Position numbers and translations under genes: made by a program
Assembly: GCF_002931235.1 (NCBI RefSeq)
Contig: NZ_PSTT01000100.1
Location: 1-64,000 of the forward strand
DNA length: 64,000 nucleotides
Source of the DNA: Subtercola sp. Z020
GTDB lineage: Bacteria; Actinomycetota; Actinomycetes; Actinomycetales; Microbacteriaceae
Direction of reading: 5' to 3'
In this document: positions 1 to 64,000 of the stretch, one piece after another
Layout of the letters: every line of letters begins with the position of its first letter
Numbering within the stretch: the stretch's first letter is position 1
The notes under the pieces: generated by a model
What the model was told of the DNA's origin: nothing
Databases searched by the model: none
The model's input: only the letters and a program-made list of their open reading frames with translations

Positions 1-177
1 CCCTCCCGCCGTGGTAGGCGCCCGGCCCCCGCCCCGCGCTCCGCGGTCCAGGCGCGGCGCCTCAAACGGAGTGAGCCGGCACTCGATAATGGAAGCCGGG
101 ATCGGCACGCTGAGCCCAGCCGGGGGGCATTTCTCCAACAGCTCGTTGGAGAACTCGTCGCACGCATTGGAGCAGCC
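1..177. other. Upstream region, frame open into the DUF1016 gene
   Basis: No separate gene is recognisable here. The reading frame of the following DUF1016 gene stays open without a stop back to the window edge, but it has no ATG before 178 and its composition is C/G-rich and unlike a protein until about 127. From 127 on it would encode FLQQLVGEL, which resembles a motif found again inside the gene (ILQQAVGEL). It may be a leader or the edge of an older, longer or duplicated copy. Confidence 0.4.
131..153. repeat. Perfect 9-bp inverted repeat, copy 1 (leader)
   Basis: TTCTCCAAC and GTTGGAGAA are separated by five bases, about 25 bp before the GTG start of the DUF1016 gene. The same stem occurs inside that gene at 467-489 with a different loop. 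A duplicated palindrome in leader and coding sequence would suit an autoregulatory operator or RNA hairpin, but no function is shown. Confidence 0.7.
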
Positions 178-1064
178 GTGACACAGATGGAACCCGCTGA
201 CTACGCTGAGACCCTCGCCCTCCTGAAACGACAGGTGCACGAGGCGCGTTTCACTGTGCAACGCAGAGCCAATTCTGAGATGCTCCGTCTGTACTGGCGA
301 ATTGGCCACACAATTCTGGCCCGTCAGAGAGTCGAGACCTGGGGAAGCGGAGTTCTCGCCCGTCTCGCCGCGGATCTTCGCACCGAGTTTCCCTCGATGA
401 AAGGGTTCTCGTTGGCGAATCTCGCGTATATGAGGGGATATGCCGACTGCTGGAAAGAAGACGCAATTCTCCAACAGGCTGTTGGAGAATTGCCGTGGAG
501 CCACATCGTGTCTCTTCTCGACAAGCTCGATGAGACACCTGTTCGAGACTGGTACGCAGCGCAAGACCTGCTGCATGGCTGGAGCCGTGCCGTTCTCGAA
601 CACCAGATCGCATCACGCCTGCACGATCGCGAAGGCGCCGCGCAGAGCAACTTCGTGACGGCTTTGGAAACAGCCGATTCTGAGCTCGCACAGCAGATCA
701 CGAAGGATCCAAACGCCCTCGACTTTCTCGCAATCGATTCGGACGCGACAGAGCGCGAGCTCGAAGATCAGTTGACGTCTCGCATCATCGAAACGCTTCG
801 AGAGCTCGGCGTCGGCTTCGCATTCGTCGGCCGACAGGTTCATTTCGACATCGAGGGAGGCTTCGTGACGCCGAGATCCACCGGCCGACAATGGGGATCC
901 TCCTCGTCACAGACAAGAAGGACACGGTCGTGCGATATGCCCTGGGCGGTACCGCTCAACCGGTGGCGGTCTCCCGATATGAGCTCTCAGCCGCTGACGC
1001 TGACGCTCTGCCCGCCGAAGATGTTCTGAAGAAGATGACGAACGTGGGTCGTGTGCGACGCTAG
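178..1064 (+). pseudogene. YhcG/DUF1016 family PDDEXK nuclease, internally deleted and frameshifted
   Basis: The first 230 or so codons match the DUF1016 N-terminal region (YWRIGHTIL, LRTEFPSMKGFS, LPWSHIVSLLDKL) and enter the C-terminal nuclease domain at VGRQVHFDIEGG. There the frame breaks. The open frame runs on to a stop at 1029 as unrelated residues, whereas another frame resumes the family C-terminus with GILLVTDKKDTVVRYAL and SRYELSAADADALP, ending at the TAG at 1062-1064. Family members are about 340-370 aa. The missing stretch holds the strand that carries the catalytic acidic residues and lysine (the D and ExK signature), so the product should lack nuclease activity. Start taken at GTG 178; an ATG lies at 187. 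No partner restriction or toxin gene is visible nearby. Confidence 0.85.
464..492. repeat. Perfect 12-bp inverted repeat, copy 2 (inside DUF1016 gene)
   Basis: CAATTCTCCAAC and GTTGGAGAATTG flank a five-base loop. The inner nine pairs are identical to the leader palindrome at 131-153, and the two copies lie 336 bp (112 codons) apart, in the same frame. Part of the match reflects the conserved QQxVGEL coding motif, but the loop differs while both arms are conserved. Confidence 0.7.
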
Positions 1065-1114
1065 AGAGGCGCCGAGCAGGCGCGCATCCACCCCACCGCC
1101 GAGGAGGAACCCCC

Positions 1115-1876
1115 ATGACCGAACCCAGAGCCGCCGCCGTCATCACCGGAGCCGCGGGCGGCATCGGGCGGGCCATCGCCACCGCGTTCGCCGAGCGGGG
1201 GGTCGCGGTCGTGATCGCTGACATCCGGCTCGACGCCGCCGTGGCAGCGGCCGAGCAGATCGCCGCCGAGACCGGAGCCGAAGCGGTCGGCATCGCCGTC
1301 GACGTCACCGACTCTGCGTCGGTCGCCGAGCTGGTGAGCGGCGCGCTGGCGCGGTTCGGGCGCGTCGACCACCTCGTCAACTGCGCGGGTATGTCGCTCG
1401 ACGGCCCGAGCATCGAGCACACCGACGAGGCGTGGTCGAAGGTGGTCGACCTGAACCTCTCCGGCACCTTCTACGTCTGCCGCGGGTTCGCCCCGGCGCT
1501 CATCGAGTCCCACGGCACCATCGTGAACATCTCGTCGATCGCGGCGTTCTCGGCGACCCGTCCCGAGGTGCATGTCGGCTACGACGCCACCAAGGCGGCG
1601 ATCGCGGCCCTGACTCGCACTCTCGCTGTCGAGTGGGCGCCGCAGGGGGTGCGGGTGAACGCCGTCGCGCCGGGCTACACGAACACCGAACTGCTGAAAG
1701 ATGTCGGCGCCTCGAACCCCGAGACGATGGATGCCTGGCTCTCGCAGACTCCGCAGCGCCGCCTGATGGAGCCGGCCGAGATCGCCGAGGTGGTGCTGTT
1801 CCTCTCCCTGCCGGCCTCCCGCGCGATCACCGCGCAGACGATCATCGCCGACGGGGGCTACACCGCCGCCAAGTAG
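1115..1876 (+). CDS. SDR family NAD(P)-dependent oxidoreductase
   Basis: A 253-aa classical short-chain dehydrogenase. The Rossmann nucleotide-binding motif TGAAGGIG is at residues 11-18, NCAG at 89-92, the catalytic serine at about 140 and the YxxxK pair at Y156/K160 (YDATK). Length is normal for the family. A GAGGAGG-like ribosome site sits just before the ATG. Substrate cannot be read from sequence; position at the head of a sugar-use cluster suggests a sugar or sugar-acid dehydrogenase, but a 3-oxoacyl reductase is also possible. Confidence 0.9.
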   Translation: MTEPRAAAVITGAAGGIGRAIATAFAERGVAVVIADIRLDAAVAAAEQIAAETGAEAVGIAVDVTDSASVAELVSGALARFGRVDHLVNCAGMSLDGPSIEHTDEAWSKVVDLNLSGTFYVCRGFAPALIESHGTIVNISSIAAFSATRPEVHVGYDATKAAIAALTRTLAVEWAPQGVRVNAVAPGYTNTELLKDVGASNPETMDAWLSQTPQRRLMEPAEIAEVVLFLSLPASRAITAQTIIADGGYTAAK

Positions 1877-1895
1877 ACGGGGGTAGGTTGAGGTC

Positions 1896-2105
1896 ATGAA
1901 CTCCCGCACTGCTCGCCTCGCTCTCGGTGTCGTCGGCGCGATCGCCCTCATCGTGGGCGCCGTGTTCGCCGGACAGGGCGCCAACCTCATTCCGGGCAGT
2001 TCGATGACCGGCGATCGCACGTGGCTCTACATCGGCCTGGTGCTCGCGGCCGTCGGCATCGTCATGATCGTGGTCGGTCTGCGTCGCCCGGGCCGCGACC
2101 GCTGA
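1896..2105 (+). CDS. Small two-helix membrane protein
   Basis: A 69-aa protein with two hydrophobic segments (about residues 8-26 and 43-62), a short polar loop between them and an arginine-rich C-terminus (RRPGRDR), predicting a cytoplasmic tail. It starts 20 bp after the SDR stop, so it is probably cotranscribed with it. I do not recognise a named family and give no function. Confidence 0.7.
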   Translation: MNSRTARLALGVVGAIALIVGAVFAGQGANLIPGSSMTGDRTWLYIGLVLAAVGIVMIVVGLRRPGRDR

Positions 2106-2154
2106 GACCGCTGAGACCGCTCAGACGCGAGAACGACGAAGGCGAGGCTTCTGG

Positions 2155-3129
2155 ATGTTCACCGACATGCCCGAACCCGAGCTGCGCGAATACCGCAGCC
2201 GGCAGGTCGACCCGCCCGACTTCGACGGGTTCTGGGCCGACACGCTCGCCGAGGCCCAGGCAGCCGCCGCGACGACAGCACCCCTGCTCACCAAGGTCGA
2301 TTCCGGCCTCTCGGCGCTCGACGTCTTCGACCTGACCTTCGCCGGGTTCAACGGCGAACCCATCAAGGCGTGGCTGCGCGTTCCGGCCGGCAGCACCGAA
2401 CCCCTCCCGACGGTGGTCGAGTTCGTCGGCTACGGCGGTGGGCGCGGGCGCCCGTGGGAGAACCTCTTCTGGGCCGCCGCCGGCTTCGCCCATGTGCAGA
2501 TGGACACGCGGGGGCAGGGCTCGGCCTGGTCGGCGGGCGACACCTCCGACGCGTTCGATGCGACCGGCCCGCAGTTCCCCGGGGTGATGACCCGTGGCAT
2601 CCGGGATCGCAGCACCTACTACTACCGGCGCCTGATGACCGACGCGGTGCGCGCGGTCGGGGCGGCGAGACAGCTGCCTCAGGTCGACGGTTCACGGCTC
2701 GGCGTGTACGGGCGCAGCCAGGGCGGCGCCCTCGCGCTCGCTGCCGCTGCCCTTGCACCCGGGGTGTCTGCGGTGGCCGCCGCGGTGCCGTTTCTCGCGG
2801 ACTTTCCGCGGGCGAGCGTCATCACCAACGCGAATCCGTTCAAGGAGATCGGCTCGTACCTCGCGATCCACCGCGACGAGGTCGACCTGGTGCACCGCAC
2901 GCTCGCCTACTTCGATTCGGTGAACTTCGCGCGGCGCGGGCGGGTGCCGGCGCTGTTCACCGTCGCGCTGATGGATGAGATCACGCCCCCGTCGACCGTC
3001 TTCGCGGCGCACAACGCCTACGCGGGCCAGAAAGAACTTGTCGTCTGGCCCTACAACGGCCACGAGGCGGGTGGCCCCGACGACGACGACCGCATCCGGG
3101 CGTTCTTCGCGAAGCAGCTCACGGCCTGA
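2155..3129 (+). CDS. Acetylxylan esterase / cephalosporin C deacetylase family (CE7)
   Basis: A 324-aa alpha/beta hydrolase of the AXE1 (CE7) family, the usual length. The nucleophile elbow is GRSQGG with Ser188, the acid is probably Asp274 (LMDEITPPS) and the base His303 (YNGHEAGG). The N-terminal YRSRQVDPPDFDGFWADT and the GYGGGRG oxyanion region are characteristic. There is no signal peptide, so it should act in the cytoplasm on imported acetylated oligosaccharides. Neighbouring LacI, sugar importer and GH3 genes fit xylo-oligosaccharide deacetylation. Broader substrates, including acetylated antibiotics, are known for CE7 enzymes. Confidence 0.9.
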   Translation: MFTDMPEPELREYRSRQVDPPDFDGFWADTLAEAQAAAATTAPLLTKVDSGLSALDVFDLTFAGFNGEPIKAWLRVPAGSTEPLPTVVEFVGYGGGRGRPWENLFWAAAGFAHVQMDTRGQGSAWSAGDTSDAFDATGPQFPGVMTRGIRDRSTYYYRRLMTDAVRAVGAARQLPQVDGSRLGVYGRSQGGALALAAAALAPGVSAVAAAVPFLADFPRASVITNANPFKEIGSYLAIHRDEVDLVHRTLAYFDSVNFARRGRVPALFTVALMDEITPPSTVFAAHNAYAGQKELVVWPYNGHEAGGPDDDDRIRAFFAKQLTA

Positions 3130-3183
3130 CGCCGGGCGGCGCCGAAACGCCCGACGCCTACGGCCTGACGCCGGGCGGCGCCG
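3121..3183. repeat. 24-bp perfect direct repeat at convergent gene ends
   Basis: The 24 bases at 3121-3144 recur exactly at 3160-3183, 39 bp apart. The first copy contains the last codons and stop of the esterase; the second encodes the C-terminal residues of the converging LacI gene, whose stop is at 3158-3160. The layout suggests a local duplication that gave the two genes similar ends. Each copy is rich in GGCG/CGCC and may fold, so a terminator role is possible. Confidence 0.75.
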
Positions 3184-4165
3184 TCGTCGCCCGCACGACG
3201 AGCCGCGTCGGCAGCTGCAGGTGCGTGGCCGCCGGCGTCTCCCCGGCCAGCAGCGTCACGAGCAGATCCGCCGCCCGCGCCCCGAGCTTCTGGATCGGCT
3301 GGCGGATGGTGGTCAGCGCCGGGCTCATCTGCGAGGCCTCGGGGATGTCGTCGAAACCGATCACCGACACATCCCCCGGCACGCTGATGCCGAGTTCGGC
3401 CGCCACCTGCACCGTCGCGATGGCCGACAGGTCGTTCGCGGCGAAGATCGCAGTGGGCCTGCCCGGCATGGTGAGCAGCTCGATCGCCGGGTCGCGCGCC
3501 GTCTCCCGCTGGTACATGCCCACCCGCACGAGCGCCGGGTCGAACGGGATGCCGGCCTCGGCCAGCGCGCGACGGTACCCGCCGTCGCGGAGGTTCGACG
3601 ACTGCAGGTCGGGCCGGCCGGCGATGAACCCGATCCTGCGATGCCCGATGGAGATCAGGTAGCGGGTGGCCCGGAGCGCCCCGCCGAAGCTGTCGGATTC
3701 GACGGTCGGCAGGTCAGCGTGCCCGGTGTGCGGGTCGATCGCCACGACCGGTATCTCGGTCGAGGTCGCGACGACGGTGGGTGTGACCATGATGGCGCCG
3801 TCGATCAGCGTGCCGCTCAGCCGGGAGAGCGAGCGGCGCTCCCACCCGTCGCTGGAGTTCTGCCGCGAGCCGCTGTAGGCGAGCAGATCGAACCCCGACT
3901 CCCGCAGCGCCGTGCCGACGCCCTTGAGAATCTCTGCGCTGAACGGTTCGAAGTCGGCGACGAGGATGCCGATGACCCCGGTCTTTCGCGACCGCATGCT
4001 GCTCGCCACCAGGCTCGACTCGTAGCCGAGCGTCCTCACGACGTCGAGGATGCGCGCGGCCGTCTCCTCGGAGATGCCATACCGCCCGTTCACGGCTTTC
4101 GACACGGTCGAGACGGAGACCCCCGCCGCCGCGGCGACGTCGTGGATGGTGGCCCGTCGTGTCAT
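3158..4165 (-). CDS. LacI family transcriptional regulator
   Basis: A 335-aa LacI/GalR repressor. The N-terminal helix-turn-helix is ATIHDVAAAAGVSVSTVSKA followed by the hinge VRTLGYE, then a periplasmic-binding-protein-like effector domain (VIGILVADF, GHRRIGFIAGR, IFAANDLSAIATVQ, VIGFDDIPEAS). It is divergent from the sugar ABC importer genes at 4316 and separated from them by a gap holding a perfect palindrome, so it most likely represses that operon and itself until a sugar binds. Confidence 0.93.
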   Translation of the reverse strand: MTRRATIHDVAAAAGVSVSTVSKAVNGRYGISEETAARILDVVRTLGYESSLVASSMRSRKTGVIGILVADFEPFSAEILKGVGTALRESGFDLLAYSGSRQNSSDGWERRSLSRLSGTLIDGAIMVTPTVVATSTEIPVVAIDPHTGHADLPTVESDSFGGALRATRYLISIGHRRIGFIAGRPDLQSSNLRDGGYRRALAEAGIPFDPALVRVGMYQRETARDPAIELLTMPGRPTAIFAANDLSAIATVQVAAELGISVPGDVSVIGFDDIPEASQMSPALTTIRQPIQKLGARAADLLVTLLAGETPAATHLQLPTRLVVRATTAPPGVRP

Positions 4166-4190
4166 GGGGGCAGCCTAGCGCAAAATGGAA

Positions 4191-4236
4191 AAGGTTTTCG
4201 AAAACGTTTGACAGTGGTTTTGGCCGTTGGCACACT
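4191..4236 (+). promoter_or_regulatory. LacI-type operator and promoter for the sugar importer operon
   Basis: GTTTTCGAAAAC at 4194-4205 is a perfect 12-bp palindrome with flanking AA/TT symmetry, the general form of LacI/GalR operators. It abuts a consensus -35 TTGACA at 4208-4213; 17 bp later a weak -10 (CACACT, 4231-4236) could complete the promoter. Binding here would block polymerase. The LacI gene reads away from the other side. Confidence 0.7.
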
Positions 4237-4315
4237 GACTTTCTGCCGGGTCCACGCAGCACCACGAACATTCCCCGGTGGCCACTCAACTCAACGAAGA
4301 GAACAGGTATCACGC

Positions 4316-5611
4316 ATGAAGACGAAACGAATCGTCGCCGGCCTCTCGGTACTCGCGCTCGGGGCTCTCGGCCTCAGCGCGTGCAGCACCGACAGCTCCG
4401 GCGGATCGGGCTCCGACGGCGGAGCGGTCTCGATGACCCTCTGGGAGAACTCGACCACCGGCCCCGGCCAGGCCTTCTGGGACACCGCGGCTGCCGACTT
4501 CACCAAGGCCAACCCGAACGTCACGATCGACGTACAGGCCATCCAGAACGAAGACCTCGACGGCAAACTGCAGACGGCGCTCAACTCGGGCGACGCCCCC
4601 GACATCTTCCTGCAGCGCGGTGGCGGCAAGATGGCTGCGATGGTGGCGGCCGGCCAGGTGAAAGACCTGACCGACGGCATCTCGGCCGACGCGAAGAGCC
4701 AGATTCCGGCGGCGACGTTCGGTGCGGTATCCGTCGACGACAAGACATACGCCATGCCGGTCTCCGTGCTGCCGGGCGGCCTGTTCTACAGCCAGGATCT
4801 CTTCACCGCGGCGGGCATCACCACCCCGCCGAAGACGATCGACGAACTCGAGGCCGCGAACACCAAGCTGAAGGCGTCGGGCGTGCAGGCCGTCGCCCTC
4901 GGCGGCAAGGATGCCTGGCCCGCCGCGCACTGGTACTACTTCTTCGCCCTGCGAGAGTGCAGCCCCGAGGTGCTCTCGGGCGCGACGAGCTCGAAGGACT
5001 TCAGCGACGACTGCTGGATTCGCGCCGGTCAGGACCTCGAATACTTCGCCGGCACGCAGCCGTTCAACGACGGCTTCCTCTCCACCCCCGCGCAGCAGGG
5101 TGCCGGCAGCTCGGCCGGTCTCATCGCCAACCACCAGGCCGGCATGGAACTGATGGGCGCCTGGGACCCGGGCGTCATCGCCTCACTGACCCCCGACGCC
5201 AAGCCACTTCCCGACCTCTCGTGGTTCCCGTTCCCCGAGGTCACCGGCGGTGACGGCGAGGCCGGCTCCATTCTCGGCGGCGTCGACAGCTACTCCTGCT
5301 CGGCGGATGCGCCGCCGGCGTGCGTCGACTTTCTGAACTACATCGCCACGCCCGACCTGCAGAAGGCGTACTACACCGCCTTCAACACTCCCCCGGTGAA
5401 CACCGAGGCGCAGAAGGCCGTGACCGAACCGTACCTGCAGCAGATCATCACCACCTACAACGCGGCGCCGTTCGTGTCGCAGTGGCTCGACACGCTCTAC
5501 GGCCTGAACGTCGGCAACGCCCTGAACGTGGGTGTCGTCGACCTGCTCGCCGGCAAGAGCAGCCCCGAGCAGCTCGTGCAGACGGTCAACGACGCGGCCA
5601 AGAAGGCCTAG
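4316..5611 (+). CDS. Sugar ABC transporter substrate-binding lipoprotein
   Basis: A 431-aa extracellular solute-binding protein of family 1. The signal peptide (KTKR then a hydrophobic run) ends in a lipobox LSAC, so the mature protein is lipid-anchored outside the membrane. The mature start (MTLWENSTTGPG) and the ANPNVTIDVQ and APDIFLQRGGG segments are typical of carbohydrate binders. Start at ATG 4316, where the signal peptide begins; the frame is open far upstream, but that part is arginine-rich shadow. Two permeases follow; no ATPase gene is present, as usual where a shared MsiK-type ATPase serves several importers. Confidence 0.93.
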   Translation: MKTKRIVAGLSVLALGALGLSACSTDSSGGSGSDGGAVSMTLWENSTTGPGQAFWDTAAADFTKANPNVTIDVQAIQNEDLDGKLQTALNSGDAPDIFLQRGGGKMAAMVAAGQVKDLTDGISADAKSQIPAATFGAVSVDDKTYAMPVSVLPGGLFYSQDLFTAAGITTPPKTIDELEAANTKLKASGVQAVALGGKDAWPAAHWYYFFALRECSPEVLSGATSSKDFSDDCWIRAGQDLEYFAGTQPFNDGFLSTPAQQGAGSSAGLIANHQAGMELMGAWDPGVIASLTPDAKPLPDLSWFPFPEVTGGDGEAGSILGGVDSYSCSADAPPACVDFLNYIATPDLQKAYYTAFNTPPVNTEAQKAVTEPYLQQIITTYNAAPFVSQWLDTLYGLNVGNALNVGVVDLLAGKSSPEQLVQTVNDAAKKA

Positions 5612-5616
5612 CGACG

Positions 5617-6666
5617 ATGACGGTTCGCGAGAGCGCTCCGAGCGCCCAGCACACGGCAGCGCCTCTCGCGCGGGGCGGGGCGGTCGATTCGTCGGCTGCT
5701 CCGCCCCGGCTCCCGGATGCCCGGGGCCAGGTGTCGGGAAAGCCCAAGCGCCGCTCCTTCAACCGGGCCGGTCGCTGGGAGGTCGCCATCCTCGTCGGCC
5801 CCGCCCTGCTCGTCTTTCTGGCCTTCGTGATCTTCCCGGTCGTGATCGCCGCGTACTACGGGTTCTTCAGCTGGCAGGGGTACGGCGCCCCGACCGACGT
5901 GGTCGGCATCCGCAACTACCTCACGATCATCCAGGACCCGACCTTCCAGCAGGCCCTCACCCACAACGGCGTGATCCTGGTGCTCTCGCTGGTGCTGCAG
6001 GGGCCGGCGGCCATCCTGCTGGCGCTGCTGCTGAACCGCAAACTGCGCGGGCAGTCCCTGATCAGGGTGCTGATCTTCGTGCCCTACGTCATCTCTGAGG
6101 TGGTCGTCGGCACCGGGTGGAGCCTCATCCTGCAGTCGAACGGCGCGTTCAACGGGATGCTCGAGAACGTCGGTCTCGGCGGCCTCAGCCAGGACTGGCT
6201 GTCGAACCCCGACCTCGCCATCTGGACGCTGATGATCATCATCACCTGGAAGTACGTCGGCTTCGCGGTCATCCTCTTCCTGGCCGGCCTGCAGGGAATT
6301 CCCGAGGAGCTGTCGGAGGCCGCGGCGATCGACGGGGCGTCGTTCTGGCAGATCCAGCGGCGCATCACCCTGCCGCTGCTCGGCCCGACCCTGCGCATCT
6401 GGGCCTTCCTGTCGATCATCGGGTCACTGCAGCTCTTCGACCTCGTCTACATCATCTGGGGCCAGTACGTCAGCTCGACGGCCGGCACCTCCACCATGGC
6501 GACCTACATGGTGGCCAACGGGCGGAACGCGGGCAACTACGGCTACGGCAACGCGGTCGCCGTCGTGCTCTTCGTCATCTCCCTGATCATCGCGCTGGTC
6601 TACCAGCGTTTCATTCTGCGGCGCGACACCCAGGGCGCCCTCACCGACAAGGGGAACCCCGAATGA
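5617..6666 (+). CDS. Sugar ABC transporter permease (MalF type)
   Basis: A 349-aa binding-protein-dependent permease. After a polar N-terminal tail of about 50 residues come six membrane segments, starting near VAILVGPALLVFLAFVIFPV. The EAA loop that contacts the ATPase is visible as EAAAIDGASFWQIQRRITLP. It begins five bases after the binding-protein stop and ends overlapping the next permease by 4 bp. Confidence 0.92.
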   Translation: MTVRESAPSAQHTAAPLARGGAVDSSAAPPRLPDARGQVSGKPKRRSFNRAGRWEVAILVGPALLVFLAFVIFPVVIAAYYGFFSWQGYGAPTDVVGIRNYLTIIQDPTFQQALTHNGVILVLSLVLQGPAAILLALLLNRKLRGQSLIRVLIFVPYVISEVVVGTGWSLILQSNGAFNGMLENVGLGGLSQDWLSNPDLAIWTLMIIITWKYVGFAVILFLAGLQGIPEELSEAAAIDGASFWQIQRRITLPLLGPTLRIWAFLSIIGSLQLFDLVYIIWGQYVSSTAGTSTMATYMVANGRNAGNYGYGNAVAVVLFVISLIIALVYQRFILRRDTQGALTDKGNPE

Positions 6667-7571
6667 GCGCCGTCAGCACCGCGACCGGCCCCCGGGCATC
6701 CACTCAGCACTCGACTCGGCACTCCGCTCAGCCGAGCGCCCGCCCGAAGGCCCGCCGGAACCTCGGCAACCCGATCGCCTATGTGGTCGCGGTGGTCGTC
6801 ATCATTCTGATGCTCGCGCCCGTCGTGTTCATCATCATCGGGGGGTTCCGCACCAACTCCGAGCTCTCGGTCGACCCGGCCGGCCTGCCCGCCGTCTGGA
6901 ACGTCGCCAACTACCTCGAGGTGCTCACCGGCGGCGTGTTCTGGGGCGAGGTGCTGAACTCGGTCATCGTCGGACTCGCCACGACCCTCGGCGTCGTCGT
7001 GCTCGGCCTGATGGCGAGCTACGTGCTCGCGCGCTACAGCTTCCGTGGCCGCGGGGTGCTGTACGCCCTGTTCGCAGCCGGGCTGATGTTCCCGATGACC
7101 GTCGCGATCACGCCGCTCTACATCGTCGTGAAGAACCTCGGGCTGATGAACTCGCTCGGCGGCGTCATCCTGCCGCAGATCGCGTTCGCCCTGCCCACGA
7201 CCATCATCATTCTGGTGCCGTTCCTGCGGGCGATCCCCGACGAGATCCAGGAGGCGGCGTTCATCGACGGTTGCAGCCGGCTCGGTTTCTTCTGGCGCAT
7301 GGTCGTGCCGCTGGCCACGCCCGGAGTGATCACCACGGGCATCCTCGCGTTCATCGCCAGCTGGAACAGCTACCTGCTGCCGCTGTTCATCCTGAACAAA
7401 CCGGCCATCTTCACCCTGCCGCTCGGCGTGCAGGCCTTCTCGTCGCAGTACTCGGTCGACACCGCCAAGGTGCTCGCCTTCACCGCGCTGTCGATGATTC
7501 CGGCCCTGCTGTTCTTCGCCTTCTTCGAGCGCCGCATCGTCGGCGGGCTCTCGGGGGCGGTCAAGGGCTGA
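6663..7571 (+). CDS. Sugar ABC transporter permease (MalG type)
   Basis: A 302-aa partner permease starting at the ATGA overlap with the preceding gene. The EAA loop is EAAFIDGCSRLGFFWRMVVP and six hydrophobic segments are present. The tail GGLSGAVKG is typical of MalG-type subunits. Together with the binding protein and MalF-type permease it forms a carbohydrate importer that needs an ATPase from elsewhere in the genome. Confidence 0.92.
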   Translation: MSAVSTATGPRASTQHSTRHSAQPSARPKARRNLGNPIAYVVAVVVIILMLAPVVFIIIGGFRTNSELSVDPAGLPAVWNVANYLEVLTGGVFWGEVLNSVIVGLATTLGVVVLGLMASYVLARYSFRGRGVLYALFAAGLMFPMTVAITPLYIVVKNLGLMNSLGGVILPQIAFALPTTIIILVPFLRAIPDEIQEAAFIDGCSRLGFFWRMVVPLATPGVITTGILAFIASWNSYLLPLFILNKPAIFTLPLGVQAFSSQYSVDTAKVLAFTALSMIPALLFFAFFERRIVGGLSGAVKG

Positions 7572-7711
7572 GCCCGGCGCCGCCCGCCTCGCTTCGCGCC
7601 GGCCCCCCTCGCCCCGCCCCGCCTGCCGCGTCTCGCCCCCGCGCCGCCCCCGCCCCGCCGCCCCTCTCGGTCTTCCCTCTTCACCCCGCGCTCTTCACAG
7701 AAACGACAGCC

Positions 7712-10198
7712 ATGACCAACCCGCCCCTGCCACCCGTCTCCGACCGGGTGCGCGCCCTGCATGCCGAGATGACGCTCGACGAGAAGATCGCCCAGCTCGT
7801 GGGCTTCTGGGTCGACCAGGGCGGCGAGGTCGTGGCGCCGATGCAGGGAGAGATGGCGACATCCGGCCGCTACGAAGAGGCGACCGCGCACGGAATCGGC
7901 CACCTCACCCGCGTCTACGGCACGCGGCCGGTCGACCCGATCGAGCGTGCGGAGTGGCTCTGGGCCGAGCAGCGCCGCCTGCAGCGGGACACCCGGCTGG
8001 GCATCCCGGCCCTCGTGCACGAGGAGTGCCTCACCGGCCTCGCCGCGTGGAAGGCCGCGACGTTCCCGACGCCGCTGGCCTGGGGGGCGTCGTTCGATCC
8101 TGCGGTGGTCGAGGAGATGGGCCGGATGATCGGCGGCTCCATGCGCGACCTCGGCATCCACCAGGGGCTCGCGCCGGTGCTCGACGTGATTCGCGACCCG
8201 CGGTGGGGGCGGGTCGACGAGTGCATCTCGGAGGATCCGTACGTCGTCGGTACCCTCGGCACCGCCTACGTGCGGGGCCTGCAGAGCGCCGGAGTGCACG
8301 CGACGCTGAAGCACTTCGTCGGCTACTCGGCCTCGCAGGCCGGCCGCAACCACGCACCCGTGCACCTCGGCCGGCGCGAGCTCGAAGACGTGTTGCTGCC
8401 GCCGTTCGAGATGGCCGTTCTCGACGGCGGGGCGCGCTCGGTGATGAACTCGTACGCCGAGATCGACGGGCTGCCGGTCGGGGCGACGCCCGAATACCTC
8501 ACCGGCATCCTTCGCGAGCGCTGGGGCTTCGACGGCGCGATCGTCTCGGACTACTTCTCGGTCGCCTTTCTGAACCTGATGCACGCGGTCGCGGCCGACC
8601 GTGCCGACGCCGCGCTGCTGGCGCTGGAGGCAGGCATCGACGTCGAGTTGCCGACGGGGGATGCGTACCTTGCGCTCGCGGAGCGCATCCGGGCTGGGGC
8701 TGGGGCTGGTGCCGATGCTGGGGCTGGGGTCGATGCGGGTGCGGGCGACGCCGCGGGTGGCGGCGGCCTCTCGCTCGCGCTGCCGCTGATCGATGCCGCC
8801 GTTCTGCGCGTGCTCGCGCAGAAGGAGGAGCTCGGCCTGCTCGACGCGACCTTCGACACTCCCCCGACGGCCATCGACCTCGACACCCCCGCCCACCGCG
8901 ACGTCGCGCGCCGTCTCGCCGAGGAGTCGCTGGTGCTGCTGACGAACGACGGCGTGCTGCCGCTCGCGTCGGCGGCGTCATCGCTGTCGTCGCCCTCGCT
9001 GTCGTCGCTGTCGTCGCCTTCGCCGTCGCTGTCGACGCCGCCCGCCCGCATCGCCGTCATCGGGCCGAACGCCGACTCCTCCGAGGCGCTGATGGGCTGC
9101 TACTCCTTCGTGAACCACGTTCTGGCGCACCATCCCGGCACCCCCATGGGGCTGGAGATCCCGACGGTTCTGGATGCCGTGACCGCCGAATTCGCCGCCG
9201 CCACCGTCTCGTTCGAGCCCGGTTGCACCGTCGAGGGCACCGACGTCTCGGGCTTCGACGCGGCCGCGCGCACCGCCTCACAGGCCGACGTCGCCGTCGT
9301 CGTCGTGGGCGACCGCGCTGGACTCTTCGGCCGCGGCACCGTCGGCGAGGGCAACGACGTCGAGAGCCTCGACCTGCCCGGCGTGCAGCGCCAGCTCGTG
9401 GAGCGCATCGTCACCACCGGCACCCCCGTCGTGCTCGTGCTGCTCACCGGCCGGCCCTACGCCCTCGACTGGGCGGTCGCGGGTTCGGCGGCGCGCGATG
9501 TCTTTTCTGACCCGACCCCCACCTCTGGGCCCACCCTCGCGCCGGCCGCCGTGCTGCAGGCGTTCTTCCCCGGCGAGGAGGGCGCCTCGGCGATCGCGGG
9601 CATCCTCTCGGGCCGCGTCTCGCCCTCGGGCCACCTGCCCGTCTCGCTCCCCCGCTCGGCCGGAGCCCAGCCCTTCAGCTACCTGCACCCCCTGCTCGGC
9701 GGCCCCTCAGAGGTGACCAGCGCCGACAGCACCCCCGTGCTGCCCTTCGGCCATGGCCTCACCTACACCGCCTTCGAGCACACCGGCCTCACCCTCGACT
9801 CCCCCGAGGTCGCCGCCGGCGACACCTTCACCGCCACCGTTACCGTCACGAACACCGGCACTTGCCCCGGCACCGACCTCGTGCAGCTCTACGCCCATGA
9901 CCTCGTCGGCAGCGTCACCCGCCCCGTCGCCCAGCTGCTCGCCTACCACCGCGTCACCCTCGCCCCCGGCGCCGAGGCCGTCGTGCGCTTCACCGTGCCG
10001 ACCACCCGCCTGGCCTTCACCGACCGCGCCTACGCCCGCGTCGTCGAGCCGGGCGCCGTCGACCTCTGGGTCGGCCCCTCCTGCGCGGCCCGCGAAGCGA
10101 CTGCGTCGCTTACGATCGCGGGCTCGGTCTACCGCGTGACCCCCGCCGATGCCCGCCTCGCGAGCGCAGAGGTCGTCGTGCCGGTCGCCGCGCAGTGA
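7712..10198 (+). CDS. Glycoside hydrolase family 3 (beta-xylosidase/beta-glucosidase type)
   Basis: An 828-aa cytoplasmic GH3 enzyme without signal peptide. The N-terminal barrel contains KHFVGYSASQAGRNHAPVH and the nucleophile Asp280 in IVSDYFS; the alpha/beta sandwich domain follows (VVVVGDRAGLFGRGTVGEGND) and a C-terminal FnIII-like domain (TVTVTNTGTCPGTDLVQLY). Start at ATG 7712, 140 bp after the permease, across a very C-rich spacer. It probably releases terminal sugars from imported oligosaccharides; xylose is favoured by the CE7 neighbour. Two low-complexity inserts (Gly/Ala and Ser/Pro) sit in loops and are unusual. Confidence 0.92.
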   Translation: MTNPPLPPVSDRVRALHAEMTLDEKIAQLVGFWVDQGGEVVAPMQGEMATSGRYEEATAHGIGHLTRVYGTRPVDPIERAEWLWAEQRRLQRDTRLGIPALVHEECLTGLAAWKAATFPTPLAWGASFDPAVVEEMGRMIGGSMRDLGIHQGLAPVLDVIRDPRWGRVDECISEDPYVVGTLGTAYVRGLQSAGVHATLKHFVGYSASQAGRNHAPVHLGRRELEDVLLPPFEMAVLDGGARSVMNSYAEIDGLPVGATPEYLTGILRERWGFDGAIVSDYFSVAFLNLMHAVAADRADAALLALEAGIDVELPTGDAYLALAERIRAGAGAGADAGAGVDAGAGDAAGGGGLSLALPLIDAAVLRVLAQKEELGLLDATFDTPPTAIDLDTPAHRDVARRLAEESLVLLTNDGVLPLASAASSLSSPSLSSLSSPSPSLSTPPARIAVIGPNADSSEALMGCYSFVNHVLAHHPGTPMGLEIPTVLDAVTAEFAAATVSFEPGCTVEGTDVSGFDAAARTASQADVAVVVVGDRAGLFGRGTVGEGNDVESLDLPGVQRQLVERIVTTGTPVVLVLLTGRPYALDWAVAGSAARDVFSDPTPTSGPTLAPAAVLQAFFPGEEGASAIAGILSGRVSPSGHLPVSLPRSAGAQPFSYLHPLLGGPSEVTSADSTPVLPFGHGLTYTAFEHTGLTLDSPEVAAGDTFTATVTVTNTGTCPGTDLVQLYAHDLVGSVTRPVAQLLAYHRVTLAPGAEAVVRFTVPTTRLAFTDRAYARVVEPGAVDLWVGPSCAAREATASLTIAGSVYRVTPADARLASAEVVVPVAAQ
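8691..8760 (+). repeat. Degenerate tandem repeat in GH3 gene (Gly/Ala loop)
   Basis: Runs of GGGGCT/GGGGCTG-like units encode alternating Gly-Ala-Asp residues (GAGAGADAGAGVDAGAG). The stretch lies in a loop of the GH3 protein after the nucleophile region, where length variation is likely tolerated. Such simple repeats can expand or contract by slippage. Confidence 0.75.
8979..9036 (+). repeat. Degenerate tandem repeat in GH3 gene (Ser/Pro loop)
   Basis: Units of the form TCGCTGTCGTCG encode SSLSSPSLSSLSSPSPSLS just before the second domain begins (RIAVIGPNADSS). It is a flexible linker made of repeated codons, a second slippage-prone insert about 220 bp after the first. Confidence 0.75.
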
Positions 10199-10667
10199 CT
10201 TCCGGCAAGGTGCTCGCCTCGAGAACCGAACGGGCGCCGTATCCGACCCTCCGCCGCTTTCAACCGACCGCGCCATCCTGTCTGGGTTCGGCAGGCTAGC
10301 CGCCTCTGGGCCCCTCGCTCTTACTCGCAGAGTTGGGGTGGCACGACGGCTCTCTTTGGCCTGTTGCACAGGACCCACCGCGGGTCCGTCTCTCGTCTGA
10401 CTTCCAGGAAGCCAGCTACCGATAGCGGTGATTATGTCAGGAAGCAGGTATGGACCAGGCCCAGGAACTGGCACTTTGCGCACAAGGATGCCAGACCCGG
10501 TACCGAGACTGCAATCGGTCAACGCGATCAGCGCTCGGCCCAGTCAACGCGAGAGGACGCTGCACATAGGCAGATTCAGTTCATATGCCGCTCGTAAAAA
10601 GCGCATAGAGCACACATAGACAACTCATTGAAACTCTTCTCACACGCAATCGCGAACACGAGAGGTA
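10199..10667. other. 470-bp gap with lower GC, no gene seen
   Basis: Short open frames here have no recognisable protein features. A 6-bp hairpin (GGACCC/GGGTCC, 10371-10387) is the only clear structure. The right half (about 10500-10660) is visibly richer in A and T than either flank, which suits the promoter of the dioxygenase gene and could mark the edge of a transferred segment. I see no transposase remnant or terminal repeats. Confidence 0.5.
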
Positions 10668-11669
10668 ATGATGAGCAGAGTTCCAGAACCAGAATCCACC
10701 CCAAACGGACCCGCCTACGAGGGTCGCCTCTTGGACCGCGCCGACGAGGAAGTCGTCGACCAGGGTGTTGCCTTCGACGTCCGCACACTCGTCAGCCGCC
10801 GCGTGGTGCTGAGCATACTCGGGCTCGGCGCTGGCGCGGTGACCTTGGCGGCATGCTCTTCTGGCGGCGCCGCCGCGAGTTCCGGGGTCGCTTCGGCGAC
10901 AGCCACGGCCGCGCCCACCCCGACCGTGTCCAGTTCAGCTTCAGCGTCGGCTGTCGATCTTCCTGCGGGCGAGATCCCCGATGAGACGGCTGGCCCATAT
11001 CCGGGCGATGGATCAAACGGGCCTGATGCGCTGACGAACTCGGGGATCGTGCGAAGCGACATCCGGTCGAGCATCGGCGGTGGGACCACCGCCGCGGGCG
11101 TGCCGATCTCGCTGACGATGACGATCCTCGACATGGCGAACAACGACGCGCCCTTCGCGAATGTCGCTGTGTACGTCTGGCACTGCGACGCCGAGGGCCG
11201 CTACTCGATGTACTCCTCCGACATCGAGAACGAGACCTACCTCCGCGGGGTGCAGGTAGCCGACAGTGCCGGCGTTGTGACGTTCTCCTCCATCTTTCCC
11301 GCCTGCTACAGCGGGCGGTGGCCACACATCCATTTCGAGGTGTACCCGACGGTCGATGGCATCACCGACTCCGCCAACGCCATCAGCACCTCACAGCTGG
11401 CGATGCCGGAGGCTGAGGCAAAGGCCGTCTATGCGCTCCCGGCATATGACGGATCGACCTCGAACCTGGGGAAGGTGAGCCTCGCCAGCGACAACGTGTT
11501 CAGCGACGACAGCGGCGCGCTGCAACTCCCCGCAGTAACAGGCGATACCACCTCGGGATACCAATTGTCACTCGTCGTCCGCGTCGACACCAGCACCACC
11601 CCGACCGCAGGGTCCGCGCCCAGCGGAGGCGGCGGGAACAGTGGCGGTGGCGGCGGCCCCGCCGCCTGA
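10668..11669 (+). CDS. Tat-exported lipoprotein intradiol ring-cleavage dioxygenase
   Basis: A 333-aa protein with a twin-arginine lipoprotein signal (SRRVVLS, Arg44-Arg45; lipobox LAAC at Cys63). The mature domain is of the intradiol dioxygenase fold (catechol 1,2-/protocatechuate 3,4-dioxygenase): ETAGPYPGDGSN at 107-118 and the non-haem Fe(III) ligands probably Tyr179 (GRYSMY), Tyr214 (CYSGRWPHIHFEV), His220 and His222. It ends in a glycine-rich tail. It should fold in the cytoplasm with iron, be exported by Tat and act outside the membrane on catecholic compounds, for example from lignin or plant phenolics. Four genes for Tat and a regulator follow. Confidence 0.9.
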   Translation: MMSRVPEPESTPNGPAYEGRLLDRADEEVVDQGVAFDVRTLVSRRVVLSILGLGAGAVTLAACSSGGAAASSGVASATATAAPTPTVSSSASASAVDLPAGEIPDETAGPYPGDGSNGPDALTNSGIVRSDIRSSIGGGTTAAGVPISLTMTILDMANNDAPFANVAVYVWHCDAEGRYSMYSSDIENETYLRGVQVADSAGVVTFSSIFPACYSGRWPHIHFEVYPTVDGITDSANAISTSQLAMPEAEAKAVYALPAYDGSTSNLGKVSLASDNVFSDDSGALQLPAVTGDTTSGYQLSLVVRVDTSTTPTAGSAPSGGGGNSGGGGGPAA

Positions 11670-11711
11670 CCCACCCCGCCAACCCGCTAACCAACAGAAA
11701 GAAGTGCTCTC

Positions 11712-11957
11712 ATGGGATTGCTCCAGAACCTCACCGGATGGCACGCGGTCATCCTCCTCGCCGTCGTACTCCTCTTCTTCGGGGCCAGCAAACTGCCAAA
11801 CCTCGCTCGAAGTGTCGGCCAGTCGGCCCGCATCTTCAAATCCGAAGTCGCCTCAACCACAGACCAGGCCAGCGAGCCCGCCGCCGAGGCGGTGACACCG
11901 GCCCAGCCCGCCGTCACCCCTCCGGTGCCAGCGACAAGCCGCGCGGAAACGTCGTGA
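11712..11957 (+). CDS. tatA: Sec-independent translocase subunit TatA
   Basis: An 81-aa TatA/E protein: short hydrophobic helix ([14 protein letters not shown]), the FGxxKLP hinge ([16 protein letters not shown]) and an amphipathic helix ending in IFKSEV, followed by a Pro/Ala-rich cytoplasmic tail. It starts 42 bp after the dioxygenase gene with an AGAAAG ribosome site. TatA polymerises to form the pore for folded cargo. Confidence 0.93.
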
Positions 11958-11961
11958 CGCT

Positions 11962-12759
11962 ATGCCCGCATCGACCACATCCGAACCCGAGCACGGCAGG
12001 ATGACTCTGGCCGCTCACCTGCATGAGGCGCGGACGCGTCTGATGCAGGTGGGTGTCGGGCTGCTTCTCGGCTCGATCGTGGGCTACCTTTTGTCTGATC
12101 AGATCATCGAGGTGCTAGAGGAACCGATCGTGGCTCTGGCCGAGTCGCGAAACGCCAGCCTGAACTTCGACAGCGTCAGCGCCGCATTCGATCTCAAGAT
12201 GAAGATCGCCGTGTTCGCGGGCGTCATCTTCTCGAGCCCCCTCTGGTTGCACCAACTCTTCGCGTTCTTCATGCCGGGCCTGAACCGGCGAGAGAAAAAG
12301 TACGTCCTCGGCTTTGTCGGCATCTCGGTGCCGCTCTTTGCCGCCGGCTGCTGGGTCGGGTTTGAACTGTTCCCGCACGTCGTCCAGCTGCTCGCCAGCA
12401 TCGCACCCACAGAAACCAGTAGCGTGCTTGCGGCCTCCGAGTACTTCGACTTCGTGATGAAACTCGTCTTCACCTCCGGTGCCGCGTTCGTTCTGCCCGT
12501 CTTCATCGTGCTGCTCAACTTCATCGGGGTGCTCTCTGGCCAGGCAATCGTGAAGAGCTGGAGGATCGTGCTTCTAGGTGTGATGCTCTTCAGCGCCCTC
12601 GCAACTCCGTCCGCGGACGGCATGTCCATGTTCCTGATCGCCGCCCCGATGACCGTCCTCTTCGCTACCGCAGCCGGAGTCGCCCTGCTGCACGACCACC
12701 GGGCGGCACGCCGCGCAAAATTGGCGAATCAACAAGCCCCTGAGCTCATCACCGCCTGA
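11962..12759 (+). CDS. tatC: Sec-independent translocase subunit TatC
   Basis: A 265-aa polytopic protein with the TatC signature MTLAAHLHEARTRLM near the start, the conserved first cytoplasmic loop (FMPGLNRREKKYV) and six predicted helices. TatC binds the twin-arginine motif. It begins four bases after tatA, in an operon with tatA, tatB and the Tat-dependent dioxygenase. The main chromosomal tatA/tatC pair of such organisms is normally elsewhere, so this is probably a second set. Confidence 0.93.
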   Translation: MPASTTSEPEHGRMTLAAHLHEARTRLMQVGVGLLLGSIVGYLLSDQIIEVLEEPIVALAESRNASLNFDSVSAAFDLKMKIAVFAGVIFSSPLWLHQLFAFFMPGLNRREKKYVLGFVGISVPLFAAGCWVGFELFPHVVQLLASIAPTETSSVLAASEYFDFVMKLVFTSGAAFVLPVFIVLLNFIGVLSGQAIVKSWRIVLLGVMLFSALATPSADGMSMFLIAAPMTVLFATAAGVALLHDHRAARRAKLANQQAPELITA

Positions 12760-12805
12760 CACCCCGCACCAGGCCCGCACCGCACGATAAGAGAAGGAAT
12801 AAGGG

Positions 12806-13294
12806 ATGTTCGGATTGACGATAGAAAAACTGTTCGTGATCGCAGTCATCGCCGCGATTATCATCGGCCCGCAGCATCTCCCCCGCTACGCCAGCGACCT
12901 CGCCGCGATCGTGCGGACCCTTCGTGAGTTCGTGGACGTCGCCAAAGCCCGAGTCACAGCAGAGCTCGGCCCGCACATCGACGCTCGGGAATGGGAGAAA
13001 CTCGACCCCCGCCAGTACGACCCCCGACGCATCGTCCGCGACGCCCTAACGGACAATACCGCGGTAGAGGAGCAACCGACTGCGACCCCTTCAGCACCAA
13101 ACAGGTCGACGGAACCTGCACCGCCTTCGCCGCCCGAGCCGCCCACGCTAAGACGATCTGCAACCGGCGGTTGGCAGGGCGTTCTTCTTTCTCGCATCAC
13201 GACGGCGCCGCACACCGAACTGTTACATGAAATAACCCGCTCAGCAGCGGCTCATCCGGACCCGCTCAGCAGCGGCTCATCCGGAACAGAGTAG
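12806..13294 (+). CDS. tatB: Sec-independent translocase subunit TatB
   Basis: A 162-aa protein with one N-terminal helix (LTIEKLFVIAVIAAIII), the TatB-type GPQHLPRYA hinge and a long amphipathic stretch (VRTLREFVDVAKARVTAELG). The GP-xx-LP sequence separates it from TatA. TatB joins TatC in the signal-peptide receptor. A good AGAAGGA ribosome site precedes the ATG. The last 17 or so residues are encoded by a 25-bp tandem duplication read in two frames. Confidence 0.88.
   Translation: MFGLTIEKLFVIAVIAAIIIGPQHLPRYASDLAAIVRTLREFVDVAKARVTAELGPHIDAREWEKLDPRQYDPRRIVRDALTDNTAVEEQPTATPSAPNRSTEPAPPSPPEPPTLRRSATGGWQGVLLSRITTAPHTELLHEITRSAAAHPDPLSSGSSGTE
13236..13285 (+). repeat. 25-bp perfect tandem duplication at the tatB 3' end
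   Basis: Bases 13236-13260 are repeated exactly at 13261-13285. Because 25 is not a multiple of three, the two copies encode different residues (first RSAAAHPD, then PLSSGSSG), and loss of one copy would change the C-terminus and stop of TatB. It looks recent. Confidence 0.9.
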
Positions 13295-13343
13295 GGGCTC
13301 GTGATGATGATTCGGCGTCTACAGTTGAGCGGAGGAGGACGTG

Positions 13344-14309
13344 ATGGCCCGGGTTACCAGCGCGGACGTGGCACGTGAGGCCGGTCTCTCGCGTGCGACG
13401 GTCAGTTATGTGCTCAATTCCGATCCGCGGCAGCGCATTCCTGAGGCGACCCGGCAGCGAGTTCTCGATGCCGCCGCGCGGTTGGAGTACACCCCGTACG
13501 GTCCGGCACGACTGCTACGAGGAGCGCCGAGTCGAACGGTCCTGTTACACACACCGTCCCTAGCGACAGTTGCGGAACCAGTGGGCGCGCATATCGTGTC
13601 AGCTCTCGCGGACGCCCTCACTTCTCACGGGTTGCAACTGCTCTGGCAGTTGGGAACGCCGTCTGCTGCGATGGGAGGCGACCTTGCCCCGGCTGTCGTG
13701 CTGACGTCTTTGGGAGAGCACGAGGCGGGTTTCGCGGAGTTGTCAGCCGGATTCCGAGTCCCGGTTCGTTCTTTGTTTCCAGGCCTGGATGGGTTTCAGG
13801 CCTCTCCGGGCGGCGCGCAGGTGGACCACCTGATCGACCGCGGCCATCGGAGGCTCGCCTACGCCGCATCCGATGACCCACAGCTGGAACGATCGTCGAC
13901 ACTACGACAGGGTGCGGTGCTGACGCGCGCAGAGGAGCGCGGCATCACGACTCCGTTCGTCGTAGCTATGCCGTTGGAACGACAAGCCGCCCGGAGTGCT
14001 CTTGCCGCTTTGCTGAGCCGCGATCATCCGCCGACAGCCGTGTGCGCGTATAACGATCATGTCGCGATGGCCGTTCTGGCAGCAGCATCGGATCTCGGCC
14101 TGTCAGTACCCAGTGATGTTGCCGTGATCGGTGTCGATGATGATCCGGTCGCGCAACTGATGACACCGGCGCTCAGCAGCGTCAGGGCGGAGCTTGGCGA
14201 CTTTGTTGATGAGTTTGCGGCGGAGATAGCCGCTGGCATCGTCGGCTCGGATAGCCCAGAGGTGAAGCTGCCCGCTTCCCCGGTGGTTGTGATTCGCGGC
14301 TCCTCGTGA
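13344..14309 (+). CDS. LacI family transcriptional regulator (dioxygenase/Tat locus)
   Basis: A 321-aa LacI-type repressor: helix-turn-helix VTSADVAREAGLSRATVSYV, hinge RLEYTPYGPARLLRG, then an effector-binding domain (TAVCAYNDHVAMAVLAAA, VAVIGVDDDPVAQLMTP). ATG 13344 is preferred over GTG 13341 because the GGAGGAGG ribosome site ends at 13338. It lies 50 bp after tatB on the same strand and is probably cotranscribed, which makes it the likely regulator of the exported-dioxygenase unit. Confidence 0.92.
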   Translation: MARVTSADVAREAGLSRATVSYVLNSDPRQRIPEATRQRVLDAAARLEYTPYGPARLLRGAPSRTVLLHTPSLATVAEPVGAHIVSALADALTSHGLQLLWQLGTPSAAMGGDLAPAVVLTSLGEHEAGFAELSAGFRVPVRSLFPGLDGFQASPGGAQVDHLIDRGHRRLAYAASDDPQLERSSTLRQGAVLTRAEERGITTPFVVAMPLERQAARSALAALLSRDHPPTAVCAYNDHVAMAVLAAASDLGLSVPSDVAVIGVDDDPVAQLMTPALSSVRAELGDFVDEFAAEIAAGIVGSDSPEVKLPASPVVVIRGSS

Positions 14310-14340
14310 TCGGCTGAAATCCCTTCCGACGAACTGAGAC

Positions 14341-14375
14341 GTGGGAAGGTGTGGCAGAAATCCACACCTCCCCAC
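14341..14375. terminator. Bidirectional stem-loop between convergent lacI and GH30
   Basis: A stem of up to 14 pairs with one mismatch (inner GGTGTGG/CCACACC, seven-base loop) lies between the ends of two converging genes. It has no long T tract on either side, but position and strength make a shared terminator likely. Confidence 0.75.
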
Positions 14376-14380
14376 TCGGT

Positions 14381-17275
14381 TCAGTTGGTCAGAATGTTGA
14401 GCATGCCGACCGACCACCAGTGGCTGGGATCGATCCCGGTGTTGTGGACGTTGACGTAGCGGGCCGTCCGCGTGGCGAAGAGGGCATTGACTACGCCATA
14501 TCCGGTGCCCATTGCGACCTTTGTCCAGGTGACCTTGTCCGGGGAAGTGTAGATCTCGTAGCCTCGGGGAAAGTCACCGCCTTTGCTGTCCGGTCCACCG
14601 GTGGCGATCAGTTGCACGCCTTTGAACGTCTGAGTGGTACCGAGATCGACTTCGTACCATTCGTTGTTGTTCTGCGGCTGCCCTGATTGCCACCGGGAGT
14701 CGAGCCACTGATCGATTCCTGAGTTCGCTGTCGGCCCGTTGGCAAAGGCCGAGGCCACCCATCCAGTGTGACTCAATGGCGACCAGGTGACACCGGATGC
14801 CGTGGAAATTGCGCCGTTGTAGACACGCACCTCCCCTACCGTCCACCAGTTGGACGACCAGCCTGTGGTCAGCTGTACGCGGATGTACCGCGCGGTCTGA
14901 GTTCCCACAGCAATACGTGTTTGGTTCGAGGCCCCCGCGCCGGTTGCAACCGATGATCCCCAGGTGACGCCGTCGGTGCTGAGCTGGACTGCGAAGCCTC
15001 GGGGATAGTCGCCCGATGCCGATCCAGAGTTCAGCTCGATGGTGTCAAATGTCCGCGTCGCGCCGAGGTCTGTCTGGAACCACTGGCCTGCCGCCTGTGC
15101 AGTTCCAGTCGACCACTTCGATTCGACCTTCCCGTCCCACGCCGCCGCCGCTGCTGTTCCAGCTCCGGTAACTGATGCGGTGGTCGATCCGGAGTTTCGA
15201 GGAAGCAGGCCTGTCTGGCTGTTGTAGACGCTCACGTCACCGATGGACCACCACTTGTTTGCTGCTGCAGTGAGGGTGATGCGGATGAAGCGCGCGGTTG
15301 TCGGGGAGAACGAAACGTTCGTGAAGGAGGTGGAACCGTTTCCGTAGGAGACAGTTCCACTCCAGGTCGTTCCGTTTGTCGAGGTCTGCACGGTGTACGC
15401 CGCCGGTCCATCGGTGGCGAGTTCGATCTGGTTCAAAGACACCTGGTCGAAGGTGCGAGTCGCGCCGAGGTCGAGAGTGAAGCTCTGTCCGGCTGCCTGA
15501 TTTGCTCCCGACATCCATCGCGTGCGTGGGTTACCGTCGATAGCTTGCGCGGGAGTGTATGCGTCCGAGGTGTTCGTCGCCGTGGCCGACCATCCGGCCT
15601 TGCTGATCGCGTTGCCAGTCGTCGGCGTGTAGACATAGGTGGCGATGGTGTCCCCGGGGATCGTGTCGGTGAACTCGCCGTCCGGAGTCGCGATCCGGAT
15701 GGGCGCAGCTGGGGTGTTGAGCGTCGTCGTGTTGTAACGGGCCGGGTCCGAATCGGGGAGTCCCGTAGCGTCGGGACGGTTCGCGACAATGACCGCCACA
15801 GAACCGTCAGGGTTCTGGAAGGCAACGTTCGAGATGTTGCCCATCCGGTCGGTGCTGTCGATCCGTTTCGCCCCTAAGTGAAGGTTCTTGGAGAACTGCC
15901 CCCAGATGTAATACCACCCGTTGAGGTCATATTGGGTCGCGTCTCCCGTCTTTGGCGAGATCAGCGACGGAGTATCTGCGTCTGGGTCGTTGGGGTTGAC
16001 CCGGCGATCGGCCCACCAACTCGGCCCTGCGTTGCACAGAACGAGGTCATTGGTGGTGTCGTCGATGGCGTTGCATTGTGTGTATTCGAACATCGTCGCC
16101 CAGCCGGAGTATGAGCTGACTCCACCGCGGAAGAACTCGATGAGCTTGTTCGCGCCCTGAGTGATTTCGGTCATGTGCTGAGTTTTGGTGGGGTACTGAG
16201 CGGTGACCGCGTTGGGCTGCCACATGTTCGAGCTGTCGTAGTTGTGATATGCAATGCCATCGACGGCCGTGTTGGTCGCAGTGTCGCCCAGAAGAGCGTC
16301 GGTGTACTTGAAGGTCTCGTTGGACAGGTTCGCGTCCATACCCCAGATCTTCGTCGTGATACCGGCGGCGGTGAACTTCTGCTTGAGTACCTTCGCGAAG
16401 TCCTGCATCTGGCCCGGTGTGAAACAGGTCGTCGGGTAAGGCATCTGGATGTCCGGCTCGTTCTGCAGGGTCACGGCATAGATGGGAAGCCCCTGCCCCG
16501 CGTACGCCTGAACGTACTTGGCGTAGTAATCGGCCAGCACGGGGTAGTAGTCGTTCGCGGAGCCCGTGTTGTTTGCTCCCGAGTTTCCGTGTTGGACCCG
16601 CGGTGCCGTGCCGTCGGTCGCACAGTTGCCGAAGACGCCCTCGGGGCCGGTGATGCTGTTGTTGGTCTTCATCCATGCCGGCGGGGACCAGAGCGAAGCG
16701 TAGAAACGGAGCTCCGGGTTGATCTGCCGCATGCGCTGCATCACGCTGATCTTCCCGTCCGTGATGTCTCGATTGATCGAGAATGTGGACAGGGTCGGGT
16801 CGGGATTGCCGCCATTGTCTGCGTAGGTCCAGAAACCTGTCGTTTTGGCTGTGCGGCAGAAGTCAGCGCACCCGATGGTGGCGCGCCAGAGGTTCATGTT
16901 GTCGCCGTTGGCCCTGCTCACCAGCGCTTGCAGTGCGTTCTCCTTGGCGGTCGCGCTCAGGCGATTGAGGTGGTAGATCGTGGTGTCCTCCAGCGACGAG
17001 CCCCAGCCGTCGTAGGACTGGTACGAGACAGACGGATCGACGTTGATCGTCGTAGCCGTGCTGCTGGTCAGTGGTGCGAGGGTCTTGTCCGCTTGCGCCG
17101 ACAGCCTGTAAGAGCCCTCGTCGACGTTGTAGGACGTATAGCTGACATCGACGATGCCGCCCGCTCCCGTCGAGGCGACAGCCGTCTGCCCGGTAAGAGG
17201 TTGCACTGCCAGGACTGCGACACAAGCAGCTGCGAGGCCCCCTATCAGGCGAAGCCGGTGTGATCGAAAAGACAT
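14381..17275 (-). CDS. Secreted GH30 glycosidase with three F5/8C (CBM32-like) domains
   Basis: A 964-aa exported enzyme; Sec signal peptide at residues 1-35 (RSHRLRLIGGLAAACVAVLA). The GH30 barrel occupies about 75-530, with acid/base Glu273 (TLQNEPDIQ) and nucleophile Glu370 (HMTEITQG). Three discoidin-like carbohydrate-binding domains follow (start about 585, 715 and 850), each with the RW-x-SG / DLG-x-T-x-TF pattern. Start set at ATG 17275, which follows a GGAG ribosome site and begins the signal peptide. GH30 includes endo-beta-1,6-galactanases, glucosylceramidases, fucosidases and xylanases; neighbouring GH43-like and GH78 genes favour endo-beta-1,6-galactanase, by inference. Confidence 0.9.
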   Translation of the reverse strand: MSFRSHRLRLIGGLAAACVAVLAVQPLTGQTAVASTGAGGIVDVSYTSYNVDEGSYRLSAQADKTLAPLTSSTATTINVDPSVSYQSYDGWGSSLEDTTIYHLNRLSATAKENALQALVSRANGDNMNLWRATIGCADFCRTAKTTGFWTYADNGGNPDPTLSTFSINRDITDGKISVMQRMRQINPELRFYASLWSPPAWMKTNNSITGPEGVFGNCATDGTAPRVQHGNSGANNTGSANDYYPVLADYYAKYVQAYAGQGLPIYAVTLQNEPDIQMPYPTTCFTPGQMQDFAKVLKQKFTAAGITTKIWGMDANLSNETFKYTDALLGDTATNTAVDGIAYHNYDSSNMWQPNAVTAQYPTKTQHMTEITQGANKLIEFFRGGVSSYSGWATMFEYTQCNAIDDTTNDLVLCNAGPSWWADRRVNPNDPDADTPSLISPKTGDATQYDLNGWYYIWGQFSKNLHLGAKRIDSTDRMGNISNVAFQNPDGSVAVIVANRPDATGLPDSDPARYNTTTLNTPAAPIRIATPDGEFTDTIPGDTIATYVYTPTTGNAISKAGWSATATNTSDAYTPAQAIDGNPRTRWMSGANQAAGQSFTLDLGATRTFDQVSLNQIELATDGPAAYTVQTSTNGTTWSGTVSYGNGSTSFTNVSFSPTTARFIRITLTAAANKWWSIGDVSVYNSQTGLLPRNSGSTTASVTGAGTAAAAAWDGKVESKWSTGTAQAAGQWFQTDLGATRTFDTIELNSGSASGDYPRGFAVQLSTDGVTWGSSVATGAGASNQTRIAVGTQTARYIRVQLTTGWSSNWWTVGEVRVYNGAISTASGVTWSPLSHTGWVASAFANGPTANSGIDQWLDSRWQSGQPQNNNEWYEVDLGTTQTFKGVQLIATGGPDSKGGDFPRGYEIYTSPDKVTWTKVAMGTGYGVVNALFATRTARYVNVHNTGIDPSHWWSVGMLNILTN

Positions 17276-17404
17276 GGAAAGGCTCCGTGATCCTGGAGTC
17301 CACCTTGGCGCCGTTACGCCGTACCGCACTGCCACCACTGTCGCTGCGGTCGGAAGGCGAGGGCGGTGCTCCATTGGACGTACCCTCGCGAACGATTGGT
17401 CCCC

Positions 17405-17460
17405 ATAGAAGCTGATCTACTTGCACGTGTCAATAGACCGCGAGAGATTGAATTGCTTGA
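17405..17460 (-). promoter_or_regulatory. Promoter and possible LacI site for GH30
   Basis: On the minus strand TTGACA (17433-17428) and TTCTAT (17410-17405) are spaced by 17 bp, a near-consensus promoter about 130 bp before the GH30 start. Just upstream lies TGAATTGCTTGA (17449-17460), which matches 9 of 12 bases of the palindrome TGAAGCGCTTCA found before the importer operon at 19667, so the same LacI protein may control both. Confidence 0.6.
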
Positions 17461-17507
17461 GCTGTCACCGGTGTGGATTCGGCGAGCCTTCAATGACCCG
17501 CTCGACG

Positions 17508-18248
17508 TCATTCCGGTGCGGCGGCAATGCTGTCGAGCTCTTGGAGCGTGAGATCTGTAGGGGCGTGCAGCGCTGAATCGACGATCGAGGAGGGACGCCT
17601 GGCGCCCAGGATCGGGATGATGTTCGCGGATTGGCTGAGAAGCCAACCCAATGCGACCGCGGATACAGAGATGCCCCGGCGATCAGACACCGCAGCCGCA
17701 CCCGGATGCTTCTGCGCCAGTTCGGCATCGATTTCCGCCACCGCCTGTGCTCGGAGGAACTGTTCCCGGCTGACGTTGGAGAGGCCGATCCTGGTGATGG
17801 CGCCGCTGTCTTTCAGGCGCTGCAGGGCGCGGGCGCTGACCTCGATCGGGATGAGCGGGTCGGGATGATGGAGAAAGAACAGATCGAGCGTGTCGGCCTG
17901 CAGGGCGCGGCGGCTCGCGTCGACGTGAGCGCGTAACGTCTGCTCGCTGCCGTCTATCGGGAATTGTTGCTGACCGGCGCGGTAGTGCCCTCCTTTCGTT
18001 GACACCATCACGTCGGCGCCCCGAGGGTGCGTGATGAGGGCTCTCTGGATGAGAGACTCATTGTGGGAGGGCTCGCCCATCGTGGTGTACGCGCGGGCCG
18101 TGTCGATCAGGGTGACACCTGCATCCAATGCGGCATGAATCACCTGTATTGCTTGATCGTCATCGGGATGCTCGGTCAGCGACCACTGGGCGCCGCCGAG
18201 CCCAAGGGGCCAGACCTCCCGGTCTCCAATGAGGCGAAGGTTCGTCAT
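17508..18248 (-). CDS. Aldo/keto reductase, shortened in the middle of the barrel
   Basis: A 246-aa AKR. The catalytic tetrad is recognisable: Asp and Tyr in DTARAY, Lys in STKGG and His in LHHPDP. RIGLSNVSREQF and the C-terminal VALGWLLSQSANIIPILGA are also standard. Between AQAVAEI and DAELAQKHP the usual segment with QNRYN... and the PLGG-type strand (about 40-50 residues) is missing, and family members are normally 280-330 aa. This looks like an in-frame internal deletion, so activity is doubtful. Start at ATG 18248, overlapping a small upstream frame by 4 bp. Confidence 0.8.
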   Translation of the reverse strand: MTNLRLIGDREVWPLGLGGAQWSLTEHPDDDQAIQVIHAALDAGVTLIDTARAYTTMGEPSHNESLIQRALITHPRGADVMVSTKGGHYRAGQQQFPIDGSEQTLRAHVDASRRALQADTLDLFFLHHPDPLIPIEVSARALQRLKDSGAITRIGLSNVSREQFLRAQAVAEIDAELAQKHPGAAAVSDRRGISVSAVALGWLLSQSANIIPILGARRPSSIVDSALHAPTDLTLQELDSIAAAPE

Positions 18249-18454
18249 GACGCGGCCAGGCTGGTGCACGTGGAGAATCGCTCTCCTGCGACGTAGACGA
18301 CCAGCAGGCACGGTCGCCCGGTCGGGTTCTCGAAGGCGTAGACGGTTGGATCAGTGCTTGAACTACCCAATAGGTGAAGAGCCACGCCGCGAGTCGCCCC
18401 CTCCCCCACGCCGGAGACGCCGTCTGGGTCCTCGTCGAAGACGGAGAGCCCCAC
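18245..18454 (-). CDS. Small hypothetical protein coupled to the aldo/keto reductase
   Basis: A possible 69-aa product starting at GTG 18454 and ending in an ATGA overlap with the reductase start, the usual form of translational coupling. The frame is also open back to the LacI stop codon, so it fills the gap between the two genes completely. Its C-terminal half (PTVYAFENPTGRPCLLVVYV) looks like beta strands. I do not recognise it; it could be a remnant of a longer gene. Confidence 0.4.
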   Translation of the reverse strand: MGLSVFDEDPDGVSGVGEGATRGVALHLLGSSSTDPTVYAFENPTGRPCLLVVYVAGERFSTCTSLAAS

Positions 18455-18499
18455 CGGCGGGGAATCTTCGTGCTGAACCCACCACAGAGCAGCGCCCGT

Positions 18500-19570
18500 C
18501 TATGCCGTATGGTTCTGCAGGTCGGCCGGCGAGGCGGTACCGATTGTGCTGCGTCTGGGAATGAGATGAGGTCGCAACACGACGGTGCGTTTCTCCGCTC
18601 CGCCATCGCCGCGGATTTCGGCGATGAGAAGTTCGGCTGCGGCTCGGCCCATCTCCTCTCCCGGCTGGCTGATCGTCGTCACGGGTGTCGTGCTCTCGGA
18701 GGCGAAGTGGTTGTTGTCGTACCCGACAACGGCGATGTCTTCCGGGATGCGAAGATCCGGTTGTTGCTCGAGCACTTGGATGATGCCGATGGCCACGAGG
18801 TCAGATGCCGCAACGACACCGTCGACGTGCTCCTCCTGGGCGATGATCCTCTCGCCGGCGGTTCGCCCATGCGAGATGTTCATTCCGGTTGTCTCGACCA
18901 GCGACAACACCGTTCCGGCCGTCTCCCCGACGGCCCGACGGACTCCGGCGAGGCGCTCCGCGACGGCCTGCAACTGGAACGGTCCACCCGCGAAGACCAG
19001 GTTCCGTCTCCCGAGCTCGATGAGATGTCGAGCGGCGATGTATCCGCCGTGATGTTCATCGGCGACGACCCCTGCGTACTGGGCGTCTTCGGGCGCGTAG
19101 TTGACCAGAACCAGCGGCCGGCTCACGGCCTTGGAAACAAGGGACTTTGTGATGTGCGGGTCGAGTGGAGCAAGCAGGATGCCGGCCACCCGAGCCTGTT
19201 CGAACACTTCGAGGTACGACAGCTGCTTTTCGATCTCGATGTCGCTGTTGGCTATCAGTAAGTTCATGCCGTGCTCACGCAAGGTGGCTTCGGCGCCTCT
19301 GGCGATGTCGACGAAGAACGAGTTGCCCATGTCCACCAGGACGATACCGACGGTGTCGCTCGAACCTGCCGCCAGTGACCGTGCGGCATCGTTCCGCACA
19401 AATCCCAATGCGTCGATGGATGCGAGGACCCGGCGCCGTGTCGGTTCACGCACCTTCTCGGGATTGTTGAGCGTGTTCGACACCGTGCCGATTGCAACGC
19501 CCGCATGGCGTGCGACGTCTGCCATGTTCGGTTGCGGCAGGCCCAAACGAGCTTTTCGAGCATCCGTCAT
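18500..19570 (-). CDS. LacI family transcriptional regulator (second glycan locus)
   Basis: A 356-aa LacI/GalR repressor with HTH NMADVARHAGVAIGTVSNTL, hinge DALGFVRNDAARSLA and an effector domain (VGIVLVDMGNSFFVDIARG, GVVAASDLVAIGIIQ, IAVVGYDNNHFASES). A GGGAGG ribosome site precedes the ATG. It is divergent from the importer operon at 19711, and the palindrome TGAAGCGCTTCA between them is the likely operator. Confidence 0.93.
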   Translation of the reverse strand: MTDARKARLGLPQPNMADVARHAGVAIGTVSNTLNNPEKVREPTRRRVLASIDALGFVRNDAARSLAAGSSDTVGIVLVDMGNSFFVDIARGAEATLREHGMNLLIANSDIEIEKQLSYLEVFEQARVAGILLAPLDPHITKSLVSKAVSRPLVLVNYAPEDAQYAGVVADEHHGGYIAARHLIELGRRNLVFAGGPFQLQAVAERLAGVRRAVGETAGTVLSLVETTGMNISHGRTAGERIIAQEEHVDGVVAASDLVAIGIIQVLEQQPDLRIPEDIAVVGYDNNHFASESTTPVTTISQPGEEMGRAAAELLIAEIRGDGGAEKRTVVLRPHLIPRRSTIGTASPADLQNHTA

Positions 19571-19632
19571 TGGAGCCTCCCAGCTTTGTGTCGCTACGTT
19601 AGCAAAGTAATTGAAGCGTAACCAAAAATTCG

Positions 19633-19678
19633 TTGACAGCCACGGGACCGGTATATATGGTTCTTTTGAAGCGCTTCA
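19633..19678 (+). promoter_or_regulatory. Promoter and LacI operator for the second sugar importer
   Basis: TTGACA (19633-19638) and TATGGT (19656-19661) are spaced by 17 bp. Immediately downstream is the perfect palindrome TGAAGCGCTTCA (19667-19678). A half-site TTGAAGCG is at 19611-19618. A repressor bound just after the -10 box would block transcription. Confidence 0.75.
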
Positions 19679-19710
19679 TTTGAGGCACATTCGCATCTCA
19701 AGGAGGAAAT

Positions 19711-21021
19711 GTGATCACCACAGCCAAGGGGCGCTTGGGCCGTATCGTGCCCGCCGTCGCCATCATCGGAGCCGGGGCGCTGCTGCTCGCCGGCTGTTCG
19801 TCAGGATCGACGTCATCCGCCGGAGGGAAGGGGAGCGAGAAGTTCGACTACCTCGGCGCCGACACCAACACCGAGATCTCCACCGTGCTGACCCTGATGT
19901 CGAAGGACCAGTGCTCCGCCGAGAATGCGGCCCAGCCCCTCTCCGTCGGAACGACGCCGGGCACGGGCGTCGACCAGAAGATGCAGTTGCTCGCCGGCCA
20001 GAATGCGCTTCCGGCGATCTCGACCGCCTCCGGAACGCCCAGCCTCATGACGCAGTTCGTCGAGGCGAAGAAGATCGTGAACATCACCGAAGCCCTCGGC
20101 GACGATTCGAGCAACATCCTGCCCGCAGCGCAGTCGATCATCTCGAAGCTCTACGGCGGCACCGACTCCTACGTTCTGCCCACCGAGTTCAACATCGAGG
20201 GCATCTGGTACAACAAGAAGATCTTTGCCGACAACGGCATCACCGTGCCGGAGACGTGGGACGCACTCGTCGCTGCGTCTGAGAAGCTCGAAGCTGCGGG
20301 GGTTCAGCCCATCACCGCAGACGGTAAAGACGGCTGGCCCATCACCCGGCTGATCGGCAACTACATCTTCCGCGACCAGGGCGCCGACGCCCTGCAGGCC
20401 GTGAAGGACGGCAAAGCAAAGCTGACTGACGCCGCGTACGTGAAGGCGGCCGACGCTGTCGCCTCCCTCGGCCAAGGTGGCGCGTTCGGCCCGTCTGTCG
20501 GCTCCATCGATTACAACGGCATGGAGAATGCGTTTCTGACCGGTGGTGCGGCGATGATGTACAACGGCAGCTGGACCCTGTCGAACTTCAACGATCCCGC
20601 CCAGAACACCATCGGGCTCGAGAACATCGCCTACATGCCCTTCCCTGCCGTCACGGGCGGTAAGGGTTCGATCGATGACACCCCGGCCAACATCGGCATT
20701 CCGGTGATGCTCGGCCAGAACGCTTACGGAACGAACACGCAGGCGTGGGTCAAGTGCATCGCGAAGAACTACGGCGACCTGGCCCTCGCCAACGGCGGTG
20801 TGGTCTCCGGTTTCAAGGTGAACACCGTGCCGACTGACCTCCCCGAGCTGACGCAGGTCGTTCAGGCGAAGGTTGCAGCCACGACGACGGCCACGCTCTG
20901 GTTCGAGGCCCTGTTCTCCCCGAAGCAGACCACGGTCAGCCAGACCAACGCGGCACTTCTCGCGACCGGTGCGCTGACGGGCGAGGCGTTCATGCAGATG
21001 GTTCAGGATGCGGGCCAGTAA
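19711..21021 (+). CDS. Sugar ABC transporter substrate-binding lipoprotein
   Basis: A 436-aa family 1 solute-binding protein with a lipoprotein signal (LLLAGCSSGS). Segments such as YVLPTEFNIEGIWYNKKIFA and TWDALVAASEKL are typical of oligosaccharide binders. The start is GTG 19711, four bases after AGGAGG; an ATG at 19709 is followed at once by TGA and cannot be used. It heads an operon with two permeases and two glycosidases. Confidence 0.92.
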   Translation: MITTAKGRLGRIVPAVAIIGAGALLLAGCSSGSTSSAGGKGSEKFDYLGADTNTEISTVLTLMSKDQCSAENAAQPLSVGTTPGTGVDQKMQLLAGQNALPAISTASGTPSLMTQFVEAKKIVNITEALGDDSSNILPAAQSIISKLYGGTDSYVLPTEFNIEGIWYNKKIFADNGITVPETWDALVAASEKLEAAGVQPITADGKDGWPITRLIGNYIFRDQGADALQAVKDGKAKLTDAAYVKAADAVASLGQGGAFGPSVGSIDYNGMENAFLTGGAAMMYNGSWTLSNFNDPAQNTIGLENIAYMPFPAVTGGKGSIDDTPANIGIPVMLGQNAYGTNTQAWVKCIAKNYGDLALANGGVVSGFKVNTVPTDLPELTQVVQAKVAATTTATLWFEALFSPKQTTVSQTNAALLATGALTGEAFMQMVQDAGQ

Positions 21022-21038
21022 CCCGTAGCCAGCACCAT

Positions 21039-21077
21039 GGGCCGGGCGCGCCGTCACATCACGCGGCAGCCCGGCCC
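21039..21077 (+). terminator. Stem-loop between binding-protein and permease genes
   Basis: GGGCCGGGC (21039-21047) and GCCCGGCCC (21069-21077) form a 9-bp perfect stem around a 21-base loop that can fold further. Such hairpins after the binding-protein gene usually stabilise its mRNA and partly terminate, so that more binding protein than permease is made. That role is inferred from position. Confidence 0.65.
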
Positions 21078-21118
21078 CTTCTGGTCTTCCCGACACCCCA
21101 GAGAAAAGAACTGCATCC

Positions 21119-22003
21119 ATGAAAAGCGTCCTTGGCGACAGGCGGGCGATCCTCGCCCTGCTGGGCCCTGCCCTTCTGGTCTACTCCCTCATCATCCTGA
21201 TCCCGATCTTCTGGTCGTTGGGCTACACCTTCTTCTCCGGAAGCATTGTCAGCGGCTTCACGCCGAGCGGGTTCGACAACTTCATCACCTTCTTCAAGGA
21301 CCCGACCGCGTGGACGGCGATCGCCTTCACCGTCAAGTACGCCGTCGTGCTGACCGTCGGCCAGGTCGTCATCGGCTACGCGTTCGCCCTGATGTACCAC
21401 TTCTACCTCAAACGCGCGTCAGCGATCATCCGCACCCTCGTCTTCTTTCCCGTCGTTCTGCCCACCGTCGCCGTGGCCCTGCTCTTCCAGCAGTTCTTCC
21501 AGTCCGCACCCACCACCGGACCGATCAACGGATTCCTGAACTCGTTGGGCATTGCGAGCGTCGACTGGTTCGGGCACGCCGATTCGGCGTTCTGGGTCAT
21601 CGTCGCCATGGACATCTGGCGATCGATGGGGTTCTACGCCGTTCTCCTCTATGCCGGCATCGTCGACATCCCAGACGACATCGTCGAATCCTCCCGCCTC
21701 GACGGCGCCTCCGGCTGGAAACTCCTCCGGCACATCATCCTGCCCCTGTCGCTGCCGGTGCTGCTCTCTTCGGTCATCTTCAGCATCAACGGCACCCTCA
21801 AAGTTTTCGACTCCGTGTTGGCGCTGACGAACGGAGGGCCGGGCAGCGGCACGACACCGCTGACCCTGTACATGTACCAGACCTCGTTCACCTACGGGGA
21901 CTACGGCTACGGCAGCACCATCGCCCTCATGCTCACGATCCTCTGCCTGCTCGTCACCATCTTCATCTTCCGCGCACAACGACGCGACCTCACGAAAGCG
22001 TGA
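21119..22003 (+). CDS. Sugar ABC transporter permease (MalF type)
   Basis: A 294-aa permease with six membrane segments beginning ILALLGPALLVYSLIILIPI and an EAA loop seen as ESSRLDGASGWKLLRHIILP. It is shorter at the N-terminus than the permease at 5617. The stop overlaps the start of the next permease. Confidence 0.92.
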   Translation: MKSVLGDRRAILALLGPALLVYSLIILIPIFWSLGYTFFSGSIVSGFTPSGFDNFITFFKDPTAWTAIAFTVKYAVVLTVGQVVIGYAFALMYHFYLKRASAIIRTLVFFPVVLPTVAVALLFQQFFQSAPTTGPINGFLNSLGIASVDWFGHADSAFWVIVAMDIWRSMGFYAVLLYAGIVDIPDDIVESSRLDGASGWKLLRHIILPLSLPVLLSSVIFSINGTLKVFDSVLALTNGGPGSGTTPLTLYMYQTSFTYGDYGYGSTIALMLTILCLLVTIFIFRAQRRDLTKA

Positions 22004-22905
22004 TCCCCGTGGCCACTGCACTCCTCGACGCTCCCCCGACCACCCAGGCACAACGGCGCAGAAGCTCCCGCACCCTCAAGAGCGTTCTGCTCTCCGTGCC
22101 AATGAAGATCCTCATCGCGGTCATCCTGATCATCGAGATCTACCCGCTGTTCTGGATGCTCGTCAGCTCCTTCAAGACGCAGGCCGAGTTCCTCGGCAAA
22201 CCGTTCTGGTCATTCCCCGCCGACCCCCAGTTCGTCAACTACGTCAACGCGTTCACCGTCGGCGAGATGGGGCACTACATCCTGAACAGCGCGATCGTGG
22301 TCTTCCCCTCCCTCGCGCTGATCATCCTCTTCGGAACAGCCGCGGGATTCGCGCTCGAAGTGATGGTGTTCAAGGGCCGCGGATTCATCCTGATGCTGTT
22401 CCTGGCGGGCATCCTCATCCCCGGCCAGATGATCCTGCTGCCGCTGTTCACCATCTACTTCCAGACCGGACTCACCGGTTCACTGTGGCCGCTGATCATC
22501 ACCTACACGGCAACCGGCATGCCGCTGACCGTGTTCTTCATGGCCACCTACTTCCGCTCAATCCCGAAAGAGATCTTCGAAGCATCCACCCTCGACGGGG
22601 CGAGTATCTTCCGTTCGTTCTGGTCGGTGGGCTTCCCGATGGTGAGGAACGCCGTCTTCACGGTCGCGCTGGTGCAGTTTTTCTTCCTCTGGAACGACCT
22701 GCTGATTGCCCTGACCTTCACGAACAGTCAGAGCCTCCAGACCATTCAGGTCGGCCTTCTCAACTTCACCGGCAACTACGGGCAGGTCTCCTACGGGCCA
22801 CTGTTCGCGGCCATCTGCGTGAGCGTCTTCGGCACCCTCGTCATCTACCTCTTTCTCAACCAGCGCGTCATGAAGGGCCTCACGGCCGGATCGGTCAAGG
22901 GCTGA
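22000..22905 (+). CDS. Sugar ABC transporter permease (MalG type)
   Basis: A 301-aa partner permease with EAA loop EASTLDGASIFRSFWSVGFP and C-terminus KGLTAGSVKG. Start is placed at GTG 22000, a 4-bp overlap with the preceding stop; GTG 22009 is an alternative. No ATPase gene accompanies the pair. Confidence 0.9.
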   Translation: MIPVATALLDAPPTTQAQRRRSSRTLKSVLLSVPMKILIAVILIIEIYPLFWMLVSSFKTQAEFLGKPFWSFPADPQFVNYVNAFTVGEMGHYILNSAIVVFPSLALIILFGTAAGFALEVMVFKGRGFILMLFLAGILIPGQMILLPLFTIYFQTGLTGSLWPLIITYTATGMPLTVFFMATYFRSIPKEIFEASTLDGASIFRSFWSVGFPMVRNAVFTVALVQFFFLWNDLLIALTFTNSQSLQTIQVGLLNFTGNYGQVSYGPLFAAICVSVFGTLVIYLFLNQRVMKGLTAGSVKG

Positions 22906-22907
22906 CC

Positions 22908-25553
22908 ATGAGCATCACCGCCACGCAGACCCTGACCACCGACGTCTGGCTCGAGAACCGCCGGGGAACCTCGACCCTCGGAATCGGCGAGAGCCGGCCC
23001 AGACTCTCCTGGCTGTCCCCTCTCGAGAACACCCCCGCCGCAGTCGAGATCGAGTTGAGCGACAACGAAGGGCGACGAGACGTCGCCGCCGTCGACCCGC
23101 ACACCACCCGGCTCATCGACTGGCCCTTCCACCCGCTGCGCTCCCGCGAGCAGGTCCAGATCCGTCTGCACATCACGCAACACGACGGGCGGGAGAGCTG
23201 GAGCCAGCCACTGACCATCGAAGCGGGACTGCTGGAGCGTCAGGACTGGTCCGTGCCGTTCATCAGCCCCTCCCCTTCTGCCCCTCAGGGAACCCTTCGA
23301 CCCGGGTACCTCCTGCGTGCCGAGTTCGACGCAGAAGACCTCGGAATAGACCGGACTCGAATCAGCCAGGCCCGGATCTACTCGACTGCCCACGGCATGT
23401 ACGAGCTGGAGATGAACGGAAAGCCGGTCAGCGACGAGTTGCTGGCGCCCGGGTGGACGAGCTACACCCACCGCATCCGCTACCAGACCACCGACATCAC
23501 GAGAAGCCTCCTGCCGGGCAGGAACGCCATCGGCGTGTGGCTGGCAGACGGCTGGTATCGCGGGCGGATCGGGTTCGACGGCGGCGTCTGGGATGCCTAC
23601 GGTCCAGACGTCTCCGTTCTGCTGCAACTCGAGTTGACACTGGATGATGGCGCCGTCGTCATCGTTCCGCTGGAGAACTCCTGGAGACACAGCGTCTCTC
23701 CGATTATCGCTACCGGACTCTACGAAGGCGAGACCTATGACGCCCGGGCTTTCCCGACAGGATGGAGCACACCGCACTTCGACGACTCCGACTGGCACAC
23801 ACCCAGCCGACTGGAGCTCGCTGACCACGCGGCCGTCATCGAAGCACCGACCGGACCACCGGTCAGAGTCACGGAGACACTGCGGCCAACACGTACGGAG
23901 GTGTTGCCGAGCGGGCGCATCCGGTTGGACTTCGGCCAGAACATCGCCGGTCGGCTCCGGATCCGGGTCAACGGCCCCGCCGGCCACGAACTCAGACTCC
24001 ACCATGCCGAAGTCATCGAAGACGGACTCCTCGGCACCCGCCCCCTCCGCACCGCCATCTCGATCGACACCTACACCTGCAGCGGCGGCGATGGAATCGA
24101 GGAGTGGAGCCCCCGCTTCACCATCCACGGTTTTCAGTACGCCGAACTGGAGAACTGGCCGGGCTCCGTCGAAGACGTCGACGTGGAGGCGCTCGTCATC
24201 CACACCGACATGGAGAGAACCGGGTGGTTCGACAGCTCTCACCCAGGCCTGAACCGACTCCACGAGAACGTCGTCTGGAGCATGCGCGACAACTTCGTCG
24301 ACCTGCCCACCGACTGCCCCCAACGAGACGAACGAGCGGGCTGGACCGGCGACATCCAGGTCTTCACCCCAACCGCCCTCTACCTTTACGGTGCCCACGG
24401 AACCCTCACCGGCTGGCTCCGTGACCTCGCGTTCGAACAACAGGACCAGGGCCACGTACCGAACTTCGTGCCCTGGATCGAGTGCGGGTTTCCGAACTTT
24501 CCGACTGCAGCCTGGGGCGACGCCGCCGTCATCGTGCCGTGGGAGCTGTACCGGCACGACGGCGACACCCGCGTGCTCGCCGAGCAGTACCAGAGCATGA
24601 AGGACTGGGTCGATCTGGTCTACCGACTCACCGGGGAGACCGGCCTGTGGAACACCGGGTTCCAACTCGGTGACTGGCTCGATCCCGCCGCGCCCCCCGA
24701 CCACCCCGGCAACTCGCAGACCGACAAGTATCTTGTCGCGACCGCCTATCACGTGAAGACAGCCCGGATCCTTGCTGACGTTGCCCGCATCCTCGGCAAC
24801 ACCGACGACGCGGAGCGCTACACAGAGATCGCAGGCAAGGCGGCCACGGCATTCCGTGAGGAATACCTGTCGGAGACCGGGCGGGTCGTCAGCGACACCG
24901 TGGCATCCCTCGCCATCGCACTCGTCTTCAACCTGTTCGCCACCACGGAACAGGCCGCGCACGCCGGTCGACGCCTGGTCGACCTGGTCGCAGCATCCGG
25001 ATACCACATCACCACCGGATTCGTCGGCACGCCCATCATCTGCGACGCGCTCACCATCGCCGGCAGCGTCGACTCAGCCTACCGACTACTCCTCCAGGAC
25101 GAACTGCCCTCGTGGCTGTATCCCGTCTCGATGGGGGCCACGACCGTCTGGGAGCGCTGGGACAGCATGCTGCCCGACGGCTCGATCAACCCCGGAGGCA
25201 TGACCTCCTTCAACCACTACGCCCTCGGCGCCGTGGCCGACTTCATGCACCGCGTCGTCGCCGGACTCAGCACGGAAGGCATCGGCGGCCGGGCGCTCCG
25301 GATCGCGCCCCAGCCCGGCGGCGGCCTGACCCGCGCCTCCGCGGAACACCGCGGGCCCCTCGGAACAGCATCGGCCTCATGGACCCGGATCGGCACGACA
25401 TTCGAGCTCGACGTCGAGGTGCCACCGGGAGCCACCGCGACAGTCATCCTGCCGGGCACCAGCGGCGAGACCATTCCGGTCGGGCCCGGCCGACACCACT
25501 TCACCAGCACCTTCACCTCAGCCGAGGACGACCAGAAAGAACCCACACCGTGA
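22908..25553 (+). CDS. Alpha-L-rhamnosidase (GH78)
   Basis: An 881-aa GH78 enzyme with no signal peptide, so cytoplasmic. N-terminal beta domains contain WLADGWYRGRIGFDGG; the (alpha/alpha)6 barrel has the family signature DCPQRDERAGWTGD at residues 469-482, which carries the catalytic acid region. It removes terminal alpha-L-rhamnose. The ATG lies two bases after the permease stop and the gene overlaps the next by 4 bp, so import and rhamnose removal are made together. The substrate is likely a rhamnose-capped plant glycan such as arabinogalactan or rhamnogalacturonan fragments. Confidence 0.92.
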   Translation: MSITATQTLTTDVWLENRRGTSTLGIGESRPRLSWLSPLENTPAAVEIELSDNEGRRDVAAVDPHTTRLIDWPFHPLRSREQVQIRLHITQHDGRESWSQPLTIEAGLLERQDWSVPFISPSPSAPQGTLRPGYLLRAEFDAEDLGIDRTRISQARIYSTAHGMYELEMNGKPVSDELLAPGWTSYTHRIRYQTTDITRSLLPGRNAIGVWLADGWYRGRIGFDGGVWDAYGPDVSVLLQLELTLDDGAVVIVPLENSWRHSVSPIIATGLYEGETYDARAFPTGWSTPHFDDSDWHTPSRLELADHAAVIEAPTGPPVRVTETLRPTRTEVLPSGRIRLDFGQNIAGRLRIRVNGPAGHELRLHHAEVIEDGLLGTRPLRTAISIDTYTCSGGDGIEEWSPRFTIHGFQYAELENWPGSVEDVDVEALVIHTDMERTGWFDSSHPGLNRLHENVVWSMRDNFVDLPTDCPQRDERAGWTGDIQVFTPTALYLYGAHGTLTGWLRDLAFEQQDQGHVPNFVPWIECGFPNFPTAAWGDAAVIVPWELYRHDGDTRVLAEQYQSMKDWVDLVYRLTGETGLWNTGFQLGDWLDPAAPPDHPGNSQTDKYLVATAYHVKTARILADVARILGNTDDAERYTEIAGKAATAFREEYLSETGRVVSDTVASLAIALVFNLFATTEQAAHAGRRLVDLVAASGYHITTGFVGTPIICDALTIAGSVDSAYRLLLQDELPSWLYPVSMGATTVWERWDSMLPDGSINPGGMTSFNHYALGAVADFMHRVVAGLSTEGIGGRALRIAPQPGGGLTRASAEHRGPLGTASASWTRIGTTFELDVEVPPGATATVILPGTSGETIPVGPGRHHFTSTFTSAEDDQKEPTP

Positions 25554-26596
25554 CCGACTTGCAGACCGTCATCCGCCCCGGCCAGCCCTGGCTCGACACC
25601 GCGGGCAACCGCATCCACGCCCACGGCGGCTCCATCATCACCGTCGACGGGACCTTCTACTGGTACGGCGAGAACAAAGAACGATCCACCCCCGGCTCCG
25701 ACATCTGGCATTGGGGCGTGCGCTGCTACTCCTCGACAGACCTCATCAACTGGGACGACCGCGGACTGATCATCCCGCCCGACGAGACCGACCCTGACTC
25801 CCCCACGCACCCGACGCAGTACGTCGACCGACCCCACATCATCTACAACGAAACCACCGGCACGTTCGTCTGCTGGCTCAAGATCATGACCAAAGGGTCG
25901 GTGCAGCGCTCGACGGTGCTCACCTCCGACTCCATCCTCGGCCCCTACACGATCGCCCGAACCTGGCTCCGGCCGCTCGGGATGAGCGCCGGCGACTTCG
26001 ACCTCGTCGTCGACCCGCACGACGGCAAGGGCTACTACTACTTCGAGCGCGTGCACTCGGAGATGATCTGCGCAGACCTGACGGACGACTACACCGATGT
26101 CACCGGGTACTACTCCACTCACTTCCCTCAGCCCCAACCCCCCTTCGTCAGGGAGGCGCCGGCCTACTTCACCCGTAACCGTCTTCACTACCTCGCAACT
26201 TCAGGAACGACCGGGTACTACCCGAACCCGTCGGAGGTTGCGGTGGCCCGCAGCTACCATGGCCCTTTCGAGGTGCTCGGCGATCTCCACCCCACCGACC
26301 GGTCGCGCACGTCGTTCCACTCCCAGATCTCGTCCATCTTCAAACACCCGACGAAGAAGGACCTCTATGTCGCACTCGGTGATCGCTGGCTCTCCACCTA
26401 CCTCGCCGACGGCGCCCAGGCGCAGGAAGCGTTCATCGAACACTTCGCCCCGGGCCGAGACAGCGACGAACCCATGGAAGAGTTCGCAGAGGTCAACACC
26501 TCGATCGCCGACTACGTCTGGCTCCCCATCCGCTTCGACGGGGACAAGCCCTTCATCGACTGGCGCGACGAATGGAGCCCCGAAGAATTCGACTGA
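25550..26596 (+). CDS. GH43-like glycosidase (exo-beta-1,3-galactanase type)
   Basis: A 348-aa five-bladed propeller-type protein: IHAHGGSIITVDGTFYWYGE, SSTDLINWDDRG, YVDRPHIIYNETTGTFVCW and AGDFDLVVDP. The AHGG...YYWYGE start is characteristic of the GH43 branch that includes galactan 1,3-beta-galactosidases. No signal peptide or CBM, so it would act on imported oligosaccharides. It starts with GTG in a 4-bp overlap with the rhamnosidase gene and ends the operon. Confidence 0.85.
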   Translation: MTDLQTVIRPGQPWLDTAGNRIHAHGGSIITVDGTFYWYGENKERSTPGSDIWHWGVRCYSSTDLINWDDRGLIIPPDETDPDSPTHPTQYVDRPHIIYNETTGTFVCWLKIMTKGSVQRSTVLTSDSILGPYTIARTWLRPLGMSAGDFDLVVDPHDGKGYYYFERVHSEMICADLTDDYTDVTGYYSTHFPQPQPPFVREAPAYFTRNRLHYLATSGTTGYYPNPSEVAVARSYHGPFEVLGDLHPTDRSRTSFHSQISSIFKHPTKKDLYVALGDRWLSTYLADGAQAQEAFIEHFAPGRDSDEPMEEFAEVNTSIADYVWLPIRFDGDKPFIDWRDEWSPEEFD

Positions 26597-26617
26597 ACGG
26601 ACGGCGCAGCTCCACGC

Positions 26618-26673
26618 CTCAGAACCTGAACCATTCTGAGACGTCTCAACCGAGGCCCCTGGAGTCTCGGTTG
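26618..26673 (+). terminator. Two stem-loops after the glycan operon
   Basis: CTCAGAA/TTCTGAG (26618-26624 and 26634-26640) and CAACCGAG/CTCGGTTG (26647-26654 and 26666-26673) are two consecutive perfect stems 20-80 bp after the last gene of the operon. They probably end its transcription. Confidence 0.7.
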
Positions 26674-26775
26674 CCCATCGCTAGGCGGGCTTTGACAACT
26701 GATCCCGGTGAGGGTTGGGCTTTTGCGAGACACGCTGCCGGTCATCCCAACGAGTGATGTCTGCCCGAGCCGGCC

Positions 26776-28014
26776 TTGGGGATGCCGCTCGCGGTTAGAG
26801 TTGCGCGTGTGTTGGTCTGGTTCGAGAAACGCCCGCGCGTCACCGACGCGGGCGTAGCGTTAGCGGCGTTCATCCTCTTTGGTGCGGCGGATTTTGTGCG
26901 CGACGGTGCCGCCGGGATGCTGATCGATATCGTGTTTGCGCTCTCGCTCGCTTTCTGGCGGCGGATGCCCAGCCTGGGTCTTGCGATCGCATGGGTGGGT
27001 GCGCTGGTGCAGGTCGCGACGGTCGACGGGCTGCTGGTCGGGGACCTCCTCATCCTCGCCGCGGTCTTCGCAACCGGGCTGGCAGTGAGCCGCGTTGTGC
27101 GTTGGGCAGGTCTTATATCGAGCCTGATCGGGGGAGGCATCGCCGGCGCCCGCCTGATCCTGTTCGCTCCTCCGACGGGCGACGGCGCCGCCATCCCGAC
27201 CGACCCGGTTTCGCGGGGAATCTACTTCGTGATCGCGAGCGGGGTGATAGCGGCGGCCCTTACCCTGTTCTGGGCGCTGGGGGTATTGGTGCGAAACCGG
27301 CGGGCATCGGCGGTCGCACGGGCCGACCGTGACCGCGACCGCATCCTCGCCGAGGCACGCCTCACCCAGGAACGCGAACGTGCCCTGCTCAGCCGGGAGA
27401 TGCACGACCTCATCGGCCACGCACTCGCCGTCGTCATCGCCCAATCCGATGGCGCGCGCTACGCGAAAGCCACCAACCCGCAGGCCGAGACGACCGCCCT
27501 GGAGACAATCAACCGCACCGCCCGTTCCGCGCTCGAGGACGTGCACGAACTGCTCAGCGTGCTGCGGGAACCCGGAGACGCGTCGACCGCTGGCATTCGC
27601 ACGGGCGACCTCGACCTGCTCGTCAACAGTGTGAGGCAGGCTGGCCTCGAGGTCACAATCGCTGAGACGGGTACCCGGATGCCGCTGACCGCAGCCCACG
27701 ATCTAGCGATGTTCCGGGTGCTGCAGGAGTCGCTCACCAACGCCATCAAGCACGGCGGCCGAGGAACAGCAGCAACCGTAAGCGTCGACTGGGGCACGAA
27801 CGACGTGCGCTTCGGCGTCACGACAGTGGAGACATCCGGCGACGATCTGCAGGCCACCGCCCGGCCCTCGCTGGCCGGCCAGGGACTCATCGGAATGCGA
27901 GAACGGATGCGGCTCCTCGACGGAACCGTCGATGCCGGCCCCCGAACCGACGGTCAGCCCGGGTTCCGGGTCGATGCCCGCCTACCTTACCGGGCCACGG
28001 GAGTACCGCAGTGA
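26776..28014 (+). CDS. Sensor histidine kinase (NarL/DesK class)
   Basis: A 412-aa membrane kinase. Five or so hydrophobic segments fill residues 20-175, without a large outside domain; a coiled linker follows. The dimerisation motif LSREMHDLIGHALAVVIAQ places the phosphorylated His at about 210, and the ATPase domain shows LQESLTNAIKHGG and GQGLIGMRERMRLL. Small intramembrane-sensing kinases of this type often respond to envelope stress. A later GTG start near 26806 is possible. It overlaps the response regulator by 4 bp. Confidence 0.9.
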   Translation: MGMPLAVRVARVLVWFEKRPRVTDAGVALAAFILFGAADFVRDGAAGMLIDIVFALSLAFWRRMPSLGLAIAWVGALVQVATVDGLLVGDLLILAAVFATGLAVSRVVRWAGLISSLIGGGIAGARLILFAPPTGDGAAIPTDPVSRGIYFVIASGVIAAALTLFWALGVLVRNRRASAVARADRDRDRILAEARLTQERERALLSREMHDLIGHALAVVIAQSDGARYAKATNPQAETTALETINRTARSALEDVHELLSVLREPGDASTAGIRTGDLDLLVNSVRQAGLEVTIAETGTRMPLTAAHDLAMFRVLQESLTNAIKHGGRGTAATVSVDWGTNDVRFGVTTVETSGDDLQATARPSLAGQGLIGMRERMRLLDGTVDAGPRTDGQPGFRVDARLPYRATGVPQ

Positions 28015-28679
28015 CCGCGGCGATTCGGGTGGGACTGGCGGATGATCAGCCCCTGTTCCGCGCCGGGATAGCCATGGTCGTGAATTCCCAACCCGACATC
28101 ACCGTCGAATGGGAAGCGTCGAACGGTGTCGAAGCCGTCGAGCTCGCCGCATCGACCCCGGTGGACGTCGTGCTGATGGATCTCGAGATGCCCCGAATGG
28201 GCGGCATCGAGGCGATCACCCGCGTGCTGGCCTTACCGTCGGATGCCGACGCACCGCCCCGGTTCATCGTGCTGACGACGTTCGATCTCGACGACCGCAC
28301 CTTCGAGGCCATCAACGCGGGGGCCAGCGGGTTCCTCCTCAAATCCACCGACCCCGAATTCCTGCTGGCGGCCATCCGCACCGTGCATTCCGGCAGCGCC
28401 GTGCTCGCGCCGAGCGCCACCGCCAATCTCATCCGGCGGTTCGCCGCACCGCACAGCGCGAACCGTTCTCAAGCGCTCGACTCGCTCACCCCTCGCGAAC
28501 ACGACCTCTTCGACCTCGTTGCAGCGGGGCTGAGCAACGCCGAAATCGCCACCTCGCTTCATCTCAGTGACACGACCGTGAAGACCCACGTCAGCCGCAT
28601 CCTCACCAAGCTCGGCCTCCGCGACCGCGTGCAGCTGGTGATCTTCGCCTACGAGAACGGGCTCATCGGCACCGATTGA
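28011..28679 (+). CDS. NarL/LuxR family response regulator
   Basis: A 222-aa regulator with receiver domain (phospho-acceptor Asp57 in VVLMDLEMPRMGG) and a C-terminal LuxR helix-turn-helix (LTPREHDLFDLVAAGLSNAEI then VKTHVSRILTKL). It starts with GTG in a 4-bp overlap with the kinase. Its probable target is the ABC/lipid-carrier operon starting 107 bp downstream, where direct repeats are present. Confidence 0.93.
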   Translation: MTAAIRVGLADDQPLFRAGIAMVVNSQPDITVEWEASNGVEAVELAASTPVDVVLMDLEMPRMGGIEAITRVLALPSDADAPPRFIVLTTFDLDDRTFEAINAGASGFLLKSTDPEFLLAAIRTVHSGSAVLAPSATANLIRRFAAPHSANRSQALDSLTPREHDLFDLVAAGLSNAEIATSLHLSDTTVKTHVSRILTKLGLRDRVQLVIFAYENGLIGTD

Positions 28680-28700
28680 GAGCTGGGCGTCATCACAGCG

Positions 28701-28727
28701 ATGTACGCGGAAGATGGTCACATGTAC
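28701..28727 (+). promoter_or_regulatory. ATGTAC direct repeat, possible response-regulator site
   Basis: ATGTAC occurs at 28701-28706 and 28722-28727, spaced 21 bp start to start (two helical turns), in the short gap between the response regulator and the ABC operon. Tandem sites on one face of the helix are common for NarL-type dimers. No clear -35/-10 pair is visible. Confidence 0.45.
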
Positions 28728-28786
28728 TGATTCGCCGGGCACCGGCCCTTCCTTAGCGTGGAATGACCCACGAGAAGGAGCTTCCG

Positions 28787-29544
28787 ATGAGCGACGAACC
28801 AAGCACCAGAGTTGCCGCGGCAGCGGTCGGCGTCAGCAAGGTCTACGGCAGCGGCGCCTCCGCAACGATGGCGCTCGACGCCATCGACCTCGAGATCAGC
28901 AGCGGCAGCCTGACCGCCATCATGGGCCCAGTGGCTCGGGCAAATCGACCCTGATGCACGTGTTCGCCGGACTCGACACGGCGACCAGCGGGCGGGTCAG
29001 CATCGGCGACACCGACATCACTCACCTCGAGGACAACGCCCTCACTCTCCTCCGTCGTCGCAGTCTCGGGTTCGTGTTCCAGGCCTTCAACCTCGTGCCC
29101 ACGCTCTCGGTGTTGGGCAACGTGACGCTGCCGTTCGAGCTCGACGGGCGAAAGCCCAGCGTCGCCGAGTTGGCGTGGGTGCGGCTGCTTCTCAACCGGC
29201 TCGGTATCGGAACGCTCGAAGCGCGCCGCCCGCACGAACTCTCTGGTGGGCAGCAGCAGCGTGTCGCGATCGCCCGCGCCCTGGCGATGCGGCCGCAGCT
29301 GATCTTCGCCGACGAGCCGACCGGCAACCTCGACTCTCGTTCCAGCCGCGAAGTGCTCGGGCTGCTGGGCGACCTGACCCGCGAGTTTCAGCAGACCGTC
29401 GTGCTCGTGACCCACGATCCGGTTGCCGCCTCGCACGCCGACCGGGTGATCTTCATCGCCGACGGACGGGTGGTTCAGGATGTCGCGAAGAGCGACGCCA
29501 AGACGCTCTCCGACATCATCCTGAGCCTCGAGGTCGCGGCGTGA
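28787..29544 (+). pseudogene. ABC transporter ATPase (MacB/LolD type) with Walker A frameshift
   Basis: The ATG at 28787 follows GAGAAGGAG and starts MSDEPSTRVAAAAVGVSKVY, a normal MacB-type N-terminus. At 28927-28929 the Walker A codons are out of frame: the sequence reads IMGPVARANRP and stops at 28954, whereas inserting one C into the CCC run would give IMGPSGSGKSTL and join the rest of the protein. From there everything is intact: [16 protein letters not shown] (Q-loop), [15 protein letters not shown] (signature), [13 protein letters not shown] (Walker B), VTHD (H-loop). Either a real one-base loss, a programmed frameshift, or a homopolymer sequencing error. Without correction no ATPase is made. 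Confidence 0.9.
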
Positions 29545-30965
29545 TCGCCCTCGCCTTCCGAGAGCTCTGGCACGGCGGCCGCCAGCACACGTCGAGCCTG
29601 CTCGTCGCGTTCATCACGTCGGTGTTCGCCACGATGATGATCGAAATGGACATCGTGCTGCGCGTTCAGTCCATCGGCGGCCAGTTCATCCAGCACGGTT
29701 ACGTTGTGGCGCTGCTCGACGTGCTCGACCTGCTGTTCTTCTTCATCGCCGTGTTCGTCGCGTGCATCGTCACCGCGAACACGTTCGGCATCATCATGGC
29801 CGGCCGCGCAAAACACATCGCGCTCATGCGGCTGCTCGGCGCGTCAGCGAGCACCCTTCGCGGCGCCATTGCGATCGAAGGCGCTGTCGTCGGACTCGTT
29901 GGCGGCGTGCTCGGGCTCATTGTGGGACTGCTCGTTGCGCAGATCACGTACGGCGCCCTCGTCTCGTCGGGCACCTTCGTGAACGTGTCGATCGACACTC
30001 TCTCCCCTCTCCTCGTCGCACCGGTTCTGGTCGGCGTGATCAGCACCACGGGAGCAGCCTGGTTCGGATCCCGCAAGATTCTGAACGTCTCCCCCATCGA
30101 AGCGACCGGCGCCACACAGGAACCGAAAGCCGTCACCGCCAGCGAGATGCCCCGGCGGCTCCGCACCCTCGTCATCGCTGCCTTCGTCGGCGGAATCGTG
30201 CTGCTCATCGCCGGGGTCGCTGTCGGGCTGAAGAGCCCGCTCGGACTGCTCATCGCGGCCCCGGGCGGCGCGCTGAGCTTCGTCGGGTTCGTTCTCGGGT
30301 CGTCGTTCTTCATCCCCGCGATGCTCAGAGCTGCCGGCCGGCTCACCGGCCGGTCAACTCCGAGTGTGCTCGCCAGCGCCAACGCGTTGCGCTACCCCGC
30401 GCGGTCTTCGCGATCGACGATCGGGCTGGTCATCGGGGTGACGCTCGTGACGATGTTCACTGTCGCCGGGCAGTCGTTCCTCGCCGAGAGCGGCCCCGTC
30501 GCAGCTGGAGCAGAAGCAGCCGACGCAGCTGGCGACCAGGCCTTTCTGCAACTGACCATGGGCATCCTCGCCGTGCTCATCGGGTTCTCGCTCGTGATCG
30601 CCGCCATCGGGCTCGTCAACTCGCTCTCCCTCAGCGTCATCCAGCGCCGCCGCGAAATCGGGTTGCTCCGCGCCCTCGGGTTCACCAAGAGGCAGGTTCG
30701 TACGATGATCCTGGCCGAGAGCATCCAACTCACCATCGTCGGCGGAGCCACCGGCCTCGTACTCGGCGTGTTCTACGGCTGGGCAGGCGTCCTCACCGCG
30801 ATCGCCAGCGACCACCACATCGGCGGTCTATTTCTGCCCACGATTCCCCCGTGGATCATCATCAGCATCATCGCCGGCGCCATCATCCTCGCCGTCGTCG
30901 CCTCCGCCGTTCCCGCCCGTTCCGCGGTACGGGTGTCCCCCGTCAGAGCATTGGCCATCGAATGA
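29541..30965 (+). CDS. FtsX/MacB-like ABC transporter permease
   Basis: A 474-aa permease, starting at GTG 29541 in a 4-bp overlap with the ATPase frame. It has an N-terminal helix, a FtsX core with helices near 60, 115 and 155 (GRAKHIALMRLLGASASTLR), a second half with QRRREIGLLRALGFTKRQVR, and a C-terminal helix (WIIISIIAGAIILAVVASAVPA). The two REIGLLRALG-type segments mark a duplicated FtsX unit as in DevC/BceB-type exporters. With its ATPase it would extract or sense a membrane-bound compound rather than import a nutrient. Confidence 0.88.
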   Translation: MIALAFRELWHGGRQHTSSLLVAFITSVFATMMIEMDIVLRVQSIGGQFIQHGYVVALLDVLDLLFFFIAVFVACIVTANTFGIIMAGRAKHIALMRLLGASASTLRGAIAIEGAVVGLVGGVLGLIVGLLVAQITYGALVSSGTFVNVSIDTLSPLLVAPVLVGVISTTGAAWFGSRKILNVSPIEATGATQEPKAVTASEMPRRLRTLVIAAFVGGIVLLIAGVAVGLKSPLGLLIAAPGGALSFVGFVLGSSFFIPAMLRAAGRLTGRSTPSVLASANALRYPARSSRSTIGLVIGVTLVTMFTVAGQSFLAESGPVAAGAEAADAAGDQAFLQLTMGILAVLIGFSLVIAAIGLVNSLSLSVIQRRREIGLLRALGFTKRQVRTMILAESIQLTIVGGATGLVLGVFYGWAGVLTAIASDHHIGGLFLPTIPPWIIISIIAGAIILAVVASAVPARSAVRVSPVRALAIE

Positions 30966-31576
30966 TCCACATCCACACCGCCAGCCTCCTCGACCCCACA
31001 CCGCTTCTCGAAGGAGTCGGGCCATGGGCATTGGTCGTTGTCATGGCCATCGTCTTCATCGAGACCGGGCTGCTGTTTCCGTTCCTGCCGGGCGACACCC
31101 TCGTCTTCACCGCCGCCCTCCTCGCCGGGCCACTCGGACTGCCACTGCCACTGCTCGTCGTTGGCGTCGCGGCCGCCGCGATCCTCGGCGACCAGACGGG
31201 GTATCACATCGGCAAACCGTTCGGGCCGCGCCTCTTCAAGCCCGACGCGCGGATCTTCAAGACGAAGTACCGCGACCAAGCCGACGAGTTCTTCACCCGC
31301 TACGGCGGCCGCGCCCTCGTACTCGCGCGGTTCGTCCCGCTGGTGCGCACGTTCGTGCCGCCGATCGTCGGGATGTCGAAGATGCCGTTCCGATCGTTCC
31401 TCCTCTGGAACGGCATCGGCGGCATCGCCTGGGCGCTCATCCTCACCCTCGCCGGCTACTTCCTCGGCGGCATCCCGTTCGTCAGGGACAACATCGAAGT
31501 GATCGCCGTCCTCATTGTCATCGTCTCTGTGCTGCCGATCGTGATCGACATCCTCCGCCGACGCCGACAGTCCTGA
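30962..31576 (+). CDS. DedA family membrane protein (possible undecaprenyl-phosphate translocase)
   Basis: A 204-aa DedA/SNARE-associated protein with the usual features: ETGLLFPFLPGDTLVF, GDQTGYHIGKPFG, FTRYGGRALVLARFVPLVRT and FLLWNGIGGIAW. Members of this family have been shown to return undecaprenyl phosphate across the membrane. It starts in a 4-bp overlap with the ABC permease and shares an operon with PAP2 and UppP, which makes that role plausible here. Confidence 0.9.
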   Translation: MIHIHTASLLDPTPLLEGVGPWALVVVMAIVFIETGLLFPFLPGDTLVFTAALLAGPLGLPLPLLVVGVAAAAILGDQTGYHIGKPFGPRLFKPDARIFKTKYRDQADEFFTRYGGRALVLARFVPLVRTFVPPIVGMSKMPFRSFLLWNGIGGIAWALILTLAGYFLGGIPFVRDNIEVIAVLIVIVSVLPIVIDILRRRRQS

Positions 31577-31579
31577 CGG

Positions 31580-32362
31580 ATGCCCATGAATGTTCTTGGC
31601 GGATTGGTGCCGACCCTCGTAGCGGTGCTCCTGCTTGCCGCGATCGCGCTCATCGGGCTCACGGCGGCGCACGTGCCGCAAGCCACAGCACCGCTCTGGG
31701 CGATCCTCCGGGGTGCTACGCAACTCGCCGCCCTCAGCCTGGTGCTCGCCGGAATCCTGGGCAACCCGCTGCTCGTCACCGTAGGACTGATCGTCATGTT
31801 CGCTGCGGCCGTCCACACGGTCGCACGGCGCATCCACGCCAACCGGCAGCAGACCGCGGCCGTCGGCGCCGCGATGCTCGCCGGGAACGTCGCCGTGCTC
31901 GTCATCGTCTTCACCACGGGGGCGATCGAGTTCTCACCGCGCTACGCCCTCGCGATCGGCGGCATCGTCATCGGCAACACCATGAGCATCGCGACCCTGA
32001 CGGGGCGGACCTTCCACACGTCGGTTCGGGACCACTGGGGCGAGGTCGAAGGATGGCTCGCCCTCGGCGCCACACCACTGGAGTCGACCCGTCTGCTCGC
32101 CCGCACCGCCATCCACTCAGCCCTCGTGCCCTCGATAGACCAGACCAAGACAACCGGCGTCGTCGTGCTCCCCGGAGCATTCGTCGGTGCGATCTTCGGA
32201 GGTGCCTCACCCCTCGAAGCAGGCCGATTCCAGATCGTCGTGCTCGCCAGCATCCTGGCGGCTGGCACCATCACCGCCACCCTGCTCCTGCGCCTCATCG
32301 GCGCCGTCTCCCAGAAACCCGCACCCGAGATCTTCAGCCCACGGAAAGCCCGCACCACATGA
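31580..32362 (+). CDS. FetB/YbbM-like (UPF0014) membrane protein
   Basis: A 260-aa protein with about seven membrane segments. ILRGATQLAALSLVLAG, IGGIVIGNTMSIATLTG and LPGAFVGAIFGGASPLEAGRFQ match the UPF0014 permease family (FetB in E. coli, where it works with ATPase FetA in iron export). No FetA-like ATPase lies next to it. It begins three bases after DedA and overlaps the PAP2 gene by 4 bp. Its part in a lipid-carrier operon is unknown. Confidence 0.85.
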   Translation: MPMNVLGGLVPTLVAVLLLAAIALIGLTAAHVPQATAPLWAILRGATQLAALSLVLAGILGNPLLVTVGLIVMFAAAVHTVARRIHANRQQTAAVGAAMLAGNVAVLVIVFTTGAIEFSPRYALAIGGIVIGNTMSIATLTGRTFHTSVRDHWGEVEGWLALGATPLESTRLLARTAIHSALVPSIDQTKTTGVVVLPGAFVGAIFGGASPLEAGRFQIVVLASILAAGTITATLLLRLIGAVSQKPAPEIFSPRKARTT

Positions 32363-33102
32363 CAAAGCTCAGGGCGTTCCTTGCCCGTCTCAGCCCCACC
32401 GCGACACTCATCGTCATTCTGGCCGTCGGCCTGCTGATCGCGTTCCTCCTCAGCGTCGCCGTCGCTCAGATCTACGACTCGATCACCGACGTCGACGGCG
32501 TCTCAGGTCTTGACCAGCCCATTCTCAACTGGATGCTCGCCCACCGCTCCCCCGCCCTCAACAGCACCGTCACGGCGTACACGAACGTGGCCGGCCCAAT
32601 CGGCATGCCCATCATCGCCGTGCTGGCTCTTGTGACCCTCGGCGTCCGGTGGCGGTCGTGGACCCCGGTCATCATGATCATCGCGGCAGGCGGCGGATCG
32701 CTCCTGCTGACCATCTCAGGCAAAGACCTCATCGGCCGGGTACGCCCACCACTGAACGACGCCGTTCCGCCCTACGAGTACTCGCCATCGTTCCCCAGCG
32801 GGCACACCCTGAACGCCGTCGTCGTCGCCGGCACCATCGCCTACCTCCTCGCGCTGCACCAGAGCTCGCGCATCGCCCGCGCACTGACCATCGGCATCGC
32901 AACAGTCTTCGCCGCCACCATCGGTCTCAGCCGCGTCTTTCTCGGGCACCACTGGTTCACGGACGTGCTCGCCGGGTTCATCCTCGGACTCGCGTGGCTC
33001 GCGATCATCATCACCGCCCACCGCCTCATGCACATCATCCACGCCAGGCGACACGCCCTCAGACACCCCGCCGACCCGAACCCAGAATCGAGCACCCCGT
33101 GA
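32359..33102 (+). CDS. PAP2 family phosphatase (possible undecaprenyl-diphosphatase)
   Basis: A 247-aa membrane phosphatase with all three PAP2 motifs: KDLIGRVRPP, PSFPSGHTL and SRVFLGHHWFTDV. Four to six membrane segments. Enzymes of this type remove a phosphate from lipid pyrophosphates outside the membrane. The adjacent UppP gene, which does the same reaction with a different fold, supports C55-PP as substrate; phosphatidic acid or phosphatidylglycerol phosphate cannot be excluded. Confidence 0.92.
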   Translation: MTKLRAFLARLSPTATLIVILAVGLLIAFLLSVAVAQIYDSITDVDGVSGLDQPILNWMLAHRSPALNSTVTAYTNVAGPIGMPIIAVLALVTLGVRWRSWTPVIMIIAAGGGSLLLTISGKDLIGRVRPPLNDAVPPYEYSPSFPSGHTLNAVVVAGTIAYLLALHQSSRIARALTIGIATVFAATIGLSRVFLGHHWFTDVLAGFILGLAWLAIIITAHRLMHIIHARRHALRHPADPNPESSTP

Positions 33103-33935
33103 ACTTCCTGCACGCGATCATCCTCGGCATAGTAGAAGGACTCACCGAGTTCCTCCCCGTCTCGAGCACCGGCCACCTCACCCTCGTCGAAAAACTCCTG
33201 GGGCTGTCGATCGACGATCCCGGAGTCACCGCTTTCACCGCGATCATCCAATTCGGTGCCATCATCGCCGTCATCATCTACTTCCACTCCGACATAGCCC
33301 GCCTGGTCGCCGCATGGTGGCGAGGCCTCTTCAACGCGGAGGCCCGCCGAAACCGCGACTACCGGTTCGCGTGGTACGTCATCGCCGGGTCCATCCCCAT
33401 CGGCATCGTCGGATTCGCCGCGAAAGATGTCGTCTCGGGTGCCCTTCGGAACCTCTGGGTCGTCGTCGCCGGACTCATCCTCTGGAGCGTCGTCATGTTC
33501 ATCGCTGAACGCGTCGGCCGCAGAACCCGGCTCGAAGAGAGCCTGACCCTGAAAGACGCACTCATCATCGGGCTGTTTCAGTGCATCGCACTGGTGCCCG
33601 GGGTCTCACGCTCGGGAGCGACCATCAGTGCAGGCCTTCTCCGGAACCTCGACCGCGTCGCTTCGACCAGGCTCTCGTTCTTTCTCGCCATACCCGCCCT
33701 GATTGGCGCCGGCGCCTACGAGAGTGTCAGCCAGGCATCCGCGGTGAACGCCACCGTCGGCTGGGGAGCTGTCGCAATCGGCACCATCGTCAGCTTCATC
33801 GTCGCCTACGCCTCCATCGCGTGGCTGCTCCGGCTCGTGGCACGGCATCCGATTACCGTGTTCATCTGGTACCGGATCGCCCTCGGACTCATCGTCGCAG
33901 CATTCCTTGCCACCGGCGTGATCACCGCCACCTGA
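33099..33935 (+). CDS. uppP: Undecaprenyl-diphosphatase UppP/BacA
   Basis: A 278-aa UppP with both conserved motifs, EGLTEFLPVSSTGHL at about 13-27 and PGVSRSGATISAGLL at about 167-181. The enzyme turns C55-PP into C55-P, the carrier for peptidoglycan and other wall polymers, and its overproduction gives bacitracin resistance. Start at GTG 33099 in a 4-bp overlap with the PAP2 gene. It is the last gene of the operon and is followed by a stem-loop. Confidence 0.95.
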   Translation: MNFLHAIILGIVEGLTEFLPVSSTGHLTLVEKLLGLSIDDPGVTAFTAIIQFGAIIAVIIYFHSDIARLVAAWWRGLFNAEARRNRDYRFAWYVIAGSIPIGIVGFAAKDVVSGALRNLWVVVAGLILWSVVMFIAERVGRRTRLEESLTLKDALIIGLFQCIALVPGVSRSGATISAGLLRNLDRVASTRLSFFLAIPALIGAGAYESVSQASAVNATVGWGAVAIGTIVSFIVAYASIAWLLRLVARHPITVFIWYRIALGLIVAAFLATGVITAT

Positions 33936-33977
33936 CCCTCGCCTCCGCATCACGACGGGCTTCAGGTCGGCCATCGT

Positions 33978-34000
33978 TTCCTGAATCTTCGACTCAGGAA
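33978..34000. terminator. Stem-loop between converging operons
   Basis: TTCCTGA (33978-33984) and TCAGGAA (33994-34000) form a 7-bp stem with a nine-base loop between the ends of uppP and the converging DUF4287 gene, and overlap the latter's stop codon. A weak shared terminator is likely. Confidence 0.55.
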
Positions 34001-34206
34001 CCGTCTCTTGCGCGGAATACGGCGACGAGGGCGTTCGCGTGACCGTGACCCATCCCGAACTTCTCCTTCAGCAACGCAACCTGCTCCATGTGTTTCTGGC
34101 CGGCAACCGCCTGAAGCTCTTGCATCCAATACTCGATCGGCTGCCCGTACTTCTTCTCGATGGAGGGAAAGTACGTCGCTGGACCCGACACCGTGTTCTC
34201 TGACAT
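33994..34206 (-). CDS. DUF4287 domain small protein
   Basis: A 70-aa protein matching DUF4287: YFPSIEKKYGQPIEYWMQEL followed by KHMEQVALLKEKFGMGHGHANALV. Short helical domain of unknown function, often next to or fused with DUF1801/DUF5655-type domains. Here a DUF1801 gene lies directly upstream on the same strand. Confidence 0.85.
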   Translation of the reverse strand: MSENTVSGPATYFPSIEKKYGQPIEYWMQELQAVAGQKHMEQVALLKEKFGMGHGHANALVAVFRARDGS

Positions 34207-34236
34207 GAAACGAGTGTGCCAGAACTGCAGCCCGCC

Positions 34237-34614
34237 TCAGCTCGTGGGCGCCGTGTTCAGTGCAGCCGCCGCGCGGACCACGGCCTGCAGCGCATCCGCA
34301 TCAACGGTGTCGCCCTCACGGATGTCGACAGCCCGCCGCACGCCGGCGCCGACCGCGAGCAGCCCGGCGAGGTCGGGCAACAACGAGCCCTTCGGAAAGG
34401 TGAGTTTGACCTTGTCTTTGTAGGTCTCACCGGTGCAGATGAGCCCGCCCTGGCTCCAGACGGCAACTCCGAGCGGGTTCGTGGGCTTCTTCCACTTTGC
34501 CCCTTCGACGACGTCGGGCAGCGCCTCACAAATCAGGCTGCGGATGCGCGACAGCGCATCGCCCCGCCAGTCCGGAAAAGCGGCGATGATCTGGTCTACC
34601 TCGGTCGATGTCAT
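34237..34614 (-). CDS. DUF1801 domain protein
   Basis: A 125-aa protein of the YdhG/DUF1801 (SufE/frataxin-like fold) family: WRGDALSRIRSLICEALPDV, EGAKWKKPTNPLGVAVWSQG, LICTGETYKDKVKLTFPKG. Start chosen at ATG 34614 rather than further upstream because family proteins begin about 25 residues before the WR motif. Function unknown; probably transcribed with the DUF4287 gene. Confidence 0.85.
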   Translation of the reverse strand: MTSTEVDQIIAAFPDWRGDALSRIRSLICEALPDVVEGAKWKKPTNPLGVAVWSQGGLICTGETYKDKVKLTFPKGSLLPDLAGLLAVGAGVRRAVDIREGDTVDADALQAVVRAAAALNTAPTS

Positions 34615-34845
34615 GTGCTGGCCTTCTGATCGAGCGGCGCGGACTGCCCGCATACGTCATGGTAATAACGTGCGGCGAGATGCGGTTCCGTCCGACTCCT
34701 GAAACGTGCCGCGCCATGGTTCTACCGACCGCGATCGGATGACGCGCCAGGCATACGCAACGGTCGGATGGCGAGTCGATTGGCGGCCCTTAGGCAAGGC
34801 TCCCCACGCTGGCAACGCGAAGTGCATCGAGCCTATGGTGATCGC

Positions 34846-35583
34846 ATGACCCTCCCCACCGCGGATTCGGCGTTCGCGAACCAGCCCGACGAGCCCCACA
34901 CCGGAAGCCTCGCAGGCCGCCTGAACTGGCTGCGCGCCGGCGTCCTCGGCGCGAACGACGGCATCGTCTCCGTCGCCGCCATCGTCGTCGGGGTCGCAGG
35001 CGCCAGCTACTCCCCTCCCGCCATCCTTGCAGCAGGCACTGCCGCACTCATCGGCGGTGCCATCTCGATGGCCCTCGGTGAGTACGTCTCCGTTAGCAGC
35101 CAACGCGACAGCCAACGCGCCCTCATCGAGAAGGAACGCACCGAGCTGAACACCGACCCGGCCGGAGAACTCGCCGAGCTCGCTGGGCTCTATCAGGCCC
35201 GCGGACTCAGCGCAGAGACCGCCCTGCAGGTCGCCACCGAACTCACCGACCACGACGCGCTGCGCGCGCACCTCTCCATGGAACTCAACATCGACGAAGC
35301 CGATGTCGTGAGCCCGTGGCACGCCGCCGGCGCCTCAGCCCTGGCCTTTCTCGTCGGAGGCATCCTCCCGCTCCTCGCAATTCTCCTGACGCCCGAAGCA
35401 GTTCGCGTCCCCCTCACGTTCGCTGTTGTGCTCATCGCCCTCGCCATCACCGGCGTCATCGGTGCGAGACTCGGCGGCAGCCCCGTCGCACGCGCAACCA
35501 TCCGGGTGGTCATCGGCGGCGCACTCGCACTCGCCGCGACCTTTATCGTCGGCACCCTCCTCGGGACAAGCGGAATCGTCTAA
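34846..35583 (+). CDS. VIT1/CCC1 family iron/manganese transporter
   Basis: A 245-aa membrane protein: LRAGVLGANDGIVSVAAIVVG, ISMALGEYVSVSSQRDSQRAL, a charged cytoplasmic domain with EKERTELNTDPAGELAEL and three C-terminal helices. VIT family members move Fe2+ or Mn2+ out of the cytoplasm or into stores. Start at ATG 34846, which follows the family length; no strong ribosome site. Confidence 0.92.
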   Translation: MTLPTADSAFANQPDEPHTGSLAGRLNWLRAGVLGANDGIVSVAAIVVGVAGASYSPPAILAAGTAALIGGAISMALGEYVSVSSQRDSQRALIEKERTELNTDPAGELAELAGLYQARGLSAETALQVATELTDHDALRAHLSMELNIDEADVVSPWHAAGASALAFLVGGILPLLAILLTPEAVRVPLTFAVVLIALAITGVIGARLGGSPVARATIRVVIGGALALAATFIVGTLLGTSGIV

Positions 35584-35673
35584 CCGTCTCCCCCAGCCCG
35601 TTAGTCGGTCAAAACATACTTCGCGCATAACCACACGATTCACCGCCGCTGACAACACCCGCGGCTACAGTGC

Positions 35674-35822
35674 GTGTCTCAGAAAGCTAAAGGTTTCTGA
35701 GACACCCGCTCCCCCAAGGAGTAGTCTGCATAATCCACGAGATGCCGCGGCTGGCGACTGTCTCGAAAACTCATCTTGCTCTCGGGCATTTCTCATGACG
35801 ACTTTTGAGACTTCCTGAGACA
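35674..35822. other. Orphan resolvase-type recombination (res) site
   Basis: In a gene-free gap, five copies of a half-site related to TGTCTC(A/G)RAAA occur: GTGTCTCAGAAA (35674-35685), its exact inverse TTTCTGAGACAC (35694-35705, eight-base spacer), TGTCTCGAAAAC (35759-35770), the inverse TTTTGAGAC (35803-35811) and TCCTGAGACA (35813-35822). An inverted pair followed by two further spaced pairs over about 150 bp is the layout of serine-resolvase res sites (subsites I to III). No recombinase gene is nearby, so it is either a footprint of a lost transposon or plasmid or a target used in trans. Confidence 0.65.
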
Positions 35823-35966
35823 TTCCGGCGACAAGGCACTCTGCGCGAAGGCGACGCAGCGCCGGGGGTCGGGCACCCGAGTGCGGCGGAGGCGCCAGTC
35901 CGACCAGCGCAGACACGAGGGGGGGGCGCACAGACCACCGGCCGGTGCGCCCCCTCGCGTCTCGGG

Positions 35967-36323
35967 CTAGTTGGCGGGCGGCGTGTAGAACTGCAGGTCG
36001 TTGCCCTCGGAGTCCTTGAACGGGATGATCCGGCCCCACTCGTGGTCACTGATCTCGCCGGTGAACGACACGCCCTTGCCCTTGAGTTCCTCGACCTCGG
36101 CCTCGAGGTCGCCGTCGGGCTGGAAGCTGATCACCGCACCACCCTCAGAGCGGGTGGTCGCCTTCTCCCTCGCGTTCAGGCCGATCGTCACACCGTTCGC
36201 GTCGACCTCCGCCCAATCCGGGCCCTGCTCGTCGACGTCGAATCCGAGCGCGTCCCGGTAGAACGCGACCGCGCGTGCCATGTCCTCGACGGGAACCCAT
36301 ACTGCTGCGACACCTGTAGCCAT
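35967..36323 (-). CDS. VOC family protein (glyoxalase/bleomycin-resistance fold)
   Basis: A 118-aa single-domain vicinal-oxygen-chelate protein: VEDMARAVAFYRDALGFDV at the start and IIPFKDSEGNDLQFY at the end. A GAGG ribosome site precedes ATG 36323. Such proteins work as dimers in metal-dependent isomerases, dioxygenases or drug sequestration; the ligand cannot be deduced. Confidence 0.9.
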   Translation of the reverse strand: MATGVAAVWVPVEDMARAVAFYRDALGFDVDEQGPDWAEVDANGVTIGLNAREKATTRSEGGAVISFQPDGDLEAEVEELKGKGVSFTGEISDHEWGRIIPFKDSEGNDLQFYTPPAN

Positions 36324-36448
36324 CACATACCTCTTCAGTTTCGGTCGCCCTGAAGCAGACGACGCTCTCGACGCTACCCGCGACATCCGAACGGCTGAGG
36401 GCCTTGCGCGAGACGGTCCGATGCTCTCTCGCAAGCGAACTTCGCGCT

Positions 36449-36736
36449 TCAGAGGCGGTAGAAGTCGCCGACCATCGCGAGGATGCAGAGCGCGGGAGCT
36501 GCGACGAACACCAGCAGGCCGACCCGCAACAACCAGGAGATGCGCGCGCAGGTGCGGCGAGCATCCACTCCCCCGGGCGCCGCAGCGGCGGCGAAGACCG
36601 CGACCGCTACGCAGCCGAGCACGCTACCGGCCCAGAAGACGCGCTCCCAGCGGTCGACGAGAACGCCGGCGAACCAACCGGAGACGATGACGGCGCCGCA
36701 GATGATCGCCATGGTGAGCGCTGCGACGATGAGCAT
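36449..36736 (-). CDS. Small membrane protein
   Basis: A 95-aa protein with three hydrophobic segments (about 3-25, 36-53 and 68-90) and the loop VLVDRWERVFW. Not recognised as a named family, though it resembles small actinobacterial membrane proteins of unknown role. It stands alone. Confidence 0.6.
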   Translation of the reverse strand: MLIVAALTMAIICGAVIVSGWFAGVLVDRWERVFWAGSVLGCVAVAVFAAAAAPGGVDARRTCARISWLLRVGLLVFVAAPALCILAMVGDFYRL

Positions 36737-36858
36737 CAGAGCGGCCTGCCGCTCGAGCTCGGCTCGGCACCTCGGTGCAGCGCGCCGTCAGCCGACGCTG
36801 AGGCAGCCGACTCTGAGCCGGTGGGCTCTACGGCAGCCGGCTCGGGGGCCGGGGGGCG

Positions 36859-37116
36859 TCAGAGGTTCGGCAGCTTGGCGAGGGCGTCGTCGGCGGCCGA
36901 CTCGGTGAGGCCGAGCCTGTCGATGAGGAGGGCGCGAGCCGGCGCCTGGTCGCCGCGGCGGAGGGCCTGGTAGGCCGCATCCGCCTCCGGGCCGACGTCG
37001 GGGCCGGGGCGCTTTGTCACGCCGAGGCGGTCGGCGAGCTCGCCGGCGGTATCGGCGCCGTAGGCCTCACGGATCGCCGAGGGCAGACGGTAGGCGGTGT
37101 AGGGGCCGAGATCCAT
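36859..37116 (-). CDS. Small hypothetical protein
   Basis: An 85-aa predicted soluble, mostly helical protein (YTAYRLPSAIREAYGADTAGELADRLGV). The ATG at 37116 lies 8 bases after AAAGGA and directly precedes the conserved-looking part; the frame upstream of it is repeat-derived. No family recognised. The C-terminal half has a helical repeat-like feel (ALRRGDQAPARALLIDRLGL). Confidence 0.6.
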   Translation of the reverse strand: MDLGPYTAYRLPSAIREAYGADTAGELADRLGVTKRPGPDVGPEADAAYQALRRGDQAPARALLIDRLGLTESAADDALAKLPNL

Positions 37117-37127
37117 GGGGGTGTCCT

Positions 37128-37226
37128 TTCGAGACGAGCGAGACGAGCACGCGCAGCACGCGCGGCACGCGAGACGCGAGACGCGAAGCGCGTGACGCGA
37201 AGCGCGCGACGCGACACGCGACCGTG
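37128..37226. repeat. Degenerate ACGCG-rich tandem repeats
   Basis: About 100 bp made of overlapping units of the type GACGCG and GAAGCGCG, many containing CGCG. It lies just before the small hypothetical gene at 37116. No longer unit and no protein coding are evident. It could be a slippage product or a binding array. Confidence 0.65.
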
Positions 37227-37298
37227 CGTGCCGCAGTCCCCCCATCCTCACCGCGAGCGCACGGCGCCGACAGGGGTTGCAGGATGCCCGGGGTTCTG

Positions 37299-38216
37299 TC
37301 AGGCGGGCGACTGGATGGCGAGCAGCGTCTTCGTGTCGAGCCCGTACACGCTGTCGATGGCCTCGTCGAGCGCGGCCACGGTGGCGAAGCCGCTGCGTGC
37401 GGCGATCTGCTCGGCCGAGCACGCACTGTCGGGGTGCAGCAGCGTCATGGCGGCGACGAGCTTGCGCTCCAGCAGCACGTCGCTCGGGCGCCTGCCGCCG
37501 AACTGCCGGTCGAAGAGATGTTCGAGGTCGCGGGTGGTGATGTGGAGGTGCCGGGCGATCGCCTTCACATCGAAGGCCGGTTCTCTGTAGCGCTCGTCGA
37601 TGACGGTGAGCACCTCGGTGACGGCCGGGTCGTTGGGGCGGGTGTGCCAGTCCTGGTCGGCGCCGAGCAGGGAGGCGATCAGCTTGGCGATGATCGCCCC
37701 GGCGGGCGGGGTCTTGATGGGATGCTGCTGGGCCGTGGCGACCAGGGCGAGCAGGAACTCGAGCGCGGGATGCGTGTCGATGACGGCGGCCGCGATGGCC
37801 GTGGTCTGTTCGGGGATCAGCCCCGAGAGCACGAACGCATCGGGCCCCCGCAGACTGACCGCGAGGATGCGGGTGGGAACGGTGCAGTAGAAGGCGGGGA
37901 GCTCGTTCGTGGGCAGAACGACGCCAGAGCCGGCCACGAAGACGAACGACGACCCTCTGAGGGAGACGTGCGCGGTTCCTTCGCAGATGAACACGACGTT
38001 CACCGCCTGCTCCGTGGGGTAGCGCGGCGGGCCCTGGGGGTGCCGGTCGTCACCGAAGGCCTCCAGCCGGAAGTCGCCGACCAGGATGTCGCCGAACTGC
38101 CACTGCGTGCCCGTCGCGTGGAAGACATCCTGAGCCACCGCCTGGGGCGGGAGGAGCTCGACCTCCCGCGTGGCGCGGCCCACCACGTCGATGGTGGCAT
38201 GCGTACTGAAATTCAC
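37299..38216 (-). CDS. AraC family transcriptional regulator
   Basis: A 305-aa regulator. The N-terminal part is an AraC-binding-like cupin-type domain (QWQFGDILVGDFRL, VNVVFICEGTAHVSL). The C-terminal double HTH is at about 200-300 (FDVKAIARHLHITTRDLEHLF, RPSDVLLERKLVAAMTLL, IAARSGFATVAALDEAI). The PSDVLLERKLVAA piece replaces the usual PxxYxxxxRLxxA, but the spacing is kept. No obvious target gene adjoins it. Confidence 0.85.
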   Translation of the reverse strand: MNFSTHATIDVVGRATREVELLPPQAVAQDVFHATGTQWQFGDILVGDFRLEAFGDDRHPQGPPRYPTEQAVNVVFICEGTAHVSLRGSSFVFVAGSGVVLPTNELPAFYCTVPTRILAVSLRGPDAFVLSGLIPEQTTAIAAAVIDTHPALEFLLALVATAQQHPIKTPPAGAIIAKLIASLLGADQDWHTRPNDPAVTEVLTVIDERYREPAFDVKAIARHLHITTRDLEHLFDRQFGGRRPSDVLLERKLVAAMTLLHPDSACSAEQIAARSGFATVAALDEAIDSVYGLDTKTLLAIQSPA

Positions 38217-38285
38217 CCGCAGTTTCCTTCTCTTCGATACGTTCGTGAACGCCCGACCCGACTGCGAACCGGGTCGAGCGATGAT

Positions 38286-38488
38286 TCAGCCGACGCGGCC
38301 GACCGTGACCCTGATGGCCGTGGGCGCAGTCTGCCCGGCGTCGGTGAAGTGGCTGCGGAGTGCGTCGTGGGCACGCCGGCAGACCACCGTCGAGGGTTCC
38401 TCGCCGGAGACCCCGATACAGGCCATGATGGCGAGAGTACCCGTTTGGTGAGCCGGGTCGGGAGGTCGTCGTCTGTGTCGTCGTTCAT
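38286..38488 (-). pseudogene. Remnant of a small Asp23-partner-like gene, frameshifted
   Basis: An ATG at 38488, in a 4-bp overlap with the preceding fusion gene, begins MNDDTDDDLPTRLTKR and then loses sense in that frame. In another frame the same DNA encodes GTLAIMACIGVSGEEPSTVV and RVTVGRVG before a stop at 38286, which resembles the C-terminus of the short proteins found beside Asp23/Gls24 genes in related actinobacteria. It looks like a decayed gene joined from two pieces. The resemblance is from memory of the family, not from a search. Confidence 0.45.
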
Positions 38489-38970
38489 CGGGCCACCAGG
38501 TTTCCGTCGTCGTCGAGGTCGGCGTCGGTGACGTCTCTGTCGACCGCGTCGACGAAGGTCGAGACGACGACGCTCACCTGCACGGGGGCTCCGAGCATCT
38601 CGAGGTCACCGTCGAGGTGGGTGCGTTCGACGAGCAGCCCGTCGGTCTCGTCTCCGACGTCGCGCACGAGGGCGCGCACGGCCCCTTCCGAGAACCCCAG
38701 GTCGGCGCCGGCGACATCGTGGGCGAGCGCGTGCTGCGCGGCGGCCGGATTCTCGAGGTCGGGCAGGTCTTGCCACGCCGTCACGAACGTCTCCTGAACG
38801 ACGTCGTCGGCGTCGGAGGGGGTGACAATGCGGGCCGCGTACGCCCGCATGAGGGAACCGTAGCGCTTCATGAGGATCTCGAACGCCCGAATGTCGCCGT
38901 CGGCGGCACGGCTCGCGACGGTGCGGTCGTCTGCATCGCTCAGCGACTCCCGTCCGGGCAGTGACACCAT
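38485..38970 (-). pseudogene. ECF sigma factor N-terminus fused to an Asp23-like C-terminus
   Basis: A 161-aa open frame. Residues 1 to about 80 are region 2 of an ECF sigma factor (VASRAADGDIRAFEILMKRY, DADDVVQETFVTAWQDLPDL). After LENPAAAQ the sigma linker and region 4 are absent. Instead HDVAGADLGFSEGAVRALV and LDGDLEMLGAPVQVSVVV follow, which look like the end of the Asp23-like protein normally encoded after such a sigma factor. An in-frame deletion of several hundred base pairs would create this fusion, with the junction near 38725-38745. It lacks the -35-binding region 4, so it cannot be an ordinary sigma factor. Start ATG 38970; ATG 38991 is possible. Confidence 0.65.
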
Positions 38971-39085
38971 CACAGAATCTTTCCCGAACATCGTGATCGG
39001 CCCACGTCGGAGCGGGCGCGGCTGCCCGAGACGGAGCATATCCCGCACGGCATCGTGCCGGTAGGGGCCGGGCGGGCTTCGCCGA

Positions 39086-39475
39086 TTGTGCAAGGGCCCG
39101 GATGCCGCGTCCCTCGCCGTGGGCTTTCTCTGCGCGGGAGTGCTGATCATCGTCGGCGGCGCGGGGATCTCGACCGCGCTGGTGCTCGCCAGGATCATCC
39201 GGGGCCAACGGCCGGTGTATCGCGCCTACCGCCAGTACCTGGGGCGATCGATTCTGCTCGGTCTCGAGTTTCTGGTGGCGGCCGACATCATCCGCACGGT
39301 GGCGGTGACGCCCACGCTCGACAGCGTGGCGGTGCTGGCGGCGATCATTGTGATCCGCACCTTCTTGAGCTTCTCGCTCGAACTCGAGATCACGGGGCGG
39401 TGGCCGTGGCAGACGAAGAAGGCGGCGTCGGCGGAGGCGGACCCCGCCCTCGGCTCGGGCAACGCGGCGGCCTGA
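39086..39475 (+). CDS. DUF1622 family membrane protein
   Basis: A 129-aa protein with three hydrophobic segments, of the DUF1622 type: GVLIIVGGAGISTALVLARI, RSILLGLEFLVAADIIRTV and VLAAIIVIRTFLSFSLELEI. Function unknown. The frame begins at TTG 39086; GTG 39119 is an alternative. It is divergent from the sigma/Asp23 fusion. Confidence 0.8.
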   Translation: MCKGPDAASLAVGFLCAGVLIIVGGAGISTALVLARIIRGQRPVYRAYRQYLGRSILLGLEFLVAADIIRTVAVTPTLDSVAVLAAIIVIRTFLSFSLELEITGRWPWQTKKAASAEADPALGSGNAAA

Positions 39476-39543
39476 CCGCCGGCAGCGCGGTGGCACCGGC
39501 GGTTCGTGCCGTGCGGGGGGTGCGTGCTCGATAGGCTCGCGAA

Positions 39544-40587
39544 ATGTTCGCCACACGATTGCGGTCGCTCCGTCGGTTCTGGCCCGGCGTGGTCGCCGTG
39601 CTCGTGGCTTCGATCGTCTACGCCGGCGTCGTGATGCTGTACACGGGAGGGCTGCGACAGTCGGCGCCCGAATGCCAGCAGGTCATCGCCGGCGCCGACG
39701 ACGTGGCGGGTGCCGTCAGCGCGGCGGACGCCGACCGTGTGGACACCGCCCGGGTCGACCTCTTTCCCGCAGCCGTGAACGCCGCCGGCCAACGGCTCGA
39801 CTTTCAGCTCACACTCGACCCGCCCGACAGTCTGATCGCACCCGACGGCTTCACCGCCAAGCAGGCCATCAGCCTGCTCACCTTCCCCGTCGACGGGTCG
39901 CGCGTTCTGACCTTCCCGGCCGGTGAGGCTCTCGGCAGCTCGGCACAGTCGGACTATGCGGCCGGCGTTGTGGAGGAGTGGCCGTTCGACAGCTATACCG
40001 CCGAGCTCACGACGTTCGCCTTCACCGGGGAGGGCGATTCGCGCGTCGCCATTCCGACGACGGTGTGCCTCGACGACACGGTTCCGGGCTGGCAGATGCA
40101 CACCAGTCTCAAGACGGATAGCAAGAACACCGTCACGACCGCCAATGGTGTCGTCGAACTGCCCACCGTGAAGATCATCGCCACGCGGTCGGCGAGCACG
40201 GTGGCGTTCGGCATCGTGCTGCTCGGGCTGATGGCGGTCATCCCGGTGCTCGTGCTCTTCGTGGCCATCAGCGCCTACGTCGGTCGGCGAAAGGTCGAGG
40301 CCACGCTGACGAGCTGGATCGGCGCCATGCTCTTCGCGGTCATTCCGCTTCGCAACTTTCTGCCCGGTTCGCCGCCGGTCGGCTCGTGGATCGACTACCT
40401 CGTGGTGCTGTGGGTGATCGTCGGGCTCGTCGCCGGGCTCACCATCTACGTGCTCGCGTGGAACCGGTGGGGCACCCGAGCGGCCCGGCGATCATCCGGA
40501 ACCGGCAACGGCACGACCGGAACCGGGAACGGCACCACCGGCACCACCGGCACCGATCCGAGCACCGATTTGGGCCCCGAGAGGTAG
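39544..40587 (+). CDS. DUF4436 family membrane protein
   Basis: A 347-aa protein with an N-terminal helix, an external domain of about 180 residues (DTARVDLFPAAVNAAGQRLD, VEEWPFDSYTAELTTFAF) and three C-terminal helices (STVAFGIVLLGLMAVIPVL, IPLRNFLPGSPP). The LRNFLPGSPPxGxxxD segment marks DUF4436. The tail is low-complexity Gly/Thr/Asn (GTGNGTTGTGNGTTGTTG) from tandem codon repeats at about 40497-40560. Function unknown. Confidence 0.88.
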   Translation: MFATRLRSLRRFWPGVVAVLVASIVYAGVVMLYTGGLRQSAPECQQVIAGADDVAGAVSAADADRVDTARVDLFPAAVNAAGQRLDFQLTLDPPDSLIAPDGFTAKQAISLLTFPVDGSRVLTFPAGEALGSSAQSDYAAGVVEEWPFDSYTAELTTFAFTGEGDSRVAIPTTVCLDDTVPGWQMHTSLKTDSKNTVTTANGVVELPTVKIIATRSASTVAFGIVLLGLMAVIPVLVLFVAISAYVGRRKVEATLTSWIGAMLFAVIPLRNFLPGSPPVGSWIDYLVVLWVIVGLVAGLTIYVLAWNRWGTRAARRSSGTGNGTTGTGNGTTGTTGTDPSTDLGPER

Positions 40588-40635
40588 CTTGTCAAGTCCT
40601 GTCAGCCGACCGGCGCCCGCGGCAAAATACCGCGC

Positions 40636-40986
40636 ATGAGATACCTCCACTACGCCGGCGGGCACATGCTGCTCGCCGATATGACCTGCAAGGCCGTACT
40701 CCGCTATTCCCGGGCGCTGGCGATGGCGGGGCAGTCCGATGTCATCACTGTGCCGGTCATCACCGACGGCGGCAGCCAGGCGTCGGCACATCTGCTCATC
40801 GGACCAGCCTCCGAATTCTTCTCCACGCCCGTGGAGCACGCGAGCGACGAGCCCTTCGACAAAGAGGTGATCGAGCATCTCGAACGGGAGACCCGACGAC
40901 TGCAGCCCTCCCGGCCCGTCTGGGGCGAAGAGATGCTCGACATCCCCGACATCAACTTCGACTACGACCTCGAGGTCGAGAGGTGA
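40636..40986 (+). CDS. Small conserved-type hypothetical protein
   Basis: A 116-aa acidic soluble protein (MRYLHYAGGHMLLADMTCKA, ITVPVITDGGSQASAHLLIG, DIPDINFDYDLEVER). The even beta/alpha composition and single clear start suggest a real gene. No family name recognised. Its ATG lies close behind a CAAAATA sequence, so a leaderless or short-leader transcript is possible. Confidence 0.7.
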   Translation: MRYLHYAGGHMLLADMTCKAVLRYSRALAMAGQSDVITVPVITDGGSQASAHLLIGPASEFFSTPVEHASDEPFDKEVIEHLERETRRLQPSRPVWGEEMLDIPDINFDYDLEVER

Positions 40987-41011
40987 TGTGCGGCCGGTTC
41001 GGGATGCACGG

Positions 41012-42367
41012 CTAACCCAGAAGACGGGAGCGCTGCAGGCGGTGCAGGGGGTCGACCGCTTGCGCCGCCGCGATGGCTCGTTCGAGGTGCGCCGGGGGGA
41101 GCGCGTTCGGCACACCCGCCGCGCCCTCGATCCATGAGCCGGGCGTGGTGCCGGCGTCGACGGCGCTCCAGACCGAACGCAGTCTCGCGAACGTGGCATC
41201 GATGCGTTCCCGCGGGAAGAGATCGAGCGACCCGACGGCGTGGAAGATGAAGTCGCCGGGCGGGTCGACGACGGCGCCGCCGCGGCGGGAGAGCGGGGCG
41301 CCGGCGAGGTGCCGCACTTCGACCATCACCACGGCCGCGTCGTCGGCGAGGGCTTCGGAGAAGAGCGCCTCGGCGATGCCGGGGGTCGAGGCGCCCAGCC
41401 AGCGGGCGTCGCCGATCGCCGGGGTGGCGACCGGCGGGTCGAGATGGATGCGGGCGAGCCCGGCAGCATCGGTCGGGCCCCACGTGTTCAGCAGAGGCTG
41501 GGCCACGGCGCTGAGGGCGTCGAGCAGGGGGCGCGCCCCCTCGGGGCCATCGGGGTCCGCGATCGCCAGGTGCAGGGCGGGCCGGCCGCGGAGCTCTGCG
41601 GGGAATGTCGGCAGCGGCGGTACGTGCAGCACCGACAGGCTCGACGAGACGCTCGCGCCGAGCTCGGGCAGGGCGGCGGCCCACGCCTCGACGAGCTCGG
41701 GCAGGGCATCGACCGGCCAGAGTAGGGCACCGGCGTGCAGGTTCGGGGCCGGCACCAGATCGAATTCGAGGGTATGGGCGATACCGACTCCCCCGGCACC
41801 CCGGAAGGCCCAGATCGCCTCGCGGTCGAGCTCCTCGTCGGCGTCGTCTCGGGCGGTTCGCTGCTGCCCGCTGCCGTCGACGTAGTGCACCGCGCGCAGG
41901 GAACTGCTGGCGAGGCCGTTGCGGCGGGTCATCCACCCGATTCCGCCACCGAAGGTGTACCCCGAGACGGCGACGGAGGGCGAGGAACCCGCGAGGCCGA
42001 GCAGGCCGTGCTTCTCGGCGGCAGCGTTGACGTCAGACCAGGTGACGCCGGCTCCCACGACGGCGACCCGGGCATCCGGATCGATCGACACCTTCGTGAG
42101 AGCCGAGGTGTCGAAGATGACCGTTCCCTCGTCGACCGGCGCGCCCGCCCCGTGGCCGGAGGCCTGGGGAACGACCCGCAGGCGGCGACCCGTCGAGTGC
42201 TCGAGTTCGGCGACCGCTTCGAGGGCGACGGTGAGGTCTGCTGCGCTCGTGATGACCGCCACGCGAGCGGGATGCTGCGTCACCGACGAGGTGTGCGGGC
42301 GGGTGGCGGCCGGGTAGGCGGGGTCGGTCTCGTCGACGAGCACGGTGGATGCGGCGGGGGCGGTCAC
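41012..42367 (-). CDS. FAD-binding oxidoreductase (BBE/PCMH type)
   Basis: A 451-aa flavoprotein. The FAD domain shows VPQASGHGAGAPVDEGTVIF, VVGAGVTWSDVNAAAEKHGL and VAVSGYTFGGGIGWMTRRNG; the C-terminal half is the substrate domain. The His in SGHGAG is where family members often attach FAD covalently; the second (Cys) link is not seen. Starts at GTG 42367, overlapping the SnoaL-like gene by 4 bp. Likely oxidises a sugar, alcohol or aromatic compound. Confidence 0.9.
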   Translation of the reverse strand: MTAPAASTVLVDETDPAYPAATRPHTSSVTQHPARVAVITSAADLTVALEAVAELEHSTGRRLRVVPQASGHGAGAPVDEGTVIFDTSALTKVSIDPDARVAVVGAGVTWSDVNAAAEKHGLLGLAGSSPSVAVSGYTFGGGIGWMTRRNGLASSSLRAVHYVDGSGQQRTARDDADEELDREAIWAFRGAGGVGIAHTLEFDLVPAPNLHAGALLWPVDALPELVEAWAAALPELGASVSSSLSVLHVPPLPTFPAELRGRPALHLAIADPDGPEGARPLLDALSAVAQPLLNTWGPTDAAGLARIHLDPPVATPAIGDARWLGASTPGIAEALFSEALADDAAVVMVEVRHLAGAPLSRRGGAVVDPPGDFIFHAVGSLDLFPRERIDATFARLRSVWSAVDAGTTPGSWIEGAAGVPNALPPAHLERAIAAAQAVDPLHRLQRSRLLG

Positions 42368-42789
42368 GACCGGGCCGCTCCGCCGCCGCCGAGCTGGGGC
42401 AGCACGCCGACCTGCTGGAAGACCTCCATCAGGTTCAGTTCGTCCCAGTGCTCGGCGAGAAGGCCGTCTTCGATGCGCCAGATGTCGATGCTGCGCATCT
42501 CGACTGCTGCGCCGGTCGCCGGGATGCCCATCAGCTCGCCCGTGTGCGTGCCCCGGTAGATGAAGCGGCCGACGACCCGGTCGCCGGCGACGATGACGTC
42601 TTCCATCGTCACGGCCACGTCGGGCAGGCCGGCGAAGAACATCGCCCAGAACTCGCGGTTGGCCTCCGGCCCGTCGGCGACGACGACGTTGTGGTTGATG
42701 TACTGCGGGGCGATGAACGCGTCGACGAGGTCGGCGTCGTGCGTGTTCAGCATCGTCAGGTAGGTGTCGACCAGCTCGCGGGCTTCCAT
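42364..42789 (-). CDS. SnoaL-like ester cyclase family protein
   Basis: A 141-aa NTF2-fold protein: YLTMLNTHDADLVDAFIAPQ, MFFAGLPDVAVTMEDVIVAGD and RGTHTGELMGIPATGAAVE are typical of the SnoaL-like polyketide cyclase/ester cyclase group. It forms a two-gene operon with the FAD oxidoreductase and faces a TetR gene across a gap with CTAGCG palindromes. Confidence 0.9.
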   Translation of the reverse strand: MEARELVDTYLTMLNTHDADLVDAFIAPQYINHNVVVADGPEANREFWAMFFAGLPDVAVTMEDVIVAGDRVVGRFIYRGTHTGELMGIPATGAAVEMRSIDIWRIEDGLLAEHWDELNLMEVFQQVGVLPQLGGGGAARS

Positions 42790-42808
42790 GGTGCTCTCCT
42801 CCGGTTGG

Positions 42809-42875
42809 GCTAGCGTTGCTAACCATTAGCGATGCTAGCGCTAGGGGGCGAGGCGTGTCAATATCAGCGCTAGCG
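42809..42875. promoter_or_regulatory. CTAGCG palindromes, probable TetR operator region
   Basis: The divergent gap holds GCTAGCG at 42809-42815, the palindrome CTAGCGCTAG at 42835-42844 and CGCTAGCG at 42868-42875. Repeated symmetric sites between a TetR gene and its divergent neighbour usually serve as operators for both. Confidence 0.65.
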
Positions 42876-42899
42876 TTTCGAGCGCCGCTACACTGAGGC

Positions 42900-43466
42900 A
42901 TGACCATCCAGGACCGACGGAACCGCGACCGGCTGTCGCAGCGTCAGCTCATCACGTCCACCGCGCGCGCTCTCGCCGGGCGGGAAGGCTGGGATGCCGT
43001 CACGACGCGTCGCCTGGCGGCCGAGATCGAGTACAGCCAGCCGGTCATCTACAAGCACTTCTCGTCGCTCGACGACATCGCCGACGCTGTCGCTCTCGAC
43101 GGTTTCGGCGAGCTCGCCGCCGCCCTGGCCGAGGCCCGCCGGGCTGCAGCGCCGGGCGACGACGTACGGGCGGTCGCGCACCGCTACGCCGCCTTCGCGA
43201 GCGACGCGCCCGCGGTCTACGACGCGATGTTCTCCCGCTCGACGCGCCTGCGTTTCGGGCCCGGCTCCCCCACAACACCCTCTGCCGCGTTCGCCGAGCT
43301 GCGTGCTGCGGTCGCCCCCCACGCCGGCGAGGCTGACGCCGAGACGCTCACCGAGGTGTTGTGGGCCGGTCTGCACGGCCTCGTCGTGCTGCTGCGGAGC
43401 GGCCGGCTGCGGCCCGGCCACGACACCGCCCGCATCGACCTGCTGGTGGGCCGGCTGCTGCCGTGA
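42900..43466 (+). CDS. TetR family transcriptional regulator
   Basis: A 188-aa regulator with HTH region LISTARALAGREGWDAVTTRR-like helices ending RLAAEIEYSQPVIYKHFSS, and a C-terminal WHG-type ligand domain (LTEVLWAGLHGLVVLLRSGR). Divergent from the SnoaL/FAD pair, which it probably represses. Confidence 0.92.
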   Translation: MTIQDRRNRDRLSQRQLITSTARALAGREGWDAVTTRRLAAEIEYSQPVIYKHFSSLDDIADAVALDGFGELAAALAEARRAAAPGDDVRAVAHRYAAFASDAPAVYDAMFSRSTRLRFGPGSPTTPSAAFAELRAAVAPHAGEADAETLTEVLWAGLHGLVVLLRSGRLRPGHDTARIDLLVGRLLP

Positions 43467-43477
43467 CGCCCGGGCGT
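43466..43477. terminator. Perfect palindrome after the TetR gene
   Basis: ACGCCCGGGCGT is a 12-bp loopless palindrome starting at the last base of the TetR stop codon and lying between convergent genes. More GC-rich complementary sequence follows. It may help to end transcription in both directions; evidence is positional only. Confidence 0.4.
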
Positions 43478-43517
43478 GACGCGCGCCCCTGACGCCCTCG
43501 CCCTCACGCCCCTGCGA

Positions 43518-44321
43518 TCAGCCCCGGATCCACGCTCGCGCGAGAACGGGATCGGGTTGCGGCGCAGCGGCCAGGAGCTCACGGGTGTACTCGGAACCCG
43601 GGGCCGCGAACAGCTGCGCCTTCGGGGCGTGCTCGACGACACTGCCCGACCGCATGACGTAGACGTCGCCGGCGACCTTCTTCACGACGGGCAGGTCGTG
43701 GGTGATGAAGAGGTACCCGATGTTCCGTTCCCGCCGCAGCCGGTTCAGCAAGTTCAGGATGCCGGCCTTGACCGAGACATCGAGGGCGGAGACAGCCTCA
43801 TCGGCGATGATGATCGAGGGATTGAGGATGACGGCGCGCGCGATGAGCACCCGCTGGCGCTGGCCTCCGCTCAACTGGTGCGGCAACCGGTTGGCGTACA
43901 TCTCGGTCGGTTGCAGGTCGACGATCGCGAGCGCCTCCCGCACCTTCTCCTCGACCGCAGCCCTGCCGGTCGCTGCGCCGTGCAGCCGGATCACTTCGGC
44001 GAGGATGTCGCGCACCGACTTGCGGGGGTTGAGCGCCGCCGACGGATCCTGCAGCACGCACTGCACCGACGAGCGGAACGCCATCTTCTGCGCTCTGCTC
44101 ATGGAACCCAGCGGAACACCGTCGAACGCGACCTCTCCCTCGTCGGGAGCGATCAGGCCGAGCAACATGCGGGCCACCGTGCTCTTGCCACTGCCGCTCT
44201 CGCCGACCACCGCGGTGAAGTCCCCGGGCGCGACCGCGAGCGTCACGTCGTTCACCGCCTTCGCTCCCGCCGTTCGGCCGCGACCGAACGTCTTCGAGAC
44301 ATGTGAGGCTGTCAGTATCAT
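43518..44321 (-). CDS. Oligopeptide-type ABC transporter ATPase (DppF/OppF type)
   Basis: A 267-aa ATPase: Walker A VVGESGSGKSTVARML, QDPSAALNPRKSVRDIL, signature HQLSGGQRQRVLIARA, Walker B SIIIADEAVSALD and the VVEHAPKAQLFAAPGSEYTR tail of the OppF group. ATG 44321 is chosen because AGGAG lies five bases before it; GTG 44327 overlaps that ribosome site. Last gene of the seven-gene operon. Confidence 0.92.
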   Translation of the reverse strand: MILTASHVSKTFGRGRTAGAKAVNDVTLAVAPGDFTAVVGESGSGKSTVARMLLGLIAPDEGEVAFDGVPLGSMSRAQKMAFRSSVQCVLQDPSAALNPRKSVRDILAEVIRLHGAATGRAAVEEKVREALAIVDLQPTEMYANRLPHQLSGGQRQRVLIARAVILNPSIIIADEAVSALDVSVKAGILNLLNRLRRERNIGYLFITHDLPVVKKVAGDVYVMRSGSVVEHAPKAQLFAAPGSEYTRELLAAAPQPDPVLARAWIRG

Positions 44322-44330
44322 CGTCACTCC

Positions 44331-45170
44331 TCAGCGGCGGCTTGCGTAGTCGCCGACGTACAGGTCGGGGGTGCTGTCAGAGAGGCTGGTCACACAGCGC
44401 AGAAGCTCCTTGGTGTAGGCGTGCTGCGGTTCGTAGAAGATCTGGTCTGTGTTGCCCGACTCGACGATCTCGCCGCGGTACATCACGTAGACACGGTCGC
44501 AGAGACCCGCGACGACGGCCAGGTCGTGAGTGATCAGGAGAAGCGCCGTGTCGAGTTGCGAGACACTCTCGTCGAGGGATTTCAGTACCCGTCGCTGCAC
44601 CGTCGCATCCAGAGCCGTCGTCGGCTCGTCGGCGATGATGATCTCGGGAGCCTTCGCGAGGGCGATGGCGATCAGAATGCGCTGCCGCATGCCCCCGCTC
44701 AGTTCGAAGGGGTAGCGGTCGGCGACCGTCGCCGGGTCCGAGAGGCCGGCGAGGGTCATGAAACGGTGCGTCTCCGCCCACGAGCGGTCGGTCGAGCGGC
44801 CCTTCAGCAGCGCTTCCCTCACCTGGCGCCCCACCTTCATGGTGGGGTTCAGGAAGCTCGACGGGTCTTGGAAGATCATCGCGATCCGCTTCGAGCGGAT
44901 GTCGTCCCAGACGGATCGGGATGCGCCGACGAGCTCGGTGTCCCGAAAGCGGATCGAGCCGCCCACGCGCACGAGGGGCGACTCCGGCAGCAGGCCGGAC
45001 ATCGCCCGCACCGACACGGACTTTCCCGACCCCGACTCGCCGACGATGCCGACTCTCTCGCCGGCCATCACCGTCAGGTCGACGCGCCGAACGGCGTCGA
45101 CGGACTGTTTGCGGCCCGTCGGCAGCGTCACGCTCAAACCGTGCACCGAGAGCAGTGGCGTTTCACTCAT
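44331..45170 (-). CDS. Oligopeptide-type ABC transporter ATPase (DppD/OppD type)
   Basis: A 279-aa ATPase: VGIVGESGSGKSVSVRAMSG, IFQDPSSFLNPTMKVGRQVR, ELSGGMRQRILIAIAL, IIIADEPTTALDATVQ. The GESGSGKS and MRQR sequences are of the OppD group. It would pair with the DppF-type subunit under the two permeases. Its C-terminus is short and lacks most of the OppD iron-sulfur Cys cluster. Confidence 0.92.
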   Translation of the reverse strand: MSETPLLSVHGLSVTLPTGRKQSVDAVRRVDLTVMAGERVGIVGESGSGKSVSVRAMSGLLPESPLVRVGGSIRFRDTELVGASRSVWDDIRSKRIAMIFQDPSSFLNPTMKVGRQVREALLKGRSTDRSWAETHRFMTLAGLSDPATVADRYPFELSGGMRQRILIAIALAKAPEIIIADEPTTALDATVQRRVLKSLDESVSQLDTALLLITHDLAVVAGLCDRVYVMYRGEIVESGNTDQIFYEPQHAYTKELLRCVTSLSDSTPDLYVGDYASRR

Positions 45171-45218
45171 CGCAGATCACCTTCGTTCTGATCGATCCGG
45201 CTCGGTCGGCCGGGTGGC

Positions 45219-46136
45219 TCACTTGACCCTGCCGAGAGTCGGGTTGAGGCTGTCGTTCAGGGCATCGCCGAGCATGTTCGCTGACAGAACGACGATGAAG
45301 ATCGCGATGCCCGGCAGGAGGGTGAGCCACCAGGCCGTCTGCATGTAGCTCTGCGCGTCGAAGAGCAGGGCTCCCCAGCTGGGCCGGTTCGCATCCCCCA
45401 GCCCGAGGAAGGCGAGTGACGATTCAGCGAGAATCGCGCGACCGACGGTGAGGGTGGTCGCGACCAGCACGGGCGGGAAGGCGTTCGGGAGCACATCCGA
45501 CCAGAAGATACGGAAGGAGGAGAACCCGGCCGCGCGCGACGACTCCACATAGCCCAGTTCCCGGATGCGCATGCACTCTGCACGCACGATGCGGGCCACG
45601 CCCGGCCACATGGTGATTCCGAGGATCAGAATGATCAGCGGCAGACTGGCCCCGATGATGGCGACGGCGACCAGCGCCAGGATGATGCTCGGGATGACCT
45701 GGAAGAATTCTGACACCCGCCGCAGCACCGCGTCGGCGACACCGCCGTAGAAGCCGGCGAGACCGCCCACGAGAAGGGCGACGGTGAGGCAGATCACCGC
45801 GACAGAGACGCCTACCAGAAGGGAGCCCTGGCCGCCGACCATCAGCCGGGCCAGCAGGTCCCGCCCGAGCGAATCGGTGCCGGCCAGGTTGGTGGAGTTC
45901 GGTGCCGCCAGCACGGGGAAGTCGGTCGCCGACGGGTTCAGGCTGAAGAAGGGGCCGACGAAACAGAAGATCACGATCGCTGCGAGTACGACGAGGTACA
46001 GCACCGTCGTCGGGCGGCGGAAGAACTCGCCGGCCGCACTGTGCCTGCGGTAGAGCTGCGGGTCGGTGGGCCGTTGGTCTGCCAGAGCAGGCCCCACAGG
46101 CAGTTCGACGGCAGCCACATTCACGGGGTCGCTCAT
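45219..46136 (-). CDS. Oligopeptide-type ABC transporter permease (DppC type)
   Basis: A 305-aa permease with N-terminal helix, the DppC loop FPVLAAPNSTNLAGTDSLGRD and the EAA-type loop YVESSRAAGFSSFRIFWSDV. ADALNDSLNPTLGRVK-like ending (GDALNDSLNPTLG) is standard. Overlaps the DppB start region by 4 bp. Confidence 0.92.
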   Translation of the reverse strand: MSDPVNVAAVELPVGPALADQRPTDPQLYRRHSAAGEFFRRPTTVLYLVVLAAIVIFCFVGPFFSLNPSATDFPVLAAPNSTNLAGTDSLGRDLLARLMVGGQGSLLVGVSVAVICLTVALLVGGLAGFYGGVADAVLRRVSEFFQVIPSIILALVAVAIIGASLPLIILILGITMWPGVARIVRAECMRIRELGYVESSRAAGFSSFRIFWSDVLPNAFPPVLVATTLTVGRAILAESSLAFLGLGDANRPSWGALLFDAQSYMQTAWWLTLLPGIAIFIVVLSANMLGDALNDSLNPTLGRVK

Positions 46137-47116
46137 ACGTTCACTCCTCGCGACATTCGGGACCGGGCGCGGATGCGCGGGTCGACAAGACCGTAGACGA
46201 GGTCGGTGAGGATGTTGACGATGACGACCGTGATCGCGACGACCAGCAGGATGCCCATCACCACCATGTTCTCCCCCGTCTGGATCGAGGTGTACAACAG
46301 CATTCCCATCCCCGGCCAGCCGAACACCTTCTCGACTGTCACCGCGCCTGCGAGGGTGAAACCGAGGCTGTAGCCGATGACTGAGACCATCGGCAGCATG
46401 GAGTTCAACAGCCCGTGACGACGGAGGATCTCGAAGCTCGAGAGCCCCTTCGACCTCGCCGTGTCGATGTAGTCCTCCCCGAGAACGCCGATCATGGTCG
46501 ACCGCATGATGCGCGCCTTGAACGCGAGCTCGGGAATGGCGAGCGCGATGAGCGGAAGGATCAGGTGCGGCACAGACAGCCCCTTCGACCCGTACGACGC
46601 CATGCCCTGCGCGGGGAGCCAGCCCAGGCTGACGGCGAACAGCATGATGAGGAGCAGGGCCAGCCAGAAACTCGGAATGGAGAAGCCGGCCACCGCGGCG
46701 AAGGAGATCGCCCCGTCTTTCACCTTCGACCGGGTTCGGGCCGCCGCTGTGCCGAGCAGTATTCCGCCGATCGAGGAGATGACCAGGCTCGGCAGAGTCA
46801 GCACGAGCGTGTTGCCGAGTCTCTGCAGAATCAGTTCGGTCACGGGCTCGCGATTGGCGAACGAGTACCCGAGATTGCCGGTGGCGACGTTGGCGACGTA
46901 CGAGACGAATCGCTCGAAGAGCGGGCGGTCGAGCCCGTACGTCGCCGTCATCTGCCGGCGGAACTCCTCGGTCACCGGCACCTGGCCGACGAGCGACTGG
47001 ATGGGATCGCCGGGCGCGATCTCCAGGAGAAGGAACATCACCAGGATGACCACGAATATGAGCAGTACCGACGATCCGATCAATCGCCCGTAGTACCTGA
47101 GCCAGTGCACATTCAC
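46133..47116 (-). CDS. Oligopeptide-type ABC transporter permease (DppB type)
   Basis: A 327-aa permease with MFLLLEIAPGDPIQSLVGQ after the first helix, FSIPSFWLALLLIMLFAV, YIDTARSKGLSSFEILRRHG (ATPase contact loop) and a final VNILTDLVYGLVDPRIRARS. Starts at GTG 47116. Confidence 0.92.
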   Translation of the reverse strand: MNVHWLRYYGRLIGSSVLLIFVVILVMFLLLEIAPGDPIQSLVGQVPVTEEFRRQMTATYGLDRPLFERFVSYVANVATGNLGYSFANREPVTELILQRLGNTLVLTLPSLVISSIGGILLGTAAARTRSKVKDGAISFAAVAGFSIPSFWLALLLIMLFAVSLGWLPAQGMASYGSKGLSVPHLILPLIALAIPELAFKARIMRSTMIGVLGEDYIDTARSKGLSSFEILRRHGLLNSMLPMVSVIGYSLGFTLAGAVTVEKVFGWPGMGMLLYTSIQTGENMVVMGILLVVAITVVIVNILTDLVYGLVDPRIRARSRMSRGVNV

Positions 47117-47166
47117 TGCGTCATCCTCTTCTGTTCACCCGATCCGTCACTCGACTGCTCGGCGCA

Positions 47167-48741
47167 TCACTTGGCGCGGAGCGCGCCCCAGGTCCAGACA
47201 TCCGTGCTGTTGAACTGGTCGATGCCGTTCCACTTGTCGGCACGGTAGGCGGTGATCTGGTTGTACGAGATCAGGGGCGCAGTGCCGAGGTCTGCAGCAA
47301 CGGCATCCGCTGCGGTCTTGAAGGCGGCGAGGCGCGCGGCGGGATCGGAGACGGCGGCAGTGGCAGCGAATGCACCGTCGATCACGGGATCGCACACACC
47401 CGTGGGGTTGCGGTAGCTGCCGTTGGTCGGATTGCAGATGAACGCGCGTGCGACCCCGAGGCTCGGATCGGCGTAGGCGCCGAGGGACTGCAGCGCGAAA
47501 TCGAAATCGTGCTGTGTGTAGACGGTGTCGGCGAACACCTGCGTGTCCTGCCCGACCAGGTTGACGTTCACACCGATCTTGCCGAAGCTCGTCTTGATCA
47601 GATCGGCCGTCGTCGCCCACGAGGCGTTGTCGGTGCGGTAGGTGACGTTCATCGAGAACCTCGTGCCGTCTGCGCCGGCGGGGTAACCGGCGGCGTCGAG
47701 CATGCGGCCGGCCTCGTCGAGGTCGAAGTCGAACTCCGTGGTGTAGTCCGTGGCGGGGTCGATGGCCCAGGTGACCTGGTTCGGTACCGGCGAGACCGAC
47801 GGCGTGCCCGTACCGAGAAAGACCTTCGACGCGATCTCGTCGCGATCGATGGCGTGGTAGAGCGCTTTTCGCACGTCGGCATTCTGCAGGGTCGCCGAGG
47901 CGGTGTTGAAGAAGCCGTAGAGGTGTTCCGCCATGGCGGCGGAGTCGAAGGCGAACCGGTTGTCGGATTTCAGAGTCTCGACCTGGTTGAGCGGAAGCAT
48001 CGTGGCGAGGTCGACCTCGCCGCTCTGGAAGGCGAGCGCTCGCGCGTTGGAGTCGGGCATGACCCGGTAGACGACCTCGTCGACATCGCCCTTCTCCCCC
48101 CAGTAGTCCTCGTTGCGGTCGACGATCACGGAGTCGCCGCTGGTGAAGGAGGTGAATTTGTAGGGACCCGTGCCGACCGGCTGCAGATTGGCGGGGTTGG
48201 TGGCGATGTCCGTTCCGGCGTAGAGGTGCGCGGGAAGCATCATGTGACCCGCCAGGGCCTGGATGAAGGGGGCGAACGGCGACTTCAGGCTGACGATCAC
48301 GGTGAAGTCATCGGGCGTCGACGTGTGGTCGTAGACCGCAGCGATCGGCGCACCCAGGGGGTGGATCGGGATGACCTCATCGAAGTAGAACTTCACGTCG
48401 GCCGAGGTGAAGTCGGTGCCGTCGTGCCATTTCACGCCGTGACGGAGGTTGAGCGTGAACTCCGTGGAGTCGGCGTTGGCGCTCCACGATTCGGCCAGAG
48501 CAGGCACGACCTCGTAGTCGGTGTTGAGGTTCACCAGAGGATCGAAGATGGAGCGCCCGACGAAGGTCGCCGACCCGTCGTTGGTGACTCCGAGGTTGAA
48601 CTGGGGCGGGTTCGAGGGAATCGCGACGACGAAGACATGATCGCCTCCGGCTGAGGGTTCCGATGACGCCGAGCAGCCGCTCACGACGATCGCGCTGAGG
48701 GCCACCGCGGCCGCGGCGAGCATCCATTTTGTTCGTTTCAC
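47167..48741 (-). CDS. Family 5 substrate-binding lipoprotein
   Basis: A 524-aa extracellular solute-binding protein of the DppA/OppA family. Lipoprotein signal with VVSGCSAS; mature motifs LVNLNTDYEVVPALAESWSA, HDGTDFTSADVKFYFDEV and RKALYHAIDRDEIASKVF. Starts at GTG 48741. Although the family is named for peptides, members in operons with sugar-metabolism genes bind oligosaccharides; the ROK and SIS neighbours point that way. Confidence 0.93.
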   Translation of the reverse strand: MKRTKWMLAAAAVALSAIVVSGCSASSEPSAGGDHVFVVAIPSNPPQFNLGVTNDGSATFVGRSIFDPLVNLNTDYEVVPALAESWSANADSTEFTLNLRHGVKWHDGTDFTSADVKFYFDEVIPIHPLGAPIAAVYDHTSTPDDFTVIVSLKSPFAPFIQALAGHMMLPAHLYAGTDIATNPANLQPVGTGPYKFTSFTSGDSVIVDRNEDYWGEKGDVDEVVYRVMPDSNARALAFQSGEVDLATMLPLNQVETLKSDNRFAFDSAAMAEHLYGFFNTASATLQNADVRKALYHAIDRDEIASKVFLGTGTPSVSPVPNQVTWAIDPATDYTTEFDFDLDEAGRMLDAAGYPAGADGTRFSMNVTYRTDNASWATTADLIKTSFGKIGVNVNLVGQDTQVFADTVYTQHDFDFALQSLGAYADPSLGVARAFICNPTNGSYRNPTGVCDPVIDGAFAATAAVSDPAARLAAFKTAADAVAADLGTAPLISYNQITAYRADKWNGIDQFNSTDVWTWGALRAK

Positions 48742-48790
48742 AGTGAATACCTTCTCTTCTTCGGGTGGTACGTGAGTGCAGGGAACGAGG

Positions 48791-49723
48791 TCAGCCGGCG
48801 GAACCCAGAGGAACGCCGCTTCGCTGATGGGCCATCTCGATGGCGCCGACCCAGCACGATGAGGCGCCGAGTTCGGCCGCTTTCATCGGGATGGCGCGAC
48901 CGTGTTCGGTGATGATGAGAGACCGGGCGATCTCGACGGCCCTGGTGCGGTAGTCGGTGGCCCCGGTGCCGAGTCCACCCCCGATGACGACGCCGGCAGG
49001 GTCGTACATCATCACCATCGTGGCGATGAGAGCGCCGAGGTGGAACGCTGCGTGCTCGACGATCTGCAGGGCGCGTGCATCGCCTGCGCGGGCCGCCGCG
49101 ATGACCGGGCGGGCATCACGGGCCTCGGGCCCGGAGAACTCCCGGGCCAGGGCGGGGCCCGAGCAGATCTTCTCCACATCGGCGAAGTCGCATCGCTCCC
49201 GTTGGCAGCGGGCCTGAGGGGTGTAGCCACTGAAGTACGCCGAATTGTGGGCGCCGTTCAATGGCGTGCCATCGATGACGAAACTGTGGGAGATTCCCGT
49301 ACCCACCGTCACGTACAGCAGATGGTCGAGCGTGCTGCCCGCTCCCCTGGTGTACTCCCCGACGGCGCCAGCGGCCGCGTCGGCGAAGACCAGGGCCCTG
49401 CGATCGGGTCGTTCGAGAAGGTCTGCGAGCACCTGCCCCTTCCACCCGAACCAGCCCCTCGGGTCGCGGAGGGCGCCCCGGTGGTCGAAGGTGGTCGCCA
49501 CGGAGACACCCAGAAGGTCGGCGCCGGCCACCTCCGACTGCGAGATCAGACGCTCGACGGTCGCGAGATTCGCGGCACCGTCGTAGGGCGTCGTCGACGC
49601 GGTACCCAGCAGCACGGCCTGACCCGACGCGTTCACGTAACCCGCCGCGATCTTCGTTCCGCCGATGTCGACACCGACGGTGCCGGGCCGAGGGTCAGTT
49701 GCCGAGAACAAGAGTGTCTTCAT
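48791..49723 (-). CDS. ROK family sugar kinase
   Basis: A 310-aa ROK protein without DNA-binding domain: VGVDIGGTKIAAGYVN (phosphate loop), YVTVGTGISHSFVIDG and PAGVVIGGGLGTGA. The zinc motif normally CxCGxxGC is changed to CQRERC, with a further Cys (KICSG), so metal binding may differ. Probable ATP-dependent kinase for glucose, glucosamine, N-acetylmannosamine or similar. It overlaps the SIS gene by 29 bp. Confidence 0.88.
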   Translation of the reverse strand: MKTLLFSATDPRPGTVGVDIGGTKIAAGYVNASGQAVLLGTASTTPYDGAANLATVERLISQSEVAGADLLGVSVATTFDHRGALRDPRGWFGWKGQVLADLLERPDRRALVFADAAAGAVGEYTRGAGSTLDHLLYVTVGTGISHSFVIDGTPLNGAHNSAYFSGYTPQARCQRERCDFADVEKICSGPALAREFSGPEARDARPVIAAARAGDARALQIVEHAAFHLGALIATMVMMYDPAGVVIGGGLGTGATDYRTRAVEIARSLIITEHGRAIPMKAAELGASSCWVGAIEMAHQRSGVPLGSAG

Positions 49724-50699
49724 CCGTCACGGAGTGGGAGGTGTAACGGAACTCACCGATCGTCAGCCCTGCCGACTCACCCCAGGTGTAGGCCAGGAAC
49801 GCGGCGGCCAGGATGCTGACGAGGGCAGCGATCTCATCGTCGGCGCGGATGGGCACGTCGGCGTCTTCAGGGCCGACGACGATCACGTCGGAGACGATCT
49901 CGCGCAGCGCGGCAGCAAAGGCACGGTCGAGCTGGGCAGCGCGGCCCTGGGAGGCGGCGAAGACGATCGAGAGTTGGGACGGCGAGATCGCTTCGATCGG
50001 CCCGTGGCGGTAGGTGCTCGAGTCCCACGCAGAGGCGGGCACCCGGGCGATCTCCCGCACGATGAGCGTGCCCTGCTCGGCCGTCGCGCGAAAGGCACCA
50101 CGGCCGAAGAACTCCACGTAGGCCGGTGCGACCGGGGCCAGTGCCACGACCTCGTGCAGCTGGCCGAGGGCAGAACGGGCAGCCTCTGCTGCCGAGTCCC
50201 AGTCGGCCTCGGGCTGGCCGGCGCGCAGACCTGCCAGGCGAACGAGGGTCGTGTAGGTGGCGATCCAAGGACCGAACGGCACGCGCATCTGCTTCGTCAA
50301 GGCTTGGTCGATGACGACGTCGCAGGCGCGTGCCAGATCACTGTCGACGTTGTTCGTGATGCAGATCAGGTTGGAGTACCCGAGCGCACGCAGTCGCTCT
50401 GCCGCGCGGATGGTCTCGACGCTCGTACCGCTCTGCGAGATGAACACGATCGCCTCGGAGTGCTTCGCCGTCACCGATTCGACGTGCAGGAGGTGGGAGG
50501 CGAGCTCTGCACGCGCATCGACGTCGCGGGCGAGGAATGCCTCGACGGCTGCCGACGCGGCGTTGTACGAGCCACCCATGGCCACGAACCGCACGGCGGA
50601 TGCACGACGCACGATCTCGACCGCCGCGGCGGGGATCGTGCGCGAGGAGATCTCGGAGATCGTCGCGGGAACATGCTCGAACAGGGAGGGGAATTTCAT
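49695..50699 (-). CDS. Double SIS domain protein (GlmS-isomerase/AgaS-like)
   Basis: A 334-aa protein with two sugar isomerase domains. FVAMGGSYNAASAAVEAFLA and FISQSGTSVETIRAAERLRA mark the first, STYRHGPIEAISPSQLSIVF the second (RHGP motif). No glutaminase domain, so it should act as an amino-sugar phosphate deaminase/isomerase or a regulator. Start ATG 50699; no strong ribosome site. First gene of the operon and divergent from a ROK repressor. Confidence 0.88.
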   Translation of the reverse strand: MKFPSLFEHVPATISEISSRTIPAAAVEIVRRASAVRFVAMGGSYNAASAAVEAFLARDVDARAELASHLLHVESVTAKHSEAIVFISQSGTSVETIRAAERLRALGYSNLICITNNVDSDLARACDVVIDQALTKQMRVPFGPWIATYTTLVRLAGLRAGQPEADWDSAAEAARSALGQLHEVVALAPVAPAYVEFFGRGAFRATAEQGTLIVREIARVPASAWDSSTYRHGPIEAISPSQLSIVFAASQGRAAQLDRAFAAALREIVSDVIVVGPEDADVPIRADDEIAALVSILAAAFLAYTWGESAGLTIGEFRYTSHSVTDEDTLVLGN

Positions 50700-50851
50700 G
50701 GAGGAATTGGCTTTCGCTCGGACCGCGAGTTTAATTCGGTCGGTTGACGAACAATCTATCGGCCTCGGCTGGGAACATGCAAGAGTCGGTTTTCGACGTG
50801 AGGCCGTCTGATAGCTTCCTGACATACGAACAACGGCAGATCGGATGACGC

Positions 50852-52072
50852 TTGGCCCACACCACGCTTTCGGACAGCGCCAAGAAGACGCTCGCATCTC
50901 TCATCGCGAACGGTTCGGAGAGTCGGCCGAACATCAGCAGAGCGACGAACCTGTCGAAGCAGACGATCTCGCTGGCGATGACGGAACTCGAGGGTTCGGG
51001 CTTCGTCGAAGCGAACGCCTCCCACCAGGGGCTCGTCGGCCGCGCGGCGCTGATCTACGACGTGGCTCCGAGGGCCGGCTGGCTGCTCGGCATCGACATG
51101 GGTTCCACGCACATCCGAGTGGCAGCGAGCACACTCACCGGCCATCTGATCCTGGAGCAGGAACACATCGTTCCGGATGCTCCGAACACCGCGAACGCAG
51201 ACATGGCGAGCCAGGCCGGCGCAGTGGTCAGCGACCTCATTCGGCGGATCGGGCCCCTGCACGGGCCGTTGCGGAGCGCCTGCCTGGCGCTCTCGCGTTC
51301 CCTCATCGGCCTCCGCAACTGGCAGCAGGAGCCCGAAGAAGAACACCCCACCAGCGACCTGCCCGAGATCATCAGGCAGATCGGAATCCCCACCGAGATC
51401 CCCGTCTACGCCGAGAACAACGTGAACTGCGCGGCGGTGGGTGAGCTCCGCCACGGAGTGGCCGGCGGCGAGACCGACATCGCCTATCTGCAGGTGGGGG
51501 TCGGGCTGGGCGCGGGAATCATCAGCGGCGGGGGTGTACTGAGAGGTTTCCTCGGCCAGGGCGGGGAGCTGCGCAAGCTGCCCCTGCCGCTCTTCGCCCC
51601 GCTCCCGGGCGCCGCGAAGACGCCGGGCAGCCAGGAGGCACTCGCCGCCAGGGGGCTGATCGGCCGGTACAACCTCAGTCGCCACGGCGAAGGGGGCAGC
51701 GACGCAGCCTCTTCTGCCGAGGTCTTCTCCCGGGCCCGTGCCGCCCTCCCGCTCGCACAGGCGGCCATCGACGACGAGGCCAGGGGCATTGCGTACCTGG
51801 CTTCGGTTCTGGTCGCGACCGCCAGCCCGAGGCTCCTTCTGCTCGGTGGAGGCATCGGTCGCAACGCTGACCTGCTGCAACTCGTTCGCGACCATCTCGA
51901 TCGGTTCGGCATCACCGTACCGATCGAGCACGGAAGCCTCGGTGAGGCGGCCACCGTGGCAGGGGCGGCTGCGATCGCCGCCGAACAGTACCTGGCCGAC
52001 CTTCTCGACGGCCATTCCGCCACGGCGATCTCCAGTTACCGGTCTCGGTGGGCCCTGCCCGCCGAGGGGTGA
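50852..52072 (+). CDS. ROK family transcriptional repressor (NagC/XylR type)
   Basis: A 406-aa protein: N-terminal winged HTH (ISRATNLSKQTISLAMTELE) and a ROK domain (GWLLGIDMGSTHIRVAASTL, IPVYAENNVNCAAVGELRHG, GVGLGAGIISGGGVLRGFLG, LLLLGGGIGRNADLL). The zinc motif Cys residues are absent. The frame has no ATG near the family start, so TTG 50852 is used. It is divergent from the SIS/ROK/ABC operon and probably represses it. Confidence 0.9.
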   Translation: MAHTTLSDSAKKTLASLIANGSESRPNISRATNLSKQTISLAMTELEGSGFVEANASHQGLVGRAALIYDVAPRAGWLLGIDMGSTHIRVAASTLTGHLILEQEHIVPDAPNTANADMASQAGAVVSDLIRRIGPLHGPLRSACLALSRSLIGLRNWQQEPEEEHPTSDLPEIIRQIGIPTEIPVYAENNVNCAAVGELRHGVAGGETDIAYLQVGVGLGAGIISGGGVLRGFLGQGGELRKLPLPLFAPLPGAAKTPGSQEALAARGLIGRYNLSRHGEGGSDAASSAEVFSRARAALPLAQAAIDDEARGIAYLASVLVATASPRLLLLGGGIGRNADLLQLVRDHLDRFGITVPIEHGSLGEAATVAGAAAIAAEQYLADLLDGHSATAISSYRSRWALPAEG

Positions 52073-52092
52073 AATCGGGCGAAACAGAGGGC

Positions 52093-52122
52093 TTGCGCAC
52101 CCCGAGGAGCACGACCGATACT
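52093..52122 (+). promoter_or_regulatory. Probable promoter of the first dehydrogenase operon
   Basis: TTGCGC (52093-52098) and GATACT (52117-52122) are spaced by 18 bp, about 100 bp before a small ORF and the following genes. It is a reasonable but not consensus housekeeping-type promoter. Confidence 0.45.
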
Positions 52123-52225
52123 GTTGCCGCGAAAGCGAGGCTGAGATCGAGTGCCCTCCTGGCGCCCCCTTCCGCCACGCCTTCGTCTTGTCTGATACGC
52201 ACCGAAGCGAATCGAGGAGACCGCG

Positions 52226-52318
52226 ATGATGAGTGCACATTCCCGAGGAATTCCACCCCTCTCTGGCCGGGTGCGAGACGCCCGCTCCGAGCGGGCGACG
52301 ACGGGTGGCCCGCGATGA
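52226..52318 (+). CDS. Short leader-type ORF (30 aa)
   Basis: Two ATGs (52226, 52229) follow the strong ribosome site GAGGAG and open a 30-codon frame (MMSAHSRGIPPLSG...) whose TGA overlaps the ATG of the next gene. It is basic and Ser/Arg-rich with no recognisable motif. It may be a leader that couples translation, or a small protein. Confidence 0.4.
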   Translation: MMSAHSRGIPPLSGRVRDARSERATTGGPR

Positions 52319-52790
52319 GGCCGCGGCTGGCCGCCGTCACGGTACTGGCCGTGGCGGGCGGGGCGTCACTGCTGGTGGAGCAGCAACGCCGACGACGAGA
52401 CCCGCAGCAGAGCGGAGAAGGGGAGCCCGCGTCGCGCTGGCGATCGGTGACGGTCATTCTCCCTCTCGACGAGGTGGCGCCCGGCGGTTCCCTGCCCGGT
52501 TCCCTCACCACCTGGGGACCAGACGTCGAGACGAGGGTGCGCCGGGCGCCGGGCGACAAGGGAACCGAGATCTCTGCCCGTTTTCGCCGCAGCGCATCCG
52601 CCGACCGCTCGAAGAGAGCGGAAGGGGATCGCGCACGCCGGCTTCGCCGGTCGCTCCGCGAAGCGAAGCAACTGATCGAGGTCGGCGAGATTCTGCGGGT
52701 CGATCCGACGCCCCACGGTCGCAGAAAGGCGACTCCGATGGGCGCCGTCGTCGAATTCGCGACCGATCGAGGAGCTGAGGAGGGACTGCT

Positions 52791-52794
<4 letters not shown>
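52315..52794 (+). CDS. SRPBCC/cyclase-like small membrane-anchored protein
   Basis: A 159-aa protein with an N-terminal hydrophobic segment (LAAVTVLAVAGGASLL) then a short domain (WRSVTVILPLDEVAPGG, VETRVRRAPGDKGTEISARF) that resembles the shortened cyclase/dehydrase proteins found beside zinc alcohol dehydrogenases in actinobacteria. It overlaps the dehydrogenase gene (GTGA). Function unknown. Confidence 0.65.
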
Positions 52795-53966
<1,172 letters not shown>

Positions 53967-53971
53967 CCGAG

Positions 53972-54020
53972 GGCGACGGCACGAGCCGTCGCCGCAGTGA
54001 GAGGAGAGGAGAGGAGAGGA
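53972..54020 (+). promoter_or_regulatory. Hairpin followed by four-copy GAGGA ribosome-site repeat
   Basis: GGCGACGGC (53972-53980) and GCCGTCGCC (53985-53993) form a perfect 9-bp stem with a four-base loop. Seven bases later GAGGA is repeated four times (54001-54020), ending two bases before the ATG at 54023. The repeat supplies overlapping Shine-Dalgarno sites, and changes in copy number would alter spacing or strength. The hairpin may limit read-through or expose the site. Confidence 0.75.
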
Positions 54021-54022
54021 AA

Positions 54023-55183
54023 ATGAAAGCAGTTGTGTACGACGGTCCGCGGAAGGTCAGCGTCAGGGAGGTGCCCGACGCGCGGATCGAGAGACCCACC
54101 GACGCCCTGGTCAGAATCACGACCACGAACATCTGCGGCTCCGACCTGCACATGTACGAGGGCCGGACCGACTTCGAGACCGGCCGCTGGTTCGGTCACG
54201 AGAACCTCGGCCAGGTCATCGAGGTGGGTGACGCCGTCGACAAGATCAGCGTCGGCGACTACGTCGTGCTCCCCTTCAACGTGGCCTGCGGCCACTGCAA
54301 GAACTGCGAGCGCGGCTTCACCAACTACTGCCTGACCGCCCAGCCGAAGAAGGAGTGGGCGGGCGCCGCCTACGGGTTCGCAGACATGGGGCCGTGGGCG
54401 GGCGGGCAGGCCGAACTGCTGCGGGTACCCTGGGCCGACTTCAACTGCCTGCGCCTCGGAGAAGACGCCGAAGACAAGCAGAACGACTACGTGATGCTCG
54501 CCGACATTTTTCCGACCGGTTATCACGCCACCGAACTGGCGGGCGTGCAGCCGGGCGACCAGACGGTCATCTACGGTGCGGGCCCCGTCGGGTGCATGGC
54601 GGCATACTCGGCCATTCTGAAGGGTGCGAGCAGGGTCATGGTCGTCGACCGCCACCCTGACCGCCTGAAGAAGGTGGAGGAGATCGGCGCGATCGCGATC
54701 GACGACTCCGCCGTCGACCCCGTCGAGGTCGTCAACGACCTGACCGCGGGCCTCGGCGCCGACAACGGCTGCGAATGTGTCGGCTACCAGGCGCACGACC
54801 CCGACGGTGACGAGCATCCGGATGCCACACTCAACCGCCTGGTGAGATCCGTGCGGTTCACGGGCAGTATCGGCGTCGTCGGCGTCTACGTGCCACAGGA
54901 TCCGGGCGCCAGCGATGAGCTCGCCAAGAGCGGCCGGGTCGCCTTCGACTTCGGCGAGTTCTGGTTCCGCGGCCAGTCGATGGGCAGCGGGCAGTGCCCG
55001 GTGAAGAAGTACAACAGGCGACTCCGCGACCTCATCGCGGCGGGAAAGGCGACACCCTCGTGGGTGGTCAGCCACGAGCTCCCGCTCGATGATGCCGTGG
55101 AGGCGTACGAGCACTTCGACAACCGGGAAGCCGGCTGGACGAAGGTCGTGCTGCACCCCGACACAGCACTGGCGGGGGTGTGA
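54023..55183 (+). CDS. Zinc-dependent alcohol dehydrogenase (formaldehyde dehydrogenase-like)
   Basis: A 386-aa MDR enzyme: TTTNICGSDLHMYEG and FGHENLGQVIEVGD (catalytic zinc), CGHCKNCERGFTNYC (structural zinc), TVIYGAGPVGCMAAYSA (nucleotide), CECVGYQAHDPDG (formaldehyde dehydrogenase-branch segment). It is distinct in sequence from its neighbour at 52791, so not a recent duplicate. Likely oxidises small aldehydes or alcohols during stress. Confidence 0.9.
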   Translation: MKAVVYDGPRKVSVREVPDARIERPTDALVRITTTNICGSDLHMYEGRTDFETGRWFGHENLGQVIEVGDAVDKISVGDYVVLPFNVACGHCKNCERGFTNYCLTAQPKKEWAGAAYGFADMGPWAGGQAELLRVPWADFNCLRLGEDAEDKQNDYVMLADIFPTGYHATELAGVQPGDQTVIYGAGPVGCMAAYSAILKGASRVMVVDRHPDRLKKVEEIGAIAIDDSAVDPVEVVNDLTAGLGADNGCECVGYQAHDPDGDEHPDATLNRLVRSVRFTGSIGVVGVYVPQDPGASDELAKSGRVAFDFGEFWFRGQSMGSGQCPVKKYNRRLRDLIAAGKATPSWVVSHELPLDDAVEAYEHFDNREAGWTKVVLHPDTALAGV

Positions 55184-55184
55184 C

Positions 55185-55742
55185 ATGGCTGACGAACTGA
55201 ACGGGCGGCGCATCGCCATTCTCGCCGCCGACGGGGTCGAGCGGGTCGAACTGGAACAGCCCCGGCAGGCCCTCGACGAAGCGGGAGCCGTCACCACGTT
55301 GCTCTCGCTCGACGAGGGAGAGATCGCGGCCCGCGACCACGACCTGGCCGACGCTGGAACGTTCACGGTTGACGGGAAGGTGTCGGATGCGAGCCCCGCC
55401 GACTTCGACGCTCTGCTTCTGCCCGGGGGCACCGTCAATCCCGACAAGCTGCGCACCGATTCGTCGGCCGTGGCGTTCGTGCGCGACTTCGTGGACTCGG
55501 GCAAGCCCGTCGCCGCGATCTGCCACGGGCCGTGGACCCTCATCGAGGCCGACCGTGTTCGCGGGCGACGGCTGACATCGTGGCCGAGCCTCCGCACAGA
55601 CCTGCGGAACGCGGGCGCAGAGGTGGTCGACGCGGTGGTCGTGACCGACGGCACCCTCACCACGAGCCGGTCGCCCGACGACCTGCCCGCCTTCTGCGAT
55701 CGTCTGCTGCAGGAGTTCGCAGGAAGACCGCCGGGGCAGTGA
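55185..55742 (+). CDS. DJ-1/PfpI (type 1 glutamine amidotransferase) family protein
   Basis: A 185-aa single-domain protein with RIAILAADGVERVELEQPRQ, LLLPGGTVNPDKLR and the nucleophile elbow AAICHGPWTLIEA (Cys and adjacent His). The PfpI/YhbO branch acts as a chaperone-like glyoxalase or deglycase. The ATG lies one base after the preceding stop codon. It fits an aldehyde-stress operon with the dehydrogenases. Confidence 0.92.
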   Translation: MADELNGRRIAILAADGVERVELEQPRQALDEAGAVTTLLSLDEGEIAARDHDLADAGTFTVDGKVSDASPADFDALLLPGGTVNPDKLRTDSSAVAFVRDFVDSGKPVAAICHGPWTLIEADRVRGRRLTSWPSLRTDLRNAGAEVVDAVVVTDGTLTTSRSPDDLPAFCDRLLQEFAGRPPGQ

Positions 55743-56377
55743 ACCGGATCATCTCCGCCCGACGCGCCGCTGTGTGCGTAGCGGTGGGTGCGGCCGTCGG
55801 CGTCATCGTCGGCGTGGCGGCCGCACCCGCCCTCGCCCCGCTCGCGGGCTGGTGCACCGCGGGCGGCGTCGCGCTCATCTGGGTCTGGCGCATCTGCTGG
55901 CGGCAGGATGCAGCGGGAACGAGGCGGCTCGCCCAGGAGGAGTCGACCTCGCGAGTCACCGACAGCACCATCGTCGCCGCCTGCCTGGCGAGTGTCGCCG
56001 CAGTGGTGATCGCTCTGGTGCAGGCGGGGAACCAGCGGGACGATCCGGCATCGATCGCCCTCATCATCCTCGGAGTGCTCGGCACGATGGTCGCCTGGGC
56101 GCTCGTGAACACCGTCTACGCTCTCAAATACGCCCGGATGCACTACCTGGACCACGAGAACGATGCGTTCGACGTGAAGCAGCGCTCAGATCCCCTGTAC
56201 AGCGACTTCGCCTACTTCGCCTTCACCATCGGCATGTCATACGCCGGCCCCGAGATCGAACCGACCGACAGCGACGTTCGGCGCAAAGCCCTCTTCCACG
56301 CGCTGCTGTCGTACTTCTTCGGCACGGTTCTGATCGCGGTGGCCATCAACCTCGTGACGAACCTCGGCCAGGGCTGA
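55739..56377 (+). CDS. DUF1345 family membrane protein
   Basis: A 212-aa protein with five hydrophobic segments. YSDFAYFAFTIGMSYAGPEI, DVRRKALFHALLSYFFGTV and IAVAINLVTNL match DUF1345. Starts with GTG in a 4-bp overlap with the DJ-1 gene. Function unknown. Confidence 0.88.
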   Translation: MNRIISARRAAVCVAVGAAVGVIVGVAAAPALAPLAGWCTAGGVALIWVWRICWRQDAAGTRRLAQEESTSRVTDSTIVAACLASVAAVVIALVQAGNQRDDPASIALIILGVLGTMVAWALVNTVYALKYARMHYLDHENDAFDVKQRSDPLYSDFAYFAFTIGMSYAGPEIEPTDSDVRRKALFHALLSYFFGTVLIAVAINLVTNLGQG

Positions 56378-56408
56378 GGGTCGGGCCAGGGCTGAGGTGA
56401 CGGGCGGG

Positions 56409-56642
56409 TCAGGAAGGGCGGCGTGGGCGGCGGAGCTCGGCGGCGTGCAGGCGGGCCCACACCTCCGCCGTGCGGCGATCGTGCGCTCTGAACCGCACGG
56501 TGCCGTCGAGGCACTGCACCACCACGGGGGTGTCGCTGTCGGAGTCCAGCCGCAGGTTCGCAATGTGCTCGTCGCCGATCCACACTTCTTCCCCGCGATA
56601 CCGAACCAGGGTCTGGGATCCGGAGTCGTTGAGTTGGGCCAC
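56409..56642 (-). CDS. Small hypothetical protein
   Basis: A 77-aa beta-rich protein (TLVRYRGEEVWIGDEHIANL, RFRAHDRRTAEVWARLHAAE). Start set at GTG 56642; the frame is open to 56780 but the upstream part is proline-rich and overlaps the divergent DinB gene. It resembles short stress-cluster proteins of actinobacteria, but I cannot name a family. Confidence 0.6.
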   Translation of the reverse strand: MAQLNDSGSQTLVRYRGEEVWIGDEHIANLRLDSDSDTPVVVQCLDGTVRFRAHDRRTAEVWARLHAAELRRPRRPS

Positions 56643-56758
56643 GCCAATACTCTGGCCCGCACTATTCGACCAGAACAGGGGTTGAAATTTTCCGGCGGCT
56701 TCGTTTGCGCGAGTGCAGGGACCTGCCGGCGGCGGTGGGAATGAGCCATACTCGACGC

Positions 56759-57262
56759 ATGGAACGCACCGATCATCCACAGTCCTGGGACGAACGCTCG
56801 ACCCTCCTGGCCATGCTGAGGTACACCCGTGAGACCGGTATCGCGAAGGCGACGGGGCTCACGGATGCCCAGGCCGCAGCCGCGCCGATGGCGACGTCAC
56901 CGCTGATGAGTGTCGGCGGGGTGCTGAACCACATGCGTTGGGTCGAGCACTCCTGGATCGAGAACCGCTTCGTCGACGGGCCCGACCTCGGGCCCTGGAC
57001 CGAGGAATCGCCCGACCAGGAGTTCATCGACGGCGCCACCCTTTCCCTGCAGGAGGTGATCGACGGCTACCGCCGGCAGGCGGCGGCAACCGACGCGCTG
57101 GTGGCCGGGCTCGGTCTCGACGACCGTTCGGCGACGCCGTTCCGGTCGGGCGAGCATCCCACGCTGCGCTGGGTGATTCTGCACCTCATCGAGGAGAACG
57201 CGCGCCACAACGGTCACATCGACATTCTGCGGGAGCTCGCCGACGGCACCACGGGCGACTGA
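56759..57262 (+). CDS. DinB/DUF664 (mycothiol-transferase-like) protein
   Basis: A 167-aa four-helix protein: ATSPLMSVGGVLNHMRWVEHSW and WVILHLIEENARHNGHIDIL supply the three metal-binding histidines of the DinB fold. Proteins of this class in actinobacteria use mycothiol or bacillithiol. ATG 56759 lies eight bases after CATACT, so a leaderless transcript is possible; ATG 56741 is an alternative. Confidence 0.9.
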   Translation: MERTDHPQSWDERSTLLAMLRYTRETGIAKATGLTDAQAAAAPMATSPLMSVGGVLNHMRWVEHSWIENRFVDGPDLGPWTEESPDQEFIDGATLSLQEVIDGYRRQAAATDALVAGLGLDDRSATPFRSGEHPTLRWVILHLIEENARHNGHIDILRELADGTTGD

Positions 57263-57315
57263 AACACGGGCACCACGGGCGACAGAACCGCGAGCATCCG
57301 GAGATCGAACGGCGG

Positions 57316-57774
57316 TCAGCGGGCGAAGAAGCCGCGGTAGTACTCGTACGTCCAGCCGACGATCGCGATCAGCACGATGCCGAGGCCGATGAGTGAGAGC
57401 CAGATTCCCACAGCCAGGCCGAGGAACACGATGGCCAGCGACCCGGCGAGCATGACCGGCCACCAGCTGAAGGGGCTGTAGAAGCCCATCTCCGGGTCGC
57501 CGTCGTCGACATTCGCCGTTTCTGTGTCTTCGGGGAGCGCCCCGCCCTGCGCGCGGTGTACGCGGCCGAGGTAGAACGCGAGGAACGCCGCGAGGATGCA
57601 GGCCAGGGCGAGAGCGACCGTTCCGACCCACTCGACGGGGCTGCTGGTGCGGCCGTCGACGGACTGGGTGGCGAGCTGCTGGGCGTTGAAGAGGATGTTC
57701 CACACCGTGTAGGCGACGTCGGCGAGGAGGAAGAATCCGCTGAGGATCCAGAACAGGTTGACGTTGGCTCTCAT
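57316..57774 (-). CDS. ctaF: Cytochrome c oxidase subunit 4 (CtaF), orphan copy
   Basis: A 152-aa protein with four membrane segments in the actinobacterial CtaF pattern: N-terminal helix pair, a loop with PEMGFYSPFSWWP, and a C-terminal pair ending GWTYEYYRGFFAR. The EMGFYSPFSWWP motif is characteristic. Normally the gene sits with ctaC/ctaD; here no other oxidase gene is nearby. Length and motifs are intact, so it is probably a second, condition-specific subunit. Confidence 0.88.
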   Translation of the reverse strand: MRANVNLFWILSGFFLLADVAYTVWNILFNAQQLATQSVDGRTSSPVEWVGTVALALACILAAFLAFYLGRVHRAQGGALPEDTETANVDDGDPEMGFYSPFSWWPVMLAGSLAIVFLGLAVGIWLSLIGLGIVLIAIVGWTYEYYRGFFAR

Positions 57775-57827
57775 GACAGCTCTCCGGGGTGTCGAGGTTC
57801 GAACGGCGTGGGGCCGCCGCCCTTCCA

Positions 57828-57944
57828 TTACCGGTGCGAAACCCCCGCTCGGGCAGGGGTTGACATCGCCTCACCCGGCTCGTCCACCCAGGCCGCCCAC
57901 CCGGCCCGCACCCGGCTCGCATCCGGCCCCGGTGCGCCGGGCAT
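57828..57944 (-). CDS. Possible small protein (38 aa)
   Basis: ATG 57944 follows GAGGAG by two bases, and upstream on the same strand TTGACG and GTTATG are spaced by 17 bp. The frame (MPGAPGPDASRVRAGWAAWV...) ends 54 bp before the ctaF start. No motif is seen. The promoter-like pair may really serve ctaF. Confidence 0.35.
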   Translation of the reverse strand: MPGAPGPDASRVRAGWAAWVDEPGEAMSTPARAGVSHR

Positions 57945-58050
57945 AACTCCTCGTCGCTCGACCCGTCAACCCCGATCATTGGCGCGCCCGGAATGTTCCA
58001 CTTCTCGGAGAAGACGCCGATGACAGGGATCTCGCGGGAGGAGCAGGCAT

Positions 58051-58878
58051 ATGAACGACGCACGAGCCACCCGGCTGGCCGGGCCGCAGCAGGTCTGGGA
58101 GATCCAGGCGCACCCCGCCGGCCGCAGCGACGGGGTGATCGGCTACGTGTCGTGCTGCGGCGACCTTTTCGAAGCCCTCGAGGTGGCGCCGCCCTATGAC
58201 CTGCTCTACTTCGGCAGCTTCGATGAGGCTCGCGACCATGTCGAGCACTGCGCCTCGCTTGAGGGCATCGACGACTCGGTCGAAGGCATCGACGGGGGTC
58301 GCCGCAAGCCGTCAGCCGCGCCGACGCGCGAGCACCGCGGTGGCCGCGACAACCAGGGCGGCCGGCCCGACGACGAGCAGCGGGTCGAGCCAGGCGTGCT
58401 TCACGTCGGCCCTGCCGCGACCCAGCCGCGACTGCACCGGGTGCCCACGGAGCTCGGCCGCGACGCCCGTCTCGGCGAACGGATTGTCGGGCCGGCCCTC
58501 CCGAACCGAGCGCACGCGGGCGCCCCATACGTCGATGCGGTCGCCGAGCACGAGCAGCAGCCAGTGGGCGGTCTGCCCCTCGCTGAATCGCTTGTAGGCG
58601 AAACCGCGAACGAGACCCGACACCCCGTGCAGCGGAGCCGTCGTGCCGAACACCGGCGGCAGCATCCCGTGCTCGACCGAGCGTTCGCGTGGCTGGCGCT
58701 CGGGCTGGCGATCCGGAATCAGCCAGTGCGCGCCCGTGGGCAGGTCGGTGCGCTCCTTCGGCACCGACGGCCGGTCGGCAGGGTCGAGGTCTGCACCCCA
58801 GCCCGGGATGCGCGCACGCAACTCGTCGGCCGACGGGCGCAGGTGGTCAGTGGCGATGTACGGCATGAGAACTCCTAG
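58051..58878 (+). CDS. Small hypothetical protein with read-through over an antisense gene
   Basis: ATG 58051 follows GGGAGGAG and starts a convincing domain of about 80 residues (QQVWEIQAHPAGRSDGVIGY, VSCCGDLFEAL, YDLLYFGSFDEARDHVEHCA). After about residue 85 the frame continues without a stop to 58878, across the whole of the opposite-strand gene 58312-58866, and becomes Arg/Pro-rich shadow sequence. I infer that the original stop was lost and only the N-terminal part is meaningful. Family not named. Confidence 0.55.
   Translation: MNDARATRLAGPQQVWEIQAHPAGRSDGVIGYVSCCGDLFEALEVAPPYDLLYFGSFDEARDHVEHCASLEGIDDSVEGIDGGRRKPSAAPTREHRGGRDNQGGRPDDEQRVEPGVLHVGPAATQPRLHRVPTELGRDARLGERIVGPALPNRAHAGAPYVDAVAEHEQQPVGGLPLAESLVGETANETRHPVQRSRRAEHRRQHPVLDRAFAWLALGLAIRNQPVRARGQVGALLRHRRPVGRVEVCTPARDARTQLVGRRAQVVSGDVRHENS
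58312..58866 (-). CDS. Hypothetical protein with C-terminal membrane anchor
   Basis: A 184-aa protein. Soluble N-terminal part (MPYIATDHLRPSADELRARI, GWGADLDPADRPSVPKERTD, LLLVLGDRIDVWGARVRSVR) and one C-terminal helix (WLDPLLVVGPAALVVAATAV) with a basic end, so it is tail-anchored. It is downstream of the dehydrogenase at 60020 on the same strand and 8 bp from it. Function unknown. Confidence 0.7.
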   Translation of the reverse strand: MPYIATDHLRPSADELRARIPGWGADLDPADRPSVPKERTDLPTGAHWLIPDRQPERQPRERSVEHGMLPPVFGTTAPLHGVSGLVRGFAYKRFSEGQTAHWLLLVLGDRIDVWGARVRSVREGRPDNPFAETGVAAELRGHPVQSRLGRGRADVKHAWLDPLLVVGPAALVVAATAVLARRRG

Positions 58879-60020
58879 TCTTCGAAGGTGATGACGGTCT
58901 TCAGGCAGCCGTCGAGCTTGGCAGAGAACAGGTGGTATCCCTCGGCGATGTGCTCGAGCGGGATGCGGTGGGTGATGATGTCGCGTGGCGTCAGGTGCCC
59001 GGCCGCGATGTGTTCGAGCAGCCGCGGCCACTGCCTCTTCGCCGGCGCCTGGTTGGTGCGGATGGTCAGGCCCTTGTTCATCGCGTCACCGAACTTGACG
59101 GCGCTGAAGAGCGGGCCGTAGGCACCCATGACCGAAATGGTGCCGCCCTTCCGCACGCCGTCGATCGCCCAGTTCAGCGCCACCGGCGAGCCGCCCTGGA
59201 GCTTCAGCTTCGAGGCGGTGATGTGCTGGAGCAGGTTGCCGTCGGCTTCGGCGCCGACCGCGTCGATGACGACGTCGGCGCCCAGCCAGTCGGTCTGCTT
59301 CTTCAGTTCCAGCACGATGTCGTTGACCTCGGTGAAGTTGATCGTCTCGGCGTACGCGAACTCCTGCGCCTTCGCCAGCCGGTAGTCGAGGTGGTCGATG
59401 ACGATGACCCGGCCGGCGCCCATCAGCCAGGCCGAGCGTGCCGCGAACTGGCCCACAGGGCCGGCGCCGAACACGACGACGGTGTCGCCCTCGACGATGT
59501 CGCCGAGCTGGGCGCCGAAGTACCCCGTGGCCAGGGCGTCCGTCATCAGCAACGCGTCTTCGTCGTCGAGGCCGTCGGGGATGATCGAGGGCCCCACATC
59601 GGCGAGGGGAACCCGCACGTACTCGGCCTGGCCCCCGTCGTAGCCGCCGCAGGTGTGCGAGTAGCCGTAGATGCCGCCCACCGCCGTCGCGTTGGGGTTC
59701 ACGTTGTGGCAGTTGGAGTAGAGCCCCTTGGCGCAGAAGTAGCAGGTACCGCAGTAGATGTTGAACGGCACCATCACGCGGTCGCCGACCGACAGGTTCT
59801 GAACCGAGGGCCCGACCTCGTGCACGACCCCGATGAACTCGTGCCCGAACGTCGAGCCGACGCGGGTGTCGGGCATCATGCCGTGGTAGAGGTGCAGGTC
59901 TGAGCCGCAGATGGCCGCCCGCGTCACCCGCACGATGGCGTCGTTGGGGTGTTCGATCTTCGGGATGTTCTTCTCTTCGACACGGATCTTGTACGGTCCG
60001 CGGTACACCATTGCCTGCAT
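58875..60020 (-). CDS. Zinc-dependent alcohol dehydrogenase (formaldehyde dehydrogenase-like)
   Basis: A 381-aa MDR enzyme, the third of this branch in the cluster: AAICGSDLHLYHGMMPDTRV, FGHEFIGVVHEVGPSVQNLS, CGTCYFCAKGLYSNC (structural zinc), VVVFGAGPVGQFAARSAWLM, DVVIDAVGAEADG. Start at ATG 60020 (MQAMVYRGPYK); sequence further upstream is non-homologous. Expected to oxidise aldehydes or alcohols with NAD. Confidence 0.92.
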   Translation of the reverse strand: MQAMVYRGPYKIRVEEKNIPKIEHPNDAIVRVTRAAICGSDLHLYHGMMPDTRVGSTFGHEFIGVVHEVGPSVQNLSVGDRVMVPFNIYCGTCYFCAKGLYSNCHNVNPNATAVGGIYGYSHTCGGYDGGQAEYVRVPLADVGPSIIPDGLDDEDALLMTDALATGYFGAQLGDIVEGDTVVVFGAGPVGQFAARSAWLMGAGRVIVIDHLDYRLAKAQEFAYAETINFTEVNDIVLELKKQTDWLGADVVIDAVGAEADGNLLQHITASKLKLQGGSPVALNWAIDGVRKGGTISVMGAYGPLFSAVKFGDAMNKGLTIRTNQAPAKRQWPRLLEHIAAGHLTPRDIITHRIPLEHIAEGYHLFSAKLDGCLKTVITFED

Positions 60021-60215
60021 GTGTTCTGCCTTCTGCCTTCCGTCGACTGCGTTCGAAGAGACTCCACCGCAGAAACGCGTCGGAACACAGGGGTTGAATT
60101 CCTGGCGCACGACCGCATAACGCCTCTTGCAGCGGGTCGCCCCAAAAAACAAGTCCTATGCGCCCGCCCGGCGATCTTCTGTGATGGAACGCATCGGGCA
60201 GAAGGAGGAACACGC

Positions 60216-60440
60216 ATGGCAGAACGCCGACAGCCGCGCGCCGAGCGCGCGCTCTCCGCTGCCGCATCGACCTCCCTGCTCCGGGGCCGGAGCCGGGCCG
60301 GGCTCCTGCTGCTTCCGGCCGCCGTTCCGTTCGCGCTCATTCCCCGCTTCAGCGCGCGGTCGCCCCGGCACGTGGTCGTAGCCCTCTCCGCACTGCCGTT
60401 CGTCGGGGCCGCGGCGTGGCGCTCGTGGGCGGAGGCCTGA
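60216..60440 (+). CDS. Small membrane protein
   Basis: A 74-aa basic protein with one or two hydrophobic segments ([35 protein letters not shown]). A strong GAAGGAGGA site precedes the ATG, and the nitroreductase begins two bases after its stop, so it is a real member of that operon. No family recognised. Confidence 0.7.
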
Positions 60441-60442
60441 CG

Positions 60443-61246
60443 ATGGAACTGCTCGAAGCGATCCGCCGGCGGAAGACGACGAACGGCCCGTTCCTGCCCG
60501 ACCCCGTCGCCGAATTCGACCAGCGCCTCCTGATCGAAGCGGCCGGGCGGGCGCCCTCGCAGTTGAACAGCCAGCCGTGGCGGTTCGTGGTCATCGACGA
60601 ACGGTCGCTCATCGAGCAGATCGCCGAGATCAGCGGCGGCAGCATGACCGAGGCGATGTCGAACGGCACGTTCTTCGAACGCTACAAGCGGTACTTCCGG
60701 TTCAGTCAGCGCGAGATGGAGACCCGCCGCGACGGGATGCTCTTCGACAGGATGCCCGCGCCCCTCCGGCCGTTCACCACGCAGGTCTTCACCCCGCGGG
60801 GGCAGAAGATGATGAACGCGTTGAAGGTGCCGCAGACGCTGGGGGCGGAGAACCGGCGACTCGTCTCCGGCTCCCCCCTGCTGCTCGCCGCCCTGCTGGA
60901 CCGGGCGGAGTACCGGCCCGGCGAGCTCTCGTCGTTCTACTCGGTGTTCAGCCTGGGGGCAGCCATGGAGAACGTCTGGCTGACGACGCTTCAGCTCGGC
61001 ATGGGCATCCAGTTCGTCTCGTTCCCGATGGAGGTGCCCGGGCAGTGGGAGCGCATCGAGACGCTGCTCGACGTTCCCGACGATCTTGAACTGATGGCGG
61101 TCTACCGGCTCGGCTACCTGCCAGCCGACCAGCGCCGCCCCTCGATCGACTGGACGAGCCACCAGCGCAAGCTGCCCTCCCAGTACGTGTTCGACAACAG
61201 CTGTCGCGTTCCGCGCGTCGGCTGGGATTCACCGCCTGCTGAATGA
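60443..61246 (+). CDS. Nitroreductase family FMN enzyme
   Basis: A 267-aa nitroreductase: [34 protein letters not shown] (FMN binding), [20 protein letters not shown] and [24 protein letters not shown] site in the end of the small upstream gene sets ATG 60443. Longer than minimal nitroreductases because of a central insert ([20 protein letters not shown]). Likely reduces quinones, nitro compounds or dehydrogenates a thioether-type substrate. Confidence 0.92.
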
Positions 61247-61253
61247 CAGGACT

Positions 61254-61273
61254 CTGGGCCGATTCCGGCCCAG
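61254..61273 (+). terminator. Perfect 8-bp stem-loop after the nitroreductase
   Basis: CTGGGCCG (61254-61261) and CGGCCCAG (61266-61273) with a four-base loop, just downstream of the nitroreductase stop and 20 bp before the next start. Acts as a terminator or attenuator; no T tract. Confidence 0.6.
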
Positions 61274-61293
61274 TTCAACCGAAAGGAAGAGAA

Positions 61294-61776
61294 ATGAGCA
61301 CCGCAGCATCCACACCGAACCAGCGACGCGAACGGAGCGCGGTGCAGACCGTGGCGCTGGTCGTCGGAATCGTCTTCCTACTCGTCGGAGTGGCCGGCTT
61401 CATCCCGGGCCTGACGACAGACATGTCGGGGATGGACATGGCCGGGCACACGTCTGACTCCATGCTGATGGGACTCTTCCAGGTCTCGGTGCTGCACAAC
61501 ATCGTGCACCTGCTGTTCGGCATCGCGGGCGTGCTCTTCTCCCGCACCGCCCGCGCAGCGCGCAACTATCTGGTCTGGGGCGGCGTGATCTACCTCGTGC
61601 TCTGGATCTACGGTCTGATCGTCGGCAACGACGACCGCGCGGCGAACTTCGTGCCCCTGAACACCGCCGACAACTGGCTGCACCTGTTCCTCGGGGTGGG
61701 CATGCTGCTGCTCGGCCTGCTGCTCCCCCGCGCAGTCGCCGGCTCCGCGCGCGGTACCCGCGCCCAGGCCCGGTGA
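61294..61776 (+). CDS. DUF4383 family membrane protein
   Basis: A 160-aa protein with four helices: ALVVGIVFLLVGVAGFIPG, VSVLHNIVHLLFGIAGVLF, YLVWGGVIYLVLWIYGLIVG and NTADNWLHLFLGVGMLLLGL. HNIVHLLFG and NTADNWLHL mark DUF4383. A Met/His-rich loop (DMSGMDMAGH) could bind copper or be incidental. Start at ATG 61294 behind AAAGGAAGAG. Confidence 0.9.
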   Translation: MSTAASTPNQRRERSAVQTVALVVGIVFLLVGVAGFIPGLTTDMSGMDMAGHTSDSMLMGLFQVSVLHNIVHLLFGIAGVLFSRTARAARNYLVWGGVIYLVLWIYGLIVGNDDRAANFVPLNTADNWLHLFLGVGMLLLGLLLPRAVAGSARGTRAQAR

Positions 61777-62573
61777 CCGCGCACGCTGCGGCGAGGGCCG
61801 GCTCCCGCAGTCTGGGCGGCGCCCGGCGGCCGCGTCTCACCGTCGACGTGGCACCGGGCATCCACCAGCTGGAGCACGGCTTCGTGAACAGCTACCTGGT
61901 GACAGAGGGCGACAGCGTCACCCTCGTCGACACAGGGCTGCCCACCACCTGGCCGCACCTGGTGGCCGCCCTCGGCCACCTCGGCCGGCAGGTCGGCGAC
62001 ATCCACGCCGTCGTTCTGACCCACGCGCACTTCGACCACCTCGGCGTCGCCGACCGGCTGCGGCGGCAGGGCACCCCCGTGTGGCTGCACCCGGGGGATC
62101 GCAAGATCGCCCGGCATCCGTACCGGTACGCCCACGAGCGGGCGCGCCTCGCGTATCCGCTCGCCTACCCGGCCGCGAGGCCCCTGCTGGCCGGCATGGC
62201 CCGGGCCGGAGCGCTCTGGGTCAGAGGCGTGGAGGCGACCGTCGACCTGGCGACGTCGGGCGAAGTCGACGTGCCGGGGCGGCCGTCAGTCGTGTTCAGC
62301 CCGGGGCACACAGACGGTCATACAGCCCTGCACTTTCCCGGCAGGGGTGCGCTGCTGAGTGGCGACGCCCTCGTCACCCTCGACCCGTACACGGGCGGGC
62401 GCGGCCCGCAGATCGTGGCCGGGGCCGCGACGGCCGACTCCGAACAGGCCCTCGCGTCACTGCGGGCGCTGGCGGCGACGGATGCTGCGCTGGTGCTGCC
62501 GGGTCACGGCACGGTGTGGCGGCAGGGGATCGCCTCGGCCGTCGAGCGGGCGCTGGCGACCGGCGCGCACTGA
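61773..62573 (+). CDS. MBL-fold metallo-hydrolase
   Basis: A 266-aa metallo-beta-lactamase-fold enzyme with the metal motif LTHAHFDHLGVADRL, the fourth ligand region FSPGHTDGHTALHF, GDALVTLDP and a final LPGHGTVW. Starts GTG in a 4-bp overlap with DUF4383. Substrate unknown; thioester or lactone hydrolysis is usual. Confidence 0.92.
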   Translation: MTAHAAARAGSRSLGGARRPRLTVDVAPGIHQLEHGFVNSYLVTEGDSVTLVDTGLPTTWPHLVAALGHLGRQVGDIHAVVLTHAHFDHLGVADRLRRQGTPVWLHPGDRKIARHPYRYAHERARLAYPLAYPAARPLLAGMARAGALWVRGVEATVDLATSGEVDVPGRPSVVFSPGHTDGHTALHFPGRGALLSGDALVTLDPYTGGRGPQIVAGAATADSEQALASLRALAATDAALVLPGHGTVWRQGIASAVERALATGAH

Positions 62574-62611
62574 GCATCTTCAACCCCCCGGCGCCGGCGC
62601 TGACACTGGCC

Positions 62612-63976
62612 TCAGCCCCGGCCCTGCCGGCGGCCGGCGAGACGGGTGACACCGAAGAGGGCGCAGCCGACCGCGATGATGATGCCGGCCCGCAGCCAGA
62701 CCTCGCCGGTCTGCTGGGTCAGGAGGGCGACGCAGGAGAGCGCACCGAGCACGGGCAGAAAGCTCCAGACGCGAAAGTGCCGGTGTTCGACACGGTCGCG
62801 GCGCAGCACCAGAACCGCGATGTTGGTGCTGAGGAAGACCAGGAGCAGAAGCAGAACCACGGTCTGGGCGAGGGTCGCGATGCTGCCCGTGAGGGTCAGC
62901 GCCATGGCGATGCCCACCGTGACGACGATCGCCACCCACGGGGTGCCCCTGTTCGGCAGCACCCGCGAGAAGACGCCCGGCAGCAGCCCGCGGTTGCTCA
63001 TCCCGTACGCCATGCGGCTCGACATGATGAGTGTGAGCAGGGCCCCGTTCGCCACCGCGACGAGCGCGATGAGGCTGAACAGCCAGGCAGGGATGCCCAC
63101 ACCACTCGCCGAGATGACGGTCAGCAGCGGCCCGGTCGAGCTGGCGAGTTCGTCGGAGGGAACGGCGATGGATGCCGCGGTGCCCACCAGCACGTAGAGA
63201 ACACCCGCCGTCGCCAGCGCTCCGAACAGGGCCCTCGGGTAGACCCGGGCCGGATCCGTGACCTCCTCGGCGACGTTGGCGCTGGTCTCGAACCCGACGA
63301 ACGAGTAGTACGCCAGCAGCGCCGCCCCGAACACGGCGACCACCGGCGACGAGCCCTCTTCGAAGCGCACCGCGCGGCCGAGGTCGCCGCCACCGCCGCC
63401 CAGCAGCACTGCGACCGCGACGACGACGAGCACCAGGCCGGTGGTCTCGATCATGGTCATCACGAGGTTGGCGCGCACCGACTCCTTGATGCCGCGGGCG
63501 TTCAGCAGCCCGACGGCCGCGAGGAAGATGACGGCGCCGAGCACCGGCGGAATGTCGATGAAGGTCGCGAGATAGTCGCCGGCGAAGGCGAGCGCCAGCC
63601 CGGCCGCACTCACGACACCGGCGGCGACCATGCAGAAGCCGACGAGGAACGACACGAGGGGAACGCGGTACGCCCGCTCGGCGAACACCGCTGAGCCTCC
63701 CGCCTGCGGGTACTTCGTGACGAGCTCCGCGTACGACGCCGCCGTGAGCAGGGCCAGCAGCAACGCCACGATCATCGGGGCCCAGGTGACCCCGCCGACC
63801 TGCCCGGCGATCTGGCCGACGAGCGCGTAGATTCCGGCCCCGAGCACGTCGCCGAGAATGAAGAGGTAGAGCATGCGGCCCGAGATGTTGCGCTTCAGGC
63901 CACCCTTCTCGTCGCCGGTCGCCCGGTCGCCGGGTGTCTTCTGTGGGGGTGGGGCATCCACTCTGCGTTCAGTCAT
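62612..63976 (-). CDS. APC family amino acid permease
   Basis: A 454-aa transporter with 12 helices: MLYLFILGDVLGAGIYALVG (substrate-binding GAGIY-type motif), SFLVGFCMVAAGVVSAAGLA, YYSFVGFETSANVAEEVTDP, RVLPNRGTPWVAIVVTVGIA. ATG 63976 is preferred over GTG 63985; TACTGT seven bases upstream suggests a leaderless start. Imports or exchanges amino acids. Last gene before the window edge. Confidence 0.9.
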   Translation of the reverse strand: MTERRVDAPPPQKTPGDRATGDEKGGLKRNISGRMLYLFILGDVLGAGIYALVGQIAGQVGGVTWAPMIVALLLALLTAASYAELVTKYPQAGGSAVFAERAYRVPLVSFLVGFCMVAAGVVSAAGLALAFAGDYLATFIDIPPVLGAVIFLAAVGLLNARGIKESVRANLVMTMIETTGLVLVVVAVAVLLGGGGGDLGRAVRFEEGSSPVVAVFGAALLAYYSFVGFETSANVAEEVTDPARVYPRALFGALATAGVLYVLVGTAASIAVPSDELASSTGPLLTVISASGVGIPAWLFSLIALVAVANGALLTLIMSSRMAYGMSNRGLLPGVFSRVLPNRGTPWVAIVVTVGIAMALTLTGSIATLAQTVVLLLLLVFLSTNIAVLVLRRDRVEHRHFRVWSFLPVLGALSCVALLTQQTGEVWLRAGIIIAVGCALFGVTRLAGRRQGRG

Positions 63977-64000
63977 GGGCCCCACAGTACGAACCGCGCG

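Follow-up and report, generated by a model that had tools for sequence, protein, structure and literature searches.

Resolvases are usually viewed as housekeeping enzymes of transposons and plasmids. Site-specific recombination sites that bound accessory genes are known from the pdif/Xer modules of Acinetobacter, in which the sites, of a 28-bp class, belong to tyrosine recombinases. As parts of PMC12217951 describe, cleavage by resolvases takes place at the central 2 bp of site I, with sites II and III helping synapsis, and resolvases of the Tn3/gamma-delta type strongly prefer two direct sites on one molecule, cointegrates being possible under special conditions; given that preference, two replicons would be expected to exchange DNA inefficiently. 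In Acinetobacter, replicons are known to swap DNA at their res sites (CinH-RS2; Kholodii 2001 and 2004, following the account in parts of PMC9501444), a process that appears there as the 'shuffling function of resolvases'. Parts of PMC7765201 and PMC12217951 describe the Tn402/Tn5053 transposons as 'res site hunters'.

The DNA analysed here, referred to as the window, is a stretch of 64,000 nucleotides from Subtercola sp. Z020 (contig NZ_PSTT01000100.1) that falls within a 66.9-kb contig (C145) of a 3.53-Mb genome in 166 contigs (G000). Judged by its sequence, the segment 35675-35823 is a genuine res region of a plasmid-type serine resolvase, orphan, and this complete orphan res is probably a joint left by exchange with a resolvase acting in trans. 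As far as the parts of PMC9501444 used here allow comparison, the likeness to the Kholodii type covers a serine resolvase of ~190 aa, a res of ~120-150 bp and, on this reading, exchange between replicons and recognition of foreign res. The present sites differ in being actinobacterial, from Subtercola and its relatives, with orphans outnumbering intact pairs (21 versus 14 of 39), with several sites on large, presumably chromosomal contigs and with seven of 12 genomes lacking the resolvase. Two hallmarks of the Kholodii type, one-sided homology that breaks at site I and a recombinant joint together with both of its parents (G002:C12), were found in relatives.

The Tn3/gamma-delta systems share the Resolvase N-terminal domain, and in them too the gene is preceded by a res that combines accessory sites with a palindromic site I, but the window holds no tnpA-type partner, its site I is a 30-bp palindrome with arms TGTCTC/GAGACA, and the site stands alone. 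Some resolvases of the family discussed below precede a Mu-C-terminal transposase and an AAA ATPase, as in the Tn402/Tn5053 transposons so far as the cited parts describe them, whereas transposase and ATPase are both absent from the window contig and no such element was seen inserted in the window res. Accessory genes bounded by recombination sites, including a toxin-antitoxin type module at G003:C8 and G010:C1, recall the pdif/Xer modules, with the difference that the sites here are serine resolvase sites of ~150 bp.

An earlier note on this DNA had described five related half-sites in paired inverted arrangement over 149 bp; all five are present at the positions it gave (Table 1), and the whole 149 bp is conserved in other genomes. 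The site I pattern was matched 14 times in 11 of 299 genomes of the taxonomic family, and the reversed pattern 0 times. Paired half-sites scoring at least 17 of 20 occur twice in the contig, against a mean of 0.01 in 100 dinucleotide shuffles; because the yardstick came from the window site, this test is informative only for the second match (26615).

Table 1. Features of the res region and its surroundings in the window
Feature	Position	Strand	Basis or remarks
res site I (crossover site), 30-bp palindrome TGTCTCAGAAAGCTAAAGGTTTCTGAGACA, made up of TGTCTCAGAAA (35675-35685) and TTTCTGAGACA (35694-35704)	35675..35704	+	Aligns with site I in res regions that adjoin a resolvase; homology breakpoints of relatives fall here
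Accessory half-sites, putative site II region (label by analogy with Tn3-type res): TGTCTCGAAAActcatctt... plus degenerate TTTCTCA; half-site TGTCTCGAAAA at 35759-35769	35759..35795	+	Conserved TGTCTyG-AAACTCATCTC block in an alignment of 20 res regions
Accessory half-sites, site III region: TTTTGAGAC (35803-35811) and TTCCTGAGACA (35812-35822); the res ends here	35803..35822	+	Resolvase start codon of relatives ~10 bp further on
Expected start of resolvase gene, no resolvase remnant	35823..35966		Alignment scores within shuffles; no resolvase match in 1200 bp downstream
VIT1/CCC1-family membrane protein gene, left of the res	34768..35583 (start codon putative)	+	Pfam VIT1, E 1.6e-66; 87% DNA identity to G001:C2, where site I also follows
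Glyoxalase/VOC-family gene, first to the right of the res	35967..36323	-	Pfam Glyoxalase, E 2.1e-16
Gene block: two-component system, ABC transporter, VTT-domain protein, UPF0014/FetB-like, PAP2, BacA/UppP	26732..33951	+	Common to relatives
Second, weaker res-like element: palindrome 26615-26643, TCTCA, then TTTTGCGAGACA ending at 26732	26615..26732	+	Between the end of left homology at 26597 (G011:C19) and the start of right homology at 26732 (G009:C6)

A palindrome 91 bp past the stop codon of the VIT gene, which as RNA would fold as a hairpin, could in principle act on the VIT or VOC gene as an operator or terminator, and a conserved noncoding RNA or regulator site was the alternative against which the earlier note had set its own reading. 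No Rfam family, however, reached its gathering score in the window (0 matches), and the same sites adjoin unrelated genes elsewhere and precede resolvases, which leaves a regulatory or RNA role with hardly any credence.

Along its entire length, the segment 35675-35823 aligns with the DNA that directly precedes the genes of one plasmid-type serine resolvase family (~190 aa). The matching regions come from the same genus (G011, Subtercola boreus P27444), from another genus of Microbacteriaceae and from plasmids of Arthrobacter, Glutamicibacter and Cryobacterium. When 402 bp around the site were searched against the DNA of 60 relatives, the 149-bp layout reappeared, 73-74% identical, in G011, G009 and others, and the palindrome alone was matched in three plasmids, in each of which a 'recombinase family protein' starts ~130 bp after it. 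Alignments of 16 and then 20 regions showed the whole region to be conserved, including site I, the TGTCTyG block and a last half-site ~10 bp before the resolvase start, and in the 20-site alignment the accessory half-sites keep a conserved spacing downstream of site I. The earlier note had suggested looking for the same half-sites beside recombinase genes; in genomes and plasmids of relatives they were found there, with the resolvase starting ~10 bp past the res. A sequence-only profile (R1) built from the 20 sites matches the window at model positions 2-151 of 152, a match that is not independent, as the window is one of those 20 sequences.

The resolvase itself carries the Pfam Resolvase N-terminal domain (E 5.2e-43), and its nearest solved relatives by sequence are a DNA invertase and Tn3/gamma-delta resolvases (PDB 1gdt, 5cy1). 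Among 72,556 plasmid records, 77 contain a member of the family at E<=1e-50, mostly records from Clavibacter, Arthrobacter and Paenarthrobacter. From the anatomy of the site, a cognate resolvase would be predicted to bind and recombine the window res.

Profile R1 gave 52 matches in 16 of 60 genomes, comprising all 12 of the genus (Subtercola or what the taxonomy used groups with it, within Microbacteriaceae) and 4 of 48 others. Once 13 partial matches (fewer than ~130 model positions) had been dropped, 39 near-full-length sites were classified. An intact resolvase gene follows after ~10 bp at 14 of them, the layout of a serine resolvase res region that the earlier note had recognised in the window; a truncated or disrupted one follows at 4, and none lies within ~0.8-1.2 kb at the remaining 21, which include the window and some of which may hold decayed resolvase starts (G002:C139, G002:C245). 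The independent pattern scan of 299 genomes, with the palindromic double match in the window counted once, placed a resolvase at 6 of 13 sites (one cut short) and none at 7 of 13. Within the genus, a resolvase at >=65% identity is present in 5 of 12 genomes and absent from 7, two of which (G002, G006) are only 86-88% complete. At G001:C2:52190 the res is followed by what appear to be the first five codons of the resolvase (reading VRLLG) and then by unrelated sequence, and at G011:C26:518335 an intact resolvase has upstream DNA that keeps the accessory half-sites and has lost site I.

In G000, R1 matches nothing but the window site, and the genome holds no member of the resolvase family. The two full-length resolvases of G000 above the Pfam cut-off are 42% (the best match) and 36% identical, with unlike upstream DNA, and were rejected as close relatives of the cognate enzyme; they may act in trans on the window site. 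The earlier note's view that the gap holds no recombinase was borne out by tblastn, with no match for four resolvase queries in the window or for two in the 66.9-kb contig. When 35823-35970 was locally aligned with five resolvase genes, its scores did not rise above those of shuffled sequence, and a remnant to the right of the site was accordingly rejected. Since no cognate resolvase was found directly downstream, the window res is an orphan.

An orphan res can also come from gene decay, a process in progress at 4 of the 39 sites. A whole res-resolvase module would in that case have stood in the window, and its gene would have decayed or been deleted with no exchange at the site. Such loss in place agrees with the broken resolvases behind an intact res at those four sites, with the roughly five codons retained at G001:C2:52190 and with the motif GGCGACA, which lies immediately before the resolvase start codon in relatives and is still present at the window site. 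The window nevertheless shows no resolvase remnant past the start, and loss in place does not predict the common left and different right side of the window and G001:C2, so that this origin is considered rather unlikely.

The genes on the two sides of the site differ in whether relatives share them. To the left, the counterpart of the VIT gene in G001:C2 spans the ends of the C2 record, a 165-kb replicon of a congener; to the right, the VOC-family gene has no DNA match in the 12 genus genomes besides the window's own. Further left, window 26737-33938 matches G001:C2:12167-19370 at 88.5% DNA identity over 7.2 kb, and the block matches G009:C6 at 86-87%. In both relatives the block stops at site I right after the UppP gene, and in the window it continues past UppP into a DUF1801 gene, the VIT gene and the res site. 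Window 18546-26597 matches G011:C19 at 84%, and a different gene entirely lies left of the block in C2, G009 and G008. A DUF1622 gene occupies 39086-39475 of the window; DNA close to it is multicopy in congeners, with one copy ~250 bp from a res site in G011:C53.

The left end of the block coincides with the 26615 element; apart from it and the window site, nothing in the contig reaches 15 of 20 as a paired half-site. It was not detected by R1 and was therefore rejected as a full res and kept as 'res-like', and the block homology begins at its right end, not at the centre of its palindrome. With the window site at the right end and this element at the left, the 26.6-35.8 kb stretch has res-like sequence at both ends in the same orientation, and the element may represent a second joint of the same kind.

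Plasmids of Cryobacterium and Citricoccus carry a Tn402-like actinobacterial transposon, in which the resolvase is followed by a Mu-C-terminal transposase of 461-462 aa and an AAA ATPase of 268 aa, with mercury or VIT genes in front. Among the matches listed for VIT genes on other plasmids (8 records), only the Citricoccus one has a resolvase of the family close by. These arrangements bear on the possibility that the window site is a transposon relic, in which passenger genes (VIT and others), res, resolvase and transposase genes once formed a single res-resolvase-TniA-TniB unit whose right part was lost. The Citricoccus plasmid has VIT, DUF2231, resolvase, transposase and ATPase in one row, the Cryobacterium plasmid has mercury genes, the resolvase and then the same pair, and decayed transposase and ATPase remnants lie behind the resolvase in Glutamicibacter. 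No such transposase or ATPase is found, however, in the 66.9-kb contig or near the searched resolvases of the genus, and a relic leaves unexplained both the one-sided sharing up to site I in other orphan pairs and the three-way joint at G002:C12. A transposon relic is on these grounds unlikely.

Homology to the left and right of the site was compared among 45 sites (the 39 full-length ones and 6 res-like or partial ones). Several pairs have a common left side and differ on the right: G001:C2:12105 and G009:C6:168694 are 89.5% identical along the 1449 bp that lead to site I and unlike past it, G002:C12 and G009:C50 are 92.8% identical over 125 bp, and three G011 contigs are 100% identical over 105 bp, to the contig ends. 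The window and G001:C2:164636 likewise share the VIT gene (87%) and the same site I core and are different beyond. The left-sharing pair G003:C26 and C78, whose common DNA lies at unequal distances from the sites, is not a joint. Other pairs have a common right side and an unrelated left, as in G003:C8 and G010:C1:242649 (98% over 832 bp), G002:C12 and G010:C1:3706804 (~84%), G002:C134 and G006:C35, and many pairs in which the resolvase is common to both. The sites G003:C8:30439 and G010:C1:242649, from two species, are both orphan and have a PemK/MazF-type toxin gene directly to the right on the opposite strand. Because the shared side of the joint is the left for some pairs but the right for others, the reading of the res site as a transposon end was set aside.

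Fine alignment places the flank changes inside site I. G002:C12 is a recombinant with both parents represented, its left flank being that of G009:C50 and its right flank that of G010:C1:3706804, the two meeting at CCTAA in the middle of site I. Of 9 pairs subjected to a change-point fit, 7 break at -16 to +20 bp from the site I centre; the other two (G009C50/G002C12 and window/C2) have no usable change point, owing to a contig end or a gapped flank. In the window/C2 pair the 91 bp between the VIT gene and site I align only in their right part and the break was placed by eye. What looks like an exchange at the window site itself is read from one strain of the species.

The res copies, at 65-90% alike and ~150 bp, could act as short repeats, and homologous recombination between them might have made the joints with no resolvase involved. 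Breaks from such a process would be spread over the 149 bp, yet they cluster at site I in the 7 pairs above, and several joints share nothing on the other side of site I; homologous recombination is accordingly quite improbable.

Contigs C51, C52 and C33 of G011 end in the same exact 127 bp, stopping inside site I. Active switching in G011 was considered and rejected: three right sides on one left end do not amount to evidence of a mixed culture, as the left neighbour of the three contigs is missing from the assembly.

The earlier note had offered two origins for the site, a leftover of a lost transposon or a hotspot used by a resolvase from elsewhere. The second fits better and the first less well, given the one-sided homology breaks at site I between species and the absence of transposase and ATPase genes from the contig. 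In the exchange proposed here, a resolvase encoded on a plasmid or other replicon would act in trans, binding the half-sites and pairing the window res with another res copy, its own or a different one. Strands would be exchanged at the centre of site I, replacing the DNA on one side with that of the partner, so that one product would keep the resolvase and the other would be a complete res with another right side. The window site would be a joint of the latter kind, its left side, from the VIT gene to site I, being common to the congener replicon and its right side not. The positions of the breaks suggest exchange by a resolvase rather than by another route, and the orphan site may still be recognised by one.

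Exchange between replicons at res sites is already known, and no paper describing such joints at orphan res sites for Subtercola or other Actinobacteria was found in the PMC literature. In related species, sites of this kind mark joints where unrelated accessory gene blocks meet, and further genomes can readily be screened for them with the res profile combined with the site I break rule. A broader and more tentative proposal, held with somewhat less than even confidence, is that Subtercola and its relatives carry free-standing res joints of a cassette-like system, in which metal, membrane-stress and toxin-antitoxin blocks would be swapped at the centre of orphan site I by plasmid-borne resolvases, a serine-resolvase counterpart of pdif modules that would include the chromosome. 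If orphan res sites are exchange points for resolvases acting in trans, the resulting joints would be readable straight from sequence, and a resolvase-bearing plasmid could rearrange accessory DNA far from its own site.
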